Shown: piece by piece, positions 1 to 64,000 of the stretch | How positions within the stretch are numbered: the stretch's first letter is position 1 | How the letters are laid out: each line of letters begins with the position of its first letter | Source of the DNA: Ruegeria sp. THAF57 | GTDB lineage: Bacteria; Pseudomonadota; Alphaproteobacteria; Rhodobacterales; Rhodobacteraceae | Length of the DNA: 64,000 nt | NCBI RefSeq assembly: GCF_903914075.1 | Contig: NZ_CAIWNQ010000003.1 | Location: 62,001 to 126,000, forward strand | Reading direction: 5' to 3' | Notes under the pieces: generated by a model | What the model saw: the letters and a program-made list of their open reading frames with translations, nothing else | What the model was told of the DNA's origin: nothing | Database searches by the model: none | Position numbers and translations under genes: made by a program

Positions 1-161
1 CTCGGTCGCTTGCTTTGGGTGAGGCAGGGTATGTCGACGCAAACCTGCCAAAGCCTTTTGCGGTCACACTTTATTCAAGGATTGGTGACATACCCATCTT
101 TTTACTGCTGGTCGGGGCGTCTACTCTGCTTTGGCGCAACGCTCGGAGAGAGGGCGCGTAA
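1..161 (+). CDS. lnt: Apolipoprotein N-acyltransferase, C-terminal end (partial)
   Basis: Only the last 52 codons lie in the window, read in the frame starting at base 3 and ending at TAA 159-161. The peptide contains the stretch PKPFAVTLYSRIGDIP followed by a hydrophobic segment (FLLLVGASTLL) and a basic tail (WRNARREGA). This is the usual end of Lnt: a conserved TPYxRxGD-like motif, then the last membrane helix. Lnt transfers the third acyl chain to bacterial lipoproteins in the inner membrane. Its place just upstream of metK fits Rhodobacterales. The call rests on a short stretch, so some doubt remains. Confidence 0.8.
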   Translation, partial: RSLALGEAGYVDANLPKPFAVTLYSRIGDIPIFLLLVGASTLLWRNARREGA

Positions 162-168
162 TTTCGGA

Positions 169-197
169 TTGACCCGGTGATTTTGCGGGCGTATCTC
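169..197 (+). promoter_or_regulatory. Predicted metK promoter
   Basis: A -35 like TTGACC (169-174) and a -10 like TATCTC (192-197) are separated by 17 bases. Transcription would start near 204, immediately before the first paired base of the riboswitch at 207-208, so the aptamer would sit at the extreme 5' end of the mRNA. Seen by eye only. Confidence 0.5.
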
Positions 198-207
198 ATC
201 GAATGCC

Positions 208-252
208 TGTCACAACGGCTTCCTGGCGTGATGGGGAAATCTTAATGGAGCA
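208..252 (+). promoter_or_regulatory. SAM/SAH riboswitch controlling metK
   Basis: The stretch from GTCACAACGGCTTCC (209-223) through TGGCGTGA to ATGGAGCA (245-252) matches the SAM/SAH riboswitch described from Rhodobacterales metK leaders. Stem P1 pairs GTCAC (209-213) with GTGAT (228-232), extended by 207-208 with 233-234. The loop GCTTC (218-222) can pair with GGAGC (247-251) to make the H-type pseudoknot. That pairing covers the Shine-Dalgarno GGAG, 8 bases before the metK ATG. In this class ligand binding stabilises the pseudoknot and blocks ribosome binding, so high SAM should lower SAM synthetase production. The match rests on remembered consensus. Confidence 0.9.
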
Positions 253-257
253 CTTTC

Positions 258-1439
258 ATGTCCCGACAGAACTACACTTTCACTTCGGAATCAGTATCCG
301 AAGGGCACCCGGATAAGGTTTGTGACCGGATTTCCGATGCCGTCCTAGACGCTTTTCTGAATGAAGAACCCGAAGCGCGCGTCGCGTGCGAAACCTTTGC
401 CACGACTGACCGCGTTGTCATCGGCGGAGAAGTAGGTCTGTCTGATCAGGAAAAACTGCACGATTACATGGGCCGTATCGACGAGATCGCGCGCGCCTGT
501 ATCAAGGATATCGGCTATGAGCAGGACAAGTTCCACCACGAAACCGTCGAGGTGACGAACCTGCTGCACGAACAATCCGCGCATATCGCGCAGGGTGTTG
601 ATGCCTCGGGCGACAAGGACGAGGGCGCGGGCGATCAGGGGATCATGTTTGGCTACGCCACGACTGAAACTCCTGCGCTGATGCCAGCCCCGATCCAGTA
701 TTCCCACGCGATCCTGCGCCGTCTGGCCGAGGTTCGCAAAAACGGCACCGAGCCCGCGCTGGGCCCGGACGCGAAATCGCAACTGTCCGTCGTGTACCGT
801 GACGGCAAGCCTGTGGGCGTCAGCTCGGTCGTGCTGTCGACACAGCATCTGGATGAGTCGCTGTCCTCTGACGATATCCGCGCGATTGTTGAGCCCTACA
901 TTACCGAAACCCTGCCCGAAGGCTGGCTGTCGACAGAAACCGAGTGGCACGTGAACCCGACCGGTAAGTTCGTGATCGGCGGCCCCGATGGCGATGCGGG
1001 CCTGACCGGGCGCAAAATCATCGTAGACACCTATGGCGGTGCCGCGCCTCATGGCGGCGGTGCGTTCTCGGGCAAAGACCCAACAAAGGTGGATCGTTCG
1101 GCTGCTTACGCCGCACGCTATCTGGCCAAGAACGTGGTGGCTGCGGGTATGGCGGAACGCTGCACGATCCAGCTCAGCTATGCGATTGGCGTGTCCAAAC
1201 CTTTGTCGATCTATGCGGATACGCATGGTACTGGCCAGATTTCGGATGCCGAGATCGAAAAAGCCGTCGGTCAGGTGATGGACCTGACGCCGCGCGGCAT
1301 TCGCCAGCACCTGCAGATGAACAAGCCGATCTACCAGCGCACGGCGGCCTACGGCCATTTCGGTCGTGAACCCGACGCGGATGGCGGTTTCAGTTGGGAA
1401 CGAACCGATCTGGTGGATGCCCTGAAATCGGCTGTCTGA
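258..1439 (+). CDS. metK: S-adenosylmethionine synthetase
   Basis: The 393-residue protein makes S-adenosylmethionine from ATP and methionine in the cytoplasm. Both family signatures are present: [13 protein letters not shown] near residues 122-134, and the glycine-rich [19 protein letters not shown] near 265-285, which holds the triphosphate. The N-terminal [14 protein letters not shown] supplies the ATP-binding histidine and a metal-binding residue. Length is normal for the family. The ATG at 258 is preceded by GGAG at 247-250, the site masked by the riboswitch. It follows lnt and precedes trmB. Confidence 0.98.
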
Positions 1440-1454
1440 TTGTTATCCAAAGGT

Positions 1455-1490
1455 GCGCCCTGACGGGCGCGCTCTATTCTGGTGCTTTTT
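1455..1490 (+). terminator. Weak terminator-like hairpin after metK
   Basis: GCGCCC (1455-1460) pairs with GGGCGC (1465-1470) over the loop TGAC. A run of T is seen only at 1486-1490, some 15 bases after the stem, so this may be an inefficient or non-functional terminator. Confidence 0.3.
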
Positions 1491-1565
1491 GAGGGTGGCA
1501 GGTCTGTTGAGTGGACCGGGCCGCCCTCTTGTGTCCGTGGTGTCTGCGCAGTATGGGCTTCGCCC

Positions 1566-2276
1566 ATGAGCAACCAGACGCCCCAACGCCCCCGCAGAAA
1601 CTTTTATGGCCGCTTCAAGGGCAAGACCCTGAAGCCCAGTCAAAAGACTTATCTAAGTGAAGACCTCGAGGCGCTGTCACCCGGCGCGGTCGATTGGGAG
1701 AGTAACCCCGAACGCGCGCCGCTGGATTTGCAGGCGCTGTTTGGCGGACGGGATGTCTGGCTTGAGGTCGGTTTTGGCGGCGGTGAGCATCTGGTGCATC
1801 AGGCTGCCTGCAACCCAGATATCGGCATCATCGGGGCCGAGCCTTACATCAATGGCGTCGCCATGTTGCTGGGCAAGATCCGGCAGGCGGGGGTTGAGAA
1901 TCTTGCCGTTCATCCCGGTGATGCACGTGATCTGTTTGACGTGTTGCCCGAGGCCAGTATCTCGCGCGCCTTCCTTCTCTATCCTGACCCATGGCCCAAA
2001 ACGCGGCACCATCGCCGCCGGTTCGTGACGCCGGAACATCTGGAACCGCTGGCGCGGGTCTTGAAGCCGGGCTCGATTTTTCGGGTGGCGACGGATATTC
2101 CTGATTACGTCCGCCAGACGCTTGAGGAAGTGCCGCGCGCGGGTTTTGAGTGGTTGGCCGAGGGTCCTGCCGATTGGCGTGAGCCTTGGGGCGATTGGAT
2201 TTCCACCCGCTATGAACAGAAAGCTCTGCGTGAAGGCCGCACGCCGCATTACCTGACCTTCCGCCGCAAGGGCTGA
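1566..2276 (+). CDS. trmB: tRNA (guanine-N7)-methyltransferase
   Basis: The 236-residue enzyme methylates N7 of G46 in the tRNA variable loop. Visible motifs are a SAM-binding LEVGFGGGEH (about 66-75), the catalytic LYPDPWPKTRHHRRR region (about 139-153) and the C-terminal TRYEQKALREGR. The start at 1566 (MSNQTPQRPRRNFYGR) fits TrmB length and its conserved N-terminal NFYGR. The frame stays open upstream to 1482, but that extension looks non-coding. The chosen ATG lies at the end of a small hairpin (1553-1567) and has no clear Shine-Dalgarno. It is followed by aroA after 69 bases, probably in the same transcript. Confidence 0.93.
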   Translation: MSNQTPQRPRRNFYGRFKGKTLKPSQKTYLSEDLEALSPGAVDWESNPERAPLDLQALFGGRDVWLEVGFGGGEHLVHQAACNPDIGIIGAEPYINGVAMLLGKIRQAGVENLAVHPGDARDLFDVLPEASISRAFLLYPDPWPKTRHHRRRFVTPEHLEPLARVLKPGSIFRVATDIPDYVRQTLEEVPRAGFEWLAEGPADWREPWGDWISTRYEQKALREGRTPHYLTFRRKG

Positions 2277-2345
2277 TTGTCGCTGGACCATCTGGCCCCA
2301 ATTCGCTAAGCGGCTAAGGCACTGATAGCGAAAACAGGAGCCCCC

Positions 2346-3692
2346 ATGTCCGGACACGGTACGCCCATCCCGATGACCTCGCATCCCTGCGGCCCGTTGA
2401 CCGGTACGGCAGAGGTGCCCGGCGACAAGTCGATCTCGCACCGTTCGCTGATTTTGGGTGCGATGGCGGTGGGTGAGACGAAGATCTCTGGTTTGCTGGA
2501 AGGTGAGGACGTTCTGGACACCGCCAAAGCGATGCGCGCCTTTGGGGCTGAGGTCATGGATCACGGCGGAGGAGAATGGACGGTGCATGGCGTGGGTGTC
2601 GGCGGCTTTGCTGAACCTGATCAGGTGATTGACTGCGGCAACTCTGGCACCGGGGTGCGGCTGATCATGGGCGCGATGGCGACCTGTCCGATCTCGGCCA
2701 CGTTTACCGGCGATGCCAGCCTGAACAAGCGTCCGATGGCCCGAGTGACGGATCCGTTGGCTCTGTTTGGGGCGCAGGCCGTTGGGCGCTCGGGCGGGCG
2801 TTTGCCGATGACCATCGTGGGCGCGGCTGAACCTGTTCCGGTGCGATATGAAGTTCCGGTTCCGTCGGCGCAGGTGAAATCCGCCGTGCTGCTGGCCGGT
2901 CTTAACGCGCCGGGCAAAACCGTGGTGATCGAGAAAGAGGCCACCCGCGACCATTCCGAACGGATGCTGGCCGGGTTTGGCGCGGAAATCACCGTCGAGG
3001 ATACGGATGAAGGGCGGGTGATCACTCTGACCGGGCGCCCCGAATTGAAACCGCAGGTGATTGCCGTGCCGCGTGACCCGTCCAGCGCGGCCTTTCCTGT
3101 TTGTGCCGCGCTGATCACGCCCGGCTCGGATGTGTTGGTGCCGGGCATTGGCCTGAACCCGACCCGCGCAGGACTGTTCACCACGCTGCGCGAGATGGGC
3201 GCGGACCTGACCTATGAAAACGAACGCGAGGAAGGCGGCGAACCGGTCGCTGACCTGCGCGCGAAATACTCGCCTAACATGAAGGGCATCAACGTGCCGC
3301 CGGAACGCGCGGCCTCGATGATCGACGAATATCCAGTGCTGTCCGTGGTTGCCGCGAATGCGACCGGAACGACGATGATGGGCGGCGTGAAAGAGCTGCG
3401 CGTCAAGGAAAGCGACCGGATCGACGCCATGGCCCGCGGGTTGCGCGCCAATGGCGTGACCGTGGAAGAGGGTGACGACTGGTGGTCGGTCGACGGGCTG
3501 GGCATTGGCAATGTCCCCGGCGGTGGTACCTGTGAAAGCTTTCTGGATCACCGCATTGCGATGTCCTTCATGGTGATGGGCATGGGCGCGAAAACGCCGG
3601 TTTCGGTGGATGATGGCGGCCCTATCGCGACCTCGTTCCCGATCTTTGAACCGTTGATGGCGGCGCTGGGTGCCAAGGTGGACCGCACGTGA
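2346..3692 (+). CDS. aroA: 3-phosphoshikimate 1-carboxyvinyltransferase (EPSP synthase), class II
   Basis: The 448-residue enzyme joins phosphoenolpyruvate to shikimate-3-phosphate in aromatic amino acid synthesis. The N-terminal [10 protein letters not shown] (25-34), the [14 protein letters not shown] segment, [14 protein letters not shown], the RAxSMIDEYP block and LRVKESDR are all present and resemble the class II Agrobacterium CP4 enzyme rather than E. coli AroA. In the GNSGTG motif, residue 101 is glycine where CP4 has Ala100. Start ATG 2346 has AGGAG at 2336-2340. The stop overlaps the GTG of cmk by four bases, so the two are translationally coupled. Confidence 0.97.
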
Positions 3693-4306
3693 GCTTCACG
3701 GTTGCCATAGACGGGCCAGCGGCGGCGGGGAAAGGCACGATCTCGAAAGGGGTATCCGCTCATTTCGGGTTCGCGCATCTGGACACCGGCCTGCTGTACC
3801 GTGCAGTTGGCCGCAGGACACTGGATGGGATGGAACCGGTCGCAGCCGCTCAGGCTTTGACTGCTGAAGAGTTAGGGCAGGGCGATCTGCGCACCGCCGA
3901 AATCGCGCAGGCCGCGTCAAAAGTGGCTGTGATCCCCGAGGTTCGGTCAGCACTTGTGGACTTTCAGCGCAGTTTCGCAACCCGCCCCGGAGGCGCCGTT
4001 CTGGATGGGCGCGATATCGGAACGGTGATCTGCCCGGACGCCGAGGTGAAGCTGTTTGTTACCGCCAGCGCCGAGGTTCGGGCAGAACGGCGGTATCTGG
4101 AACTTAAGGGCAAAGGATCCGATATGACGCGGGCGCAGGTTCTGGAAGATGTCCGCGAACGCGACGCCCGCGACGCCGAGCGCAGCACGGCCCCTATGAA
4201 ACCTGCGGAGGATGCTGTGCTGCTGGATACGTCGAACCTGAGTATCGATGCCGCGTTGGCCGAGGCGATTGCCATAGTTGAAGACGCCAAACGCAAGGTG
4301 TCCTAG
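3689..4306 (+). CDS. cmk: Cytidylate kinase
   Basis: The 205-residue enzyme phosphorylates CMP and dCMP with ATP. A P-loop GPAAAGKG is at residues 9-16, followed by [10 protein letters not shown], which binds the CMP base, and the [13 protein letters not shown] segment conserved in Cmk. The start is GTG at 3689 inside the end of aroA (GTGA overlap). In most proteobacteria cmk is directly followed by rpsA; here two other genes and about 2.8 kb intervene. Confidence 0.95.
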
Positions 4307-4412
4307 AACCTTGGCAGCTCTCACGATTTTGGGAACGCTCCTCACCAAGCTTTGTTTGGTCAGACGCCTCAAGGCTGCGTAGGGTGAATTGGTAATCCGC
4401 AGGAGCGATACC

Positions 4413-4928
4413 ATGATCCGATTGACCTTAGCTCTGATTTTTCTGGCCGGAAGTCTGGCTGCGCAAGAAGTCGAGCCACCCATGACCTATGAGCGTCTTG
4501 GGAAGATAATTTTTGCGCTGGATCCTGAAGCGCAACCCCAAGGGCCGGGTTTCCAAATGACTGTCTCGGATGTTTCAGTCTTGGTGATCACGGATATCAA
4601 CGCGGATCGGATGCGTGCGATGGTTTCCATCAGCAGCGCCGCTGATCTGTCGGCCGCGGACCTTCAACGCATGATGCAGGCGAATTTCGACAGCACTCTG
4701 GACGCGCGTTATGCCATCGCCAACGGCACGTTGTGGGCCGCATTTATTCACCCCCTGTCCAAACTGGACAAGGACCAGCTGATTTCGGGGCTGGCCCAGA
4801 CCGTGAATATCGCCAAGACATATGGCACCCTGTATTCAGGTGGTGCCGCCGAGTTCGGAGGGGGCGATAGCCAGGATCTTCAGCGTGAGCTGATTGATGA
4901 ACTGCTGAAGAAGGGCGAGGAAATCTAA
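4413..4928 (+). CDS. Secreted YbjN/CesT-like protein of unknown function
   Basis: The 171-residue protein begins with a clear signal peptide (MIRLTLALIFLAGSLAAQ) and should be periplasmic. The mature part, starting at EVEPPMTYERLGKII, has alternating strands and helices like the YbjN or type III chaperone (CesT) fold, with the pattern YERLGKIIFALDPEAQ...FQMTVSDVSVLVITD and a late MMQANFDSTLDARYAI segment. The fold assignment is from general resemblance, not a motif. ATG 4413 has GCAGGAG in front; a frame opening at 4389 would bury the signal peptide. Function is unknown. It shares a direction with the halogenase gene downstream but is 238 bases from it. Confidence 0.75.
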   Translation: MIRLTLALIFLAGSLAAQEVEPPMTYERLGKIIFALDPEAQPQGPGFQMTVSDVSVLVITDINADRMRAMVSISSAADLSAADLQRMMQANFDSTLDARYAIANGTLWAAFIHPLSKLDKDQLISGLAQTVNIAKTYGTLYSGGAAEFGGGDSQDLQRELIDELLKKGEEI

Positions 4929-5166
4929 TCCATCTAGGGATTTGTGCTATTCGTAACGCTGGGATTGCCAATAGTTGCCAGCCCGCAATAACGGTTGAAA
5001 CCGGGGCATGTTTGATGAATTTCACCGGGATCATAGCGGTGATGGGATGGGGGCATCCTCACGGATTGTCACAGCTTTGAACATGCTGGCAACCAAGGCG
5101 TCCTAGGCCCTAGCGAGGTATCGGAAAGCTGGTATAGTCCCCTGAATATTGAGGGGGGAGAGCTAA

Positions 5167-6852
5167 ATGAATAACCGTTTGCGTAAAATCACTATCGTCG
5201 GCGGCGGCACCGCAGGTTGGATGACCGCGCTGATCCTTGAGATGGTGTTTTCTCGCACGTCAACTCCAAAGGACCGACCGCGTATCTGCCTGATCGAAAG
5301 CCCGAATATTTCGACTGTGGGGGTGGGCGAGGCCACCGTGCCCCGCATGCCGGTTACGCTCCGGCAGGCGGGGATTGCCGAGCGGGACTTTTTCCGCGAG
5401 ACGAACGCGTCGTTCAAACTGGGTGTGAAGTTCTGTAACTGGAACAACGACGCCAAGGGCAATCGCGTCGACTATATGAACCCTTTTGCCCATGGCCAGA
5501 TGCTGGAAGGGTTGGAGGCGGCCGAGTATTTCCTGCGCTTTGGCAATGGGGATCGGGACTTTACGCAGTCTATCTCGCCGCATGACGATCTGGCCCGCCT
5601 GTGTAAAGGCGCGCGGCCACTGGGTGCACCGGAATTCGAACAACGGTTCGGCTTTGCATACCACCTCGACGCGGTGAAGTTCGCTGGGATGCTGACGAAG
5701 GTCTGCACCAAGCGCGGTGTCGAACACATTCAGGATGAGGTCCAGTCGGTCGAGCTGGATGAACAGGGCAATGTCAGCCATCTGATGCTGCAGCGCAAAG
5801 GCCGCCACGATATCGAGATGGTTGTGGATTGCACCGGGTTCCGGGGATTGATTATCAATCAGGCTCTGGGTGAGCCGTTCATGGATTATTCGGACTACCT
5901 GCCCAATGACCGGGCCATGGCCTTGCAGGTCGAACATCCTGACCCCGAAAAGATCGAAAGCGCAACGCGGTCTACGGCACTTGGGGCTGGTTGGACGTGG
6001 CGAGTGCCGTTGTTCAATCGTGTGGGCACGGGCTATGTGTATTCCTCTGCGCACCGCACGGATGATCAAGCGGCGGATGAATACCTTGAATGGCTGGGCG
6101 ACAGCGGCAAAGGATTGACGCCGCGTGTGATCCCAATGCGGGTTGGGCGGGTGCGCAATGCCTGGGTCAAGAACTGCGTGGCCATCGGTTTGTCCGGCGG
6201 ATTTATCGAGCCGTTGGAAAGCACCGCGATTCATATGATCGACCACGCGGTGCGCTGGTTCGCCGAACATCTGCCGACGCAGGCGATCGAACCGTCCTTG
6301 CGGGCGCGGTACAACCGGCAGATGGACAAGCTTTATGACGAGGTGCTCGAATTCATCTGTCTGCACTACCGCTTGGGCAACCGCACGGATGATCAATATT
6401 GGATCGACGCCCGGACCGAGATGAAAATTCCCGACCGGTTAGCCGAGAATCTTGAACTGTGGCAGCACCGCTTGCCGATGCAGCACGATGTTGAGTTCGC
6501 GACGCTGTTTGATCACCGCGTTTACCAGACGGTGCTTTTGGGCAAACAAGTCTACGATACAGGCTATGGCACCGGCATTCGTGATCGGGTGCGGCCTTTA
6601 AAAAAGCCGATCTGGTTCCAGTGGTGGAAGGGCGCGAAAGTAGACCTTGCGCAAATTCTCAAGTCTATGCCGGATCACAAGACTCTTTTGCGTGATATCC
6701 GAGGAGAGTTGGAAAAGCCCGCCTTTGGCAAAGCAGTGGCTGCGAAGCCGACGGTCGCGATGCCGGGTGCGAAACCTGCGCCGGTGGCCGTTCAGAACAT
6801 GCCCAATTTTGCTGAAATCCAAAGCGGCGCAAAGGATTTGCAGTTGTTCTAG
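5167..6852 (+). CDS. Flavin-dependent tryptophan-type halogenase
   Basis: The 561-residue protein belongs to the PrnA/RebH family, which uses FADH2, O2 and halide to chlorinate or brominate an aromatic substrate. An FAD-binding GGGTAGW lies at 12-18. The lysine that forms the halogenating species in PrnA (Lys79) corresponds to Lys84 in ASFKLGVKF, and PrnA Glu346 to Glu351 in FIEPLESTAI. The GWxWxIP halogenase motif is GWTWRVP at 275-281. So the active site looks intact. The last 40 residues are Ala/Pro/Lys rich. A strong GGGGGGAG lies before the ATG. No flavin reductase or biosynthetic partner is in the window, so the substrate is unknown and need not be free tryptophan. Confidence 0.92.
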   Translation: MNNRLRKITIVGGGTAGWMTALILEMVFSRTSTPKDRPRICLIESPNISTVGVGEATVPRMPVTLRQAGIAERDFFRETNASFKLGVKFCNWNNDAKGNRVDYMNPFAHGQMLEGLEAAEYFLRFGNGDRDFTQSISPHDDLARLCKGARPLGAPEFEQRFGFAYHLDAVKFAGMLTKVCTKRGVEHIQDEVQSVELDEQGNVSHLMLQRKGRHDIEMVVDCTGFRGLIINQALGEPFMDYSDYLPNDRAMALQVEHPDPEKIESATRSTALGAGWTWRVPLFNRVGTGYVYSSAHRTDDQAADEYLEWLGDSGKGLTPRVIPMRVGRVRNAWVKNCVAIGLSGGFIEPLESTAIHMIDHAVRWFAEHLPTQAIEPSLRARYNRQMDKLYDEVLEFICLHYRLGNRTDDQYWIDARTEMKIPDRLAENLELWQHRLPMQHDVEFATLFDHRVYQTVLLGKQVYDTGYGTGIRDRVRPLKKPIWFQWWKGAKVDLAQILKSMPDHKTLLRDIRGELEKPAFGKAVAAKPTVAMPGAKPAPVAVQNMPNFAEIQSGAKDLQLF

Positions 6853-6865
6853 ATTTTTCCTGTGA

Positions 6866-6904
6866 GCCGGGCGGTGAAATTCGCCCGGTCGCTGGGCCAT
6901 TTTT
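6866..6904 (+). terminator. Possible terminator after the halogenase gene
   Basis: GCCGGGCG (6866-6873) can pair with CGCCCGGT (6882-6889). A T run (6900-6904) follows only after ten more bases. A better hairpin lies further on at 7022-7043. Confidence 0.3.
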
Positions 6905-6946
6905 CAGCAGGTATTGCAGGTTATGGCGCCTATCGCCCGTTATAAC

Positions 6947-6974
6947 TTGCGGTGCCTTGGCGAACCCGCTATAG
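6947..6974 (+). promoter_or_regulatory. Predicted rpsA promoter
   Basis: TTGCGG (6947-6952) and CTATAG (6969-6974) are spaced by 16 bases. Transcription would begin near 6981 and give an rpsA leader of about 165 bases containing the hairpin at 7022-7043. Identified by eye. Confidence 0.4.
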
Positions 6975-7021
6975 AGCGCGCGTCGACAAGGCGATTTGAG
7001 CCATAAAACAATGAGACGAGC

Positions 7022-7053
7022 AGGGTCGGAAACAACCGGCCCTCTTTGTTTTG
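7022..7053 (+). terminator. Terminator-like hairpin in the rpsA leader
   Basis: AGGGTCGG (7022-7029) pairs with CCGGCCCT (7036-7043) with one G-U pair and a six-base loop, then the T-rich CTTTGTTTTG follows. It has the form of an intrinsic terminator, yet the rpsA start lies 100 bases downstream. It could end upstream transcripts or act as an attenuator for rpsA. Confidence 0.5.
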
Positions 7054-7146
7054 CGGCATATGTCAGGTCGTCTGACCAATCCACTAAGACCGGCGGAGAC
7101 AACCGCTCGGCCAGCAAAAACGTACTGTAAAGGAAAACAACGCCAC

Positions 7147-8823
7147 ATGGCTAACGCATCCATGGAGGAATTCGAAGCCCTCCTTAATGAAAGCTTCGAA
7201 ATGGACACACCCGAAGAGGGTTCTGTTGTCAAAGGCAAGGTTCTGGCGATCGAAGCCGGCCAAGCAATCATCGACGTAGGCTACAAAATGGAAGGCCGCG
7301 TTGATCTGAAAGAATTCGCAAATCCCGGCGAAGCCCCTGAAATCGCTGTAGGTGACGAGGTCGAAGTTTACCTGCGTGCCGCAGAAAACGCCCGTGGCGA
7401 AGCTGTCATCTCGCGCGAGATGGCCCGCCGTGAAGAGGCATGGGACCGTCTGGAAAAAGCATATGCCGACGACCAGCGCGTCGAAGGTGCAATCTTTGGT
7501 CGCGTCAAAGGTGGCTTCACCGTCGATCTGGGTGGCGCAGTTGCGTTCCTGCCCGGTTCGCAGGTTGATGTTCGCCCTGTGCGCGACGCCGGCCCGCTGA
7601 TGGGTCTGAAGCAGCCGTTCCAGATTCTGAAAATGGACCGCCGCCGTGGCAACATCGTTGTGTCGCGTCGCGCAATCCTGGAAGAATCGCGTGCCGAACA
7701 GCGCGCCGAAGTGATCGGCAACCTGTCCGAAGGTCAGACCGTCGAGGGTGTTGTCAAGAACATCACCGAATACGGTGCATTCGTTGACCTGGGCGGCGTT
7801 GACGGCCTGCTGCACGTCACCGACATGGCATGGCGTCGTGTGAACCACCCGTCCGAGATCCTGACGATCGGCGAAACCATCAAGGTTCAGGTCATCAAGA
7901 TCAACAAAGAGACCCACCGCATTAGCTTGGGCATGAAGCAGCTGCAAGAAGATCCGTGGGATCTGGTTGCTGCCAAGTACCCACTGGGCTCGGTTCATCA
8001 GGGTCGCGTCACCAACATCACCGACTACGGCGCGTTCGTCGAGCTGGAAGCCGGTGTCGAAGGTCTGGTGCACGTGTCCGAGATGTCCTGGACCAAGAAA
8101 AACGTCCACCCCGGCAAGATCGTTTCGACCAGCCAGGAAGTCGACGTCATGGTTCTGGAAATCGACGGCGCCAAGCGTCGCGTGTCTCTGGGCCTGAAGC
8201 AGACCATGCGCAACCCGTGGGAAGTGTTTGCAGAAACACACCCCGAGGGCACCGAGGTCGAAGGCGAAGTCAAGAACATCACCGAATTCGGTCTGTTCAT
8301 TGGCCTCGAAGGCGACATCGACGGCATGGTACACCTGTCCGACCTGTCTTGGGACGAGCGTGGCGAAGATGCGATCCAGAACTACCGCAAAGGCGACATG
8401 GTTTCGGCCGTCGTTTCGGAAGTTGATGTCGAGAAAGAGCGTATCTCGCTGTCGATCAAAGCCCTGGGCGGTGACAAGTTCGCCGAAGCCGTGGGCGGCG
8501 TGAAGCGCGGTTCGGTCATCACCGTTGAAGTGACCGCGATCGAAGATGGCGGCATCGAGGTCGAATACGAAGGCATGAAGTCGTTCATCCGTCGTTCCGA
8601 CCTGAGCCGTGACCGCGCAGAGCAGCGCCCCGAGCGTTTCAACACTGGCGACAAGGTCGACGTCCGCGTCACCAATGTCGACAGCAAGACCCGCCGTCTG
8701 GGCCTGTCGATCAAAGCACGCGAGATCGCCGAAGAGAAAGAGGCCGTGGAACAGTACGGTTCTTCCGACTCGGGCGCATCGCTGGGCGACATCCTGGGTG
8801 CAGCGCTGAAGTCCGGCGACTAA
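7147..8823 (+). CDS. rpsA: 30S ribosomal protein S1
   Basis: The 558-residue protein brings mRNA to the 30S subunit. It consists of six S1 (OB-fold) RNA-binding repeats; repeats three to five each carry the pattern NITxxGxFxxL...GLVHVSxxSW, and the first two are more diverged, as in other proteobacteria. The start [13 protein letters not shown] at 7147 fits the family, and AAAGGA lies about 12 bases upstream. The frame stays open to 7051, but that part is leader. A terminator follows directly. The repeated domains leave a long open frame on the opposite strand, which is not a gene. Confidence 0.98.
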
Positions 8824-8852
8824 GCCCCGGCCATCAGCCAAAACCTAATTCA

Positions 8853-8883
8853 CGGCCTCGCGCATATGCGCGGGGCCGTTTTT
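8853..8883 (+). terminator. rpsA intrinsic terminator
   Basis: An 11-pair stem joins CGGCCTCGCGC (8853-8863) to GCGCGGGGCCG (8868-8878) over the loop ATAT, followed by five T (8879-8883). This is a textbook intrinsic terminator. Confidence 0.9.
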
Positions 8884-9095
8884 GTTGCGAATCAATATGT
8901 TCCAAAATTTGCGGTCAGTTTCCGCATCACGCTCTCATTTCCGGTTCATTTCCCTTAAACCGGCAAAAAATCGTGCGAGTTTTCAGTAAAATTAAGGCTT
9001 TGCGCCCAGAGTCAACATTCCCCCAATCAGGGTTTCTTTCTATACTGCCCGGAATGATTGACATGGTTAACCGGTCGCCTGGGAGGGTAGCGCAC

Positions 9096-9380
9096 ATGAT
9101 CCGTTCAGAACTGATTCAGAAAATTGCCGACGAAAATCCGCATCTCTATCAGCGTGATGTTGAGCGTATCGTGAATACCGTGTTCGAAGAAGTTACGGAT
9201 GCCATGGCGCGTGGTGATCGTGTTGAACTGCGCGGATTCGGCGCATTTTCGGTCAAGCAGCGCGATGCCCGCGTGGGCCGAAATCCCAGAACGGGTGAAA
9301 CTGTTCAGGTTGAAGAAAAATGTGTTCCATTTTTCAAGACGGGCAAGTTGCTAAGGGATCGTTTGAACGGTAAAGCCTAG
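9096..9380 (+). CDS. ihfB: Integration host factor subunit beta
   Basis: The 94-residue protein is the beta half of the DNA-bending heterodimer IHF. Features are [17 protein letters not shown], the [13 protein letters not shown] turn and the DNA-gripping arm [17 protein letters not shown] with the minor-groove proline. The C-terminal [13 protein letters not shown] is typical. ATG 9096 has GGGAGG upstream; earlier in-frame starts back to 8973 add a non-conserved extension. The rpsA-ihfB order is conserved in proteobacteria. The LapA-domain gene begins 3 bases after its stop. Confidence 0.97.
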
Positions 9381-9383
9381 GCC

Positions 9384-9737
9384 ATGATGCGCTACCTTCG
9401 ATATGCTTTTCTGGCGATCCTCGGGATCGTTCTGATTTCGGTTTCTCTTGCCAACCGCGAAACCGTGGAATTGACGCTGATGCCGCAGGCTTTGGCCGAT
9501 CTGCTTGGGTTCAATTTCAGTGCGTCGCTGCCTTTGTTCCTTGTGGTTCTGGGCGGCGTGGTTGCTGGCCTTGTCATCGGTTTCCTGTGGGAATGGCTGC
9601 GTGAGCATAAGCACCGCCGTGATGCGACCGCCAAGACAAGCGAAGTCCGCAAGCTTGAGCGTGAGGTCAAGAAGCTCAAGAAAAAGCAGAACGAAGGTAA
9701 AGACGAAGTTCTTGCGCTGCTGGACGAAGCCAGCTGA
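9384..9737 (+). CDS. LapA-domain inner-membrane protein
   Basis: The 117-residue protein has two membrane helices (about residues 6-22 and 45-70) separated by a short polar piece, then a charged coiled-coil tail (REHKHRR...KLEREVKKLKKKQNE). The NRETVEL segment after the first helix is typical of the LapA (DUF1049) domain, which in E. coli is part of the LapA/LapB system that adjusts LPS synthesis. No lapB follows here; the next gene is trpF. Its placement between ihfB and trpF is usual for Rhodobacterales. Confidence 0.88.
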   Translation: MMRYLRYAFLAILGIVLISVSLANRETVELTLMPQALADLLGFNFSASLPLFLVVLGGVVAGLVIGFLWEWLREHKHRRDATAKTSEVRKLEREVKKLKKKQNEGKDEVLALLDEAS

Positions 9738-9746
9738 GGCCATCTG

Positions 9747-10388
9747 ATGCCGGAAATTTCCGTCAAAATCTGCGGCCTGACCGCACCGGATCACGTACGC
9801 GCCGCGGCCGAGGCCGGGGCGCGGTACCTTGGGTTCAATTTTTTCCCGAAGTCCCCCCGCTATGTCTCGCCCGCGCAAGCGGCAGCGTTGATGCAGGCCG
9901 TGCCGGTTGGGGTGGCTAAAGTGGCCTTGGTGGTGAACGCTTCGGACGAAGAATTGGACAGTATCACCGGGGCGGCCCCGTTTGATATGTTGCAGTTGCA
10001 CGGGTCCGAAAGCGTTGACCGTGTGCGTGAAATCAAAGCGCGCTATGGTTTGCCTGTGATTAAGGTGATCGGGGTAGCCGATGCCGAAGATTTAGCCGCA
10101 ATCGACGAATACAGCGACGTTGCCGATCAGCTTTTGATTGACGCCAAGCCACCCAAGAATGCGGTCTTGCCGGGCGGCAATGGGCTGGCCTTTGATTGGC
10201 GGTTGTTGGCCGGACGCAAGTATTGGCGCAAACCGTGGATGCTGGCAGGTGGTCTGAACCCGGACAACGTGGCCGAAGCGATCCGCATGACGGGTGCGCG
10301 TCAGGTCGATGTGGCCTCTGGCGTGGAAAGCGCGCCGGGTGTCAAGGACCCTGCCCTGATCAGCGCGTTCATCAAGGCCGCTCAATAG
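9747..10388 (+). CDS. trpF: Phosphoribosylanthranilate isomerase
   Basis: The 213-residue TIM-barrel enzyme catalyses the third step after chorismate in tryptophan synthesis. The N-terminal VKICGLT carries the catalytic cysteine, [13 protein letters not shown] follows, and [15 protein letters not shown] and [12 protein letters not shown] are in the expected order; the aspartate of LIDAK is the general acid. The C-terminal [15 protein letters not shown] binds phosphate. It starts 9 bases after the LapA-domain gene and precedes trpB. Confidence 0.97.
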
Positions 10389-10415
10389 CGCCGCTCTGGG
10401 TGCCTTGACGTACGT

Positions 10416-10429
10416 TTTGCCATGGCAAA
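10416..10429. promoter_or_regulatory. 14-bp perfect palindrome between trpF and trpB
   Basis: TTTGCCATGGCAAA is a perfect palindrome, placed just after a -35-like TTGACG (10405-10410) and 48 bases before the trpB start. It has the symmetry of a repressor operator. No known family is assigned and no good -10 accompanies it. Confidence 0.3.
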
Positions 10430-10477
10430 TCCCGCAGCTACCTCCTATGAACAACGGGTACGACGATGGAGACAGCC

Positions 10478-11725
10478 ATGGCCAACGATCTTTTCAATTC
10501 CTTTATGTCCGGCCCCGACGAACAGGGACGTTTCGGCATTTTCGGCGGGCGATTTGTCAGCGAGACGCTGATGCCTCTGATCCTGTCGCTGGAAGAGGAA
10601 TATGAGAAGGCCAAGGATGATCCGACCTTCTGGGCCGAGATGGACGATTTGTGGGCCAACTATGTGGGCCGACCCTCGCCGCTGTATTACGCGGAACGTC
10701 TGACCGAACATCTGGGCGGCGCAAAGATTTACCTGAAACGTGATGAGCTGAACCACACTGGCGCGCACAAGATCAACAACGTGTTGGGCCAGATCATTCT
10801 GGCGCGCCGCATGGGCAAGACCCGGATCATCGCCGAAACCGGGGCAGGGCAGCACGGCGTGGCCACTGCCACCGTCTGCGCCAAATTCGGCTTGAAATGC
10901 GTGGTTTATATGGGCGCCCATGACGTGCAGCGTCAGGCGCCAAACGTGTTCCGTATGCGCCTGCTGGGGGCCGAGGTGATTCCGGTGACTTCAGGCCGTG
11001 GTACGTTGAAAGACGCGATGAATGACGCGCTGCGCGACTGGGTGACCAATGTGCGCGACACGTTCTATTGCATCGGCACCGTAGCCGGTCCGCACCCGTA
11101 TCCGGCGATGGTGCGTGATTTTCAGTCGATAATCGGCAAGGAAGCCAAGGAACAGATGCACAAGGCCGAAGGCCGTCTGCCCGACACGATCATCGCCGCC
11201 ATCGGCGGTGGGTCGAACGCGATGGGGCTGTTCTACCCGTTCCTTGACGACAAATCCGTCAACATCATTGGCGTTGAAGCCGGCGGTAAAGGCGTGAATG
11301 AAAAGATGGAGCATTGCGCGTCGCTGACCGGCGGTCGTCCCGGTGTGCTGCATGGCAACCGCACCTATCTGCTGCAGGATGATGACGGGCAGATTCTTGA
11401 GGGCTATTCGATTTCGGCCGGTTTGGATTACCCCGGTATCGGGCCGGAACATTCGTGGTTGAATGACGTTGGCCGCGCCAACTATGTCTCGATCACCGAT
11501 AAAGAGGCGTTGGAGGCGTTCCAACTGTGCTGCGCGACCGAAGGCATTATTCCCGCGCTCGAGCCCAGCCACGCGCTTGCCCATGTGATGAAGATTGCGC
11601 CGGAACTGCCCAAAGATCATCTGATCTGCATGAACATGTGCGGACGCGGCGACAAGGATGTGCAGACCGTGGCGAAATATCTAAACTTCGATATGTCGGA
11701 TACCGAAGGACGCACGGCAGACTAA
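10478..11725 (+). CDS. trpB: Tryptophan synthase beta chain
   Basis: The 415-residue PLP enzyme condenses indole with serine. Lys98 in [10 protein letters not shown] forms the Schiff base; [11 protein letters not shown] and the phosphate-binding GGGSNAMG are present, and Glu in ETGAGQHG is the catalytic acid. The start is taken as ATG 10478 ([10 protein letters not shown]) because GGAG lies 6 bases upstream; an ATG at 10466 in frame lacks a ribosome-binding site. The partner trpA is 4.8 kb away on the other strand. A strong terminator follows. Confidence 0.97.
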
Positions 11726-11743
11726 CCTTTTAGTTCGACTAAG

Positions 11744-11776
11744 AAACGGCGCGCCATTTGGCCGCGCCGTTTTTTG
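11744..11776 (+). terminator. trpB intrinsic terminator
   Basis: AAACGGCGCG (11744-11753) pairs fully with CGCGCCGTTT (11763-11772), and the T run continues to 11775. It closes the trpF-trpB transcript and could also stop the opposing DUF2237 transcript. Confidence 0.88.
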
Positions 11777-11822
11777 AATCTGGAATTCATAAAAGTTGGG
11801 CAGGCGATCCTTGCCTGACCCG

Positions 11823-12197
11823 TTAGTCCGGTGCCGCCTGTTCCTGTAAGACGCGCAGCGGCACAACGTCCAACGCCCTTTGATGTGTTGCTTCAAGATG
11901 CACCATGGGCGCGCAACCTTCGTCATAGGCTTGAAGAAACCGCCCGGCGCACAGGCACCAGCTATCGCCCGGTTTGAGGCCTGCAAAGTCGAACTCGGGG
12001 CGTGGTGTGCTCAGATCGTTACCAACATATTTCGAGTAGGCCAGGAATTCGGCTGTCATGACCGCGCAAACAGTATGGCTGCCCTGGTCCTCGGGGCAGG
12101 TGTTGCACGCCCCATCCCGAAAAAAACCGGTCAGGGGATCGCGCGAGCAGGGGGCAAGAACACCCCCAAGCACATTTATACTGCCCTGCTTCTGCAT
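11823..12197 (-). CDS. DUF2237 family protein
   Basis: The 124-residue protein matches DUF2237 closely: NVLGGVLAPCSRDPLTGFFRDG, CNTCPEDQGSHTVCAVMT, the segment around NDLSTPRPEFDF, and GDSWCLCAGRFLQAY. Several cysteines and histidines are conserved in the family, which suggests metal or redox chemistry, but no function is established. It starts 9 bases after the stop of the beta-lactamase-fold gene and is probably co-transcribed with it. Confidence 0.9.
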   Translation of the reverse strand: MQKQGSINVLGGVLAPCSRDPLTGFFRDGACNTCPEDQGSHTVCAVMTAEFLAYSKYVGNDLSTPRPEFDFAGLKPGDSWCLCAGRFLQAYDEGCAPMVHLEATHQRALDVVPLRVLQEQAAPD

Positions 12198-12206
12198 AGC
12201 GCCATC

Positions 12207-13370
12207 TTACAGGCTTTGCGCAATTTTGCGGAACATTTCGATATTTTCTTCGTTCACACCTGGATCGCGGAAGTTACGGTCCGCCCCGGTTGAAACGATC
12301 AGGACATCGCGGGCTTGGTCAAAATAGATATATTGGCCATAAACGCCGCGCGCCAGAAACTCTCCTTCATGCGCGCCGACCGGAATCCACCATTGATAGC
12401 CATATCCGATTTTCCCGGTCTCAGTCGGTGCGCTGGGCGCGACCGCTTCGGCGATCCATTCGGCAGGGATAAGTTGCTGCCCGTTATGTGACCCATTCTG
12501 TAATACAACCTGCCCAAATCGGGCAAAGTCGCGGGTGGTGAAATTCAGCCCACCCAACACGAACGCGACCCCAGCGCCATCCGTCACGTAATAGCCATCC
12601 TGCTCCAGCCCAAGCGGTTGCAAGATCCGATCTGTCAGTAATTCGGCGACGCTGCGCCCGGTCGCGCCACGGATCACCATGCCAATGACATGCGTGTCAA
12701 TCGAAACATACTGCCAGGTTTCCCCGGGGGCGGTGAAGCTGTCCTGAAGCGAGGCTGCAAAGTCGTCCAGCTCGCCACCCAGCGCAAGCACCCGGCCCAT
12801 CCGGTTAATGTCGGAATCGTAATCCAGATAGTCCTCGTTGAACGTCACGCCGCTGGCCATGTTCAACACATTGCGGATCGTGGCGCCGTCATAAGCCGAG
12901 CCCTCCAATTCCGGTGCGTATTTTGTGACCGGGTCATCAAGCGAGTCGATCGCACCTTCGGCCAGAAGGATACCCAACAGGGAAGAGAGATAGCTTTTGG
13001 CGACCGACCACGAAATGCGCCGATCATCAGGTCCGGTGTCCAGATAATATTCCTCGAACCGGATCTGCCCATTCTGCATCACCAGCAAAGACGTTACGGT
13101 CCGGTCCTCGATCCAGCCGTCGGTGCCTTCGGGCAGATCGAAGCCCGGTCCGTAAGGCAGCTCCCAAGTTGGTCCGTCCCCACGCGGCAAGTCCACTTTT
13201 AGAAAAGCTTCGTCCATATGAGAAAAATTGTGGACGATCTTGTCCTCAGCGAACAAGGAGTTGACGGCCATAAGGCGTTGGATTTCTTCGCGTTTCCAGA
13301 AGCCAACAACAACCGCCGCCAGCACTAACATCAAAACGATGCGCAGCACCCATTTCAAAAAAGTTCTCAT
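12207..13370 (-). CDS. Membrane-anchored serine hydrolase of the beta-lactamase fold
   Basis: The 387-residue protein has an N-terminal membrane anchor (about residues 7-24) and then a class C beta-lactamase/DD-peptidase-like domain. The nucleophile motif SxxK is SVAK at 122-125, in ISWSVAKSYLSSLLG. Downstream PVTKYAPEL, TIRNVLNMASGV and the C-terminal ARGVYGQYIYFDQARDVLIV match the esterase/lipid hydrolase members of this family. It should face the periplasm. ATG 13370 has GGGAGGA upstream; the longer frame to 13424 would put the anchor inside. Substrate unknown; resistance to beta-lactams is not implied. Confidence 0.85.
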   Translation of the reverse strand: MRTFLKWVLRIVLMLVLAAVVVGFWKREEIQRLMAVNSLFAEDKIVHNFSHMDEAFLKVDLPRGDGPTWELPYGPGFDLPEGTDGWIEDRTVTSLLVMQNGQIRFEEYYLDTGPDDRRISWSVAKSYLSSLLGILLAEGAIDSLDDPVTKYAPELEGSAYDGATIRNVLNMASGVTFNEDYLDYDSDINRMGRVLALGGELDDFAASLQDSFTAPGETWQYVSIDTHVIGMVIRGATGRSVAELLTDRILQPLGLEQDGYYVTDGAGVAFVLGGLNFTTRDFARFGQVVLQNGSHNGQQLIPAEWIAEAVAPSAPTETGKIGYGYQWWIPVGAHEGEFLARGVYGQYIYFDQARDVLIVSTGADRNFRDPGVNEENIEMFRKIAQSL

Positions 13371-13452
13371 CCAATTCCTCCCATATTCGGGTGGTATTGG
13401 AACGCGATTGGGTGGGAACCGCAAATGATACGTTGCGGCAATGTTGGTGTGT

Positions 13453-14145
13453 CTATTTGAATTTGTCCAACAGCCGCTGCATGGCCGATCGGTCGTCGGG
13501 TGTTGGCTGTGATTCTGGTTGCGAAATTGGTTTTGCAGTCGGCTTGGCAGGCCCAGAGGGGGACTTTGAAGACCGTGGCGGGGCTGTGCGCAAGGCGACA
13601 GCGTTCATAAACTTGCCGCCCTCTCCGTCAGCCAGATGTCCGGCACCGTCGGATACACCATGCAGGACGTCGTCAAGCCAGTCGCTGTCGGCCTTGGCAA
13701 AATCACCCAAAACATAGGGTGAGACCATTTCCTTGCGCCCGGGATGGCCGATCCCGAGCCGCACCCGGTCATAAGCCGGGCTGATATGTTCGTGGATCGA
13801 GCGCAGCCCATTATGGCCAGCATGCCCTCCACCTGCTTTGACCCGCACTTTGCCCGGCGCAAGGTCCAGCTCATCATGGAAAACGGTCACGTCGGTCGAG
13901 TCGAGCTTGTAAAAGCGCATCGCCTCGCCAACGGACTGGCCCGAGCGGTTCATGAAAGTCTGTGGTTTAATCACAAGAACCTTTTCGCCGCCCAGCCGCC
14001 CTTCGGCAATTTCGGCCTGGAACTTTGATTTCCACGGTCCGAAGCCGTGATCATCCGCGATCCTGTCGACAGCCATAAAGCCAATATTATGCCGGTTTCG
14101 GGCATATTTTGATCCCGGGTTTCCCAAGCCGACAAACAGCTTCAT
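13453..14145 (-). CDS. pth: Peptidyl-tRNA hydrolase
   Basis: The 230-residue enzyme releases peptides from prematurely dropped peptidyl-tRNA. It shows GLGNPGSKYARNRHNIGF with catalytic His19, PQTFMNRSG, the FHDELDLAPGKV motif with Asp91 and GGGHAGHNGLRS. The last 40 residues (rich in Pro, Ser, Lys) extend beyond the E. coli enzyme and look disordered. The start at 14145 follows AAGGA; the frame runs open to 14349 but crosses the rplY terminator. The order rplY-pth is common in bacteria. Confidence 0.96.
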   Translation of the reverse strand: MKLFVGLGNPGSKYARNRHNIGFMAVDRIADDHGFGPWKSKFQAEIAEGRLGGEKVLVIKPQTFMNRSGQSVGEAMRFYKLDSTDVTVFHDELDLAPGKVRVKAGGGHAGHNGLRSIHEHISPAYDRVRLGIGHPGRKEMVSPYVLGDFAKADSDWLDDVLHGVSDGAGHLADGEGGKFMNAVALRTAPPRSSKSPSGPAKPTAKPISQPESQPTPDDRSAMQRLLDKFK

Positions 14146-14225
14146 TCCTACGTCCTTACTTTGCGCACCGATCTGCAATTGGTTGATGGCATGGATCAGG
14201 GGCAGTTTTCCAGCCCGATCAGACC

Positions 14226-14256
14226 AAAAGAAAAGACGGGACCCAAGGGCCCCGTC
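14226..14256 (-). terminator. rplY terminator
   Basis: Read on the minus strand, GACGGGGCCC (14256-14247) folds back on GGGTCCCGTC (14244-14235) with one mismatch, then TTTTCTTTT follows. This separates rplY from pth at least in part. Confidence 0.7.
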
Positions 14257-14284
14257 CGAAAAATCTGGAACTTCGTGTCCGGAT

Positions 14285-14944
14285 TTATTCTTCGGCTTCT
14301 TCCTTGCCGACGACTTCGACCTCATCAGGTGCCACTTCGCCCTCTTCACCTTCTTCGTCGTCGCTGGACGACAGACCAGTCGGTGCCGAGATGTTGGCGA
14401 TCACGAAGTCACGGTCGATGGTCGGCTTGGTGCCTGCAGGCAGGTCAACCGACGAGATGGTGACAACGTCGTTGATGTTCAAACCGGTCAGATCAACAGT
14501 GATCTTCTCGGGAATTTCACCAGCGGTACACATCAGCTCGACCTCAGGACGGACAACGGTCAGAACGCCGCCCTTCTTGATGCCGGGCGCTTCTTCTTCG
14601 TTGACGAACTCAACGGGGATGAACAGCGCGATCTTGGTGGTCCGACGCAGGCGCATCAGGTCCAGATGGGTCGGCAGGTCTTTGACAACGTCACGCTGTA
14701 CGTCACGGCAAATGACGCGCACGTCTTCGTGTCCTTCAACCTTCAGGTTCCAAAGAGTTGACTTGAACCGGCCCGCTTTCAGGCGCTTGAACAGAACGTT
14801 GAACGGGATGTTGATCGGCAGCGGTTCTTTATCGCCACCAAATACAATGCCCGGAACCATGCCGTCGCGGCGTGCTTGACGAGCGGCGCCCTTGCCTGTC
14901 CCCGTCCGTTCCAGAGCTACGAGATCAGGAATCTCACCAGCCAT
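14285..14944 (-). CDS. rplY: 50S ribosomal protein L25 (general stress CTC form)
   Basis: The 219-residue protein binds 5S rRNA in the large subunit. It is the long two-domain form: an N-terminal L25 domain with [20 protein letters not shown] and a C-terminal TL5/CTC beta domain, ending in an acidic tail ([25 protein letters not shown]). The start ATG 14944 has GGAG 8 bases upstream. Its leader carries a strong hairpin (14966-14994). Confidence 0.96.
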
Positions 14945-14965
14945 GATATATTCTCCAATGTTAGG

Positions 14966-14994
14966 GCGGGCATCCTCCAAGGCTGTATGCCCGC
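14966..14994 (-). promoter_or_regulatory. Hairpin in the rplY leader
   Basis: Eight perfect pairs join GCGGGCAT (minus strand 14994-14987) to ATGCCCGC (14973-14966) over a 13-base loop that contains GGAGG. The hairpin ends 21 bases before the start codon. It may be an autoregulatory RNA element for L25, but I know no match. Confidence 0.4.
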
Positions 14995-15056
14995 GTGAAG
15001 CCGCGTCCATAGCTTGATTCACTACAATTGGAAAGGGCTTTTTACGGGATCAGGTT

Positions 15057-15180
15057 CATTGCGAGGCTCTGCCTCGCGCTCCGGGATATTTAAGGCCAGA
15101 TGAATGAAGGATCCCTGCTTCATCTGGCTAAAAATATCCCGGGGGAGTCGCCCAAAGGGCGACGGGGGCAGAGCCCCCTA
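15057..15180. repeat. Facing pair of REP-like units
   Basis: Two related palindromic units point at each other. The left unit begins with GCGAGGC-TCT-GCCTCGC (15061-15077) and runs into CTCCGGGATATTT then GGCCAGATGAA. The right unit, read on the minus strand, begins with GGGGGC-TCT-GCCCCC (15178-15164), then GTCGCCC-TTT-GGGCGAC, then CCGGGATATTTT and GCCAGATGAA. The shared tails pair with each other (15081-15091 with 15131-15142; 15094-15104 with 15119-15129). A third, diverged unit lies at 52991-53035. Such units are scattered between genes in Roseobacter-group genomes. Confidence 0.75.
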
Positions 15181-15190
15181 AACCCGATGG

Positions 15191-16357
15191 TCAGACTTGC
15201 CAGCGACCGCCAAAATCCTCGGGGACCAAAAGGTTGTGGCGACCCAAGTCGCCAACGTGGCGCTCGCCGCACAGCGCCATAGTGGTATCAAGCTCTTTAT
15301 GAATGACATCCAGCGCGGTCGTAACGCCTTTTTGCCCCATTGCGCCCAGCCCATAGACAAAGGCGCGGCCGATATAAGTGCCTTTTGCGCCCAGAGCCAG
15401 TGCCTTGAGCACGTCTTGGCCTGAACGAATGCCGCTGTCCAGGTGAACCTCGACATCTCCACCGACCGCATCCATGATTTCGGGCAAAACGCGGATTGAG
15501 CTAAGTGCCCCATCCAACTGGCGCCCGCCGTGATTTGACACGACGATTGCGTCGGCCCCCAACTTGGCCGCCATCTTTGCATCCTCGGCGTCCAGTATGC
15601 CCTTGAGGATCACTTTGCCGCCCCACTGCTCCATCAGCTTTTCGACTTTTTTCCAGTCAAGGCTGGGGTCAAACTGTTCCGCTGTCCAAGCGCCGAGCGA
15701 GGAAGCATCCGACACCCCTTCGGCGTGGCCGACGATATTGCCGAATTCTCGCCGATGTGCGCCCAGCATTTCAATGCCCCATGCCCATTTGGTCATGAGG
15801 TTTGCGACGGTTTTCGCAGTCAGTTTTGGTGGAGCAGACAGGCCGTTTTTCAGGTCCTTGTGCCGCTGGCCAAGAATTTGCAAGTCCAGAGTGATGACAA
15901 GGGCCGAGCAGTTCGCGTCTTTTGCGCGTTGGATCAGGCGTCCGACATAATCCTGATCTTTCATTGTATAAAGTTGGAACCAGAATGGTTTTGTCGTGTG
16001 TTCAGCCACATCTTCGATCGAGTTGATTGACATGGTGGACAGCGTGAAGGGAACGCCGAATTCTTCGGCGGCTTTGGCAGCCTTCATCTCTCCGTCGGCG
16101 TGTTGCATCCCGGTCAATCCGACGGGGGCCAGTGCAACCGGCATCGCAACGTCTTGGCCAATCATTTGTGATGCGGTCGAGCGCCCGGCCATGTCCACGG
16201 CGACGCGTTGGCGTAGGCGAATATCTTCGAAATCCGAGCTGTTTTCGCGAAACGTTTGTTCTGTCCAGCTTCCGCTTTCGGCGTAGTCGAAAAACATCCG
16301 CGGGACGCGTCGTTCGTAGATCCGTTTAAGGTCTTCTATGTTTGTGATGACTGGCAT
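15191..16357 (-). CDS. lldD: FMN-dependent alpha-hydroxy-acid (L-lactate) dehydrogenase
   Basis: The 388-residue protein is a flavocytochrome b2-like TIM barrel without the heme domain. Catalytic His276 lies in VVSNHGGRQLDG with the substrate-binding arginine two residues beyond the glycines; LKGI (252-254) gives the FMN lysine, and ALAPVGLTGMQHADGE and DSGIRSGQDVLKALALGA bind flavin. It oxidises L-lactate or a related 2-hydroxy acid and passes electrons to the respiratory chain. Its promoter overlaps an inverted repeat (16375-16399). Glycolate or mandelate as substrate cannot be excluded. Confidence 0.9.
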   Translation of the reverse strand: MPVITNIEDLKRIYERRVPRMFFDYAESGSWTEQTFRENSSDFEDIRLRQRVAVDMAGRSTASQMIGQDVAMPVALAPVGLTGMQHADGEMKAAKAAEEFGVPFTLSTMSINSIEDVAEHTTKPFWFQLYTMKDQDYVGRLIQRAKDANCSALVITLDLQILGQRHKDLKNGLSAPPKLTAKTVANLMTKWAWGIEMLGAHRREFGNIVGHAEGVSDASSLGAWTAEQFDPSLDWKKVEKLMEQWGGKVILKGILDAEDAKMAAKLGADAIVVSNHGGRQLDGALSSIRVLPEIMDAVGGDVEVHLDSGIRSGQDVLKALALGAKGTYIGRAFVYGLGAMGQKGVTTALDVIHKELDTTMALCGERHVGDLGRHNLLVPEDFGGRWQV

Positions 16358-16374
16358 TTGGCTTTGGCCTTTTG

Positions 16375-16424
16375 AATTGGTTCTTTTTTCTTACCAATTA
16401 TACGGAGGTGCCGCAACGTCCCAA
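16375..16424 (-). promoter_or_regulatory. lldD promoter with overlapping inverted repeat
   Basis: On the minus strand TTGGGA (16424-16419) and a perfect TATAAT (16402-16397) are spaced 16 bases. The inverted repeat AATTGGT/ACCAATT (16375-16381 and 16393-16399, 11-base gap) overlaps the -10 and the predicted transcription start. The half-sites TTGGT and ACCAA are those of FadR-type GntR regulators such as PdhR and LldR, though these normally have a 3-base gap. Confidence 0.55.
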
Positions 16425-16454
16425 GTCTGCGGTCTGTTGCCGCGCCGAAGGAAC

Positions 16455-16490
16455 GCAAAAAACCGCGGGTGGAAGAGGCCAGCCGCGGTT
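16455..16490 (-). terminator. trpA terminator
   Basis: On the minus strand AACCGCGG (16490-16483) pairs with CCGCGGTT (16468-16461), followed directly by TTTTTTGCG. It separates trpA from lldD. Confidence 0.8.
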
Positions 16491-16518
16491 GATCATATTT
16501 TTGGGTCTGTCAGTGTTT

Positions 16519-17310
16519 TCAGGCCGAATGGGCCCCGTCGGCCAGCGTTTTTACAAAGCTCAGTACGTCGGAAACCGGTTTGCCAGCGGCGATCTGGCTG
16601 ACGATCGCGGACCCGACTACCGCGCCGTCTGCCACAGAAGCGATCGCGCGGGATTTTTCGGGTGTGTTGATTCCAAAGCCGACAATGACAGGCAGGTCCG
16701 TTGCCGCCTTGATCCGGGCGACCTCGGGACCGACATTCGTTGCTTGGGCTTCGGCGGCGCCGGTGATCCCCGTGATCGAGACGTAGTATACAAAGCCCGA
16801 CGTATTTTGCAGAACGCGGGGCAGACGCTTGTCGTCGGTTGTCGGGGTTGCAAGGCGGATAAAGTTCAGACCCGCCGCCTGAGCAGGCAGGCAAAGCTCT
16901 TCGTCTTCTTCGGGGGGAAGGTCTACGACGATCAGCCCGTCAATACCCGCAGCTTTGGCATCGGCCAGAAACGTGTCGACCCCGCGACTGTAAATCGGGT
17001 TGTAGTACCCCATCAGGACGATGGGTGTCGTATCATCCGTCTCGCGGAAGGCGCGCGCCAGATCCAAGGTTCTTTGCAAGGTCATACCGCCGTCCAGGGC
17101 ACGCTGTCCGGCGGCCTGAATCGTCGGGCCGTCGGCCATGGGATCGGTGAATGGCAGACCAAGTTCGATCACATCGACACCTGCACCCGGCAGTCCCTTC
17201 ACGATTTCGAGCGAAGTATCGAAATCAGGGTCTCCGGCCATGATGTAGGCGACAAAGGCTTTCTTGTTTTCGGCCTTCAGAGCGGCAAACTTGGCGTCGA
17301 TACGGGTCAT
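16519..17310 (-). CDS. trpA: Tryptophan synthase alpha chain
   Basis: The 263-residue TIM-barrel subunit cleaves indole-3-glycerol phosphate and passes indole to TrpB. Visible are the [18 protein letters not shown] block with the catalytic glutamate and aspartate, [13 protein letters not shown], the [10 protein letters not shown] segment and the phosphate site [12 protein letters not shown] 17310 has AAGGA 7 bases upstream. It is not in an operon with trpF-trpB: it lies on the opposite strand, with its own terminator. Confidence 0.96.
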
Positions 17311-17389
17311 CAGCAGTCCTTGCAAACAGGTTTGAACCTGATGTGCAGAAACTTTGCGCGGAAATCAATCCCGCCGGGGCCAGATTGGC

Positions 17390-17875
17390 TTAGAACCCGT
17401 AGTGATATCGCAGGAACAGGGCATTCACACCGGGGTTGAAGCTTTCGGTGCTGGCATTGGACTTGTGCGTTACAGCCAGAGAAATAGCGTTGCCGCTGTT
17501 CAAATTGTAGCCAACCCCCAGAAGGCTGCGAATTTGGAAGCTGCCGCCCAAGTCGTTGTTGTCATTAGATGCGTTGTAGTAGCCGGGCATGACACTGAGT
17601 TCGGCAAACCAGCGGTCCGAGAATGAGTAGACGCCAATCAAACCCGCACCGATATGCGTGTCGCCATCGACATCAACCGTCAGTGCTGCCCCCCAGCCCG
17701 CACTAAACCGGGTGGCTTGGTGAAACGGACTGTGCTGGTATTCCAGCGAAAAGATGGCCTGATCCTCGCCATTGCTATCGGAAAAATCAGCGTAGCCTGC
17801 TCCGAAAATTACGGATTGAGCGTGTGCTGTAGCCGCTGAAAGCAAGAAAGCAGTGAAAATAAGAAGGAATTTCAT
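17390..17875 (-). CDS. PagL-like acyloxyacyl hydrolase (lipid A 3-O-deacylase family)
   Basis: The 161-residue protein has a signal peptide (cleaved near AHAQ, residue 20) and an alternating pattern for an eight-strand outer-membrane barrel ending in aromatic F. The HxSN motif of PagL is present as H137-K-S139-N, followed by SFNPGVN. PagL removes the 3-position acyl chain of lipid A using a His-Ser-Glu triad. The residue 12 beyond the serine, where Pseudomonas PagL has glutamate as I recall it, is Asn151 here. So the fold and family are likely, but activity is uncertain. It lies 79 bases upstream of trpA. Confidence 0.78.
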   Translation of the reverse strand: MKFLLIFTAFLLSAATAHAQSVIFGAGYADFSDSNGEDQAIFSLEYQHSPFHQATRFSAGWGAALTVDVDGDTHIGAGLIGVYSFSDRWFAELSVMPGYYNASNDNNDLGGSFQIRSLLGVGYNLNSGNAISLAVTHKSNASTESFNPGVNALFLRYHYGF

Positions 17876-18072
17876 AAGGCATCTTCGTCAATCTGTTCGC
17901 GATAGGTCTGAGAGTGATTACGTTTGGTCAACAAAATCAAGTCGAGATCGAGACACACGCTTTGACAGGGTTGTGATGTTGCAGATCGGACTCGAACCAA
18001 GTTGAGCGGTTGGGTTGCGCATTTGCCCTTACCTGAATAGAAGACGCCGTCGTATCGCTTCAGGAGGCCGAG

Positions 18073-19170
18073 ATGGGCTTTAAAATGGGAATCGTGGGTC
18101 TGCCGAATGTGGGCAAGTCGACCCTGTTCAACGCGCTGACCAAGACCGCAGCTGCGCAGGCGGCGAATTTCCCGTTCTGTACGATTGAACCCAATGTGGG
18201 CGACGTTGCGGTTCCTGATGACCGGCTGGATAAACTGGCGGCGATTGCTTCATCAAAGCAAATCATACCGACACGGATGACTTTTGTGGACATTGCCGGT
18301 CTGGTCAAAGGCGCCTCGAAAGGCGAAGGGCTGGGCAACCAGTTTCTGGCCAATATCCGCGAAACCGACGCGATTGCCCACGTGCTGCGCTGTTTCGAAG
18401 ACGGTGACGTAACCCACGTGGATGGCCGTGTGGACCCGGTGGCCGATGCTGACACGATCGAAACCGAGTTGATGCTGGCCGATCTGGAAAGCATCGAAAA
18501 GCGCCGCGCCAATCTGGTGCGCAAGCTGAAGGGCAATGACAAAGAGGCCGCGCAGCAGGATCGTCTGCTGGCGACCGCGCAAGAGATGCTGGAAAACGGC
18601 AAACCCGCGCGTCTGGTCGAGGTCTCGGACGAAGACGCCAAGGCGTGGAAGATGCTGCAACTGCTGACCACCAAGCCGGTTCTCTATGTCTGCAACGTGT
18701 CCGAGGAAGAAGCGGCCGAGGGCAACGAATACTCGGCCAAGGTCGCTGAAATGGCCGCGGCGCAGGGCAATTCCCACGTCATCATCAGCGCCAAAATCGA
18801 AGAAGAGATCAGCCTGTTGGAAGACGACGAAGCCCAGATGTTCCTTGAGGAAATGGGGCTGGAAGAGCCGGGCCTGGATCGTCTGATCCGCGCCGGTTAC
18901 GACCTGCTGCACCTGGAAACCTATTTCACCGTCGGCCCGAAAGAGGCCCGTGCCTGGACCATTCGCACCGGCACCGCCGCACCGCAGGCCGCTGGTGTGA
19001 TCCATGGGGATTTCGAAAAAGGCTTCATCCGCGCCGAGACCATCGCCTATGACGACTACATCGCCGCCAGTGGCGAGCAGGGCGCGAAAGAGGCAGGCAA
19101 GATGCGGGCTGAGGGTAAGGGCTACATCGTCAAGGACGGCGACGTGATGCACTTTTTGTTTAATACGTAA
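18073..19170 (+). CDS. ychF: Ribosome-binding ATPase YchF
   Basis: The 365-residue Obg-family P-loop protein binds ribosomes and prefers ATP to GTP. It has G1 GLPNVGKST (8-16), G3 [10 protein letters not shown], the altered G4 (VCNVSEEEA instead of NKxD), a coiled-coil insertion and the C-terminal TGS domain with [43 protein letters not shown] lies 6 bases before the ATG. The final residues [10 protein letters not shown] are typical. Confidence 0.97.
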
Positions 19171-19204
19171 GGCGGGGCTTTGCGGCAGGTGTCTTTCATA
19201 ACGA

Positions 19205-19237
19205 TTAGGGCGTACACACATTGTGCGAACGCCCTAA
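19205..19237. terminator. Hairpin between convergent ychF and tautomerase genes
   Basis: TTAGGGCGT (19205-19213) pairs perfectly with ACGCCCTAA (19229-19237), with further pairing of CACA and TGTG inside. No T run follows on either strand. It may act as a two-way stop or protect the 3' ends. Confidence 0.45.
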
Positions 19238-19250
19238 ACAGAGCACCTGC

Positions 19251-19469
19251 TTAGCCTTTTGCACGCATCTTCAATGCGTCTTCTGTTGTCAGCACATTTC
19301 CCGCATATCCCCACGACCCACTGCCGACCTCCAGGATGCGGACAGAGGTTCCCGCTTTGATCGTTTGACCGGCGACATCGCCGAAAGCTTCAGTTACGTT
19401 CCGAATGATTTTTTCTTTCTCCTCTTTGGAAAACACCCCTTCGAGCACCTGAATCTCTATTGAAGGCAT
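19251..19469 (-). CDS. 4-oxalocrotonate tautomerase family protein
   Basis: The 72-residue protein starts MPSIEIQVLEGVFSKEEKEKII; removal of Met exposes the N-terminal proline that serves as catalytic base in this superfamily. SVRILEVGSGSWGYAG replaces the usual Arg-containing loop, so the substrate may differ from 4-oxalocrotonate. ATG 19469 has GGAG in front; a frame starting four codons earlier would hide the proline. No aromatic degradation genes are beside it. Confidence 0.85.
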   Translation of the reverse strand: MPSIEIQVLEGVFSKEEKEKIIRNVTEAFGDVAGQTIKAGTSVRILEVGSGSWGYAGNVLTTEDALKMRAKG

Positions 19470-19782
19470 CGTAATCTCCACGCTTTATCTTCTGACAATA
19501 ACTGACCGGCAATCGAGTTCCGTTGCGTCAGGATGACATACACATACGTCGCGCGTTAATCCTTTGCTAATTGGAAAGCAGATTTGATACGCCAGCACTG
19601 GTATCATTTTGTTCAGTTGTTGACCCGTCTGATTATGATTTTCTGGGTCATATGAATGTTCTGGGACACTTCGAAGCCTGTTCGGACGGCGCATTCTGTC
19701 TTTAACGGGCAAAGCTGACTTTCTACTGGAGCGAAAAACCGAATAGTGTAGGGATCGTCTTGCCACTCGGGAAAGATCCCAA
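19470..19782. other. Intergenic region between tautomerase and LysR genes
   Basis: About 310 bases with no convincing gene. It should contain the divergent promoters of the tautomerase and LysR genes. TTGACC near 19619 resembles a -35, but I see no matching -10. The sequence TTCTGGG appears twice (about 19640 and 19660). Confidence 0.5.
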
Positions 19783-20664
19783 ATGATCGAAATCCGCGAC
19801 CTGCAACTCCTCAGCGCTTTGGCGCGGCATCAACACTTTGCCAAAGCGGCCGAGGAATGCGGAATTTCTCAGCCTGCATTCTCGATGCGTATCCGCAATC
19901 TTGAGGATCGGCTGGGTGTCTCGATCGTTCGGCGGGCCAATCGGTTTCAGGGCCTGACCGAAGAGGGCGAGATGATCGTCCAGCGCGCGCGGCGTATTCT
20001 GGATGAGACCAAGGCGCTGGAACAACAGGTGCAGGCATCCAAGGGTGAGATTACGGGGACGTTGATCCTGGGCGTGATCCCCACCGCGATTGCCTTTACC
20101 GGACGTTTGGTCAAACGCTTGCAGCAGGCCCATCCGCGCATCCTGTCGCGGATCGAAACCATGTCGGCGACCGCCATTCAGCACCGTTTGGACGAAGGCA
20201 GTCTGGATGCGGGCATCACCTATGGTGACAGTATCGGCACCGATCTGCGGCAGGTACAGCCCTTGTACGAAGAAACCTATGTGCTGTTGATCCCAGCGCA
20301 TATGACCGAGGATTCCGGCCCGATCCCATGGGCGCAGGTGGCCGAGTTTCCCCTGAGCCTACTTGAGCCGCAGATGCAGAACCGGCGTATTCTGGATCGC
20401 ATTTTTGCCGAGCAGGGACTGCACCCGCATGTGGTGGCTGAAACCAGTGGATTCACCGCCTCGATGGTCATGGCGCGCGAAGGGCTGGCGGCAACGGTTG
20501 TTCCCCGCGTGTTGGTCCGGGCATTGGGTGATCTGAAGGGGACGAAGGTGCTGCCCCTGGTCGATCCGGTGGTCAGCAAACCGATTTGTCTGGCAACCCT
20601 TAGCCGTGATCCCGAACTGCCGACGGTGGAGGCGCTGAGGACAGTGGTCGCCTCATTGCGGTGA
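19783..20664 (+). CDS. LysR-type regulator, probably of the formate dehydrogenase operon
   Basis: The 293-residue protein has an N-terminal winged helix-turn-helix (LLSALARHQHFAKAAEECGISQPAFSMRI then LEDRLGVSIVRR) and a C-terminal effector-binding domain (from about residue 90: GTLILGVIPTAIAF...). The layout resembles OxyR/CysB-type members. It lies 85 bases upstream of the formate dehydrogenase genes in the same direction, where a FdsR-like regulator is common. An inverted repeat in the gap may be its site. The effector is unknown; formate is the obvious guess. Confidence 0.9.
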   Translation: MIEIRDLQLLSALARHQHFAKAAEECGISQPAFSMRIRNLEDRLGVSIVRRANRFQGLTEEGEMIVQRARRILDETKALEQQVQASKGEITGTLILGVIPTAIAFTGRLVKRLQQAHPRILSRIETMSATAIQHRLDEGSLDAGITYGDSIGTDLRQVQPLYEETYVLLIPAHMTEDSGPIPWAQVAEFPLSLLEPQMQNRRILDRIFAEQGLHPHVVAETSGFTASMVMAREGLAATVVPRVLVRALGDLKGTKVLPLVDPVVSKPICLATLSRDPELPTVEALRTVVASLR

Positions 20665-20675
20665 TAATCTGTCGT

Positions 20676-20708
20676 TATCGTGCGATTAAAATATGCGATT
20701 TGACGATA
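20676..20708 (+). promoter_or_regulatory. Candidate regulator site upstream of formate dehydrogenase
   Basis: TATCGT (20676-20681) and ACGATA (20703-20708) form an inverted repeat, and within it GCGATT occurs twice (20682-20687 and 20695-20700). The right arm overlaps a -35-like TTGACG (20700-20705). The arrangement suits a LysR-type activator. Confidence 0.4.
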
Positions 20709-20749
20709 TGTTAGTCTGATGAGACACGAGGCCTTAATCGGAGGGCATC

Positions 20750-22453
20750 ATGGCACCATTAGACACCAAGCCATCAGGCGCACCCAAGGGCGTCTGGAAG
20801 TCAGGTAAAGGCAAGGGGCGGCATACGCCCAAAGGTCGTCAGTTCACGGATGAAGCGCAGGCCGAGATCACGCGCCTGCTGGGGGATCGCCCCCGTCGCC
20901 GTGATCTGCTGATCGAATTCCTGCATTTGATTCAGGACGCGCACGGCCATATCAGCGCCGACCACATCGCTGCGCTGGCCGTCGAGATGCGCATCGGTCA
21001 GGCCGAGATTTATGAAACAGCCACCTTTTATGCCCATTTCGACGTGGTGAAAGAGGGCGAGACCCCTCCACCCGCGCTGACGATCCGTGTCTGTGATTCC
21101 CTGTCCTGTGAAATGGCCGGTGCCCAGCAGTTGCAAAAAGCGCTGGAGGACGGTCTGGACGCGTCCGAGGTTCGTGTGGTCCGCGCCCCTTGCATGGGCC
21201 GTTGCGATACCGCGCCTGTGCTTGAGATCGGTCACAACCACATCGACCATGCGACCCCCGAAAAGGTGCAGGCCGCGATTGCAGCGGGTGACACCCATGC
21301 GCACCTGCCGGACTATGAAACTCTTGCTGCGTATCAAGCGAACGGCGGCTACGCCAAGCTGAAAGAACTGCGCGACGGCGGCGATTGGGAGAAGGTGCAG
21401 GAAGACGTTCTGTCCTCGGGCTTGCGTGGTCTGGGCGGCGCTGGCTTCCCGTCGGGCAAGAAATGGGGCTTTGTTCGCATGAACGAAGGCACCCGTTATC
21501 TGGCCGTGAACGGCGATGAGGGCGAGCCCGGCACGTTCAAGGACCGCTACTATCTGGAGCGCACGCCGCATGTCTTCCTTGAGGGCATGCTGATCGCCGC
21601 ATGGGCGGTCGAGGCAGAAACCTGCTTTATCTACATGCGCGACGAATACCCCGCCGTGCTGGAAATCCTGCGCCGTGAAATCGCCGCGCTGGAACGGGCC
21701 GGGATCGTTGCGCCCGGCTATATCGACCTGCGCCGGGGGGCCGGTGCCTATATCTGCGGCGAAGAATCCGCGATGATCGAGTCGATCGAAGGCAAAAAGG
21801 GCCTGCCGCGCCACCGTCCCCCGTTCGTGGCGCAGGTTGGTGTGTTCAACCGCCCGACCTTGGTCCACAATGTCGAGACGCTGTATTGGGTCACCAAGGT
21901 GTGTCGCGAGGGGCCGGAATGCCTCAACAGCACCGAAAAGAACGGGCGCAAGGGGCTGCGCAGCTATTCGGTCTCGGGTCGTGTGGCAAAGCCGGGGGTT
22001 TACCTGCTGCCTGCCGGATCGACCATTCTGGACGTGATCGAAGCGGCAGGCGGTATGGCCGACGGGCAGAGTTTCAAGGCATATCAGCCGGGCGGTCCGT
22101 CCTCGGGGCTTTTGCCTGCGTCGATGGATGATATCCCGCTGGATTTCGACACGTTGCAACCGCATGGCACCTTTATCGGCTCGGCCGCTGTGGTGGTTCT
22201 GTCCGATCAGGACACCGCCCGCGATGCGGCGCTCAACATGCTGCGCTTCTTCGAAGACGAAAGCTGCGGCCAGTGTACGCCCTGTCGTGCTGGCTGCGAA
22301 AAGGCGGTCAAGCTGATGCAGGCTGACAAGTGGGATCAGGACCTGCTGGAAGACTTGTGTCAGGTGATGGGTGATGCCTCGATCTGTGGTCTGGGACAGG
22401 CGGCCCCGAACCCGATCCGCCTTGTCATGAAACATTTCGCTGACGAAATTTGA
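20750..22453 (+). CDS. fdh1B: NAD-dependent formate dehydrogenase, fused NuoE/NuoF-type beta subunit
   Basis: The 567-residue protein joins two parts that are separate (FdsG and FdsB) in Rhodobacter and Cupriavidus. Residues 1-160 are a NuoE-like thioredoxin-fold [2Fe-2S] domain with C115, C120, C148 and C152. The rest is NuoF-like: an FMN site (RGLGGAGFPSGKKW), the NADH motif NGDEGEPGTFKDR, and a [4Fe-4S] site with C506, C509, C512 and C546. It passes electrons from the alpha subunit to NAD. The fusion and length match FDH1 beta of Methylorubrum extorquens. The alpha gene starts 14 bases after the stop. Confidence 0.94.
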   Translation: MAPLDTKPSGAPKGVWKSGKGKGRHTPKGRQFTDEAQAEITRLLGDRPRRRDLLIEFLHLIQDAHGHISADHIAALAVEMRIGQAEIYETATFYAHFDVVKEGETPPPALTIRVCDSLSCEMAGAQQLQKALEDGLDASEVRVVRAPCMGRCDTAPVLEIGHNHIDHATPEKVQAAIAAGDTHAHLPDYETLAAYQANGGYAKLKELRDGGDWEKVQEDVLSSGLRGLGGAGFPSGKKWGFVRMNEGTRYLAVNGDEGEPGTFKDRYYLERTPHVFLEGMLIAAWAVEAETCFIYMRDEYPAVLEILRREIAALERAGIVAPGYIDLRRGAGAYICGEESAMIESIEGKKGLPRHRPPFVAQVGVFNRPTLVHNVETLYWVTKVCREGPECLNSTEKNGRKGLRSYSVSGRVAKPGVYLLPAGSTILDVIEAAGGMADGQSFKAYQPGGPSSGLLPASMDDIPLDFDTLQPHGTFIGSAAVVVLSDQDTARDAALNMLRFFEDESCGQCTPCRAGCEKAVKLMQADKWDQDLLEDLCQVMGDASICGLGQAAPNPIRLVMKHFADEI

Positions 22454-22467
22454 AGGGAGACAGAGCC

Positions 22468-25251
22468 ATGCTAGACGCAAGCCCAACCAAGACCGTCACC
22501 TTCAACCTGAACGGCGAAGATGTCACCGTGCCCGAGGGCTGGACCATCTGGGAAGCCGCCAAGGGCCAGGGGTTCACAATTCCGCACCTGTGCCACAAGC
22601 CGCAGCCGGGGTACCGCCCCGACGGCAACTGCCGCGCCTGTATGGTCGAGGTGGAAGGCGAGCGAACTCTGGTCGCCTCGTGCATCCGCCCTGCCGCCGA
22701 CGGTATGGTGGTCAAGACCGACAGCGAACGCGCTGAGAAATCGCGCGCCATGGTCATGGAACTTCTGGTCGCGGATCAGCCGGAGCAAGCGCACGACGCC
22801 TCTAGCCATTTCTGGGACATGGCCAAGCTGAACGATGTCAGCGAGAGCCGTTTTCCGGCGAAAGAGGCCGAAAAGATCCCGCTGCTGGATGACAGCCACA
22901 TTGCGATGCGTGTCAATCTGGACGCCTGCATCAACTGCAACCTCTGCGTCCGGGCCTGCCGTGAAGTGCAGGTAAATGACGTGATCGGCATGGCCGGTCG
23001 TGGTCATACAGCGCAGGTGGTGTTCGACCAGAACGACCCGATGGGCGATTCGACCTGTGTGGCCTGCGGCGAATGCGTGCAGGCTTGCCCGACTGGTGCG
23101 CTGATGCCCGCTACCGTGCTTGACGACCAGCAGAAAGGTGACAGCAAAGACTACGACTCTGAGACAGAAAGCGTTTGCCCGTTCTGCGGTGTGGGCTGCA
23201 AAGTCTCGCTGAAGGTCAAGGACGGTAAGGTCAAATATGTCGAGGGCATCAATGGCCCCGCCAACGAAGGCCGTCTGTGTGTCAAAGGCCGTTTTGGCTT
23301 TGACTACATCCACCACCCGCACCGCCTGACCACGCCACTGATCCGGCGTGAGGACGCGCCTGAAAAGGGTCTGAATGTCGACCCTGCGGACCTGTCCACC
23401 CACTTTCGCGAGGCGACATGGGACGAGGCGATGGGCCTTGCGGCGTCCAAGCTGAAAGCCCTGCGCGCCGAAGACCCGCGCAGCGTTGCGGGTTTTGGTT
23501 CGGCCAAATGCACCAACGAAGAAGCCTACCTGTTCCAGAAGTTCATCCGTCAGGGATTCAAGCACAACAACGTCGACCACTGCACCCGTCTGTGCCACGC
23601 GTCGTCGGTGGCCGCTCTGATCGAGAACGTGGGCTCGGGCGCGGTGACAGCGACCTTCAACGAGATCGAAAATGCGGATGTAGCGATCATCATCGGGGCC
23701 AACCCGATCGAAAACCACCCCGTTGCGGCGACCTATTTCAAGCAGTTCACCAAACGGGGCGGCAAGCTGATCGTGATGGACCCGCGCGGTGTGGGCATGC
23801 GCAAGTTTGCCGACGAGATGCTGCAATTCCGTCCGGGGGCCGATGTCTCGATGCTGAACGCGATCATGAACGTGATCGTCGAAGAGGAACTTTACGACAG
23901 CCAGTACATCCACCGCTGGACTGAGAACTGGGAGGCCGAGAAAGAGCACCTGCGCCAGTTCACGCCCGAGGCGATGTCGCCGATCTGTGGCATCGAACCG
24001 GATCAGTTGCGCCGTGTTGCGCGCACCTTTGCGCAGGCCAAGGCTGGTCTGATCTTCTGGGGTATGGGCGTCAGCCAGCACATTCACGGCACGGATAACT
24101 CGCGCTGCCTGATCAGCCTTGCTCTGATGACTGGCAACGTCGGTAAACCCGGCGCAGGTCTGCACCCGCTGCGCGGTCAGAACAACGTGCAGGGCGCGTC
24201 TGACGCGGGACTGATCCCGATGTTCCTGCCGGATTATCAGACCGTGACTGACGATGGCATTCGCGCCAAGTTCAACGAAGTGTGGAATTCGGACGATTTC
24301 TCGAACGAAAAGGGCCTGACGGTGACTGAGATCATTGATCAGGCCTATGCGGGCAACATCAAGGGCATGTATATCATGGGCGAAAACCCGGCCATGTCCG
24401 ACCCTGATGTGAATCATGCCCGCGACGCGCTGGCCAAGCTGGACCTGATGATCGTGCAGGATATCTTCCTGACCGAAACGGCGAATTATGCCGACATCAT
24501 CCTGCCTGCCTCGGCGCTTTATGAAAAGAACGGCACGGTGTCGAATACCAACCGTCAGGTACAGCGGGTGCGTCCCGCCGTGACCCCTCCGGGGGAGGCG
24601 CGTGAGGATTGGAAGATCACTGTCGAATTGGCGCAGCGCATCGGGTTGAACTGGGATTACACGGATGTGTCCCAGGTCTTTGCCGAGATGAAGCTGACCA
24701 TGGCTTCGCTCGACAATATCACGTGGGACCGGTTGGAGAGTGAAACGATCACCTATCCGTCGCTATCGGAAACCGATCCGGGCCAGTCCATCGTGTTTGG
24801 TGACGGCTTCCCGCGCACCGATGGCAAGGCGAAATTCACCCCGGCCAGCGTCATCCCCCCCGATGAGGCCCCGGATGAGGAATATCCTATGATCGCCACC
24901 ACGGGTCGCCAGTTGGAACATTGGCACACCGGGTCGATGACGCGACGCGCTACGGTTCTGGACGCCGTGGAACCAGAAGCAAACTGTTCGATGAACCCGC
25001 GGACGCTCAAGCTGATGGGGATCGAACCGGGCGAGACCATCCGCCTGACAACGCGCCGGGGATCCATCGAGATCATGGTGCGTGCCGACCGCGCGATCGC
25101 CGAGGACATGGTGTTCATCCCGTTCGCCTATGTCGAAGCGGCGGCGAATATCCTGACCAACTCGGCCATCGACCCTTACGGCAAAATCCCCGAGTTCAAG
25201 TTCTCGGCCATCCGCGTTGAAAAGATCGAAGACGCGATTGCGGCGGAATAA
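22468..25251 (+). CDS. fdh1A: NAD-dependent formate dehydrogenase alpha subunit (Mo/W-bisMGD)
   Basis: The 927-residue catalytic subunit oxidises formate to CO2. An N-terminal [2Fe-2S] domain (C42, C55, C58, C72) is followed by an 8-Cys double [4Fe-4S] ferredoxin region (C154-C164 and C197-C207), another cluster (C237, C240, C244, C271) and the pterin domains. The metal ligand is Cys376 with His377 in HCTRLCH, where E. coli FdhF has selenocysteine. Start ATG 22468 has AAGGGAGA upstream. The chaperone genes fdsC and fdsD are not adjacent. Whether the metal is Mo or W cannot be read from the sequence; FDH1 of Methylorubrum uses W. Confidence 0.96.
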   Translation: MLDASPTKTVTFNLNGEDVTVPEGWTIWEAAKGQGFTIPHLCHKPQPGYRPDGNCRACMVEVEGERTLVASCIRPAADGMVVKTDSERAEKSRAMVMELLVADQPEQAHDASSHFWDMAKLNDVSESRFPAKEAEKIPLLDDSHIAMRVNLDACINCNLCVRACREVQVNDVIGMAGRGHTAQVVFDQNDPMGDSTCVACGECVQACPTGALMPATVLDDQQKGDSKDYDSETESVCPFCGVGCKVSLKVKDGKVKYVEGINGPANEGRLCVKGRFGFDYIHHPHRLTTPLIRREDAPEKGLNVDPADLSTHFREATWDEAMGLAASKLKALRAEDPRSVAGFGSAKCTNEEAYLFQKFIRQGFKHNNVDHCTRLCHASSVAALIENVGSGAVTATFNEIENADVAIIIGANPIENHPVAATYFKQFTKRGGKLIVMDPRGVGMRKFADEMLQFRPGADVSMLNAIMNVIVEEELYDSQYIHRWTENWEAEKEHLRQFTPEAMSPICGIEPDQLRRVARTFAQAKAGLIFWGMGVSQHIHGTDNSRCLISLALMTGNVGKPGAGLHPLRGQNNVQGASDAGLIPMFLPDYQTVTDDGIRAKFNEVWNSDDFSNEKGLTVTEIIDQAYAGNIKGMYIMGENPAMSDPDVNHARDALAKLDLMIVQDIFLTETANYADIILPASALYEKNGTVSNTNRQVQRVRPAVTPPGEAREDWKITVELAQRIGLNWDYTDVSQVFAEMKLTMASLDNITWDRLESETITYPSLSETDPGQSIVFGDGFPRTDGKAKFTPASVIPPDEAPDEEYPMIATTGRQLEHWHTGSMTRRATVLDAVEPEANCSMNPRTLKLMGIEPGETIRLTTRRGSIEIMVRADRAIAEDMVFIPFAYVEAAANILTNSAIDPYGKIPEFKFSAIRVEKIEDAIAAE

Positions 25252-25256
25252 GCGGA

Positions 25257-25286
25257 AAAGGCGGCCCCAGTAGCCGCCTTTTTCTT
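25257..25286 (+). terminator. Formate dehydrogenase operon terminator
   Basis: AAAGGCGGC (25257-25265) pairs with GCCGCCTTT (25273-25281) over a 7-base loop, followed by more T. It lies five bases past the stop of the alpha subunit gene. Confidence 0.9.
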
Positions 25287-25346
25287 TCCTTGACAGAAGG
25301 TTAGATGCGGCCAAACCTATCATCGCTTGGGGTGATGGAGGGTTTC

Positions 25347-26135
25347 ATGCCGCGCCGTTTTGTCGATTTATCCGTTCCGCTGGAAACCGGGATCGTATCC
25401 GACCCGCCGATTATGCTGCCCGAAATCGAATACCTGACCCACGATCAGACCGCAGAACAGGTCATGTCCTTTTTTCCGGGCTTGCAAAAGGATGATTTGC
25501 CGGGGGGTGAGGGTTGGGCGATTGAGCGTCTTCAGATCGCGACCCATAACGGCACCCATCTGGACGCGCCGTATCACCACCACTCGACCATGAATAACGG
25601 CGAGCGTGCGATTACCATCGACGAGGTGCCGCTCGAATGGTGCATGAACCCCGGCGTGAAGCTGGACTTCCGGCATTTCGATGACGGCTATGTTGCAACC
25701 GCCGCCGACGTCGCAACAGAGCTGAAGCGCATAGGTCATGATCTGCAACCGCTGGACATCGTGATCGTCAATACGTCTGCGGGAACGCGCTATGGTCAGC
25801 CGGACTATTTGATTAAAGGTTGCGGGATGGGCCGTGAGGCGACGCTGTACCTGACGGAACGCGGCGTGCGCGTGACCGGTACGGACGCCTGGAGCTGGGA
25901 TGCGCCCTTTGCCCTGACGGCGCAGGAATACGCTGAGACACAGGATGCCTCGATCATCTGGGAGGGGCATCGCGCCTCGATGGAAATCGGGTATTGCCAC
26001 ATGGAAAAGCTGACCAACCTCGAAAACCTGCCGCCGACGGGGTTTGAAATCTCGTGCTTTCCTTTCAAGATCAAGGGCGCGTCGGCAGGCTTTGTTCGGG
26101 CCGTTGCGATTTTTGAGGAGGACCCCGATGACTGA
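25347..26135 (+). CDS. Metal-dependent cyclase/kynurenine formamidase-like hydrolase
   Basis: The 262-residue protein belongs to the cyclase family (PF04199). The metal motif HxGTHxDxPxH is present as ATHNGTHLDAPYHHH. DIVIVNTSAG and VTGTDAWSWD follow the family pattern. Members hydrolyse N-formylkynurenine, isatin or other amides and lactams, so the substrate is open. ATG 25347 has GGAGG upstream. It overlaps the thioesterase gene by eight bases. It lies next to formate dehydrogenase; if it is a formamidase it would release formate, which is inference only. Confidence 0.82.
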   Translation: MPRRFVDLSVPLETGIVSDPPIMLPEIEYLTHDQTAEQVMSFFPGLQKDDLPGGEGWAIERLQIATHNGTHLDAPYHHHSTMNNGERAITIDEVPLEWCMNPGVKLDFRHFDDGYVATAADVATELKRIGHDLQPLDIVIVNTSAGTRYGQPDYLIKGCGMGREATLYLTERGVRVTGTDAWSWDAPFALTAQEYAETQDASIIWEGHRASMEIGYCHMEKLTNLENLPPTGFEISCFPFKIKGASAGFVRAVAIFEEDPDD

Positions 26136-26640
26136 ACCCCTAAGCGGGCATGACGGCCCCTATGATGCGCCGGTCGAAATTAGGGGGTTCCGGGTGCTGC
26201 CGGAATGGATTGACTACAATGGCCACATGAATGTGGGTTACTACGGAGTGGCCTTCGATCTGGCGCTGGAAAAGCTGATGGTCGAGCATTTGGGCCTTGG
26301 CGAAGTGCAAGTGGCGGCATTGGGGCAGGGGCCCTATGTCTTGCAATCGCATATGACTTTCCTGCGCGAAATACAGGAAAACGAACCCTTCTTTTACCGG
26401 ATTCGCCTGCTGGATGCAGACCACAAGAGGGGCCATTATTTTGCGCAGATGCTGTCAGAAAACGACGGCGAAGTCTGTGCAACGCAAGAAGCATTGTTCA
26501 TGAATGTCAGCCATAAGACCGGGCGTTCGGTCGCTTACCCGGATTGGGCCGCAGAACGGCTTGCCCAAATGGTGCGCGATCACGCGGGGTTGGACGCGGC
26601 CCCTCAGGCCGGACAGGCGATTGGGATACGGCGGGCTTAG
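26128..26640 (+). CDS. Hot-dog fold acyl-CoA thioesterase
   Basis: The 170-residue protein carries the 4-hydroxybenzoyl-CoA thioesterase-type motif DYNGHMNVGYYGVAFD, whose aspartate or histidine acts in catalysis, and a central strand YVLQSHMTFLREIQENEPF. It resembles the thioesterases found with L-carnitine dehydrogenase. ATG 26128 lies within the end of the cyclase gene, so translation is coupled. Its stop overlaps the tamB stop on the other strand by three bases. Confidence 0.85.
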   Translation: MTEPLSGHDGPYDAPVEIRGFRVLPEWIDYNGHMNVGYYGVAFDLALEKLMVEHLGLGEVQVAALGQGPYVLQSHMTFLREIQENEPFFYRIRLLDADHKRGHYFAQMLSENDGEVCATQEALFMNVSHKTGRSVAYPDWAAERLAQMVRDHAGLDAAPQAGQAIGIRRA

Positions 26641-29600
26641 TAGTCGCGCTCGAAAAACACACCGACACCTGTTTCCCCGCGCCCGTCAACTGTCCCGCGA
26701 ACGGTAAAATTGTCGGTTACATCAAGGTTCAGGTTCACCTCGGTATCGCCTTCGGTGTTCACGGTGAAATCGGTGTAGAGATTGTCACTTAGGTAAGCCC
26801 CTGCACCCAATCGACCGGCGCCGCCTTCGGTCGCACCGATGTCCACCGAGTCTACACCGGTCGCATCCCGTAGCCCCTTGGTGGCGTCACCACCCGCACC
26901 GCTGAGTTGGGCAAGTGATGCAGCCATTTGCGCAATGACAAACGGCGACAATTCGGAAAAGCGGTTGCCGAACAGAAGCATCGCCAACGCCTCTTCTGCA
27001 GGGCGCTCGGGGTCGGAGAACACGTCTACTTCCGGTGCATCCAGCGGACCTGCGATTTCAATCGTGGCCGTGCCGTCTGACGTGCTGGCGGAAGACTCGA
27101 ACTCGATATAGGGGGTCAGGTCGCCTTGCAGGGTCACGATGCCTTTGGTCAGCGCAAGCCTGCGACCCAGAATGTCCAGGTTACCACGGATCAGTTCGAT
27201 CTGACCTGATGGCACCACCGAAGACGTTGTGCCGCCAATAAACAAACGACCACCAAGTTCCGCGTTCACACCGCGCCCGCGCACAAAGACCGCCTTTGGT
27301 GCCAAAAGCGCAATGTCGAGAGAAATGCGGGAATCGCTGGGTGTTGCTTCTTCGTCAACAACCAGCCCTGCACGTTCGCGGGTGATCAAGCTGGCCGAGC
27401 CTTCGCCAATATGTTGAATGTCGGGAATAGGCGCGGCCCCGACGGCTCCGGATGCGGCGGCCAGATTGATATTTGTTTCTTCGAACGTGATCTGTCCCGC
27501 AATCGAACTGTTGCCAGCCAAAGCGCCAGTCATCGCAATTTGGCCGTTCAGCGTTGTTTCATACAAAAGTTGGTCGGTCAGAACGAGACTGTTGAGCGTT
27601 GTCGTGATGTTTGCGTTGAAGGGCGGCGTCAGATCTACTGGCCCTGCCACGACAAAGTTGCCACCAGCGCGCGGTCCACCGCTGATGGAAATCGTTGCCC
27701 GGCTTTGGGCCAGTTCCACTGACCCGCTGATACCCGTGATGGTCTGCCCGGCACCGGGAATTGCCAAAGAGGTGCCCGAGGTGGTTATCGTTCCACTCAG
27801 CGCTTCCAAAGAGGGTTTCCCCTTTAAAGCCAGATCAAACCGTGCCGTACCGTCGATCTTGTTGGGGGTAATGAACAGGTTGGCGATACCGATATTGACC
27901 CCACCTGCGGCTTTCAGGTCGGCCTCACCCGATGCTTCGTCAAATGTGCCGGAAACTTGGCTGTTGATTTCTGCGGGGCCTTCAGCCGTTGTGTCGATCG
28001 TCCACACTCCGTTGTCACGCTTCGCCGTACCGTTCGCGGCGATTGTACCGGGAAATTCCGGGGCAAACCGCTCAATCCGGTTTAGTTTTGCATCAAAAAC
28101 CAGATCAGCCGCGCCGTCTGAATCCACGGACCCTTCCAGTGTGGCGTAGGAACTGTCCGGACCACGCAAGTTTGCCGTTCCTTCCAGTCCGGACGACGTG
28201 GGTGCCACGTTCCCCTCCAGCGTCAGTGGACCGGACAGAGTTTGTGTGATCCGCGCGACGTCATCCAGTTGGACAAAATAGTTCAACCCTCCGCCTTCGC
28301 GCGCGACTTTTCCTGATGCATTGGCTGAAATGGCCGACCCCTGCAGGCGGAAATTTCGAACCTCCAGACCCTGATCCCCGTTTTGGGCGTCCACGGTCAG
28401 GGTTGTGCGGCCATTCACAAGCTTGTCGACAAATTCGATACCGACCTGGATGTCGTCGGCGTCCAGGTTGCCCTGAATATCAAAGGCGCGGGTCGCCAGA
28501 TCGCCGCTGCCCTGGAAATTGGCGTTCACAGAACCGGTCAGGTCCCGACTCGCCAGCCCCGAGAATAGGGATAGGTCTGGCACATCAATGCGCGCCTCGC
28601 CTTCGCCGGATGGCTCTCCGGTCGGGTCGGTCACAGTGGCTTGTACCTGTGCGCTTAGGGCTTTGCCATTCACTGTCGCATTTCGAATTTCGATCTGATC
28701 GGCAGAGCGTGCACCGTCCCACTGAATGGTGGTTTGGCCGGTCAAAAGCGGGTCGATGTCAGCCATGCCGGTTTGCAGGTTCCTGCCGACCACACTTGCG
28801 GTGCCGTCAAACTCCAACGTCTGAACAGTACCGGTGCCGTCGACCTCGGCGCGAAGTGAGCCGCCAAGATCGCGCTGGGCCAGACCTGAGAAAACGGACA
28901 AGTCCGGTGCGTTGACCTGCGCTTGCCCGTCGATGGTCAGGTTTCCATTTGGCGTTGTGACCACACCGTTTGCCTGTGCCTGAGCCGCTTCACTGTTCAG
29001 TTCAAAAGACCGGATCGTGATGCCGTCAGATCCGCGTTTGCCGTCCAGTGAGATCGTGGTTTCACCTGTGATCACCGGATCAATATCGTCGCGCCCGGTG
29101 GCCAGATCGCTGCCGTCAACAAACAGCGTCCCGTCAAAACTGCCCTCAAGCGGTGACCCTTTCCCTTCTACTCGCGCCGACACCTGCCCCCTAAGGTCAA
29201 GCTTGGCGATATCCGAAAACCGCGCCAGATCGGTTGCCTCAAGCGTCGCTGATCCATCCACGGTCAATCCGCTTGTCAGACCGTCGATCAACGCGTCCAA
29301 AGCCAGTGCGTAGTCAGCCCCGATCAGTTCGAACCCGGACAGATTAAGAGATTGATCGCTGCCATAATCGAATTGCCCGTCTAACGTGATGCGCTGACCA
29401 ACGGCCGCATTCAGGGCCGGATCGGTCAGGTCGATACCAGTGACACTGGCCTGAACATCCCCGCTGGCGGCCAGAGCCTCGCCCTGGTCCAGCACGCCCT
29501 GCGCGCTGATACGCGCGTTTTGCAGATTGGCCTGCGGTGATTTGAATGCGTTTGCAGTCAGGCTCAGATCCCAGAGGTTTCCGTTCTTGTGGTCGTACAG

Positions 29601-30716
29601 GGCGGAAATTTGCGCAGCTTCAATGGACGTTTCACCGCCGGCGACCGGCAACACGACCGCCTCTCCGTCGGGCGGTGTGATGCGGCCCTGAAGGGCAGCC
29701 AGTTGAAGTGAGCCGCCTTCAGCCAGTTCCAATTCCCCCTTTAGGTTCAGCGCCTGTGTGGTCAGTTCAAGATCTGACACCTCAAGCGCGCCTTCGGGTT
29801 TGGTTTGGCCGTCCACGAACAGGCGTGTGTCCGTCCCGAAGAACGGATCAATTTCTGGGGTCAGGAACGGGGTCAGATCGCCGCTCAGGTCTGTTGTAAA
29901 GGCGATCCCTTGTTGCGCGCCACCATCAGCCGCACGCAGGCGCACTTGCCCTGAAACGCGTTGTTGGTTGTCGCTGCTCAACCCGATATCGGCTGTGAAA
30001 TCGGTAAGCGGCCCCGATCCGTTGGCAGTCAGGCCAATCGGGGGGCTGTCGGGGATTTTCAAGGCGGTCGAAATCAACCCGCCTGCAGCCTCGGTCACTT
30101 GCAGGTCCAGATTGATCTCGCTCGTGGCGTTTTCAAATCCAGCCGTCAGCTTGATCTCATCCCCTGCGCGGTCCAGACGGGTTACATCCAGCGATGTATC
30201 AAGCGTTCCGTCCGCCAGAGACAGGTTGCCGTTGATCGAAAGGTCCGCAGCGACCCCGATCAGAGGTTCACCCAAAGACACTTCGTCAATGCGGATTTCT
30301 CCGATTTCAATTGCGACGGGCAGTTCTGGCAGTTGGAAGGGCTGCGTTTCGACGGTTGCCGCTGGTTCGTCTGTCGTCGTCGCACCGGGTGCGCGGGCAA
30401 TGTCGATCTCTTGCGCGGTTAGGGAGTTGACAGAAAACCGGCCGCGGATCAGCGCCAGACGGTTCCAGTCAAGCTGCGCGTCCTTGATGGTCAGCCAGAC
30501 GCCTTCGTCGTCTGCGACGGTAATTTCCTCGATTGTCGCGCGCGCGCTAAGTGCACCCTGAAGGCCGGTCACGGTCACGTTCTGATTGTCGCCCGACAGC
30601 GTGTCCTGGAGAAAGTTCTCCAGCATGCTGCCGCTGCCATCTTCTTGCGCGACCACAGGCGGCGCGGTCAGGATAAGTGTCGCGGTTAGCACAGGATATG
30701 AATATCGCCGTATCAA
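26637..30716 (-). CDS. tamB: Translocation and assembly module protein TamB
   Basis: The 1359-residue protein spans the periplasm as a long beta-taco groove and works with TamA in outer-membrane protein or phospholipid transport. It has an N-terminal secretion signal or anchor (MIRRYSYPVLTATLILTAPPVVAQ), long repeats of beta strands with recurring QAQVNAPDLSVFSGLAQRDL-like units, and the C-terminal TamB domain (DUF490) with LALTKGIVTLQG, LLFGNRFSELSP and the final VRGTVDGRGETGVGVFFERDY. The start is TTG, overlapping the tamA stop as TTGA. The central repeats (about residues 500-850) look like internal duplications of about 100 residues. Confidence 0.92.
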   Translation of the reverse strand: MIRRYSYPVLTATLILTAPPVVAQEDGSGSMLENFLQDTLSGDNQNVTVTGLQGALSARATIEEITVADDEGVWLTIKDAQLDWNRLALIRGRFSVNSLTAQEIDIARAPGATTTDEPAATVETQPFQLPELPVAIEIGEIRIDEVSLGEPLIGVAADLSINGNLSLADGTLDTSLDVTRLDRAGDEIKLTAGFENATSEINLDLQVTEAAGGLISTALKIPDSPPIGLTANGSGPLTDFTADIGLSSDNQQRVSGQVRLRAADGGAQQGIAFTTDLSGDLTPFLTPEIDPFFGTDTRLFVDGQTKPEGALEVSDLELTTQALNLKGELELAEGGSLQLAALQGRITPPDGEAVVLPVAGGETSIEAAQISALYDHKNGNLWDLSLTANAFKSPQANLQNARISAQGVLDQGEALAASGDVQASVTGIDLTDPALNAAVGQRITLDGQFDYGSDQSLNLSGFELIGADYALALDALIDGLTSGLTVDGSATLEATDLARFSDIAKLDLRGQVSARVEGKGSPLEGSFDGTLFVDGSDLATGRDDIDPVITGETTISLDGKRGSDGITIRSFELNSEAAQAQANGVVTTPNGNLTIDGQAQVNAPDLSVFSGLAQRDLGGSLRAEVDGTGTVQTLEFDGTASVVGRNLQTGMADIDPLLTGQTTIQWDGARSADQIEIRNATVNGKALSAQVQATVTDPTGEPSGEGEARIDVPDLSLFSGLASRDLTGSVNANFQGSGDLATRAFDIQGNLDADDIQVGIEFVDKLVNGRTTLTVDAQNGDQGLEVRNFRLQGSAISANASGKVAREGGGLNYFVQLDDVARITQTLSGPLTLEGNVAPTSSGLEGTANLRGPDSSYATLEGSVDSDGAADLVFDAKLNRIERFAPEFPGTIAANGTAKRDNGVWTIDTTAEGPAEINSQVSGTFDEASGEADLKAAGGVNIGIANLFITPNKIDGTARFDLALKGKPSLEALSGTITTSGTSLAIPGAGQTITGISGSVELAQSRATISISGGPRAGGNFVVAGPVDLTPPFNANITTTLNSLVLTDQLLYETTLNGQIAMTGALAGNSSIAGQITFEETNINLAAASGAVGAAPIPDIQHIGEGSASLITRERAGLVVDEEATPSDSRISLDIALLAPKAVFVRGRGVNAELGGRLFIGGTTSSVVPSGQIELIRGNLDILGRRLALTKGIVTLQGDLTPYIEFESSASTSDGTATIEIAGPLDAPEVDVFSDPERPAEEALAMLLFGNRFSELSPFVIAQMAASLAQLSGAGGDATKGLRDATGVDSVDIGATEGGAGRLGAGAYLSDNLYTDFTVNTEGDTEVNLNLDVTDNFTVRGTVDGRGETGVGVFFERDY

Positions 30717-32518
30717 AATGCCTGTCCGATCCCGATATAAAACTGCAGGCCGTCGCCTGTGTCGCCCTGAACAGGCACCGCTAGGTCCAGACGTAGCGGG
30801 CCAAATCCGCCCAAGTCATACCTGACCCCCAAACCCGCACCGGAATGAGAGGCCGCGGCACTGGTGACGAAGGACGACGAGTCCACAACACCATAGTCAT
30901 AAAATCCGACAAGCGATATCGCCTCGGTTATTTTCCCACGCACCTCGCCGGACAGACCAAGAAAGGACTTGCCGCCAGCAACTTCGTTTCCAACCGGGAT
31001 GCCGAGGCTTTCAAAAGGCTGCCCGCGTACAGAACCCGCCCCGCCCGAGAAAAACAGGAAGTCGGGCGTCACACCATCCAGCGAGGGGCCAAGGACCGAC
31101 CCGACCTGAACCCGGCCGGCCAGGACGATGCGTCCTTCGGTGTTCAGGCTGGTGTAGCCGCGTCCGTCAAAGAAGAATCGAATGCCTGTTTCCGTGCCAG
31201 ACAGCCCGACGAATGGCATGATCTGAGAATCCAGATAGAACCCGCGCGTCGCGCTGACCTTGCTGTCCCGTTGGTCCCACTCGGACCGTGTCGGAATAAT
31301 GAAGTAACGGAACTTGCGACCGTCGCCAAATGCGTCATCGGCATTAGACCACTGAAAGCCAGCCGAAGCCTCGGCATAAAGACGGTCTGAGAATGTGCGC
31401 CGTGCACCATAGGCCAGTGACGTGATTGTCACGTTGTAATTGTCCGTGTTTCGACGTTCGATCAACGCGCTCCAGAATGTGTTGTCGTCCGGGCCCAGCC
31501 TGTCGGGTTGATCCAGACGAAGACCGATACGTCCGTCCAAATCCTCGGCCCCGCCAATATTGCGCAGCGCAGCTTCGAAACGCAGCCTTTCGGCACGCCG
31601 GAATACGTTACGATGCGTCCAGGTTGCGGTCACGTCGATCCCATCGCGTGACGCGATCTCGAACCCGAAAGTCAGGCGGCGTTTCGGCAAATCTTCAAAA
31701 TAGGCGTCAAAATCCAGCGTCCCGTCCGGGTTCGGGGTTTCATGTTCTTCGATGGAAACCACGTTGAACGTTCCGGTCCGCCGCAGGCGTGTTCCGACTT
31801 TTTGAATTTGCTCGGGCGAGTAAACCTCGCCCGACGGGAATCCGGCAACTTTTTCGATGGACCTGTGGCGCACGTCCGAGTCGCCCTTGATGAACATTTT
31901 CCCGAAGGTCAGGCGTGGCCCCGGCGCTAGATCGACACGCGCATCCAGCCTGGCCTGCGCATGCCGCGCGATGACCTGTTCATCCTCAACCCCGGCCTTG
32001 GCGTGACCCGCGTTGCGCCAACCCTGCACACCGGCAGAGGCCGCGCGTTGAATGGCGCCGGTTGTGGCTAGCTGGCCTGTTGCAAAATCTTCGGGCAGTT
32101 CGGTTTCAGGGGCCAATGGCACAACGACGGCTTCGCCGAACTTGAAGGTAGGGCCCGTGTTTACCGTTATTACGGCGCGGTTGATTTGCGCCGGGACGCT
32201 GAGTGAACTGATTTCGGCCGCTTCCTGGCCGTCCAGCTTGATGCTGACGACCGGGCTGAAATACCCTTCGTCATAGAGAATTTGAACGATGGTCCGGTAA
32301 TCTGACAATGCGGCTGACAGAATTTCCAGCGGCGTGTCCAGACCGCGCGATTCGGCCGTTGCAACCGAAGAGGTTTCTTCGATCCGTTCCACCAACTTAC
32401 TTGGCGCACCCGACGCGGTTAGGGTCGTTTCAAGAGCCGCAACTGATGTGGGCAAGACAAGCGAGAGAGCACCAAAAAGGCAATTCCTAAAAACGGCGTG
32501 CCGCCCGTTTCCCTGCAT
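30713..32518 (-). CDS. tamA: Translocation and assembly module protein TamA (Omp85 family)
   Basis: The 601-residue outer-membrane protein has a signal peptide (cleaved near VAAL, residue 29), POTRA domains (about 30-270: SAALSDYRTIVQILYDEGYFSP, TFGKMFIKGDSDVRHRSIEKVAGF) and a 16-strand barrel with the Omp85 motif VRGQPFESLG and final QFYIGIGQAF. Omp85 proteins insert beta-barrels; TamA pairs with TamB, encoded next. ATG 32518 has GGAG upstream. Confidence 0.93.
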   Translation of the reverse strand: MQGNGRHAVFRNCLFGALSLVLPTSVAALETTLTASGAPSKLVERIEETSSVATAESRGLDTPLEILSAALSDYRTIVQILYDEGYFSPVVSIKLDGQEAAEISSLSVPAQINRAVITVNTGPTFKFGEAVVVPLAPETELPEDFATGQLATTGAIQRAASAGVQGWRNAGHAKAGVEDEQVIARHAQARLDARVDLAPGPRLTFGKMFIKGDSDVRHRSIEKVAGFPSGEVYSPEQIQKVGTRLRRTGTFNVVSIEEHETPNPDGTLDFDAYFEDLPKRRLTFGFEIASRDGIDVTATWTHRNVFRRAERLRFEAALRNIGGAEDLDGRIGLRLDQPDRLGPDDNTFWSALIERRNTDNYNVTITSLAYGARRTFSDRLYAEASAGFQWSNADDAFGDGRKFRYFIIPTRSEWDQRDSKVSATRGFYLDSQIMPFVGLSGTETGIRFFFDGRGYTSLNTEGRIVLAGRVQVGSVLGPSLDGVTPDFLFFSGGAGSVRGQPFESLGIPVGNEVAGGKSFLGLSGEVRGKITEAISLVGFYDYGVVDSSSFVTSAAASHSGAGLGVRYDLGGFGPLRLDLAVPVQGDTGDGLQFYIGIGQAF

Positions 32519-32676
32519 CTTTTGGCTCCAACTGCCCCAAGTCGAGTTTTAGGTCACCGCCTTGTGCAATGCGACGGTTCGTTAAAGCCATGTTAGAGCA
32601 TCAATTTTCGCGCAGGGAAGAGAATTTTTCGCCGGACCTGTCGAATTCGCATTTGTGTGGTCGGTCAGTCTCGGGC

Positions 32677-33900
32677 CTATGATCCCACGTTGCGGAACCA
32701 ACGGATGATAGCTTCGCGATCTTCTGGTTCCATATAGGTCACGTTGGCCGGGGGCATGGCGTGGCTGACACCCGATTGCAGGTATATCTGTTTTGCGTTT
32801 CGGGCGATGTCACCTTCGGTTTCCAGCAGCACGCCCTTTGGTGCCCATTGGATGCCCTCCCACACAGGTTCACGAGCGTGACACATCGAGCATCGACCCA
32901 AGACGACATCATGGGCCTCTTCAAACCCTTCGGCGGCTGCAAACTTCTGCTCGTAAGGGGTAAGAGGTTGCGCCTCGGCCTCTTCCAGCGGTTTATACAT
33001 TGGTGCCGTGGACAGCCACATGATCGCGATGAACAGCAATGCTGTGACCAGCCATGTCCACGTAGGATCACCCGCGCGTGCGTGGTGTGTATTGAAATAA
33101 TGGCGGATCGTGACACCCATCAAGAAGACCAGTGCAGCGATGATCCAATTGTATTCCGTCGCAAAGGCCAGCGGGTAGTGGTTCGACAGCATCAGGAAAA
33201 CGACTGGCAGCGTCAGATAGTTGTTGTGGGTCGAGCGCAGCTTGGCGATTTTTCCGTATTTCGGGTCCGGCGTGCGGCCGTTCTTCAGGTCATCCACCAC
33301 GATGCGCTGGTTCGGCATGATGATAAAAAACACATTGGCGGTCATGATCGTCGCCGTGAATGCGCCCAGATGCAGCATCATCGCCCGACCGGTGAAAATC
33401 TGGTTGTACCCCCAGCCCATCGCCACAAGCAGGACGAACAGAAGCACCATCAGCAGCGTTGGCCGCTCACCCAGTCCAGACTTGCAGAGAAAATCGTAGA
33501 TCAGCCAGCCGACGGTCAGGGACACGGCCGAGATCGCAATACCCTGCCACAAGGCGAGATCCGCCTTTTCCGCGTCGATCAGATACAGCTCTCCGCCGAC
33601 CCAGTAGACGATCATCAGCAATCCGGCACCGCTGAGCCAGGTCGCGTAGCTTTCCCATTTGAACCAGGTCAGATGGTCCGGCATCCGTTCGGGCGCGACC
33701 AAGTACTTCTGGATGTGGTAGAAACCACCGCCATGGACCTGCCATTCCTCACCATCCGCAGGTCCGGGGATATTGCGGTTCAGGCCAAGGTCCAGCGCGA
33801 TGAAATAAAAGGATGATCCGATCCAGGCGATTGCGGTGATTACGTGCAGCCAGCGCACGGCAAATGCCATCCAGTCCCAGAACACGGCGAATTCGAACAT
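32677..33900 (-). CDS. puuD: Membrane urate oxidase (urate hydroxylase) PuuD with cytochrome c domain
   Basis: The 407-residue protein has about nine membrane helices in the N-terminal 310 residues, with conserved histidines (WLHVITAIAWIGSSFYF; MLHLGAFTATIMTANVFFII), then a cytochrome c domain with C337-x-x-C340-H341 and axial Met382 (SHAMPP). It oxidises urate to 5-hydroxyisourate and sends electrons to the respiratory chain instead of making H2O2. It is transcribed away from the LysR gene, and the rest of the urate pathway lies within 8 kb. Confidence 0.94.
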   Translation of the reverse strand: MFEFAVFWDWMAFAVRWLHVITAIAWIGSSFYFIALDLGLNRNIPGPADGEEWQVHGGGFYHIQKYLVAPERMPDHLTWFKWESYATWLSGAGLLMIVYWVGGELYLIDAEKADLALWQGIAISAVSLTVGWLIYDFLCKSGLGERPTLLMVLLFVLLVAMGWGYNQIFTGRAMMLHLGAFTATIMTANVFFIIMPNQRIVVDDLKNGRTPDPKYGKIAKLRSTHNNYLTLPVVFLMLSNHYPLAFATEYNWIIAALVFLMGVTIRHYFNTHHARAGDPTWTWLVTALLFIAIMWLSTAPMYKPLEEAEAQPLTPYEQKFAAAEGFEEAHDVVLGRCSMCHAREPVWEGIQWAPKGVLLETEGDIARNAKQIYLQSGVSHAMPPANVTYMEPEDREAIIRWFRNVGS

Positions 33901-33996
33901 GAGAGGTCTCTCCGATTGGTTGCCGCCACACTAGGCAAACGCGGTTTTCTTCGGTATTCCCGTATATTGTCAAACTGTATCAAAAAAAACGATAAG

Positions 33997-34911
33997 ATGT
34001 CCTATCTCGACAATATCCGAACCTTCGTCAGGGTCTACGATTTGGGCAGCATGTCCGCCGCAGGGCGCGACCTGCGCATTTCGCCTGCGGTCACCTCGGC
34101 GCGGATTTCCCAGCTTGAGGATCATCTGGGTGTCCGCCTGTTCCAACGCACGACGCGCAACCTCAGCCCGACTGAGCAGGGGCGAGCATTTTATCCCGGC
34201 GCGGTAGCGGTTCTGGATGCGGTTGACGAGGCTGAGGCGCAAGTGGTTCACCTGACCGAAGCGCCGCGTGGGTCGTTGTTCGTCGCGGCACCGCTGGGCG
34301 TAGGACGCAGGCTGCTTGCCCCGCATGTGCCTGATTTTCTTGCAGCATACCCCGAGATCGACGTTCGGCTGCGTCTGACGGACCGGTCCGTTGACCTGAC
34401 GACTGAAGGGTTGGATTTGGCGTTTTTCATAGGTCAGCCAGAAGACAGCACCTTGCGCATCCGAAAGATCGCGGATTGTCAGCGGGTCCTGTGTGCTGCC
34501 CCGGAATACATAAAACGTCGGGGCATGCCAAAAACCGGATCGGACCTGATTTCGGAAAAGCACGAATGCCTGAACTTGCGGTTTCCGGGTGCTGCTGAAT
34601 TTCAATGGCAACTGGAAACACCCGAGGGGGCGAAACGCTTTGCGGTGACCGGTCGGTTTGAATGTGATGATGGGGACGTTCTGACGGACTGGGCCTTGTC
34701 AGGGCAAGGCATCGCAATGAAGCCCGTTTTTGAGGTGACGGACCACCTGAAGGCCGGGCGTCTTGTCCCCGTTGCCACAGACACGCCACCGGTTTCCGTC
34801 CAGATGGCGTGTCTTTATACGCACCGCAGGCATCAGGATCCAAAGGCGCGCTTGTTCATGGATTTCATGATTGCCCGGATCGGGGACGTTGTCCGCAATT
34901 CAGAGGTTTGA
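33997..34911 (+). CDS. LysR-type regulator of the purine cluster
   Basis: The 304-residue protein has an N-terminal helix-turn-helix (IRTFVRVYDLGSMSAAGRDLRISPAVTSARISQLEDHLGVRLFQRTTRNLSPTE region, about 6-58) and an AaeR/DsdC-type effector domain (GSLFVAAPLGVGRRLL...). The divergent position to puuD and the convergent position to uraH suggest control of purine catabolism. The start MSYLDNIRTF at 33997 fits the family; the open frame extends back to 33844 through the puuD promoter area. No strong Shine-Dalgarno is visible, so its expression may be low. Confidence 0.9.
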   Translation: MSYLDNIRTFVRVYDLGSMSAAGRDLRISPAVTSARISQLEDHLGVRLFQRTTRNLSPTEQGRAFYPGAVAVLDAVDEAEAQVVHLTEAPRGSLFVAAPLGVGRRLLAPHVPDFLAAYPEIDVRLRLTDRSVDLTTEGLDLAFFIGQPEDSTLRIRKIADCQRVLCAAPEYIKRRGMPKTGSDLISEKHECLNLRFPGAAEFQWQLETPEGAKRFAVTGRFECDDGDVLTDWALSGQGIAMKPVFEVTDHLKAGRLVPVATDTPPVSVQMACLYTHRRHQDPKARLFMDFMIARIGDVVRNSEV

Positions 34912-34915
34912 GCCC

Positions 34916-35272
34916 TCAACTGCCGCGATAGGTTGAGTACCCGTAAGGCGACAGCAAAAGCGGCACGTGGTAGTGGGCTTCTGCATCGGACATGCCGAAC
35001 CGGATGGGAACTTCGTCCAGAAACAGCGGTTCTTCTGCGGACTGACCGGTTGCGCGCAAATAGTCACCGGCAAAGAAAACCAGTTCATAGGAGCCGGTTT
35101 TAAAGTCGTTCTGTGGCAGGATCGGGCTGTTTGTGCGCCCGTCCTCGTTGGTTTTGGTCTCGGCCAGTTTGCGGCGATTTCCGTCCGTGATTTCGAACAG
35201 CTCAATTTTCAGCCCCTCTGCCGGGCAGCCGCGCGCGGTGTCCAGAACATGGGTTGTCAGATAACCTGCCAC
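34916..35272 (-). CDS. uraH: 5-hydroxyisourate hydrolase
   Basis: The 118-residue transthyretin-related protein hydrolyses 5-hydroxyisourate to OHCU. The N-terminal LTTHVLDTARGCPA with catalytic His8, the central arginine segment (NEDGR) and the C-terminal signature YSTYRGS are all present; YRGS distinguishes the enzyme from transthyretin. Its stop is four bases from the LysR stop. It shares a divergent promoter region with the puuE-uraD gene. Confidence 0.96.
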   Translation of the reverse strand: MAGYLTTHVLDTARGCPAEGLKIELFEITDGNRRKLAETKTNEDGRTNSPILPQNDFKTGSYELVFFAGDYLRATGQSAEEPLFLDEVPIRFGMSDAEAHYHVPLLLSPYGYSTYRGS

Positions 35273-35361
35273 GGGAATCTCCTAATTTCTAATCGTCTCA
35301 TTGGTTTGCTGATGCTTATCACATAAAGCGCACATGTTTTGTTTGACACAGTCTGGTTTGA

Positions 35362-35380
35362 ATTCCGAAACTTTGGGAAT
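35362..35380. promoter_or_regulatory. Candidate operator between uraH and puuE-uraD
   Basis: ATTCC (35362-35366) and GGAAT (35376-35380) form an inverted repeat with a 9-base gap in the 209-base divergent space. The dimensions suit a LysR-type regulator, and one is encoded nearby at 33997-34911. I saw no second copy upstream of puuD. Confidence 0.35.
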
Positions 35381-35481
35381 GCCGAAAGAAATGGAAACAG
35401 CGTTCGGATTGATTTGATAATCATCGCTCCGTTTCTGCGGTAAAGCGTAGGTAATGTGACAAAGACAAGACGGAAAATATC

Positions 35482-36900
35482 ATGCAGCCCCCTCGTTACC
35501 CCCGCGACATGATCGGATACGGAGCCAACCCACCAGACGCCAAATGGCCGGGTGGGGCGAAACTCGCGGTTCAGATCGTGCTGAATTATGAAGAGGGCGG
35601 AGAGAACTGCGTGCTGCACGGGGACGCCGCGTCCGAGGCGTTCCTGTCCGAGATCGTCGGAGCCGCCCAATGGCCGGGCCAACGCCATTGGAACATGGAA
35701 TCGATCTATGAATACGGATCGCGTGCCGGGTTCTGGCGCTTGCACCGGTTGATGAAGGACTTGCCGATCACTGTCTACGGTGTCGCAACGGCCTTGGCCC
35801 GTTCCCCGGATCAGGTTGCAGCGATGAAATCCGCAGGGTGGGAGATTGCGAGCCACGGCCTCAAGTGGGTTGAACATAAGGACATGCCCGAGGGTGAGGA
35901 ACGCGCCCAGATTGCCGAGGCGATCCGCCTGCATACCGAGGTTGTCGGTGAACGCCCGGTGGGGTGGTATACCGGACGGTGTTCCGAAAATACCGTGCGG
36001 CTGGTCGCCGAAGAAGGCGGCTTTTCCTACGTGGCTGACACCTATGCTGACGATCTGCCTTATTGGATGAATGCCGGTGGGCGGGATCAGTTGATCGTCC
36101 CCTACACGCTGGACTGCAACGATATGCGTTTTGCCACGCCGCAGGGGTTTAACTCGGGCGATCAGTTCTATGCGTATCTCAAGGACAGTTTCGATGCGCT
36201 TTATGCAGAAGGCGAGGCGGGTGCGCCAAAGATGCTGTCGATCGGCCTGCATTGCCGCCTGATCGGTCGTCCGGGCCGGGTCGTGGCCCTGAAGCGGTTC
36301 TTGGACTACGCGCAGGGGCATTCGGATGTCTGGTTCGCGACCCGCCAGCAAATCGCCGCGCATTGGGCGGAACAGCATCCTCCTGTTTCACGGCCCAAAC
36401 CGTCCGAGATGGACCGGGACGCCTTTGTCACAGCCTATGGCGGGATATTCGAACACTCTGCCTGGATCGCTGAGCGTGCCTATGATCTGGAACTGGGTCC
36501 GGCCCACGACACGGCTGGTGGGTTGCACAATGCGCTGGCGCGCATGTTCCGATCCGCATCGGAACCAGAGCGGCTGGGCGTACTGACGGCGCACCCGGAT
36601 CTTGCGGGAAAACTGGCGCAGGCCAAGCGGTTGACGCAGGAAAGTACGTCCGAGCAGGCATCAGCCGGATTGGATGCGCTGACGGATGCTGAGCGCGACG
36701 CTTTTACGGATCTGAACACGCGCTATACGCAGAAGTTCGGATTTCCCTTCATCATTGCGGTGCGTGATCACAACAAGGCTTCGATTCTGGACGCGTTCCA
36801 ACGCCGGATTGATCAGGACCGAGACACAGAGTTTGCCGAAGCCTGTCGTCAGGTTGAACGTATTGCCGAGTTCCGGTTGCAGGACGTTTTGCCCTCATGA
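35482..36900 (+). CDS. puuE: Fused allantoinase (PuuE type) and OHCU decarboxylase (UraD)
   Basis: The 472-residue protein combines two pathway steps. Residues 1 to about 305 are a polysaccharide deacetylase-like, metal-independent allantoinase (ALNYEEGGE-like motif at VLNYEEGGENCVLHGD; WEIASHGLKWV; GWYTGRCSENTVRLV). Residues about 310-472 are OHCU decarboxylase with the HPDLAGK signature (TAHPDLAGKL) and FGFPFIIAVRDH. Together they turn OHCU into allantoin and then allantoate. The domain order is the reverse of the reaction order. Stop and next start overlap as ATGA. Confidence 0.95.
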   Translation: MQPPRYPRDMIGYGANPPDAKWPGGAKLAVQIVLNYEEGGENCVLHGDAASEAFLSEIVGAAQWPGQRHWNMESIYEYGSRAGFWRLHRLMKDLPITVYGVATALARSPDQVAAMKSAGWEIASHGLKWVEHKDMPEGEERAQIAEAIRLHTEVVGERPVGWYTGRCSENTVRLVAEEGGFSYVADTYADDLPYWMNAGGRDQLIVPYTLDCNDMRFATPQGFNSGDQFYAYLKDSFDALYAEGEAGAPKMLSIGLHCRLIGRPGRVVALKRFLDYAQGHSDVWFATRQQIAAHWAEQHPPVSRPKPSEMDRDAFVTAYGGIFEHSAWIAERAYDLELGPAHDTAGGLHNALARMFRSASEPERLGVLTAHPDLAGKLAQAKRLTQESTSEQASAGLDALTDAERDAFTDLNTRYTQKFGFPFIIAVRDHNKASILDAFQRRIDQDRDTEFAEACRQVERIAEFRLQDVLPS

Positions 36901-37379
36901 AGCGGATTGCGGCAACCCCTCTGACGCCCGCCGCGTTTGCGCCTTTTGGGGATGTGATCGAAGTCGCAGGCGACCCGGACAAGATCATCAATCAGGGGCA
37001 ATGCGGCCGGTTCCATGATCGCGCTGAGCTGGATTTTTCGGACGGCCGTGCAGGGATCAGCCTGTTCAACGCCAACCCGCGTGCCCTGCCATATCAGCTT
37101 GATATGGTCGAGCGGCATCCGGATGGCAGCCAAGCCTTTATCCCCATGACCCATCGGCCCTTTCTGGTCATCGTTGCCCTGGACGAGAATGGCAAGCCGG
37201 GCGAGCCGGAGGCGTTCATTACCTCTCCGGGGCAGGCGGTGAACTATCACAGGGGCACGTGGCATGGCGTTCTGACTCCACTGCACGGCCCCGGCCTGTT
37301 CGCGGTTGTCGATCGGATCGGCGCAGGCCCCAACCTTGAGGAATTTTGGTTCGACACGCCCTATGAAGTCGTGTCGTGA
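36897..37379 (+). CDS. allA: Ureidoglycolate lyase
   Basis: The 160-residue cupin-fold enzyme splits ureidoglycolate into glyoxylate and urea. The family pattern TPEAFAPFGDVIE appears as TPAAFAPFGDVIE, with later MVERHPDGSQAFIPM, the central YHRGTWHGVLTPL and the ending VDRIGAGPNLEEFWF. ATGA overlap with the preceding gene gives translational coupling. Glyoxylate could be reduced by the enzyme encoded at 41731-42666. Confidence 0.95.
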   Translation: MKRIAATPLTPAAFAPFGDVIEVAGDPDKIINQGQCGRFHDRAELDFSDGRAGISLFNANPRALPYQLDMVERHPDGSQAFIPMTHRPFLVIVALDENGKPGEPEAFITSPGQAVNYHRGTWHGVLTPLHGPGLFAVVDRIGAGPNLEEFWFDTPYEVVS

Positions 37380-37441
37380 CCGTTGAAGCCGCAGGATAAG
37401 CGGCAAGACCCCCGTGAACCTGACAGAGAGGACAGTAACTC

Positions 37442-38869
37442 ATGGCTGACACTTCCATAGGGGCCCCCGAACAGCTTCGGGACCCGAACTATACTCCGGC
37501 TTTGCATAAGGCGGTTCCGCTGGGCATCCAGCACGTCTTGGCGATGTTCGTATCCAACGTCACCCCTGCGATCATCGTGGCAGGGGCAGCTGGGTTCGGA
37601 TTTGGGTCCAACTCACCGGACTTTCCTGAATTGTTGTACCTGATCCAGATGTCGATGCTGTTCGCGGGTGTCGCCACCTTGTTGCAGACAGTAACGCTTG
37701 GGCCGGTCGGTGCCGCTTTGCCCATCGTGCAAGGCACTAGTTTTGCCTTTCTGCCCATCATGATTCCGCTGGTCGCGGGTAAAGGCGTCGATGGTTTAGC
37801 GGCCTTGTTCGGCGGGGTGATCGTCGGCGGTTTGTTCCATGCTTTGCTGGGGACTGTGATCGGAAAAATCCGCTTTGCGCTGCCGCCTCTGGTGACCGGG
37901 CTGGTGGTCACAATGATCGGTCTGGCATTGGTCAAGGTCGGCATTCAATACGCCGCAGGAGGTGTTCCGGCCATCGGGACGCCTGAATATGGGTCGGCCC
38001 TGAACTGGTCGGCGGCTCTGGTCGTGATCATCGTTACGCTGGCGCTAAAGTTCTTCACGCGCGGGATGCTGTCAGTCTCGGCAGTCTTGATTGGCCTTGT
38101 TGCTGGCTATGGGTACGCCCTGATGGTTGGAATGATCACGTTCGAAGCGATTGGCACAAGTTGGGATCGCGCGGCTTCCTTTGCGTTGCCGGTGCCGTTC
38201 AAATACGGGTTCGAGTTCTCGTTCGCGGCGATCATCGGTTTCTGCCTGATGGCCTTTGTGTCGGCGATTGAAACCGTGGGCGATGTGTCCGGCGTAACCA
38301 AGGGTGGGGCAGGGCGCGAAGCCACTGACAAGGAAATCGCCGGGGCAACCTATGCGGACGGTTTCGGGTCAGCCTTGGCTGGTGTATTTGGTGGCTTGCC
38401 AAATACCTCCTTCAGCCAGAATGTCGGGCTGATTGCCATGACCGGAGTCATGAGCCGCAACGTGGTTACGATTGGCGCGCTGTTCCTGATCCTGTGCGGT
38501 CTTGTTCCCAAGGTCGGGGCGATCATCCGTACCGTTCCCATCGAAGTGCTGGGCGGTGGTGTGATCGTCATGTTCGGGATGGTCGTCGCAGCCGGTGTTT
38601 CGATGCTGTCAGATGTAGACTGGAACCGGCGCAACATGGTGATCTTTGCGATCTCGTTGTCGATCGGGTTTGGTTTACAGCTTGAGCCCAACGCGGTTCA
38701 GCACCTGCCTGACACGTTGGGCATCCTGATGAAAAGCGGCCTGTTGCCTGCGGCACTGATCGCTATCGTTCTGAACCTGATCCTGCCGCACGAACTGGCA
38801 GATGAGGCGACCGAAGAAGTCTCGGGCGGGATGTCCGGGCATGGGTCGGGCAGCCTGCCGGGCGAATAA
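37442..38869 (+). CDS. NCS2-family urate/xanthine permease
   Basis: The 475-residue protein has about 14 membrane segments. The family motifs QGTSFAFLP, the acidic SAIETVGDVSG and GGLPNTSFSQNVGLI are present; these form the substrate site in UraA/UapA-type proton symporters. Next to urate oxidation genes it should import urate or xanthine (PucJK/UacT-like). It follows allA by 62 bases and ends in a hairpin shared with gap. Confidence 0.92.
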   Translation: MADTSIGAPEQLRDPNYTPALHKAVPLGIQHVLAMFVSNVTPAIIVAGAAGFGFGSNSPDFPELLYLIQMSMLFAGVATLLQTVTLGPVGAALPIVQGTSFAFLPIMIPLVAGKGVDGLAALFGGVIVGGLFHALLGTVIGKIRFALPPLVTGLVVTMIGLALVKVGIQYAAGGVPAIGTPEYGSALNWSAALVVIIVTLALKFFTRGMLSVSAVLIGLVAGYGYALMVGMITFEAIGTSWDRAASFALPVPFKYGFEFSFAAIIGFCLMAFVSAIETVGDVSGVTKGGAGREATDKEIAGATYADGFGSALAGVFGGLPNTSFSQNVGLIAMTGVMSRNVVTIGALFLILCGLVPKVGAIIRTVPIEVLGGGVIVMFGMVVAAGVSMLSDVDWNRRNMVIFAISLSIGFGLQLEPNAVQHLPDTLGILMKSGLLPAALIAIVLNLILPHELADEATEEVSGGMSGHGSGSLPGE

Positions 38870-38877
38870 TCAAAAGA

Positions 38878-38907
38878 AAGCGGATCGCAGTGTTCTGCGG
38901 TCCGCTT
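38878..38907. terminator. Bidirectional terminator between permease and gap
   Basis: AAGCGGATCGCAG (38878-38890) pairs with CTGCGGTCCGCTT (38895-38907) with one G-U pair over the loop TGTT. On the minus strand TTTCTTTT follows, so it works best for gap, whose stop codon lies in the stem. Confidence 0.75.
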
Positions 38908-39892
38908 ACCCTCGGGCCATTAACCGTGCCACGTCCAGCATCCGGGCTGAAAAGCCCCATTCGTTATCGTACCATCCGAAAACGCGAACCTGACGCTCTC
39001 CGATCTGGCGTGTTTCGGGGCCTGCGATAACCAGAGACTCGGGGCGCGTGCGCAGGTCGGACGAGACCAACGGTTCGTCCGTCCAGCCCAATACTGGCGA
39101 GGATGACACCGCCATGCGTAATTCCGCATCGAACGCCTTGGGCGTCATACCTCGTTCCAGTGTCACAACCAGATCAACCGCTGAAACACTGGCTGTCGGA
39201 ACCCGAACAGCGGCACCGGAAATGCGACCTGCGAGGTGGGGCAGAACCTCATCAATCAGATGGGTGGCACTTGTGGTGGTCGGCACCATTGACATCGCCC
39301 CCGCGCGAGAACGGGCCAGATCGCCGCGCGGCGCGTCGACCATCGGCTGGCTGTTGGTATAGCAGTGGATGGTGGTCATATGCGCCGAGGCCACGCCCCC
39401 GATTTGATCCAGAACCTTGACCAAGGGCGCAAGCCCGTTGGTCGTGCAGGATGCGTTTGAAACGATCCGCGCGGCACCCAGTTGATCTTCGTTCGCGCCT
39501 AGAACAATCGTGATTTCGGTTGCGGGGGATGGGCCAGAGATTAGCACCTTGCTGGCCCCGGCGGTCAGGCCCTGGCTGGCCACATCCGACGTTCTGGCAA
39601 CTCCGGTGCAGTCCATAAGGACATCAACGCCGGTCAGGTCCACCTGCGACAAGTCCGAACTATGCGTGACCGGGATTGCGCGTCCGTCTACCATCAGCTC
39701 TGCATCACCTTGCGCGACCGTGCCGGTGTAGGGGCCAAACGTGCTGTCGTATTTGAACAGATAAGCGCAGGTCTCAAGCGGTGCGATATCGTTGATCAGC
39801 ACCAGCTCAACGTCGTTGTCCTGCGGCTGTGCCAGAAGCTGCCGCAGGATCGTGCGGCCGATCCGACCGAATCCGTTAATCGCGAGTTTCAT
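38906..39892 (-). CDS. gap: Glyceraldehyde-3-phosphate dehydrogenase-like protein
   Basis: The 328-residue protein has the NAD-binding INGFGRIGR, catalytic Cys149 in SNASCTTN, His176 in TIHCYTN, Arg230 in AVRVPT and the ending WYDNEWGFSARM. All catalytic residues of GAPDH are there. But the phosphate loop, usually PTSTGAA, is PTTTSAT, and the S-loop reads SQPMVDAPRGDLARSRAGAMSM, so this is a diverged branch, perhaps acting on a different aldehyde. The closest remembered types are erythrose-4-phosphate dehydrogenase or the arsenate-linked GAPDH, but no arsJ lies near. ATG 39892 is chosen over TTG 39898. Confidence 0.85.
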   Translation of the reverse strand: MKLAINGFGRIGRTILRQLLAQPQDNDVELVLINDIAPLETCAYLFKYDSTFGPYTGTVAQGDAELMVDGRAIPVTHSSDLSQVDLTGVDVLMDCTGVARTSDVASQGLTAGASKVLISGPSPATEITIVLGANEDQLGAARIVSNASCTTNGLAPLVKVLDQIGGVASAHMTTIHCYTNSQPMVDAPRGDLARSRAGAMSMVPTTTSATHLIDEVLPHLAGRISGAAVRVPTASVSAVDLVVTLERGMTPKAFDAELRMAVSSSPVLGWTDEPLVSSDLRTRPESLVIAGPETRQIGERQVRVFGWYDNEWGFSARMLDVARLMARG

Positions 39893-39946
39893 GCGCAAGC
39901 TATGGCAGCGCGTTGCGCTGACCTCAATGCCCGTTTGGGGCCAGGG

Positions 39947-40270
39947 TCAGTTGCAGCTGACTTGCGAGAAGAACTGCCCCGAGATGTTTTGATACATGCT
40001 GCCAACAATTGGTCTGCATCCCGTGGCCTGCTGAATCGCGGTGGCGGCCTGAAGCGTCCGCAGGCGCGGCGGCGGGCCAAAGGGATTCAGATTGTTGTTG
40101 TCCCGCGTCGCGCGATACACGACCGGTGCATCCGATACCTGCGTCACCGCCCAAGTGCGGCTCATGACGAAAACCTGTTTGGTTTCTTCCTTGGCTACAA
40201 CAGGGGTTGCCTGAAAAGCAGTCAGGCCAACTGTTGCCGCCAGTGCCAGCATTGATCCGCGCAGTACCAT
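39947..40270 (-). CDS. Secreted hypothetical protein
   Basis: The 107-residue protein starts with a signal peptide (MVLRGSMLALAATVGLTAFQATPVVA). The mature part has RTWAVTQVSDAPVVYRATRDNNNLNPFGPPPRLRT and two cysteines near the end (TGCRPIVGSMYQNISGQFFSQVSCN region) that may form a disulfide. I recognise no family. ATG 40270 has GGAGA upstream. It lies between gap and allE on the same strand. Confidence 0.75.
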   Translation of the reverse strand: MVLRGSMLALAATVGLTAFQATPVVAKEETKQVFVMSRTWAVTQVSDAPVVYRATRDNNNLNPFGPPPRLRTLQAATAIQQATGCRPIVGSMYQNISGQFFSQVSCN

Positions 40271-40359
40271 TGAACAATCTCCAGTGCTAAAAACAGGTGT
40301 TATTTCACCAGATTCAAGCGCTTCTGTGAAGCCCTGCGCGGCAAAAAGCCGATTTGCCG

Positions 40360-41193
40360 TCAACGCTTGGTTAACGACAGGGGCATGTGCCGGTTTACGT
40401 CCTTGTAAAGCAGATAGCGGAATTTGCCCGGCCCACCGGCGTAACAGGCCTGAGGGCAGAAGGCGCGCAGCCACATATAATCGCCCGCCTCGACCTCGAC
40501 CCAGTCCTGATTTAACCGGTAGACGGCTTTGCCCTCTAATACATACAGGCCATGTTCCATAACGTGTGTCTCGGCAAACGGGATGACGCCGCCGGGTTCG
40601 AACGTCACGATGTTGACGTGCATGTCATGGCGCAAGTCCTGAGGGTCCGCGAACCGGGTGGTCGCCCAGCGCCCGTCGGTTCCGGGCATGGGGATCGGCG
40701 CGACGTCGCGCTCGTTCGTGATGATCGGGTCGGGGGCTGGCAGGCCGGAGACAGCTTCGTAGGCTTTGCGAACCCAGTGAAAACGCGCGGTTTCATCGGC
40801 GCGGTTGTGCAGGGTCCAGTCTGATCCGGCCGGAATGTAGGCGTACCCGCCGGTCTCAAGGACGTGGACAGCCCCGTCCAAGGTCAACGTCACGGCCCCT
40901 TCGACCACGAACAGAACACCTTGTGCGTTCGCGTCGGTCTCGGGATGATCGCTGCCGCCGCCGGGCTGAACTTCCATGATGTACTGTGAGAACGTCTCGG
41001 CAAATCCGCTGAGGGGGCGGGATAGAACCCAAAGGCGGGTGTTTTCCCAGAACGGCAAATTGCTGGTTACGATATCCCGCATCGTGCCCTTGGGGATCAC
41101 GGCATATGCGTCGGTGAACATGGCGCGGTCAGTCAAAAGCTGATCCTGCCCCGGGTGACCCCCGGTTGGCGCATAGTATGTTGGCTGTGCCAT
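40360..41193 (-). CDS. allE: (S)-ureidoglycine aminohydrolase
   Basis: The 277-residue bicupin protein deaminates ureidoglycine to ureidoglycolate and ammonia. The N-terminal YYAPTGGHPGQDQLLTDRAMFT, the GGYAYIPAGSDW turn and the C-terminal cupin metal site (PFAETHVMEHGLYVLEGKAVYRLN with His, Glu and His) are as in AllE (YlbA). The protein completes the allantoate to glyoxylate branch with AllA. Allantoate amidohydrolase (AllC), needed just before it, is not in this window. Confidence 0.94.
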   Translation of the reverse strand: MAQPTYYAPTGGHPGQDQLLTDRAMFTDAYAVIPKGTMRDIVTSNLPFWENTRLWVLSRPLSGFAETFSQYIMEVQPGGGSDHPETDANAQGVLFVVEGAVTLTLDGAVHVLETGGYAYIPAGSDWTLHNRADETARFHWVRKAYEAVSGLPAPDPIITNERDVAPIPMPGTDGRWATTRFADPQDLRHDMHVNIVTFEPGGVIPFAETHVMEHGLYVLEGKAVYRLNQDWVEVEAGDYMWLRAFCPQACYAGGPGKFRYLLYKDVNRHMPLSLTKR

Positions 41194-41366
41194 TTCGTGC
41201 CTCTAACTCGTGTTTCGGGCACTATGCTGGGATTGCACTTTCGCCTCTAGCGGCAGAGTTGCGATAGGTTTGTTCGGATTTATTTGAAGGTCGCAAGGGG
41301 ACTTGGCCGCCTATTGCAGGCGGTATAGTCTGAATGACGAAGTCATTTTTGAAAGGCGAGGTATTC

Positions 41367-41723
41367 ATGAAACCTCTGGCGGTCACGGCATTTGTTTTTG
41401 CAGCTATGGTGGGTTTTGGAACGGGTAGTCACGCCAAGCCTTTGTCGAGAATCATTGCTGAAATGGGGCTAAGCCCAGCAGACTTCAACGTGGTGAACGC
41501 GACAGCGGATTCGATGCTGGAAAATGGCGCGCCTCCGGTCGGTACAGAACGCAATTGGACCAGTCAGGATTCGGGATCAAAGGGAACCATTCGTGTGCGC
41601 GATGTGCGGGACAATTGCGTGCATTTCCAACACTTGATCCAGCCTGAAGGCACCGAGCAGGTGCGCGAGGTCAGAACCCGCAGATGTCAGGACGCCGGTG
41701 GCGCCTGGATTCTGACCCCCTGA
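41367..41723 (+). CDS. Secreted small protein with surface-antigen-like tail
   Basis: The 118-residue protein has a signal peptide (MKPLAVTAFVFAAMVGFGTGSHA). The mature part ends with GTIRVRDVRDNCVHFQHLIQP...TRRCQDAGGAWILTP, whose Cys...Cys...G.W pattern recalls the C-terminal end of Rickettsia 17-kDa-like surface proteins. That resemblance is weak. ATG 41367 has GCGAGG in front. It converges with ghrA, seven bases away. Confidence 0.7.
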   Translation: MKPLAVTAFVFAAMVGFGTGSHAKPLSRIIAEMGLSPADFNVVNATADSMLENGAPPVGTERNWTSQDSGSKGTIRVRDVRDNCVHFQHLIQPEGTEQVREVRTRRCQDAGGAWILTP

Positions 41724-41730
41724 TCTGACC

Positions 41731-42666
41731 TCAGTACCCCCGCGCGCGGTCCACTTCATGCAGCAGGGGCTGTCCGTCGGTCAGACGCTGATAGTTTTCA
41801 GCCACATCCCCAAGGGCCTCGCCCAGATGCCAACCTGAAACATGCGGGGTGATCATCACGTTAGGATGGGCCCAGAGCGGGCTTTGCGGCGGCAGCGGTT
41901 CAGTGGATGTGACATCAAGAACGGCGTGCCCCAATGCGCCCTTGTCCAAAGCAGAGATCAGCGCCGTTTCGTCAATCAGATCTCCGCGTCCAGCATTCAG
42001 CAGTTGACTGCCCGGCTTCATGGCCGCCAGCATTTCGGCATCGAACAATCCGATGGTCTGCGGGGTCGACGGCAGGATCGCGCAGACATGGTCGCATTGG
42101 CCCAATAGGTCGGGCAAGGCTGTGTCCCCGTGCACGCAGGTCACCCCGTCAAGTTGTTTGGGTGATCTGCTCCAGCCCATGACGTTGAACCCAATCGCAC
42201 GCAGCATCAGGGCGCTGCGTGCACCGATATGTCCCAAACCCAGTACCCCGACAGTTTTCTCGGGTGTATAGCCCGGTGCCTTGGGCAGCCACTCCGCCTT
42301 GCGCTGGGCTGCCTCGTAGAAAGAAACGTTTCTTTGGCGATGCAGGATGTAGGTCACGAACCACTCGGCAATGCCCTGTGCCGGGGCATCCGGTTTCAGG
42401 CGCGCCACCCGAACGTGGTCAGGCAGGTTGGGATTACTGATAATCGTCTCAACCCCTGCACCCAGTTTCTGAACGAGTTTCAGATTGGGAAGTTGCGTTG
42501 GGTGGGTGTCGTTCAGGCCGACGACGGCAATCATCGTTATGTCGGAGGGGTCGCCGATGGTGTCTGGCGTCCTGACGTCCATACCGGGGCGCAAACGCTT
42601 AATTTCACGAACTATGTCGCCATCACTCATCCAGTCGGACAGTCCTGTTTCGATCAGCAAGGCCAT
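41731..42666 (-). CDS. ghrA: Glyoxylate/hydroxypyruvate reductase (GhrA type)
   Basis: The 311-residue D-2-hydroxyacid dehydrogenase has the NADP(H) fold GVLGLGHIGA and an Arg-Glu-His set: NAGRGDLID (Arg), DVTSTEPLP (Glu) and TPHVSGWH (His). GhrA enzymes reduce glyoxylate to glycolate and hydroxypyruvate to glycerate. Near the purine genes it could use glyoxylate from ureidoglycolate lyase. ATG 42666 has GGAG upstream, after a leader with a strong hairpin. Confidence 0.9.
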   Translation of the reverse strand: MALLIETGLSDWMSDGDIVREIKRLRPGMDVRTPDTIGDPSDITMIAVVGLNDTHPTQLPNLKLVQKLGAGVETIISNPNLPDHVRVARLKPDAPAQGIAEWFVTYILHRQRNVSFYEAAQRKAEWLPKAPGYTPEKTVGVLGLGHIGARSALMLRAIGFNVMGWSRSPKQLDGVTCVHGDTALPDLLGQCDHVCAILPSTPQTIGLFDAEMLAAMKPGSQLLNAGRGDLIDETALISALDKGALGHAVLDVTSTEPLPPQSPLWAHPNVMITPHVSGWHLGEALGDVAENYQRLTDGQPLLHEVDRARGY

Positions 42667-42687
42667 TTTGCGCTCCGTATGTTTCGC

Positions 42688-42721
42688 TCCGGATGTGGTG
42701 GCTTTCTGACCACCAACCGGA
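42688..42721. promoter_or_regulatory. Hairpin/inverted repeat in the ghrA leader
   Basis: TCCGG (42688-42692) with CCGGA (42717-42721) and TGGTGG (42696-42701) with CCACCA (42710-42715) build an 11-pair stem with small bulges and an eight-base loop. It lies 22 bases upstream of ghrA. It could be an operator or an RNA structure. Confidence 0.35.
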
Positions 42722-42906
42722 CAGTGTGCCGGCAGCTAAGTCTTTCTCTTAGGGAACGTAAAGACTGGTCTCGGGGTTCGAGCGGAAATTTTCTTCACAC
42801 TTTGTGCAAACTCAGTGCTTGGCTGGTGGGCCGTATGCGATACACAGATGTCAGGCCGCACGGACCGGCCTGAGAATTGCTATGGGGAATAGGTATTAAC
42901 AAGAGC

Positions 42907-43713
42907 ATGAGCGGCAACCCTGATCTTAGCCAGCAGTCGTTTTTTCACATTCGTTCAGATGGGGCATTTGTCGGCAACGAAGCCGCGCGCGGGCCCTGGT
43001 CGCCAGATCATTGTCATGCCGGGCCAGTCACGGGCCTTGTTGCGCGGGCCGCTGAAACCGAAGTTGGGCCGGAAAAGATGCTGACCCGCTTGACCATCGA
43101 CATGCTGCGCCCGATGCCCTTGGCGGGGCTGCGCGTGGCGGCGGAAACCACGCGCCATACCAAGACGATGGCAACGACCCGGGTCACCGTGCATGATTTG
43201 GACGACACGCTTTGTGCCACAGCAACGACCATGCACCTGGTTCGTCGAAATCTTGGGCCTGTTCCAAATGTAGCTGTGCCACCGCCCCAACTTGAAGATG
43301 CGGTAATCGGCCCTTTCCCGATAGGCGAGACACGTCACAACCTTGGCGGTTTTGCCAACCACACTGAGATTCTGTATCCCAAGGGCGTCAGTTTTGGACC
43401 CGGGCCAAAGGCGATTTGGATGCGCGCGCCGTCCTTGTTGTCCGATGAGGTTCAGTCGCCGATTCAGGCGCTGTGCCCTTTGGCCGATTGCGCCAACGGC
43501 TTGTCGTGGAATGCGCCCACGACTGAAATGGGGTTTATGAACACGGACCTGACCGTGCAGATTCACCGCGAACCGGTATCGGATTGGCTGGCGTCCGATT
43601 CAATTTGCCACTGGCAGCCGTCTGGAATCGGTATGTCTCAGGCGGTGCTTTATGACACCGAAGGTCCGGTCGGTGCGGCGTTGCAGACGCTGGTTCTGTT
43701 CCCGCAGTCCTGA
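42907..43713 (+). CDS. TesB-like double hot-dog acyl-CoA thioesterase
   Basis: The 268-residue protein fits the 4HBT_3/TesB-like thioesterase family: SPDHCHAGPVTGLVARAAE in the first hot-dog domain and CPLADCANGLSW plus FMNTDLTVQIHREP in the second. The aspartate of LADCANG is the usual catalytic position. The start is placed at ATG 42907; an earlier TTG at 42877 is in frame but has no better ribosome site. The substrate is unknown. Confidence 0.82.
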   Translation: MSGNPDLSQQSFFHIRSDGAFVGNEAARGPWSPDHCHAGPVTGLVARAAETEVGPEKMLTRLTIDMLRPMPLAGLRVAAETTRHTKTMATTRVTVHDLDDTLCATATTMHLVRRNLGPVPNVAVPPPQLEDAVIGPFPIGETRHNLGGFANHTEILYPKGVSFGPGPKAIWMRAPSLLSDEVQSPIQALCPLADCANGLSWNAPTTEMGFMNTDLTVQIHREPVSDWLASDSICHWQPSGIGMSQAVLYDTEGPVGAALQTLVLFPQS

Positions 43714-43785
43714 TTGATGGCCGAAAACCGCGCTCATGCTACGAAACGCATTGCCGGGCGCAGATGGTCATCCTATCTTTCGAGC

Positions 43786-44433
43786 ATGCGTTGGTTATTG
43801 ACCCTATTGGCCTGTTGCGCCCCGATTCCGGCCCTGACTCACCCGCATGTCTTTATCGACACGGGGTTAGAGTTCATCGTGGATGAAACCGGAAACCTGA
43901 CACATGTCCGCGTCACATGGGCCTATGATGAATTCTATTCGCTTCTGATCCTTGAAGACATGAAGCTGGATCAGGACGCGGATGGCATACTGACCCCAGC
44001 CGAAGAAGGTTTTCTTGCAGGGTTCGATGCGCAATGGGTCGAAGGATACAACGGCGATCTTTTGGTTTGGGCGGATGGGAAGCCAGTTGCCCTGTCCGGC
44101 CCGGCAGAGGCGTCTGCCACGACCGAAGATGGTCGCATCGTCACATCTCATCTGAGGGCGGTCGAGGATGCGGCGGCACCGTCGGCGAACCTGACGGCGA
44201 AAGCCTTTGATGAAACCTATTACACCGCTTACGAAGTAACGCGACCCGTTACCGTTTCCGGCCCGCTTTCATGCCAGATTGACCGGATTGAGCCGGATAT
44301 TGACGGGCAGTTGGCCCAGATGCAGGCGTTCTTGCGCACATTGGACGCCGACTATGACCTTGAGGAAAATGATATCCCGCTTGTCGGTGAAAACTTTGCG
44401 ACCGAGATCCGTATTTCATGTCCAAATACCTGA
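43786..44433 (+). CDS. DUF1007 family secreted protein
   Basis: The 215-residue protein has a signal peptide (MRWLLTLLACCAPIPALT) and then HPHVFIDTGLEFIVDE, the hallmark of DUF1007. An EF-hand-like DQDADGILTPAEEGFL lies near residues 62-77. DUF1007 genes are commonly paired with NicO-type transporters, and here the two overlap by 16 bases. The protein may capture or deliver metal in the periplasm. The start is set by the signal peptide; the frame extends to 43714. Confidence 0.87.
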   Translation: MRWLLTLLACCAPIPALTHPHVFIDTGLEFIVDETGNLTHVRVTWAYDEFYSLLILEDMKLDQDADGILTPAEEGFLAGFDAQWVEGYNGDLLVWADGKPVALSGPAEASATTEDGRIVTSHLRAVEDAAAPSANLTAKAFDETYYTAYEVTRPVTVSGPLSCQIDRIEPDIDGQLAQMQAFLRTLDADYDLEENDIPLVGENFATEIRISCPNT

Positions 44434-45362
44434 TTGTACCGGTCGCTCTGGCCATTGGATTGCTGCTTTGGTTCTGGGGCAGCGGGGGGTTCGATCAGCT
44501 TGCGGCTTGGGCGGCTGGTGAACAGCGCGCTTTCCAGAACCAGATCGCTCGCTCTTTAAGGGCCGCCCGAGCCGAGCAGCCCGAGGCCGTTGCGACATTG
44601 CTGACCGTTTGTTTCGCCTATGGTTTTTTCCATGCCATCGGTCCGGGGCATGGCAAGGTGTTGATCGGGGGGTACGGCTTGGGGCGCCGCGTTGCGTTCT
44701 GGCGCTTGTCAGCAATCAGCGTTTTGTCCAGCTTGGGACAGGCTGTAACCGCGATCGTGCTTGTCTATGCGGGTGTTCTGGTGTTCCAGATGTCACGGGA
44801 AAATCTTGTGGGGACGACCGAACAGGTCATGGCACCTATAAGCTATGGCGCCATTGCGGCAATTGGGCTGTGGCTGGTTTTCCGAGCCTTGCGGAGCTTT
44901 GCAAGGCGGCACAAGTCCCATACAGCCCATCACGATCACCATCATCACGACCATGGCGACCACCATCACGACCATCATCACCATGAAGGCGAAGTCTGTT
45001 CGGATTGTGGCCACCGCCACGGCCCCACCGCCGAGGAAGTTGCCAATGTCGGTAGCTTACGCGAGGCGTTGATCCTAATCGCCGGCATCGCGGCGCGCCC
45101 CTGCACCGGCGCGTTGTTTGTGCTGATCCTGACGTGGCAGATGGGTATCGCGATGGTGGGGATTGCGGGTGCGTTTGCAATGGCACTGGGGACGGCGATG
45201 GTCACGACTTTGGTCGGTTGGACCTCTTTGGGACTACGCGGTGGTTTGCTTGCCTCGGCCTCGGCAACGCGGTTCGCGCAAGTGTTGGCCCCGACCATCG
45301 AACTGGTCGCTGGGCTGATGATTGCAGTGATTGCCAGCGGGCTGTTGCTGCGCGCTATCTGA
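44418..45362 (+). CDS. NicO/RcnA-family nickel or cobalt transporter
   Basis: The 314-residue inner-membrane protein has six or so helices and the motif [15 protein letters not shown] (72-86), which is diagnostic for the NicO/RcnA family. A cytoplasmic or periplasmic loop near residues 165-205 is very rich in histidine ([21 protein letters not shown]) and ends in CSDCGHRHG. The second half has [18 protein letters not shown]. It should move Ni, Co or perhaps Zn. Direction (import or efflux) is not readable. It overlaps truA by eight bases at the 3' end. Confidence 0.9.
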
Positions 45363-46131
45363 CCCTATCAAAAACTGGCTGGGGATAACCGACCCGCGCC
45401 AGATAGAGCCCCTGCGGAGGGCACACCGGGCCACAAGCCGCACGGTCAGCCGCCTGCAGCGCGGCGCGCACATCTTCGGGCGTCCAAGCCCCCGAACCAA
45501 CACGTTCCAGCGTGCCGACAAAGCTGCGCACCTGATTGTGCAGGAAAGACCGGGCGCGGACGTGAAAGTGGATTTCGGGGCCGGAAAAGCCCTGAACCTG
45601 TTCAACGCGCAATTCGTCCAGAGTTTTGATCGGACTGGCAGCCTGACAGATCGAGGATCGGAATGTCGTAAAGTCATGTCGTCCGATCAGTGTATCTGCG
45701 CCTGCTTGCATGGCGTCCACATCCAGCCTGTGGTTGATCTGCCAGACCTGCCCGGCGTCATGGGTCGCGGGCGCACGGCGCATCAGGATGCGAAACAGGT
45801 ACTGACGCTCCACGGCGGAAAACCGGGCGTGCCAGTCATCCTCGACCCGTGCGGCTTTCACGATCGCAACAGGCTGCGGTTTCAGATGATAATTCAACGC
45901 CTCTGACAGGCGGAATGGGTCCCATTCTTTAGCCATGTCGCAATGGGCAACCTGTCCCAGCGCGTGCACCCCGGCATCCGTCCGACCGGCTGCGGCAATC
46001 GTATGCGCGCCGGGCTGGATACGCGACAACGCCTGTTCGATGGCGCCCTGAACGGAAGGCAGCTCTTTCTGCCGTTGCCACCCGGCGAACGGCTCTCCTT
46101 GGTATTCGACTTTCAGTGCGTATCTGGGCAT
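45355..46131 (-). CDS. truA: tRNA pseudouridine synthase A
   Basis: The 258-residue enzyme makes pseudouridine at tRNA positions 38-40. The catalytic Asp52 is in [13 protein letters not shown]. Other signatures are [22 protein letters not shown] and [17 protein letters not shown]. Length is normal. The gene stands alone on the minus strand between NicO and ycjX. Confidence 0.97.
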
Positions 46132-46238
46132 GAGCTGCAGGTAACGTCCTGCAACGCAACGGGCAAGGGTGGGAAAGCGCTGGTATGTCAGGTCCGCGCT
46201 GCCTATTTTGAAAGAAACGAAAACAGCGGGGCGACAAT

Positions 46239-47651
46239 TTGGTCATCTCTTCCCTGTCAGACAGTCTGGTGCGTGGGTTTGAAACTGTCGGCGACAGCGT
46301 GTCCGAAGCCCTGTTCGAGCCGGTCATACGTCTGGGCGTTACAGGACTGGCGCGATCTGGCAAAACGGTGTTCATCACCTCGCTTGTTTCCAATTTGCAG
46401 GACCGTGGCCGCATGACTGGTCTGGTGGCCCAGCGCGAGGGGCGGATCAACGCCGCCTATCTTCAGCCGCAGCCCGACGACACAGTGCCCCGGTTCGACT
46501 ATGAAAACCATCTGGCGGCCCTGACCGGACCGCAACCACATTGGCCGGACAGCACCCGTGCCGTGTCGGAACTGCGCTTGTCGTTCAAGGTGCGCCCCGC
46601 TGGTCTTTTGTCGGGGCTGCAAGGGCCACGAACTGTTCATCTGGATATCGTTGACTATCCGGGCGAGTGGCTTTTGGACCTGGCCCTGTTGGACAAGTCT
46701 TATGAGGAGTGGTCGACCGAGACATTGAACCGCATCGCAGGGCGCGCCGAGGCTGACGCGTTTCTGGCGTTGGCTAAGGCGGCAGAGCCCGGAGCGGATC
46801 ACGACGAGCCCACCGCGCTATCGTTGGCCAAAGCGTTTTCGGATTACCTGAACGCGGCGCGGGATGCAGGATACTATGACTGCACGCCCGGGCGCTTCCT
46901 GTTGCCCGGTGATTTGTCGGGTTCTCCGGTTCTGACCTTTGCGCCTGTACCGGTCGAGGGAAAACCCCATCGGCGCAGTCTACATTACGAGATGGCGCGC
47001 CGGTACGCGGCCTATAAATCTCAGGTCGTGAAGCCGTTCTTTCGCGACCATTTTTCCCGAATTGACCGACAGGTCGTGTTGGTCGACACGCTGGGCGCTA
47101 TCCACAAGGGGCCGCAGGCGGTCGAAGATATGCGCCGTGCCATGGCCGATATCCTGTCGGCGTTCAGACCGGGCCGCAATGCGTGGTTGAGCCAACTGCT
47201 TTTGGGAAAACGGGTCGAGCGTATCCTTTTTGCCGCGACCAAGGCCGATCACCTGCATCATCTGCAGCACCCCCGCCTGACCAATATCATGGAGGCCTTA
47301 ACGCGCGACGCCCGCGACCGGGCGAACTTTGCTGGAGCGCAAACGGCAGCCTTGTCACTGGCGGCGCTGCGCGCGACAACCGAAGAAATCCGGCCCCATC
47401 AGGGGGCAGACCTTCCTTGCGTGCGCGGCACTTTGCCTGATGGCAAGCACGCGGCTTTCTATCCCGGTGAATTGCCCGAAGACCCTGCCCGCCTGTTGGG
47501 GCCGGCCCGCGACGGGGCAGGCGCATGGCTGGACGCCGACTATGGTTTCATGGCGTTTGAGCCAGCCCAACTGACATTGCGGCCGGGCGACGGCCCACCC
47601 CATATCCGGTTGGACCGGGCGGCGCAGTTCCTGATAGGAGACCGCCTATGA
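46239..47651 (+). CDS. ycjX: YcjX-family P-loop GTPase (DUF463)
   Basis: The 470-residue protein has a Walker [11 protein letters not shown] near 34-43 and the segment [15 protein letters not shown] as Walker B/G3. It fits YcjX (DUF463), a member of the stress-linked GTPases paired with the membrane protein YcjF. The start is TTG 46239; an in-frame stop lies at 46209 and no ATG exists in between, and the N-terminal [17 protein letters not shown] is as in relatives. It ends with an ATGA overlap into the GNAT gene. Confidence 0.92.
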
Positions 47652-48103
47652 TCGTGATCCTTCGCCCAGCCCGCAGTACAGACGCCGGGGCGACCGGTGA
47701 AATTCTGCACGGTTTCGCTCTTGAGCATGACTGGATGCCGGAATTGCACTCGCGCGCTGAGACAATAGCCTTTTGTGGCCGGATGATTGATCAGGACTGG
47801 GTGACTGTGGCGGAAACCGATGACAGCGTCGTAGGTTTTCTGGCTTTGAACCAATGCGAAGTTCATTCCCTGTATCTTGCACCCAAGGCCCGCGGGCGCG
47901 GCATCGGGCAGCGCCTGCTGGACCACGCCAAGTCCATGCGGTCAGAACTGTCCCTGTTCGCGTTTCAGTCAAACCACCGGGCCTGCCGATTTTATGAAAG
48001 CAACGGGTTTTCCGAAGTCGCTCGAAGCGACGGAGCGGGCAACGACGAACACTTGCCGGACATCAAATACGTCTGGAAGAGAAGCGAGGCTGTTGATGGC
48101 TAA
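47648..48103 (+). CDS. GNAT-family N-acetyltransferase
   Basis: The 151-residue protein has the acetyl-CoA motif ARGRGIGQRLLDHA and the C-terminal NHRACRFYESNGF of RimI-like GNATs. It would acetylate a small molecule or a protein N terminus. It overlaps ycjX by four bases and ycjF by eight, so all three genes should be translated together. Acceptor unknown. Confidence 0.9.
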   Translation: MIVILRPARSTDAGATGEILHGFALEHDWMPELHSRAETIAFCGRMIDQDWVTVAETDDSVVGFLALNQCEVHSLYLAPKARGRGIGQRLLDHAKSMRSELSLFAFQSNHRACRFYESNGFSEVARSDGAGNDEHLPDIKYVWKRSEAVDG

Positions 48104-49085
48104 AGGTCCCGTTGTTTTCGATCTCGATGCCGAAGAGCCCACGGTTGACGTGTCCGCTGCGCCGCCGGTGCCTGATGTCGCGCCAATGCAGGGGCAGGCC
48201 ATGCAAACGGCGGCCAGGTTGGCGGCCAGAAAGCCCTCGGTCTTGTCCCGGTGGTTTTGGGGGCTGGCTACGGCAGCAGTTGGTGCCGTCGTTTCCATAG
48301 CTGCGTGGGATTTTGTCACTTCACTGATGCTACGCGCGCCTGTTCTGGGATGGATCGTAACCGGGCTGTTTGGTGCGCTGGCTCTGGTCGCGCTGCTTGT
48401 TGCCCTGCGCGAGCTGGCCGCGATTGGGCGGTTGTCTCGTATCGACGGCCTGCGCCGGGCCGCTGACGAGGCGCTGGCTGATGAAGACTTGAAAAAGGCC
48501 CGCGACGTTACCCAAAAACTGATCAATTTCTACAAAGGCCGCGACGATACGAAATGGGGGCGAGACCGATTGAACGAACGTATGGCCGAGCAATTCGACG
48601 CTTCGGGCTTGTTTGAGCTGGTCGAAGATGAACTGCTTGCCCCGCTGGATGCCGCCGTCAGCCGCGAGGTCGAGGCGGCGGCGCGTCAGGTCGCAACCGT
48701 GACAGCTCTGGTCCCGCTGGCCTTGGCGGACGTTGTGACGGCGCTAGCAGCGTCGCTTCGGATGATCCGGCGCATTGCTGAAATCTATGGCGGACGTTCC
48801 GGGTTTCTGGGAGGGTGGCGGCTGACACGAGCCGTATTCGTGCATTTGGTGGCCACTGGCGCCGTGGCCGTGGGCGACGATCTGCTAGAGCCGGTTTTGG
48901 GTGGCTCGGTTCTTAGCAAACTGTCCCGCCGATTTGGCGAAGGGTTGGTGAACGGAGCCCTGAGCGCCCGTGTCGGTGTTGCCGCAATGGATGTCTGCCG
49001 TCCTTTGCCGTTCTCGGACCGTCATAAACCGTCGACGCGCACTATGATAAAACGGGCTTTGACAGGGTTGTTCTCCAAGACTTGA
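48096..49085 (+). CDS. ycjF: YcjF-family inner-membrane protein (DUF697, TIGR01620)
   Basis: The 329-residue protein has two N-terminal membrane helices (about 50-72 and 80-105), then a charged helix region (RRAADEALADEDLKKARDV) and a DUF697 domain (ALVPLALADVVTALAASLRMIRRIAEIYGGR; LEPVLGGSVLSKLSRRFGEGLVNG). It is the usual partner of YcjX. ATG 48096 is inside the end of the GNAT gene. A larger open frame back to 47877 is only the shadow of that gene. Confidence 0.92.
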   Translation: MAKGPVVFDLDAEEPTVDVSAAPPVPDVAPMQGQAMQTAARLAARKPSVLSRWFWGLATAAVGAVVSIAAWDFVTSLMLRAPVLGWIVTGLFGALALVALLVALRELAAIGRLSRIDGLRRAADEALADEDLKKARDVTQKLINFYKGRDDTKWGRDRLNERMAEQFDASGLFELVEDELLAPLDAAVSREVEAAARQVATVTALVPLALADVVTALAASLRMIRRIAEIYGGRSGFLGGWRLTRAVFVHLVATGAVAVGDDLLEPVLGGSVLSKLSRRFGEGLVNGALSARVGVAAMDVCRPLPFSDRHKPSTRTMIKRALTGLFSKT

Positions 49086-49139
49086 CCTAACGCAAAGATT
49101 TCCTGTCTGCTGGTCCGCATAAAAGCGCCGGAGCCAGCC

Positions 49140-49850
49140 ATGACCGAGCACGGACACAGCCAGCAGGAAATTTCCGAGAGGATCAATGCCCCTCCGGGCC
49201 GCGGCGTGCTGCGTGATGTTGTCTATGGCGGTATTGACGGTTCGGTCACGACATTTGCGATCATTGCCGGCGTGGCTGGGGCGGGTTTGTCACCGTTTGT
49301 CATTGTTGTTCTGGGATTGGCCAATGTTCTGGCCGACGGGTTTTCCATGGCAGCAGGCAATTATTCTGGCACCAAGGCTGAACTGGATAACATCCGCCGT
49401 ATTCGGGCCATCGAAGAGCGTCATATTGACCTTTACCCCGACGGAGAACGTCAGGAAGTCCGTGAAATTCTTGCCCAGAAAGGCTTGTCCGGGCGCGTGC
49501 TGGACGAGGCGACCGATGCGATCACGGACAACCACGAAAACTGGATAAACCTAATGATCGAGGGCGAATATGGCCTCGGAACCGTTGATCCAAACCCATT
49601 CAAGGCTGCGATGGCCACGTTCATGGCCTTTTTGGTTGCGGGGATGATTCCGCTCTTGCCGTTTTTGCTGTCGGTCGAGAACGCGTTCACGGTGTCTGTC
49701 TGGATGACGATGGGTGTGTTCTTCGCGATAGGCGCGTTGAAAAGCCGATGGTCGCTGGCCCCTTGGTGGCGGTCAGGGATGGAAACGCTGTTGATTGGTG
49801 GTGCGGCCGCGTTGATCGCGTATCTGGTGGGGTCGTTGTTCCACCCATAA
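49140..49850 (+). CDS. VIT1/CCC1-family metal transporter
   Basis: The 236-residue protein has five predicted helices. The family pattern GGIDGSVTTFAIIAGV, ADGFSMAAGNYSGTKAE and the charged cytoplasmic helix bundle (IEERHIDLYPDGERQEVREILAQKG) are clear; the latter binds Fe or Mn in plant VIT1. It probably exports or stores Fe(II) or Mn(II). GGAG lies before the ATG. An inverted order with ileS leader follows within 100 bases. Confidence 0.9.
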   Translation: MTEHGHSQQEISERINAPPGRGVLRDVVYGGIDGSVTTFAIIAGVAGAGLSPFVIVVLGLANVLADGFSMAAGNYSGTKAELDNIRRIRAIEERHIDLYPDGERQEVREILAQKGLSGRVLDEATDAITDNHENWINLMIEGEYGLGTVDPNPFKAAMATFMAFLVAGMIPLLPFLLSVENAFTVSVWMTMGVFFAIGALKSRWSLAPWWRSGMETLLIGGAAALIAYLVGSLFHP

Positions 49851-49912
49851 GGGGAGCTTGTGCATCGACAGGTAATGGAACCCGCGCCATTCGCCGCAGG
49901 CGGCGGAACCTC

Positions 49913-49940
49913 TGGACCATCCGAAGCGGGCGTCCTATAA
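49913..49940 (+). promoter_or_regulatory. Predicted ileS promoter
   Basis: TGGACC (49913-49918) and CTATAA (49935-49940) are 16 bases apart. The start of transcription would be near 49946-49949, that is, at or just before the ATG of the leader peptide. Predicted by eye. Confidence 0.45.
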
Positions 49941-49948
49941 GCGCGGCC

Positions 49949-49999
49949 ATGTATGACCGGATGGCCATCATTATTCGAATTATATCCCCGGCGCTCTGA
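49949..49999 (+). CDS. Putative Ile-rich leader peptide of ileS
   Basis: A 16-codon frame reads MYDRMAIIIRIISPAL. Five of its codons are Ile: ATC ATT ATT, then after one Arg, ATT ATA. ATT and ATA are less used than ATC in this GC-rich genome, as seen in the ribosomal protein genes here. There is no clear Shine-Dalgarno, but the predicted transcription start makes it nearly leaderless, as in rhizobial trpL. Its stop codon lies within a hairpin (49987-50016). The ileS start is 86 bases further on. It looks like a sensor of charged tRNA-Ile. It could still be a chance frame. Confidence 0.45.
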   Translation: MYDRMAIIIRIISPAL

Positions 50000-50016
50000 T
50001 ATCCTGAGACGCCGGG
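49987..50016 (+). promoter_or_regulatory. Hairpin overlapping the leader stop codon
   Basis: CCCGGCG (49987-49993) pairs perfectly with CGCCGGG (50010-50016), and CTC with GAG inside. No T run follows, so it is not an intrinsic terminator by itself. A second hairpin joins GGCCAT (49945-49950) to ATGGCC (49961-49966) over the leader start. Confidence 0.45.
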
Positions 50017-50085
50017 CAAAGGTGTTTGAGACTTCGCACCGACCGCTTCGATCCACACGACCAGATCATCCAAAGGACGCCCCCA

Positions 50086-52989
50086 ATGTGCGCCGAAACA
50101 CCTGATTACAAAGATACGCTGAACCTGCCCAAAACCGATTTCCCCATGCGCGCCGGATTGCCGAAACGCGAACCCGCATGGTTGGACCGGTGGGAGAAAA
50201 TCGGCGTCTACGACCGCCTGCGTGAAAAACAGGGCCGCACGCCCTTTACCCTGCACGACGGCCCCCCCTATGCGAACGGCCACCTGCATATCGGTCACGC
50301 GCTGAACAAGACCATCAAGGATATGATCGTGCGGTCCCATCAGATGATGGGTTTCGACGCGCGTTACGTGCCCGGCTGGGACTGCCACGGCCTGCCGATC
50401 GAGTGGAAGATCGAGGAACAGTACCGCAAGAAGGGCAAGAACAAGGACGAGGTGAACGTCGTCGACTTCCGTCAGGAATGTCGCAAGTTCGCCGAAGGCT
50501 GGATCGACATCCAGCGGGACGAGTTCAAGCGTCTTGGCATCACCGGCAACTGGGCCGATCCCTATATCACCATGGACTATCACGCCGAGGCCGTGATCGC
50601 CGATGAGTTCATGAAGTTCCTGATGAACGGCACTCTCTATCAGGGATCCAAGCCCGTGATGTGGTCGCCCATCGAGAAAACCGCCTTGGCTGAAGCCGAG
50701 GTTGAGTATCACGACAAGGAAAGCTTCACCATCTGGGTGAAGTTCAAGGTCGTGAATGCGGGCGATCTGGATGATGCGTTTGTCGTAATCTGGACCACGA
50801 CCCCTTGGACCATGCCGTCGAACAAGGCGGTCGTGTATGGTAAGGACATTTCGTATGGCCTCTACGAAGTCACCGGCGCGCCCGAAGAGTGCTGGGCCAA
50901 TGTGGGCGATAAGTTCCTGCTGGCCGACAATCTGGCCGCTGACGTGCTGGGCCGTGCCCGTCTGAACGACGACCAGTGGACTCGCGTCCGTGACGTGACC
51001 ACGGATGAGCTGGCAGGCGTTCAACTGACGCACCCGTTGGCCGGGGCCGAGGGTGGCAACGGCGAATGGGACGACATCCGCGACTTCCGCGCCGCCGAGT
51101 TCGTGACCGATACCGAAGGCACCGGTTTCGTCCACTGTGCGCCCTCGCACGGGATGGAGGAATTCGAACTCTATCGCGATCTGGGCATGCTCGAGCAGGT
51201 CATCACTTACAATGTGATGGACGACGGCTCGTTCCGCGCTGATCTGCCGTTCTTTGGTGGCAAATACATCCTGTCCCGCAAGGGTGGCGAGGGTGATGCG
51301 AACAAAGCGGTCATCGACAAGCTGGTCGAGGTCGGCGGGCTGCTGGCGCGTGGCAAGATCAAGCACAGCTATCCGCATTCGTGGCGCTCGAAGGCGCCGA
51401 TCATCTATCGCAACACGCCGCAGTGGTTTGCATCTGTTGATCGCAAGCTGGACGACGGCATGGGCGAGATGGGGGACACTATCCGTGAACGTGCCCTGCG
51501 GTCGATTGATGAGCTGGTGAAGTGGACCCCTCAGACCGGTCGGAACCGGCTGTATTCCATGATCGAAGCCCGCCCGGATTGGGTTCTGTCACGCCAGCGC
51601 GCCTGGGGTGTGCCGCTGACGTGTTTCACCAAGAAGGGCGCTCTGCCGACCGACGCCGATTACCTGCTGCGCAACGCAGACCTGAACGCGCGCATCAAGG
51701 CGGCGTTCGAAGAAAATGGCGCGGATATCTGGTACACCGACGGTTTCAAGGAACAGATGCTGGACGGCATTGCCAACCCCGACGACTATGATCAGGTGTT
51801 CGACGTTCTGGACGTGTGGTTCGATAGTGGCTCGACCCACGCTTTCGTTCTGCGCGACCGTGAGGACGGGACCGAGGACGGCATTGCCGATGTCTACATG
51901 GAAGGCACCGACCAGCACCGCGGGTGGTTCCATTCGTCCATGTTGCAAGCCTGCGGCACCAAGGGCCGCGCGCCTTACCGGAACGTGGTGACCCATGGCT
52001 TCACGCTGGATGCCAAGGGCAACAAGATGTCCAAATCGCTGGGCAACACCATCGTGCCGGAAGAGGTCATCAAGCAATATGGTGCCGATATCCTGCGTCT
52101 GTGGGTGGCTCAGACCGACTATACCGCCGACCAACGGATTGGGCCGGAAATCCTGAAAGGCACCGCAGACAGCTATCGCCGCCTGCGAAACACGATGCGC
52201 TTTATGTTGGGATCGCTGGCTGATTTCACCGAAGCTGACCGGGTGGACCCTGCGGATATGCCGCGTCTGGAGCGTTGGGTGCTGAGCCGTCTGGCCGATC
52301 TGGATGAACAGGTGCGCAAAGGCTATGCCGCGTTCGATTTCCAGGGTGTGTTCAGTGCCGTGTTCACCTTTGCCACGGTCGATCTATCCTCGTTCTATTT
52401 CGACGTGCGCAAGGATGCGCTGTATTGCGACGGCGACAACCTGCGCCGCCGCGCTGCGCGGACTGTTCTGGACATCCTATTCCACCGTCTGACCACATGG
52501 TTGGCCCCGGTTCTGGTCTTCACTATGGAAGAGGTCTGGCTGGAGCGGTTCCCGGGCGATGACAGCTCGGTTCATCTGGTGGACTTTCCTGACACGCCAG
52601 CCGACTGGCGCGATGCTGATCTTGAATCCAGCATGGCCAAAATCCGCCGCGTCCGCCGCGCCGTGACTGCCGCGCTGGAGGTTCAGCGCCAAGAGAAAGT
52701 CATCGGTTCCAGCCTTGAGGCCGCGCCGATCGTGTATGTCGAAGACACCGAGGTTCGTCACCTGCTGGCGACTTTCGACGTGGATGATCTGTGCATCACC
52801 TCGGGCCTGACTGTCACCGGCGATCCAGCCCCGGCCGAGGCGTTTCGCGTGCCCGAGATCGAAGGGGTCGCGGTGGTGTTTGAAAAAGCCGAGGGCGAAA
52901 AGTGCCAACGCTGCTGGAAAATCCTGCCGGATGTGGGGCGCCATGCGCATGACGGCGTGTGCGGACGCTGCAACGAGGCGTTGGGATAA
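50086..52989 (+). CDS. ileS: Isoleucyl-tRNA synthetase
   Basis: The 967-residue class I enzyme charges tRNA-Ile and edits valine. The HIGH motif is HLHIGH at 66-71 and KMSKS at 647-651. The editing domain has TTTPWTMPSNKAV. A C-terminal zinc ribbon uses C940, C943, C959 and C962. It is the eubacterial type with a C-terminal zinc finger. ATG 50086 is preceded by AAAGGA; the frame runs open upstream to 50026 without a start of better quality. A REP-like hairpin lies just past the stop. Confidence 0.97.
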   Translation: MCAETPDYKDTLNLPKTDFPMRAGLPKREPAWLDRWEKIGVYDRLREKQGRTPFTLHDGPPYANGHLHIGHALNKTIKDMIVRSHQMMGFDARYVPGWDCHGLPIEWKIEEQYRKKGKNKDEVNVVDFRQECRKFAEGWIDIQRDEFKRLGITGNWADPYITMDYHAEAVIADEFMKFLMNGTLYQGSKPVMWSPIEKTALAEAEVEYHDKESFTIWVKFKVVNAGDLDDAFVVIWTTTPWTMPSNKAVVYGKDISYGLYEVTGAPEECWANVGDKFLLADNLAADVLGRARLNDDQWTRVRDVTTDELAGVQLTHPLAGAEGGNGEWDDIRDFRAAEFVTDTEGTGFVHCAPSHGMEEFELYRDLGMLEQVITYNVMDDGSFRADLPFFGGKYILSRKGGEGDANKAVIDKLVEVGGLLARGKIKHSYPHSWRSKAPIIYRNTPQWFASVDRKLDDGMGEMGDTIRERALRSIDELVKWTPQTGRNRLYSMIEARPDWVLSRQRAWGVPLTCFTKKGALPTDADYLLRNADLNARIKAAFEENGADIWYTDGFKEQMLDGIANPDDYDQVFDVLDVWFDSGSTHAFVLRDREDGTEDGIADVYMEGTDQHRGWFHSSMLQACGTKGRAPYRNVVTHGFTLDAKGNKMSKSLGNTIVPEEVIKQYGADILRLWVAQTDYTADQRIGPEILKGTADSYRRLRNTMRFMLGSLADFTEADRVDPADMPRLERWVLSRLADLDEQVRKGYAAFDFQGVFSAVFTFATVDLSSFYFDVRKDALYCDGDNLRRRAARTVLDILFHRLTTWLAPVLVFTMEEVWLERFPGDDSSVHLVDFPDTPADWRDADLESSMAKIRRVRRAVTAALEVQRQEKVIGSSLEAAPIVYVEDTEVRHLLATFDVDDLCITSGLTVTGDPAPAEAFRVPEIEGVAVVFEKAEGEKCQRCWKILPDVGRHAHDGVCGRCNEALG

Positions 52990-52990
52990 G

Positions 52991-53035
52991 CTTCGGGATT
53001 TTGCGAGGCTCTGCCTCGCGCTCCGAAGTATTTTT
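52991..53035 (+). repeat. Single REP-like unit acting as ileS terminator
   Basis: CTTCGG (52991-52996) pairs with CCGAAG (53023-53028), and inside it GCGAGGC (53003-53009) pairs with GCCTCGC (53013-53019). TATTTTT follows, so it has terminator form. The inner part is identical to the left unit at 15061-15080 over more than 20 bases, and its tail (TATTTTTGAACAGAAGAAGC) is a diverged copy of the tail there. Confidence 0.7.
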
Positions 53036-53106
53036 GAACAGAAGAAGCAAGGGGCGCGACCTGATTGGGGTTGCGCCCTTTGTCAAAACGCTGTCAGCAT
53101 TTCGTT

Positions 53107-53562
53107 ATGCCGATGATTACTGTTGAAACTCAATTTGGATGCCTCGGGGTCGAAGAGACGGACGGGGCGATTACGCGTCTGGTTTGGAATGGGCGAAGCG
53201 CGGGCGAGGCGACGCCAGTGCTGAAGGAGGCAGCGGCGCAACTGAAGGCTTATGATCAAGGGCGGTTGGAGCGGTTTGATCTGCCCTATTGCGTTGCGGG
53301 ATCCGAGTTCCAGCGGCAGGTCTGTGATCTGATGTTTGCGATACCCTTGGGTGAGACCAGAACTTATGGCGAGATCGCGAAAGAGTTGGGGCAACCACCG
53401 CAACCGGTTGGACAAGCCTGCGGTGCGAATCCGATTCCGGTGATCATCCCCTGTCATCGTGTGCTGGCGGCAAACGGGCTTGGTGGGTTCTCAGGTGAGG
53501 GTGGAGTTGAGACCAAGGTCGCTTTGCTGCGCCATGAACGGGCCGCCGGTTTGCTGATCTAA
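53107..53562 (+). CDS. ogt: Methylated-DNA-[protein]-cysteine S-methyltransferase
   Basis: The 151-residue repair protein removes methyl groups from O6-methylguanine by transfer to its own Cys116 in IPCHRVL. TYGEIAKELG is the DNA-recognition helix, and GGFSGEGGVETKVALLRHE the C-terminal part of the site. It lacks an Ada regulatory domain. The start could also be ATG 53113; neither has a strong ribosome site. Confidence 0.93.
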   Translation: MPMITVETQFGCLGVEETDGAITRLVWNGRSAGEATPVLKEAAAQLKAYDQGRLERFDLPYCVAGSEFQRQVCDLMFAIPLGETRTYGEIAKELGQPPQPVGQACGANPIPVIIPCHRVLAANGLGGFSGEGGVETKVALLRHERAAGLLI

Positions 53563-53637
53563 GGGACGGATTTCTGTTGCAATCCCGGTGCTTGAGGCCC
53601 AACTTGTATCAGATAGAGATTCAAAGGACCGAATGGC

Positions 53638-54105
53638 ATGACTGCTCAATCAGACTCGGCTGCCCGCAAGAAGGCAATTATCGACCGCCTGATGTCGCTG
53701 GAAGCGCAGGAGCTTGCGACTGCGCAGGCGCATTATGACGCGTTTCTGAAAGATTCGCAGTTGGACGACCGCGAAGGGCACGACAAGGATGATATTGCGG
53801 CATCGCGAGAGAATGCGGATTTGGCCGCGGCTTTTGACGCGCCGGTGCATGCCCATCATGCCAAGATTGATGTGATCGAAAATACCGATTTCAGCGTGAC
53901 GGATACGGTGCAACCCGGCGCTGTTGTCAAATTCAACAACCGTCGTTTCGTGGTGTGCGTCTCAACCACCCGGTTTGATGTCGATGGCAAGACTTATATG
54001 GGGATTTCGACCCAAAGCCCGATTTATCTGGCAATGACCGGGCTTCAGCAGGGCGATGTGTTCACCCATAACGGGACTGAATTCGAGGTTCAGGAAGTCT
54101 TGTAA
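53638..54105 (+). CDS. Gre/Rnk-like two-domain protein
   Basis: The 155-residue protein has an N-terminal helical part (AARKKAIIDRLMSLEAQELATAQAHYDAFL, then KDSQLDDREGHDKDDIAASREN) and a C-terminal FKBP-like beta domain (about 88-155: TVQPGAVVKFNNRRFVVCVST...GISTQSPIYLAMTGLQQGDVF). The layout is that of GreA/GreB or Rnk, which enter the RNA polymerase channel. The identity is by pattern only. A histidine patch, VHAHHAKID, separates the domains. It overlaps pcs by 16 bases at the 3' end. Confidence 0.6.
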   Translation: MTAQSDSAARKKAIIDRLMSLEAQELATAQAHYDAFLKDSQLDDREGHDKDDIAASRENADLAAAFDAPVHAHHAKIDVIENTDFSVTDTVQPGAVVKFNNRRFVVCVSTTRFDVDGKTYMGISTQSPIYLAMTGLQQGDVFTHNGTEFEVQEVL

Positions 54106-54803
54106 TCTCGACTCCTGCGCGGCGGGACCACCTGCTGCGCAATGCCCGCTGAAACCAGATACAAGCTTGTTACGACCAGCCCCCAGTGCGCCCAGCTTTC
54201 GGGGTGGAAGTCTACCCATGCGGCCCAGCCGGCAAAGAACGTCCACGCAAAGGCCATTGGCAGGGTCACGCTGCGCCAGCGCTCGGTCCTGACGGGGTGC
54301 ACGAATTTGAGCGGTAGGAACATCGCCAGTGACAGCAGTGAAACCATGAGGAGGATGACCCAGAAATTGGGTTCGAGCGCGAAGATCACGATGACGAACA
54401 TGTTCCAGCAGCCCGGGAACCCCGAGAACGAATTGTCCTTGGTCTTCATCCGCGTATCTGCAAAATACATGGCGCTGGCAAAGGTTATGACAATGATCGC
54501 GAACCAGCCGGTCCAGCCGTCCATCAGGCCGGATTTGAATAGGGCAAAGGCCGGGATGAATACGTAAGTCAGGTAGTCGATGATCAGATCCAGCAGCACG
54601 CCGTCAAACTCGGGGGCGTTTTTCTTGACGTGGTAGTGTCGGGCCAGTGGGCCGTCGATGCCATCGACGATGAAGGACACCACCAGCCACAGATACATCA
54701 GGCTCCATTTTTCTTCGACGGCGGCCAACATGGCCAACATTGCGAAAACGGCACCGGTTGCTGTGAACAGATGGACGGATAGAGCTTTGAATCTGAGTGT
54801 CAT
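54090..54803 (-). CDS. pcs: Phosphatidylcholine synthase
   Basis: The 237-residue membrane protein makes phosphatidylcholine from CDP-diacylglycerol and choline. The CDP-alcohol motif reads VDGIDGPLARHYHVKKNAPEFDGVLLDLIIDY, with the DGxxxR...GxxxD...D set in the Pcs variant. About eight membrane helices are predicted. Pcs is typical for alphaproteobacteria that use host or environmental choline. No good ribosome site is visible before ATG 54803. Confidence 0.9.
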   Translation of the reverse strand: MTLRFKALSVHLFTATGAVFAMLAMLAAVEEKWSLMYLWLVVSFIVDGIDGPLARHYHVKKNAPEFDGVLLDLIIDYLTYVFIPAFALFKSGLMDGWTGWFAIIVITFASAMYFADTRMKTKDNSFSGFPGCWNMFVIVIFALEPNFWVILLMVSLLSLAMFLPLKFVHPVRTERWRSVTLPMAFAWTFFAGWAAWVDFHPESWAHWGLVVTSLYLVSAGIAQQVVPPRRSRDYKTS

Positions 54804-54873
54804 GCGCGTGTCATGTACGATGCGTGCAGAAGATGCAAAGCAAAACGCCCCATTTGTTGAAATTGCATTTGTG

Positions 54874-55794
54874 TCAGGCTTTGGGGTGCGTCCGGTCGTA
54901 GACTTCCATCAACCGGGCGGTGTCAACTGCCGTATAGGTCTGTGTGGTCGATAACGAGGCGTGCCCCAGCAATTCTTGTATTGCCCGCAGATCGCCGCCC
55001 GCTGACAGCAGGTGGGTTGCGAAGCTATGGCGCAACGCATGAGGGGTTGCGGTCGCGGGTAGGCCCAGTTGTTGGCGGGCCTTGGCCATGACAGCCTGAA
55101 TGGCGCGCGGGTTCAGTGCCCCGCCGCGCATGCCACGAAACAGCGGCTTGTCTTTGGCGCGCGGATGGGGGCAGAGCGTTAGGTAACGATCAACGGCGGC
55201 GCGGGCGGCGGGCAGGACTGGGACGATGCGTTCCTTATTGCCTTTACCGACGATCCGCAGGGATTGCGGCAAGGGCGCATCTGCGCCGGTTAGTGAAAGC
55301 GCCTCGGATATCCGCAGCCCGCAGCCATAAAGCAATGTCACTACGGCGACGTCGCGGGCCGAGACCCAATCATCGGTCGATTGAAGGTCAACCGTTTCTA
55401 TCAGGGCGCGCGCAGCGTCTTCGGCGACTGGACGCGGGAGTTTCTTAGTGAATTTGGGCGCGCGGGTGGACAGGACTGCGGTCGGTTCGAACCCTTCCCG
55501 CTCGGCCAGCCAACGGTAGAAGCTTTTTACCGCCGACAATTTTCGTGCCAGAGATCGAGCGCCGACACCAGAGCCGCGTTGATCCGCCATCCAGGCCCGC
55601 ATGTCCGACACACTGATAAGTGCCAGTGCCGTCAGCCCCTGAGACTGATTATGATGCAGGGTCATGAAGGACAGGAATTCGGTCACGTCGCTGCGATAGG
55701 CGGCCTGGGTGTTTTCTGAACGCCCCGATAGTGCCACGAGACCCTCCAGCCAGTGCTGCAACGCGTCGCGGCAGGCCGGAGAGATCAGGCTCAT
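54874..55794 (-). CDS. xerC: Tyrosine recombinase XerC
   Basis: The 306-residue recombinase resolves chromosome dimers at dif with XerD. An N-terminal SAM-like domain (to about 110) is followed by the catalytic domain with Arg161, Lys184, His252, Arg255, His278 and the nucleophile Tyr287. Its ATG overlaps the stop of the DUF484 gene, a pairing also seen in gammaproteobacteria. This context and a normal length argue against a phage integrase. Confidence 0.93.
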   Translation of the reverse strand: MSLISPACRDALQHWLEGLVALSGRSENTQAAYRSDVTEFLSFMTLHHNQSQGLTALALISVSDMRAWMADQRGSGVGARSLARKLSAVKSFYRWLAEREGFEPTAVLSTRAPKFTKKLPRPVAEDAARALIETVDLQSTDDWVSARDVAVVTLLYGCGLRISEALSLTGADAPLPQSLRIVGKGNKERIVPVLPAARAAVDRYLTLCPHPRAKDKPLFRGMRGGALNPRAIQAVMAKARQQLGLPATATPHALRHSFATHLLSAGGDLRAIQELLGHASLSTTQTYTAVDTARLMEVYDRTHPKA

Positions 55795-56498
55795 GACAGC
55801 CAGTTGCGCATGGACCGTTCAAAAACACCGGCGAAGAAGGTCAGCAGATCGGTGCCCAGTTGTGGTGAGAAATGATTTGGGTCCTTGGCGCTCATGATGA
55901 TCATGCCGGGTAGTCGGCCTTCGCCCAAATCCAGCCTTAGACATGCCTCAGATCGCAGGTGGTCGGCTTGTTCGCCAAAAATGCGGTGCGTGGGATGAAT
56001 GATCTCACGCAGGACCACTTCGCGGGCAGGGCCGCTGCGATCAAAGGTTAGGTAGTTGTCTACAAAGCCGGGTTCAACGACAGTGAGAACGCCCCCCAGC
56101 TTTTCGATTGCCGGGTCTTGCTGGACCACGGTGGTTTCCAAAATCAAGGTGATGCGATCAACGCGCAATATCTCGGCGACTTCGGTGCCAAGCGCCTTGA
56201 GAAAATCCTCGAAATCCACTGGCTCCAGAAGGCGCAGGATGGCGCGGTGAACCTGATTGGTGCCTGCCAGATTCTCATAGGCTGCGGCGATGACAGACCT
56301 GTGCGTGTCCTCAAGCCTGTCCAGTCGCGCCTCGAGCCTTTGCATGGCAATGCCGCGCAGGTCGATGATGTTGTCTCCGCGCGCTTCCTCGTTGGCGGCG
56401 ACGAGGGCCTGCATCAGGTCCTTGTCATCCAGCACGGCGTAAGGCTCGGCCAGAATTGCCTCGCGGAGAGTGTCCTTGAGTTTGGTGTTACTGCTCAT
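55791..56498 (-). CDS. DUF484 (GAF-like) family protein
   Basis: The 235-residue protein has an N-terminal helix, a predicted coiled coil (RLEARLDRLEDTHRSVIAAAYENLAGTNQVH) and a GAF-like domain (VAEILRVDRITLILE...). The DUF484 family is often found before xerC. The function is unknown. The xerC start overlaps its stop by four bases. Confidence 0.88.
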   Translation of the reverse strand: MSSNTKLKDTLREAILAEPYAVLDDKDLMQALVAANEEARGDNIIDLRGIAMQRLEARLDRLEDTHRSVIAAAYENLAGTNQVHRAILRLLEPVDFEDFLKALGTEVAEILRVDRITLILETTVVQQDPAIEKLGGVLTVVEPGFVDNYLTFDRSGPAREVVLREIIHPTHRIFGEQADHLRSEACLRLDLGEGRLPGMIIMSAKDPNHFSPQLGTDLLTFFAGVFERSMRNWLS

Positions 56499-56696
56499 GT
56501 CCTGTCCGGTCGTTTTTTATGTTTTGCCGCGTTATAACACGGCTTGGCGAATTTGCCTTGGGAAAAATGGCGACGTGACCGGATTTCGTATGTTTGGGGG
56601 AGGAAGCTCCCGTCTGCCGGGTCCTGATCAAAGATCAGGTCCAAGGCAGTTGGGCCGGGCGCGGCGCCTGTCGGCACCGCGCGGTCGTGCAAAGGA

Positions 56697-57350
56697 TCAG
56701 AGGATTTTCTGACCGGTTTTAGCCCAGTCAGCAAGGAACGTTTCAAGCCCCTTGTCGGTCAGCGGGTGATCGGCCAGCTTCTTGATCACGCCCGGAGGCG
56801 CGGTGATCACGTCGGCACCGATGCGGGCGCTGTCAGTCACGTGGTTCACGGTGCGGATCGAGGCAGCAAGGATTTCGGTCTCAAACCCGTAGTTGTCATA
56901 GATCTGGCGGATGTCTGCGATCAGATCCATGCCGTCGAGGTTGATATCGTCCAGACGGCCAATGAAGGGCGAGATGAAGGTTGCGCCCGCTTTGGCGGCC
57001 AGCAGCGCCTGATTGGCCGAGAAGCACAGGGTCACGTTGACCATCTGGCCTTCGTCGCTGAGCGTTTTACAGGTTTTCAGGCCGGCCCAGGTCAACGGAA
57101 CCTTGACGGCGATGTTGGGGGCAATCTTGGCCAGCTTGCGGCCTTCGGCGATCATGTCGTCGGCCTCGGTGGCGACAACTTCGGCGGATACCGGGCCGTC
57201 GACCAGATCACAGATCTCTTTGGTGACTTCCAGAATGTCGCGACCCGACTTCAGGATCAGCGAGGGGTTGGTGGTCACACCGTCCACCATGCCCAGATCG
57301 TTCAGTTCGGCGATGGCGTCGATCTCGGCTGTGTCTACGAAGAATTTCAT
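56697..57350 (-). CDS. fsa: Fructose-6-phosphate aldolase / transaldolase-like protein
   Basis: The 217-residue TIM-barrel protein is a short transaldolase. Lys83 in AVKVPLTW forms the Schiff base. [47 protein letters not shown] and [10 protein letters not shown] are typical. Short members act either as fructose-6-phosphate aldolase or as transaldolase, and the motif set does not decide it. Start ATG 57350 has GGACT-type weak sites only. Confidence 0.92.
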
Positions 57351-57439
57351 GAGGGCAGTCCTTTGATGGGTTGGCCTTGGTCGCGGATGCCTTTACCCCA
57401 ATAACACCGATGCTGAAACCCCCGACCCGAGGAGATGCG

Positions 57440-59635
57440 GTGAGCGCACAGGAGTATTTCGACCATGGTGAGCTGGTGGCGGTTCTGACCACGCAGCCCT
57501 TGGACCGGACGCTGGATTACAAAGCGCCCGAGGGCGGGTGTTTTCTGGGTGCGTTTGTCGAAGTGCCTTTAGGCCCGCGCAAGGTTCTGGGTGTGATCTG
57601 GGGACCGGGGCAGGGCGGATTTGATCTGGCCAAGGCGCGATCGGTGATCCGGGTGCTTGAGGTTGCGCCGATGCGCGAAGAGATGCGGCTGTTTCTGGGC
57701 AAGGTGGCCGATTATACGCTGACGCCGATGCCTGCGATGCTGCGGCTGGCAACCCGCGCGCCGGGGTTGGGCGATCCGCCGTCGATGCGCAAGGTGTATC
57801 GGTTGGGAAGTGCAGAGCCCGACCGCATGACCGATGCGCGGTCCCGTGTGTTGGAGGTGCTGCGTGAATACGGTGGCTTGGCTTTTACCCTGAAGGAACT
57901 GGCCGAGCAGGCGGGGGTCACGTCCTCGGTCGTCAAAGGGCTGGTCAAGCAAGGCGCTGTGCGCGAGGAGGACAGCCCGCGTGATCTGCCTTATCCGCGT
58001 TTGGACCCTGACCTGCCGGGCAAGCAACTGACCGGGGATCAGGCGGCGGCGGTGGCGCGGTTGCAGGCCGGGCAGCAGACCGGGGATTACGGGACAACGT
58101 TATTGAAGGGTGTGACCGGTTCGGGCAAGACCGAGGTCTATCTGGAAGCCGTGGCAGAAGCTTTGCGTATGGGGCGGCAGGCGCTGGTCTTGTTGCCCGA
58201 GATCGCTCTGACAGCCGAATTCCTGACGCGGGTTGAGGCGCGTTTTGGCGCGCGCCCGGCGGAATGGCATTCGGGCGCGACAATGACCGAGCGTCGCCGG
58301 GTTTGGCGGATGGTTGGGCAGGGGGATGCGCAATTGGTCGTCGGCGCACGCTCGGCCTTGTTTCTGCCGTTCCGAGACCTGGGGCTGGTGGTCGTCGATG
58401 AGGAACACGATACGTCCTACAAACAAGAAGACGGCGTGCATTACAGCGCGCGGGATATGGCGGTGCTTCGAGCGTCGATCTGTGGCGCGCAGGTGATTCT
58501 GGCCAGCGCGACGCCCTCGCTGGAAAGCTGGGCCAATTCCGAGGCTGGGAAGTATGAACGGGTGGATTTGACTGCGCGTTTTGGATCGGCGGTGCTGCCC
58601 GAGATGAAGCCCATCGACATGCGGGCCGAGCAGATGCAGCCGGGGACATGGATTTCTCCGTCATTGCGGCAGGCGGTGCGGCAGAGGATCGAACGGGGCG
58701 AGCAGTCGTTGCTGTTCATCAACCGCCGAGGCTATGCGCCAGTGACGCTGTGCCGCGCGTGTGGCGAGCAGATCGCCTGTGACCATTGCGACGCGCGGAT
58801 GGTCGAACATCGGTTTCTCAAGCGCCTGATGTGCCATCAATGTGGCGAGACGAAGCCGATGCCCGATACCTGCCCGTCCTGCGGGGTCGAAGGCAAGCTG
58901 GCTCCGGTCGGCCCCGGGATCGAACGGCTGGCCGAAGAGGCCGAGGCGACCTTCCCCGAGGCCAAGATCGCCATGCTCAGTTCCGACCTGTTTGGCTCGG
59001 CCCGCGCGCTGAAAGCGAAGATCGAGGAGATTGCGGAAGGGGATGCCGATATCGTTATCGGTACGCAATTGGTGGCCAAGGGCCACAATTTTCCGAAGCT
59101 GACGCTGGTCGGGGTGATTGATGCGGACCTCTCATTACATGGTGCCGACCTGCGCGCGGCGGAGCGCACATTCCAACTGATGCGGCAGGTGGCGGGACGT
59201 GCGGGGCGCGCGGATAAACCGGGGCAGGCGCTGTTGCAGACGTTCCAGCCCGAACACCCGGTGATCCGCGCCATTCTGTCGGGCGATGAGGAAGGGTTCT
59301 GGAAGGCCGAGGCCGCTGGGCGTCAGGCCGTAGGTGTCCCGCCCTATGGGCGCATGGCCGGCATTGTGCTGTCAGGCCCCGAGGTTGGGCCGGTCTTTGA
59401 CATCGGAAACGCGATGGCGCGCAACGATGCGCCTTTGCGCGCAATAGGCGCGCAGGTCTTTGGCCCTGCACCAGCCCCCATTGCGCGCATCAGAGGGCGG
59501 CATCGCATTCGCCTTCTGGTCAAGGCGCCCAAGGGTGCGCCGATTCAGGATGCCATCGCCCGATGGATCGCACCATTGCGTCTGAAGGGAGATATTCGCC
59601 TCACTGTCGACATCGACCCCCAGAGTTTTTATTGA
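57440..59635 (+). CDS. priA: Primosomal replication restart helicase PriA
   Basis: The 731-residue helicase restarts stalled forks. Present are the N-terminal 3'-DNA-binding domain, Walker A GVTGSGKTE, the DEEH box (VVVDEEHDTSYKQ), and zinc-binding cysteines in CRACGEQIACDHCDARM and CHQCGETKPMPDTCPSCG. HELICc motif QVAGRAGRADKPG follows. GTG 57440 is chosen as start because AGGAGA precedes it at the right distance; the frame itself is open from 57371. Confidence 0.95.
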   Translation: MSAQEYFDHGELVAVLTTQPLDRTLDYKAPEGGCFLGAFVEVPLGPRKVLGVIWGPGQGGFDLAKARSVIRVLEVAPMREEMRLFLGKVADYTLTPMPAMLRLATRAPGLGDPPSMRKVYRLGSAEPDRMTDARSRVLEVLREYGGLAFTLKELAEQAGVTSSVVKGLVKQGAVREEDSPRDLPYPRLDPDLPGKQLTGDQAAAVARLQAGQQTGDYGTTLLKGVTGSGKTEVYLEAVAEALRMGRQALVLLPEIALTAEFLTRVEARFGARPAEWHSGATMTERRRVWRMVGQGDAQLVVGARSALFLPFRDLGLVVVDEEHDTSYKQEDGVHYSARDMAVLRASICGAQVILASATPSLESWANSEAGKYERVDLTARFGSAVLPEMKPIDMRAEQMQPGTWISPSLRQAVRQRIERGEQSLLFINRRGYAPVTLCRACGEQIACDHCDARMVEHRFLKRLMCHQCGETKPMPDTCPSCGVEGKLAPVGPGIERLAEEAEATFPEAKIAMLSSDLFGSARALKAKIEEIAEGDADIVIGTQLVAKGHNFPKLTLVGVIDADLSLHGADLRAAERTFQLMRQVAGRAGRADKPGQALLQTFQPEHPVIRAILSGDEEGFWKAEAAGRQAVGVPPYGRMAGIVLSGPEVGPVFDIGNAMARNDAPLRAIGAQVFGPAPAPIARIRGRHRIRLLVKAPKGAPIQDAIARWIAPLRLKGDIRLTVDIDPQSFY

Positions 59636-59708
59636 CTTCTGCATTCGTGCAGGTCGGTTGTGCATCTGCCCTCTCGCCAAACGCTCAAAATGGGCGTAGA
59701 GCGATCCT

Positions 59709-60941
59709 ATGCTGAAACCCATGCCGCTATCCGAGGCGCAGAAACTTCCGTTCTGGCGCCGCCCGATAACCCTGTTGTTCATGATGGCATTGACCATGCC
59801 CATCGCGTTCAACGGGTGGAGCGCGCTGCTCAACAACTTCGTCATCGAAGTGGCAGATTTCGACGGCGCGGATATCGGACTGCTGCATACAGTCCGTGAA
59901 ATCCCCGGCTTTCTGGCCGTGGGGGTGATCGCGGTGATCATTTTCGTCCGCGAGCAGGTTCTGGCAATGATCTCTCTGATCATGCTGGGTGTCGCTACCG
60001 CGGTGACGGCGTGGTTCCCCAGCCTTGGCGGGTTGCTGTTCGTGACGCTGTTTAGCTCAATCGGGTTTCATTATTACGAAACGGTCAACCAGTCGCTACA
60101 ACTGCAATGGCTACCAAAGGACCGCGCTCCGCAAATCCTGGGCTGGCTGGTGGCCATGGGGTCGGCGGCCACAGCCGTTGTCTATGGGCTGATCGTTCTG
60201 ACGTGGGATCGGTTCGGGCTGTCCTACAACATGGTTTTCATGGTCACTGGGGGGGTAACCGCATCGTTGGCGGCGTTCTGTCTGTTCGCTTACCCGCAGT
60301 TCGATGCACCCACACCGCAAACCAAGAAGTTGATCCTGCGCCGTCGTTATTGGCTGTATTATGCCCTGCAATTCATGGCGGGCGCCCGCCGACAGATTTT
60401 TGTTGTCTTTGCAGGCTTCATGATGGTTGAGAAGTTCGGGTTTGAAGTTCACGAACTCACCGGGCTTTATCTGATTAACCTGATGATCAACATGGCCGCC
60501 GCACCGATGCTGGGCAAAGCAGTGTCGGTTTTCGGCGAACGTCGCACGCTAATTTTCGAGTATGCAGGCCTCGCCATCGTCTTCGCGGCCTATGGCGGAA
60601 TCTACTGGTTTGGGTGGGGTGTGGTGCTGGCCGCGATCCTCTATGTTATCGACCATGTTCTGTTCGCTCTGGCGCTTGCGTTGAAGACCTATTTCCAAAA
60701 GATTGCAGACCCGGCTGACATCGCGCCCACTGCAGCGGTGGCCTTTACGATCAACCATATCGCGGCGGTTTTTCTGCCTGCGCTTCTGGGATTGCTGTGG
60801 GTTGTCTCGCCCGGTGCCGTGTTCGGGCTGGCGGCTGCGATGGCCATGATCTCGCTTGCGCTTTCATTGTTGATCCCACGCCACCCGGAGCCTGGAAACG
60901 AAACGATCCTGTCGAAATACACTCCGGCCCCGGCGGAATAA
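59709..60941 (+). CDS. Major facilitator superfamily transporter
   Basis: The 410-residue protein has 12 predicted helices and the middle loop YPQFDAPTPQTKKLILRRRYW. It belongs to the MFS, but I recognise no subfamily signature. The segment YETVNQSLQLQWLPKDRAPQILGWLVAMGS after helix 4 is characteristic. No neighbour suggests a substrate. Confidence 0.85.
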   Translation: MLKPMPLSEAQKLPFWRRPITLLFMMALTMPIAFNGWSALLNNFVIEVADFDGADIGLLHTVREIPGFLAVGVIAVIIFVREQVLAMISLIMLGVATAVTAWFPSLGGLLFVTLFSSIGFHYYETVNQSLQLQWLPKDRAPQILGWLVAMGSAATAVVYGLIVLTWDRFGLSYNMVFMVTGGVTASLAAFCLFAYPQFDAPTPQTKKLILRRRYWLYYALQFMAGARRQIFVVFAGFMMVEKFGFEVHELTGLYLINLMINMAAAPMLGKAVSVFGERRTLIFEYAGLAIVFAAYGGIYWFGWGVVLAAILYVIDHVLFALALALKTYFQKIADPADIAPTAAVAFTINHIAAVFLPALLGLLWVVSPGAVFGLAAAMAMISLALSLLIPRHPEPGNETILSKYTPAPAE

Positions 60942-61005
60942 GCCGGCGCTTGACCTTGGCGGCCTGTCGCCCTAGGCGCTGTGGCAACTGACACAGGAGG
61001 CCAAG

Positions 61006-61878
61006 ATGCCCACATTCACTGCGCTGACCACTCTGACGGGAAAGAAAGCTGCCGAAGGGTTGGGCGAAGCCATGGAGCGTCTGGTGCCAGAACCCACTGG
61101 CGTCGGCGTGTTCGAGGTCGAAGACGGTTCGGGCCTGTGGGAAGTCGGCGGTTACTTCACCGAAACCCCGGATGAAACCGCATTGGCTGTGCTCGCCGTC
61201 GCGTTCGAAGCCAAGCCTTTCGTGGTGTCAGAATTGCCGGAAACCGATTGGGTTGCCCATGTGCGCCGCGAGTTGGCCCCCGTCGAGGCCGGACGCTTCT
61301 TTGTCTATGGAAGCCACGACGCAGACAAGCTGCCCGAAGGCCGCATCCCGCTGTTGATCGAGGCGGCGATGGCGTTCGGCACCGGTCATCACGGAACCAC
61401 TCTGGGCTGCCTAAAGGCTTTGGATTACTTGCTGGACGATGGGTTTTCGGCCAACAAAGTGGCGGATATCGGTTGTGGCACGGCAGTGTTGGCCATGGCT
61501 GCCGCACGGGTCTGGGACGGGGACATCATCGCAAGCGATATTGACCAAGTCGCCGTGGACGTCGCCGAGGCCAACCTTAAGGCCAATGGCATGTCCGGAC
61601 AGGTTCAATGTGTCGAGGCGGCGGGTTTCGACCATCCCGATCTGAATTCCCTTGCGCCCTACGATTTGATTTTTGCGAATATTCTAAAAGGACCGTTGGT
61701 CGCCCTGTCGCCGGAAATTGCCGCGAATCTGCGTGCCGGCGGTTATGCAATTCTTTCGGGAATCCTCAACGAACAGGCAGATGACGTCGTTAATGTTTAT
61801 CTCCAAAACGGATTTAATCTGGCCAATCGTTCGGAATTTGGTGAGTGGACGACGCTAATCTTAAGCAAACAGGGCTAA
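61006..61878 (+). CDS. prmA: Ribosomal protein L11 methyltransferase
   Basis: The 290-residue enzyme trimethylates L11. The substrate domain is followed by the FGTGHHGTTLGCL loop and a SAM-binding motif VADIGCGTAVLAMAAARVW, with NILKGPLVALSP near the end, the NPPY-like motif here being ANIL. GGAGG precedes the ATG. A TTGACC at about 60951 may be a -35 for it. Confidence 0.95.
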   Translation: MPTFTALTTLTGKKAAEGLGEAMERLVPEPTGVGVFEVEDGSGLWEVGGYFTETPDETALAVLAVAFEAKPFVVSELPETDWVAHVRRELAPVEAGRFFVYGSHDADKLPEGRIPLLIEAAMAFGTGHHGTTLGCLKALDYLLDDGFSANKVADIGCGTAVLAMAAARVWDGDIIASDIDQVAVDVAEANLKANGMSGQVQCVEAAGFDHPDLNSLAPYDLIFANILKGPLVALSPEIAANLRAGGYAILSGILNEQADDVVNVYLQNGFNLANRSEFGEWTTLILSKQG

Positions 61879-61982
61879 ATTCGGGCCATTTACAGGAGTT
61901 TTCTAGATTTTCGCCACTTTTTTGGCGCAATCTCTTTCTACCTTGAAAAGATGCAACCTGGGGGCGGTTTTTGGAGGCTGCC

Positions 61983-62327
61983 ATGACTGGAAAACAACTG
62001 GAATTTGATCAGCGCATTCATCGCCTGAACAAAAAACATGCCAAGCTTAGCCGCGGCTATCGCGCGACCATGCGTAAAGATGGTCTTGTCGTGATGCGGC
62101 CGCAGCGCGTGCAGTCGGCCGTGCCTGCAAAGGTTCTGCTGCTTTGTCTCGTGGGCTTGTTTGCCTTCAAGACGTTCCTGCTGACCAGCTTGGGCGCGTC
62201 TGCTTATCAATATCGGGTCGATAGCTTGGCTGAAGGCACAGCGGTGGAAAAAGCTGGTGCCTGGGTGATGCAAGTTGATCCCATCTCGGAACGTCTCTCT
62301 GTTCAGTTGGGCAAGTTCCTGCACTGA
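61983..62327 (+). CDS. Small single-pass membrane protein
   Basis: The 114-residue protein has a basic cytoplasmic part (DQRIHRLNKKHAKLSRGYRATMRKDG), one membrane helix (about 46-63: AKVLLLCLVGLFAFKTFLL) and a short outside part. I recognise no family; similar small proteins are common in Rhodobacterales. GGAGG lies before ATG 61983. A strong terminator follows. Confidence 0.75.
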   Translation: MTGKQLEFDQRIHRLNKKHAKLSRGYRATMRKDGLVVMRPQRVQSAVPAKVLLLCLVGLFAFKTFLLTSLGASAYQYRVDSLAEGTAVEKAGAWVMQVDPISERLSVQLGKFLH

Positions 62328-62352
62328 GCATTTGTCCGCTTTGACTAAAAAA

Positions 62353-62386
62353 ACGCCGCGCATTGAAAGATGCGCGGCGTTTTTCT
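62353..62386. terminator. Bidirectional terminator
   Basis: ACGCCGCGCA (62353-62362) pairs fully with TGCGCGGCGT (62371-62380). A T run follows on the plus strand and an A run precedes on the other, so it should stop transcripts from both the membrane protein gene and the DUF1127 gene. Confidence 0.88.
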
Positions 62387-62439
62387 TTGCCCCCGAGGGA
62401 GGAGGAAGGGGCGAGTGAGTGGCAGGGGTGTGCTAATCC

Positions 62440-62652
62440 CTACCGGCGACCTTCCGCGACGACGTCAATGTCGCCCCGGCAAAGACCAATGTCTTCGAGT
62501 TCGCGGTTCGTTAGACGATTCAGCACGTTACGAGTAACGCGGGCATCGTTCCATTCAACAACGGCGGTCACTGCCGATGCAAAAAATGCGCCGATACGGC
62601 CAGCAAGGCCGAACGAGCCAGTGGTGGCGCGGGTGGTATCCAGTGCAGCCAT
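62440..62652 (-). CDS. DUF1127 family small protein
   Basis: The 70-residue protein carries the DUF1127 signature WNDARVTRNVLNRLTNRELEDIGLCRGDID. Proteins with this short Arg-rich domain in alphaproteobacteria affect RNA turnover and phosphate or carbon metabolism (known from Agrobacterium and Rhodobacter). AAGGA lies upstream. The role here is not known. Confidence 0.9.
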   Translation of the reverse strand: MAALDTTRATTGSFGLAGRIGAFFASAVTAVVEWNDARVTRNVLNRLTNRELEDIGLCRGDIDVVAEGRR

Positions 62653-62986
62653 ATCCTGTTTCCTTCTGGTTAAATTTCATGTCTCGATCATTCGATCTGA
62701 TCGGCATTTAGTTAGGGTGATCGGGTTCCGCAAGCGCAGAAATTGCATGTGTCCTATGCGTTTTTTGCAAGGCTATTGGATTATGAAAAACCCTTAATTT
62801 TAAGGTCATTAACCGGTAATTTCCGTGTCGAAAACAGACGCTTTGGCGTCGCAAACTGGCAGGTTTGTCGGCCCCGGAACATAAGTGTCGTTTTTAGACT
62901 TTCGGTCAATTCGCTTGGAAAATGTTCACGCTTCGTGCTAATCGAAGGGAAAGAGCACAAAAACCCGAGCAGGCCGAGGCAAAAAG
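62653..62986. other. AT-rich intergenic region between DUF1127 and ruvC
   Basis: About 330 bases without a convincing gene. It is richer in A and T than its surroundings, with runs such as CCCTTAATTTTAAGG (62791-62805), which holds the palindrome CTTAATTTTAAG except for its centre. It should contain the divergent promoters of DUF1127 and ruvC. Confidence 0.5.
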
Positions 62987-63484
62987 ATGCGGATATTGGG
63001 CATTGATCCGGGGCTCAGGACCCTGGGATGGGGCGTCATCGAATCGCGTGGCAGCCGCCTGAGCCACGTCGCCAATGGTTTGTGCAAGTCAGATGGCGAT
63101 GATCTGGGCGAACGGCTGCTGTCTTTGCACAATCAGATTGTCGAGGTTATCGCGGAATACCGGCCCGAACAGGCGGCAATCGAACAGACTTTTGTGAACA
63201 AGGACGGTGCGGGCACGCTTAAGCTGGGTCAGGCGCGCGGGGTGGCTTTGCTGACCCTTGCGCAGGCTGGGCTTGCAGTGGGTGAATATGCGCCCAACAG
63301 GGTGAAGAAAACAGTGGTGGGCGTCGGCCACGCCGAGAAAGAGCAAGTTCTGCATATGGTCAAACTTCAACTGCCGGGGTGCGAACCCAAAGGCGCGGAT
63401 GCGGCGGATGCACTGGCTATTGCGATCTGTCACTCATATTACGGCGCAGCGCCTCAGGCGAGGATGAAAGAGGTTCGGGCATGA
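62987..63484 (+). CDS. ruvC: Crossover junction endodeoxyribonuclease RuvC
   Basis: The 165-residue nuclease cuts Holliday junctions. Acidic residues D7 ([14 protein letters not shown]), E66 (AAIEQTF), D138 and D141 ([14 protein letters not shown]) form the active site. Its stop overlaps the ruvA start (ATGA). The gene pair is standard. Confidence 0.97.
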
Positions 63485-64000
63485 TCGGCAAACTGACAGG
63501 GCGTCTGGACTACCGCGCGGCGGATCATGTTCTGATCGATGTGCGCGGGGTGGGGTATATCGTCTATTGCTCGGATCGGACAATGGCGGCGCTGCCAGGT
63601 GTGGGCGAGGCGGTGTCGATCTACACTGACATGGTCGTGCGCGAGGACCTGATGCAGCTTTATGGGTTTCTGTCGCTGGTCGAGAAGGAATGGCATCGCC
63701 TGCTGTGCTCGGTTCAGGGGGTCGGGGCCAAGGTGTCGTTGGCTATCCTGTCGGCGCTGGGGCCTGATGGGGTAAGCCGAGCCATTGCTCTGGGCGATTG
63801 GGGCGCGGTCAAATCCGCCAAAGGTGTCGGCCCGAAGACGGCGCAGCGCGTCGTTCTGGACCTTAAGGACAAAGCGCCCGGTGTGATGGCGATGGGCGGT
63901 ACGGTGACCGAGGCGATGGACGGCCCTGATCTTGAGGTTGTTGAGGCGGTCGAACCTGCGCCCAAACGGGTTGTTAAACCTGCACCGGGTAACGCCGCGG
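63481..64000 (+). CDS. ruvA: Holliday junction helicase subunit RuvA (partial)
   Basis: The first 173 codons are in the window. Domain I ([31 protein letters not shown]) and the helix-hairpin-helix parts ([37 protein letters not shown]) are present. RuvA loads RuvB at junctions. The frame runs off the end at 64000 in the variable linker before domain III. Confidence 0.96.

Follow-up and report, generated by a model that had tools for sequence, protein, structure and literature searches.

The window analysed here is a stretch of 64,000 nucleotides from Ruegeria sp. THAF57, numbered from its first base. A short leader lies in it upstream of ileS, with the following features:

49913 to 49940, forward strand: promoter-like TGGACC-16-CTATAA, with a predicted start at the leader ATG or about 1 base off it
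49949 to 49999, forward strand: leaderless 16-codon leader ORF MYDRMAIIIRIISPAL, with its ATG at 49949 and its TGA at 49997 to 49999
49976 to 49982, forward strand: element core CGAATTA, in frame as CGA-ATT-A, invariant across 105/105 distinct ileS rows
49979 to 49981, forward strand: ATT, candidate specifier codon, whose place is taken elsewhere by CTT upstream of leuA and by GTT upstream of ACT-like genes
49987 to 50016, forward strand: hairpin A, with 7-bp arms CCCGGCG (49987 to 49993) and CGCCGGG (50010 to 50016) and the leader stop inside
50021 to 50040, forward strand: hairpin B, GGTGT (50021 to 50025) with GCACC (50036 to 50040), seen in the Rhodobacterales alignment
50072 to 50077, forward strand: Shine-Dalgarno-like AAAGGA of ileS, assigned from the sequence, with AAGGAC in 40/57 alignment rows
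50086 to 52989, forward strand: ileS, with its ATG at 50086, presumably the controlled gene

TGGACC (49913 to 49918) and CTATAA (49935 to 49940) were read from the sequence with a spacer of 16 bases, upstream of the leader ATG as the initial annotation had claimed, and the -10 placement is kept in relatives. Direct reading also bore out its 16-codon frame with five Ile codons (ATC ATT ATT, then CGA, then ATT ATA), its 7-bp GC hairpin around the stop codon, and the 86 bases between the leader stop and the ileS ATG. Hairpin A begins 8 bases past the first base of the candidate specifier codon. The pattern CGAATTANNNNCCCGG has its sole site in this genome at the leader core, and three further CGA-NNN-A hairpin matches of the same genome (L248, L250 and L251) looked chance-like on inspection. 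That no T run follows the hairpin, as had been remarked, holds as well: no run of at least 4 T was found 3' of hairpin A, TTT being the longest, and a terminator scan of the leader gave no site.

The scan for sigma-70 consensus promoters gave 0 sites at the leader and missed TGGACC-16-CTATAA, the folding energy of the leader was ordinary (z 0.18), and no Rfam match was obtained at the leader. As these single-sequence statistics are unremarkable, the leader would have escaped them, and it is the comparison between genomes that decides. The window also holds a SAM/SAH riboswitch aptamer (RF01727) at positions 204 to 252 of the forward strand, detected with 58.1 bits.

The conservation of the leader was studied at ileS loci chosen by the ileS protein and not by the leader, namely the 80 closest of 596 candidates on named contigs, a sample biased to near relatives, and 30 of 54 genomes of the genus. 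The resulting 111 loci include the window's own locus as both L001 and L082 and some genomes twice, in such a way that 105 rows are distinct. Rhodobacterales is used here as a working label, given by record title and kinship, for L002 to L111, L143, L145 and L146, with L027 known only as an alphaproteobacterium. A short ATG frame with R-I-x-x-P was present upstream of ileS in all 111 loci. Selection of rows by the peptide rule R-I-x-x-P-A/T, the least biased measure of core fixity, gave CGAATTA-N4-CCCG followed by the hairpin in 105/105 distinct rows. Codon usage in ileS of the 80 named loci puts CGA at 1.4% of the Arg codons (n = 3661) and ATT at 11.9% of the Ile codons (n = 2534).

The initial annotation had named a short frame with a run of Ile codons before ileS as the thing to look for in related genomes. 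The frame recurs throughout, and the run is found mainly in Rhodobacterales, where 91/97 ileS leaders have at least two Ile within the eight codons before CGA, versus 12/33 of the other ileS leaders; fewer than two are found in 21/33 ileS leaders outside Rhodobacterales. In 101 distinct rows, filtered beforehand for the element, synonymous changes occur in the three Ile codons that precede CGA, and CGA, ATT and CCG are fixed. What is strictly kept is a single ATT codon, with CGA before it, A after it and a constant 8 bases to the hairpin, and the alignments identify CGA-ATT-A-N4-CCCG plus hairpin, not the Ile run, as the invariant core. There is one exception before ileS in the window's family, L182, where GCC replaces CGA before ATT and the hairpin is kept.

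A TA-type -10 4-mer starting 12 to 14 bases before the in-frame ATG was found in 91/91 distinct Rhodobacterales rows, versus 9/91 at the control distance, and CTATAA or TTATAA stands 7 to 8 bases before this ATG in 75/101 distinct Rhodobacterales rows. The same test gave 21/33 for the other ileS leaders (0 at the control distance), 16/48 for ACT leaders (6) and 6/11 for leuA leaders (1). Such a -10 placement is as expected for a leaderless mRNA, judged from sequence, and the recurrence of leader and -10 in Rhodobacterales is not chance. Altogether, the comparison strongly supports the proposal that a leaderless leader peptide would sense Ile and be linked to ileS.

Signs of translation were found at the codon after the specifier, which encodes Ile, Thr, Ser or Met in 102/103 distinct rows of the class. 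When this codon begins with AG, its third base is a pyrimidine in 35/35 cases of the counted set (AGY for Ser, no AGR for Arg), versus a purine third base in 87/158 cases after AC or AT (p = 5e-11). A single AGG lies outside the counted set, in L307, and L168 has AAC at this codon. The AGY-only bias argues for selection on the residue or codon, and this points to translation of the leader frame.

The reach of the element was examined in 385 alphaproteobacterial genomes. The pattern CGAATTANNNNCCCGGC matched 83/385, with a reversed control matching 19 genomes. A covariance model, R1, trained on 43 rows, all of them CGAATTA (ATT), matched 89/385 genomes at 105 places; part of the constancy of CGA across the class comes from this training, and part of the constant distance between codon and hairpin comes from the selection in the sets picked by pattern. 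An in-frame ATG lies at most 120 bases before the element at 104/105 R1 places, and at L200 and L242 the core reads CGAATTC. Among 249 genomes sampled from the phylum, whose share from outside the class is unstated, R1 matched 33, all of the same class or nearer. The next gene at the 105 places, assigned by tblastn, was ileS in 40, ACT-like in 45, NTF2-like in 4 and other in 16. These last 16 comprise six leuA places, five that precede a P-loop kinase, two that are ACT-like by eye (L216 and L236), two false-looking matches (L246 and L230) and L203, with a leader and a downstream gene without assignment. The element is thus not confined to ileS or to Rhodobacterales, and the initial observation is right and understated.

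The candidate specifier codon follows the downstream gene. R1 had only ATT rows in its training set, yet the six leuA places that it found all carry CTT in the position of ATT elsewhere. Counted over distinct exact-core leaders, leuA is the downstream gene for 11/12 with CTT versus 0/89 with ATT (Fisher 7.6e-14, relatedness not corrected). These distinct counts merge the duplicate places L169/L283 and L170/L282 and leave out the leaders without an exact core, including L200, L242 and L182, as well as L228 and L237 (CTT before leuA, with an imperfect 3' arm). Seven further CTT leaders, among the matches listed for a wider pattern, all lie before leuA. A search for CGACTTA plus hairpin covered 144 genomes, a set that overlaps the earlier samples, and returned 11 rows for 10 distinct places (reversed control, 5 genomes). 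Of these places, 8 precede leuA, 1 precedes an ACT-like gene and 1 has no leader ATG; 7 were already in the earlier sets.

Other codons were also searched. GTT (Val) was found in 2/101 genomes, both times upstream of ACT-like genes and both times in leaders that read R-L then R-V within one frame, and TTT (Phe) in 0/101 genomes, in such a way that among the four NTT codons the branched-chain ones are those found. With a pattern for codons not beginning with A (183 genomes), 9 of the 12 listed places inspected have CTT or GTT, and those with other codons (G220, G250 and G088) showed no leader of the ileS/leuA element type. A loose pattern for other specifier codons matched 202/385 genomes, was swamped by background and was left unused. 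The composition of the eight residues that precede CGA was counted as well: Leu accounts for 31% in leuA leaders versus 5% in ileS leaders outside Rhodobacterales, and Ile for 36% in Rhodobacterales ileS leaders, 13% in other ileS leaders and 5.7% in leuA leaders. The match between codon and gene, Ile before ileS and Leu before leuA, is a direct observation.

The ACT-like protein has about 100 residues. Pfam at 0.001 gave no family for two members, and the weaker Pfam matches were ACT_AHAS_ss (0.03) and ACT_5 (0.02), with unrelated families at similar E-values. For 14 members the best NCBIfam match was PRK11895, an acetolactate synthase small subunit (4 members, E as low as 6e-4), and the only PDB chains at E < 1 were 2fgc (0.19) and 2f1f (0.51), both acetolactate synthase small subunits. 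With caution, it may be described as an orphan ACT protein resembling the AHAS small subunit. For most members the computationally assigned start lies 73 to 83 bases away from CGA. The ORF of many ACT leaders continues beyond the hairpin and overlaps the ACT start, which hints at translational control at these overlapping leaders.

Some leaders are arranged in series. At L282 (3705 to 3786) and L283 (3661 onward, both in reverse-complement coordinates), R-L and then R-V leaders precede an ACT-like gene in one frame, and a separate R-I leader lies about 1.3 kb further, before a second ACT-like gene. At L232 and L247, two R-I elements follow each other with a single ACT-like gene downstream. In some alphaproteobacterial families, R-I leaders also lie before NTF2-like or P-loop kinase genes, at L163 to L165 and L188 (the places of L125 to L128), L174, L184, L193, L231 and L241. 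These are nine loci, and neither gene has a known link to Ile; one P-loop kinase member tested is AAA_33 in Pfam, and one member with the NTF2-like label, given by eye, has no Pfam family.

The window's leader thus probably belongs to a family, spread over alphaproteobacteria, of leaders through which the ribosome senses branched-chain amino acids with one specifier codon. The leaderless mRNA would open with a short ORF that carries CGA-NTT-A at a set distance before a GC hairpin, and the first base of NTT would set the amino acid read, with ATT for Ile, CTT for Leu and GTT for Val. When the cognate tRNA is uncharged, the ribosome would wait with NTT in the A site; from the 8-base spacing between codon and hairpin we infer that it would occupy roughly the first half of hairpin A's 5' arm and hinder the formation of this hairpin. 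When decoding is fast, the ribosome would finish and depart, the hairpin would form, and expression of the next gene would be lowered, possibly through Rho, hairpin B or translation control. The sensing half of this scheme is well supported by the comparison; that the ribosome stalls, which way this acts and how it reaches the next gene is proposed from the arrangement of the features.

Some of the same conservation could also come from a nascent chain. In this unlikely alternative the peptide R-(I/L/V)-(I/T/S)-x-P-A would arrest the ribosome, possibly in response to a free branched-chain amino acid or at a slow Pro step, and not to tRNA charging. Conservation at the residue level extends to R, to P and to a small or beta-branched residue that follows the specifier, and the stop often follows PA immediately, as such a peptide would have it. 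However, CGA and CCG are fixed as codons, beyond their residues, the residue x is free, and the leaders of Rhodobacterales ileS and of leuA carry runs specific for their amino acid upstream. We also know of no arrest motif that swaps one residue according to the downstream pathway, which counts against arrest.

The output step of the ribosome-sensed leader was addressed through its RNA structure. The alignment supports hairpin A, where some rows have inner pairs with both partners changed, and hairpin B shows clear covariation in Rhodobacterales, with C-G in 33, U-A in 19 and U-G in 3 of 57 rows at columns 82-98, and A-U in 28 and G-C in 21 of 57 at columns 88-94. The conserved AAGG..TG that follows hairpin A had been considered as a second start or the true ileS start and was rejected, as the frame is not kept: this codon (TTG at 50026 in the window) is in frame with ileS in 25/81 rows, with a stop in 9 of those 25. 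It seems better read as part of hairpin B. A refolding switch between the 3' arm of hairpin A and the 5' arm of hairpin B, modelled on the assumption that the ribosome covers 12 bases counted from its A site, was unsupported over 57 rows, since the alternative pairing reached 0.80-0.97 for the window alone and averaged 0.14 at best over the alignment; accessibility of the ileS Shine-Dalgarno was the same in both modelled states.

Terminator-like tails, defined as at least 5 T in 8 bases starting 0 to 2 bases after the arm, were found in 0/76 Rhodobacterales ileS, 5/33 other ileS, 3/47 ACT and 0/11 leuA leaders, and a looser T-rich count gave 20/76, 10/33, 18/47 and 7/11, respectively. An intrinsic terminator is therefore plausible for only a few leaders and for none in Rhodobacterales, judging by these tails. 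A general pairing of CGAAT with a downstream ATTCG was also considered and rejected. Its rise over shuffles was slight in ileS leaders (8.85 vs 8.18 outside Rhodobacterales and 8.14 vs 7.49 within); it was raised in ACT leaders (10.36 vs 8.52, sd 0.21), and the equivalent pairing for CGACTTA in leuA leaders gave 9.64 vs 8.81 (sd 0.53).

The fixity of CGA, TTA and the CCCGG/CCGGG arms at the nucleotide level would also suit an RNA element that works without a ribosome, in which a tRNA reads the specifier of CGA-NUU-A as in a T-box, or the hairpin and CGAAUUA bind a protein, for instance IleRS. The GA before the codon and the A after it do recall the specifier loops of T-boxes. Rfam gave no T-box (stem I, specifier loop, antiterminator) for the window, nor for 20 related loci, where no family was found at the leader and the sole match was ribosomal RNA. 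The in-frame ATG at nearly all R1 places, the residue-level selection and the in-frame stops favour translation, and a binding site for IleRS would leave leuA with CTT unexplained, so that we consider this explanation improbable. In Actinobacteria, T-boxes before ileS provide a tRNA-dependent control that is proposed to be translational, and there, as far as the accessible text of the source goes, the RNA reads the tRNA directly, in contrast to the window, which is without a T-box match (PMC1262725).

A constitutive leader or DNA element with no amino-acid response (start-region spacing, an RNase E site or a promoter feature) is highly improbable: the promoter is very close and GAAUU fits the RNase E consensus, but the matching of codon and pathway and the residue-specific runs would stay unexplained.

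Several observations nevertheless weigh against the ribosome-sensed reading. The strict invariance of CGA and of the bases next to the codon exceeds the needs of plain attenuation, terminator-like tails are rare, and the alternative fold is unsupported across the alignment. Further points are the ACT leader ORFs that run into the ACT start, the nine R-I loci without an Ile link, and the ileS leaders beyond Rhodobacterales, most of them without an Ile run.

Classical attenuators such as trpL, ilvL, leuL and pheL depend on several control codons in a row and on a terminator with a U tract. The leaders described here resemble them in the short ORF, the cognate codons and the hairpin that overlaps the ORF end; unlike them, the ileS, leuA and ACT leaders have one fixed codon in an invariant CGA-NTT-A, class-wide. 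The translated short ORF of an attenuator has its counterpart in the residue-level selection, the in-frame ATG and stop and the leaderless -10, which suggest translation, and cognate codons at a fixed place were found, Ile for ileS and Leu for leuA. Because a U-tract terminator was looked for and not found, the leader would work like a ribosome-mediated attenuator, as a variant with one fixed specifier codon.

We know of no CGA-NTT-A core in trpL/rnTrpL. This system of the alphaproteobacterium Sinorhizobium meliloti resembles the window's leader in being a leaderless attenuator ORF, and differs from it in its amino acid, Trp, and in the gene controlled, according to the accessible part of its description (PMC10117765). 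For Caulobacter, the accessible portion of the source names a leader CDS upstream of trpS as well as attenuation of ilvIH (PMC4117421). The closest described system, as judged from the available text, is the uORFC-8-2 motif, a cysS leader of Rhodobacterales with tandem Cys codons in a stem, a U run and an intrinsic terminator (PMC8632094). Like the window's leader, it is a short Rhodobacterales ORF that carries cognate codons upstream of a gene for an aminoacyl-tRNA synthetase and for which ribosome-mediated attenuation is proposed; it differs in that this text describes it only before cysS in Rhodobacterales and does not mention a CGA-NTT-A core (PMC8632094). The window's leader has Ile codons, precedes ileS and is without a U run.

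Full-text literature searches returned, in the accessible portions of the papers, no account of CGA-NTT-A leaders before ileS or leuA in alphaproteobacteria. Vitreschak and colleagues reportedly predicted alphaproteobacterial ilvIH attenuators in 2004, which could cover part of the CGA-NTT-A leaders.

A more specific form of the ribosome-sensed reading is put forward tentatively, as a possibility that we hold less firmly than membership in the family. The leader would be a modular one-codon decoder in which the invariant CGA, the A and the hairpin 8 bases ahead hold the ribosome, and one base of NTT (A, C or G) sets whether Ile, Leu or Val charging is read, as a ribosome-based analogue of the T-box specifier. 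This decoder would have been reused before ileS, leuA and the orphan ACT protein, and in a Leu-then-Val series in some genomes. It raises a sharp question, the strict retention of the rare CGA beside the control codon.

The proposal suggests a regulator for the essential ileS, for leuA and for the ACT-like protein, and it would tie the latter to branched-chain metabolism. If it is true, many alphaproteobacteria, which to our knowledge have no T-boxes, would have a common, codon-swappable sensor of branched-chain tRNA charging, whose specificity would be predictable from one base.
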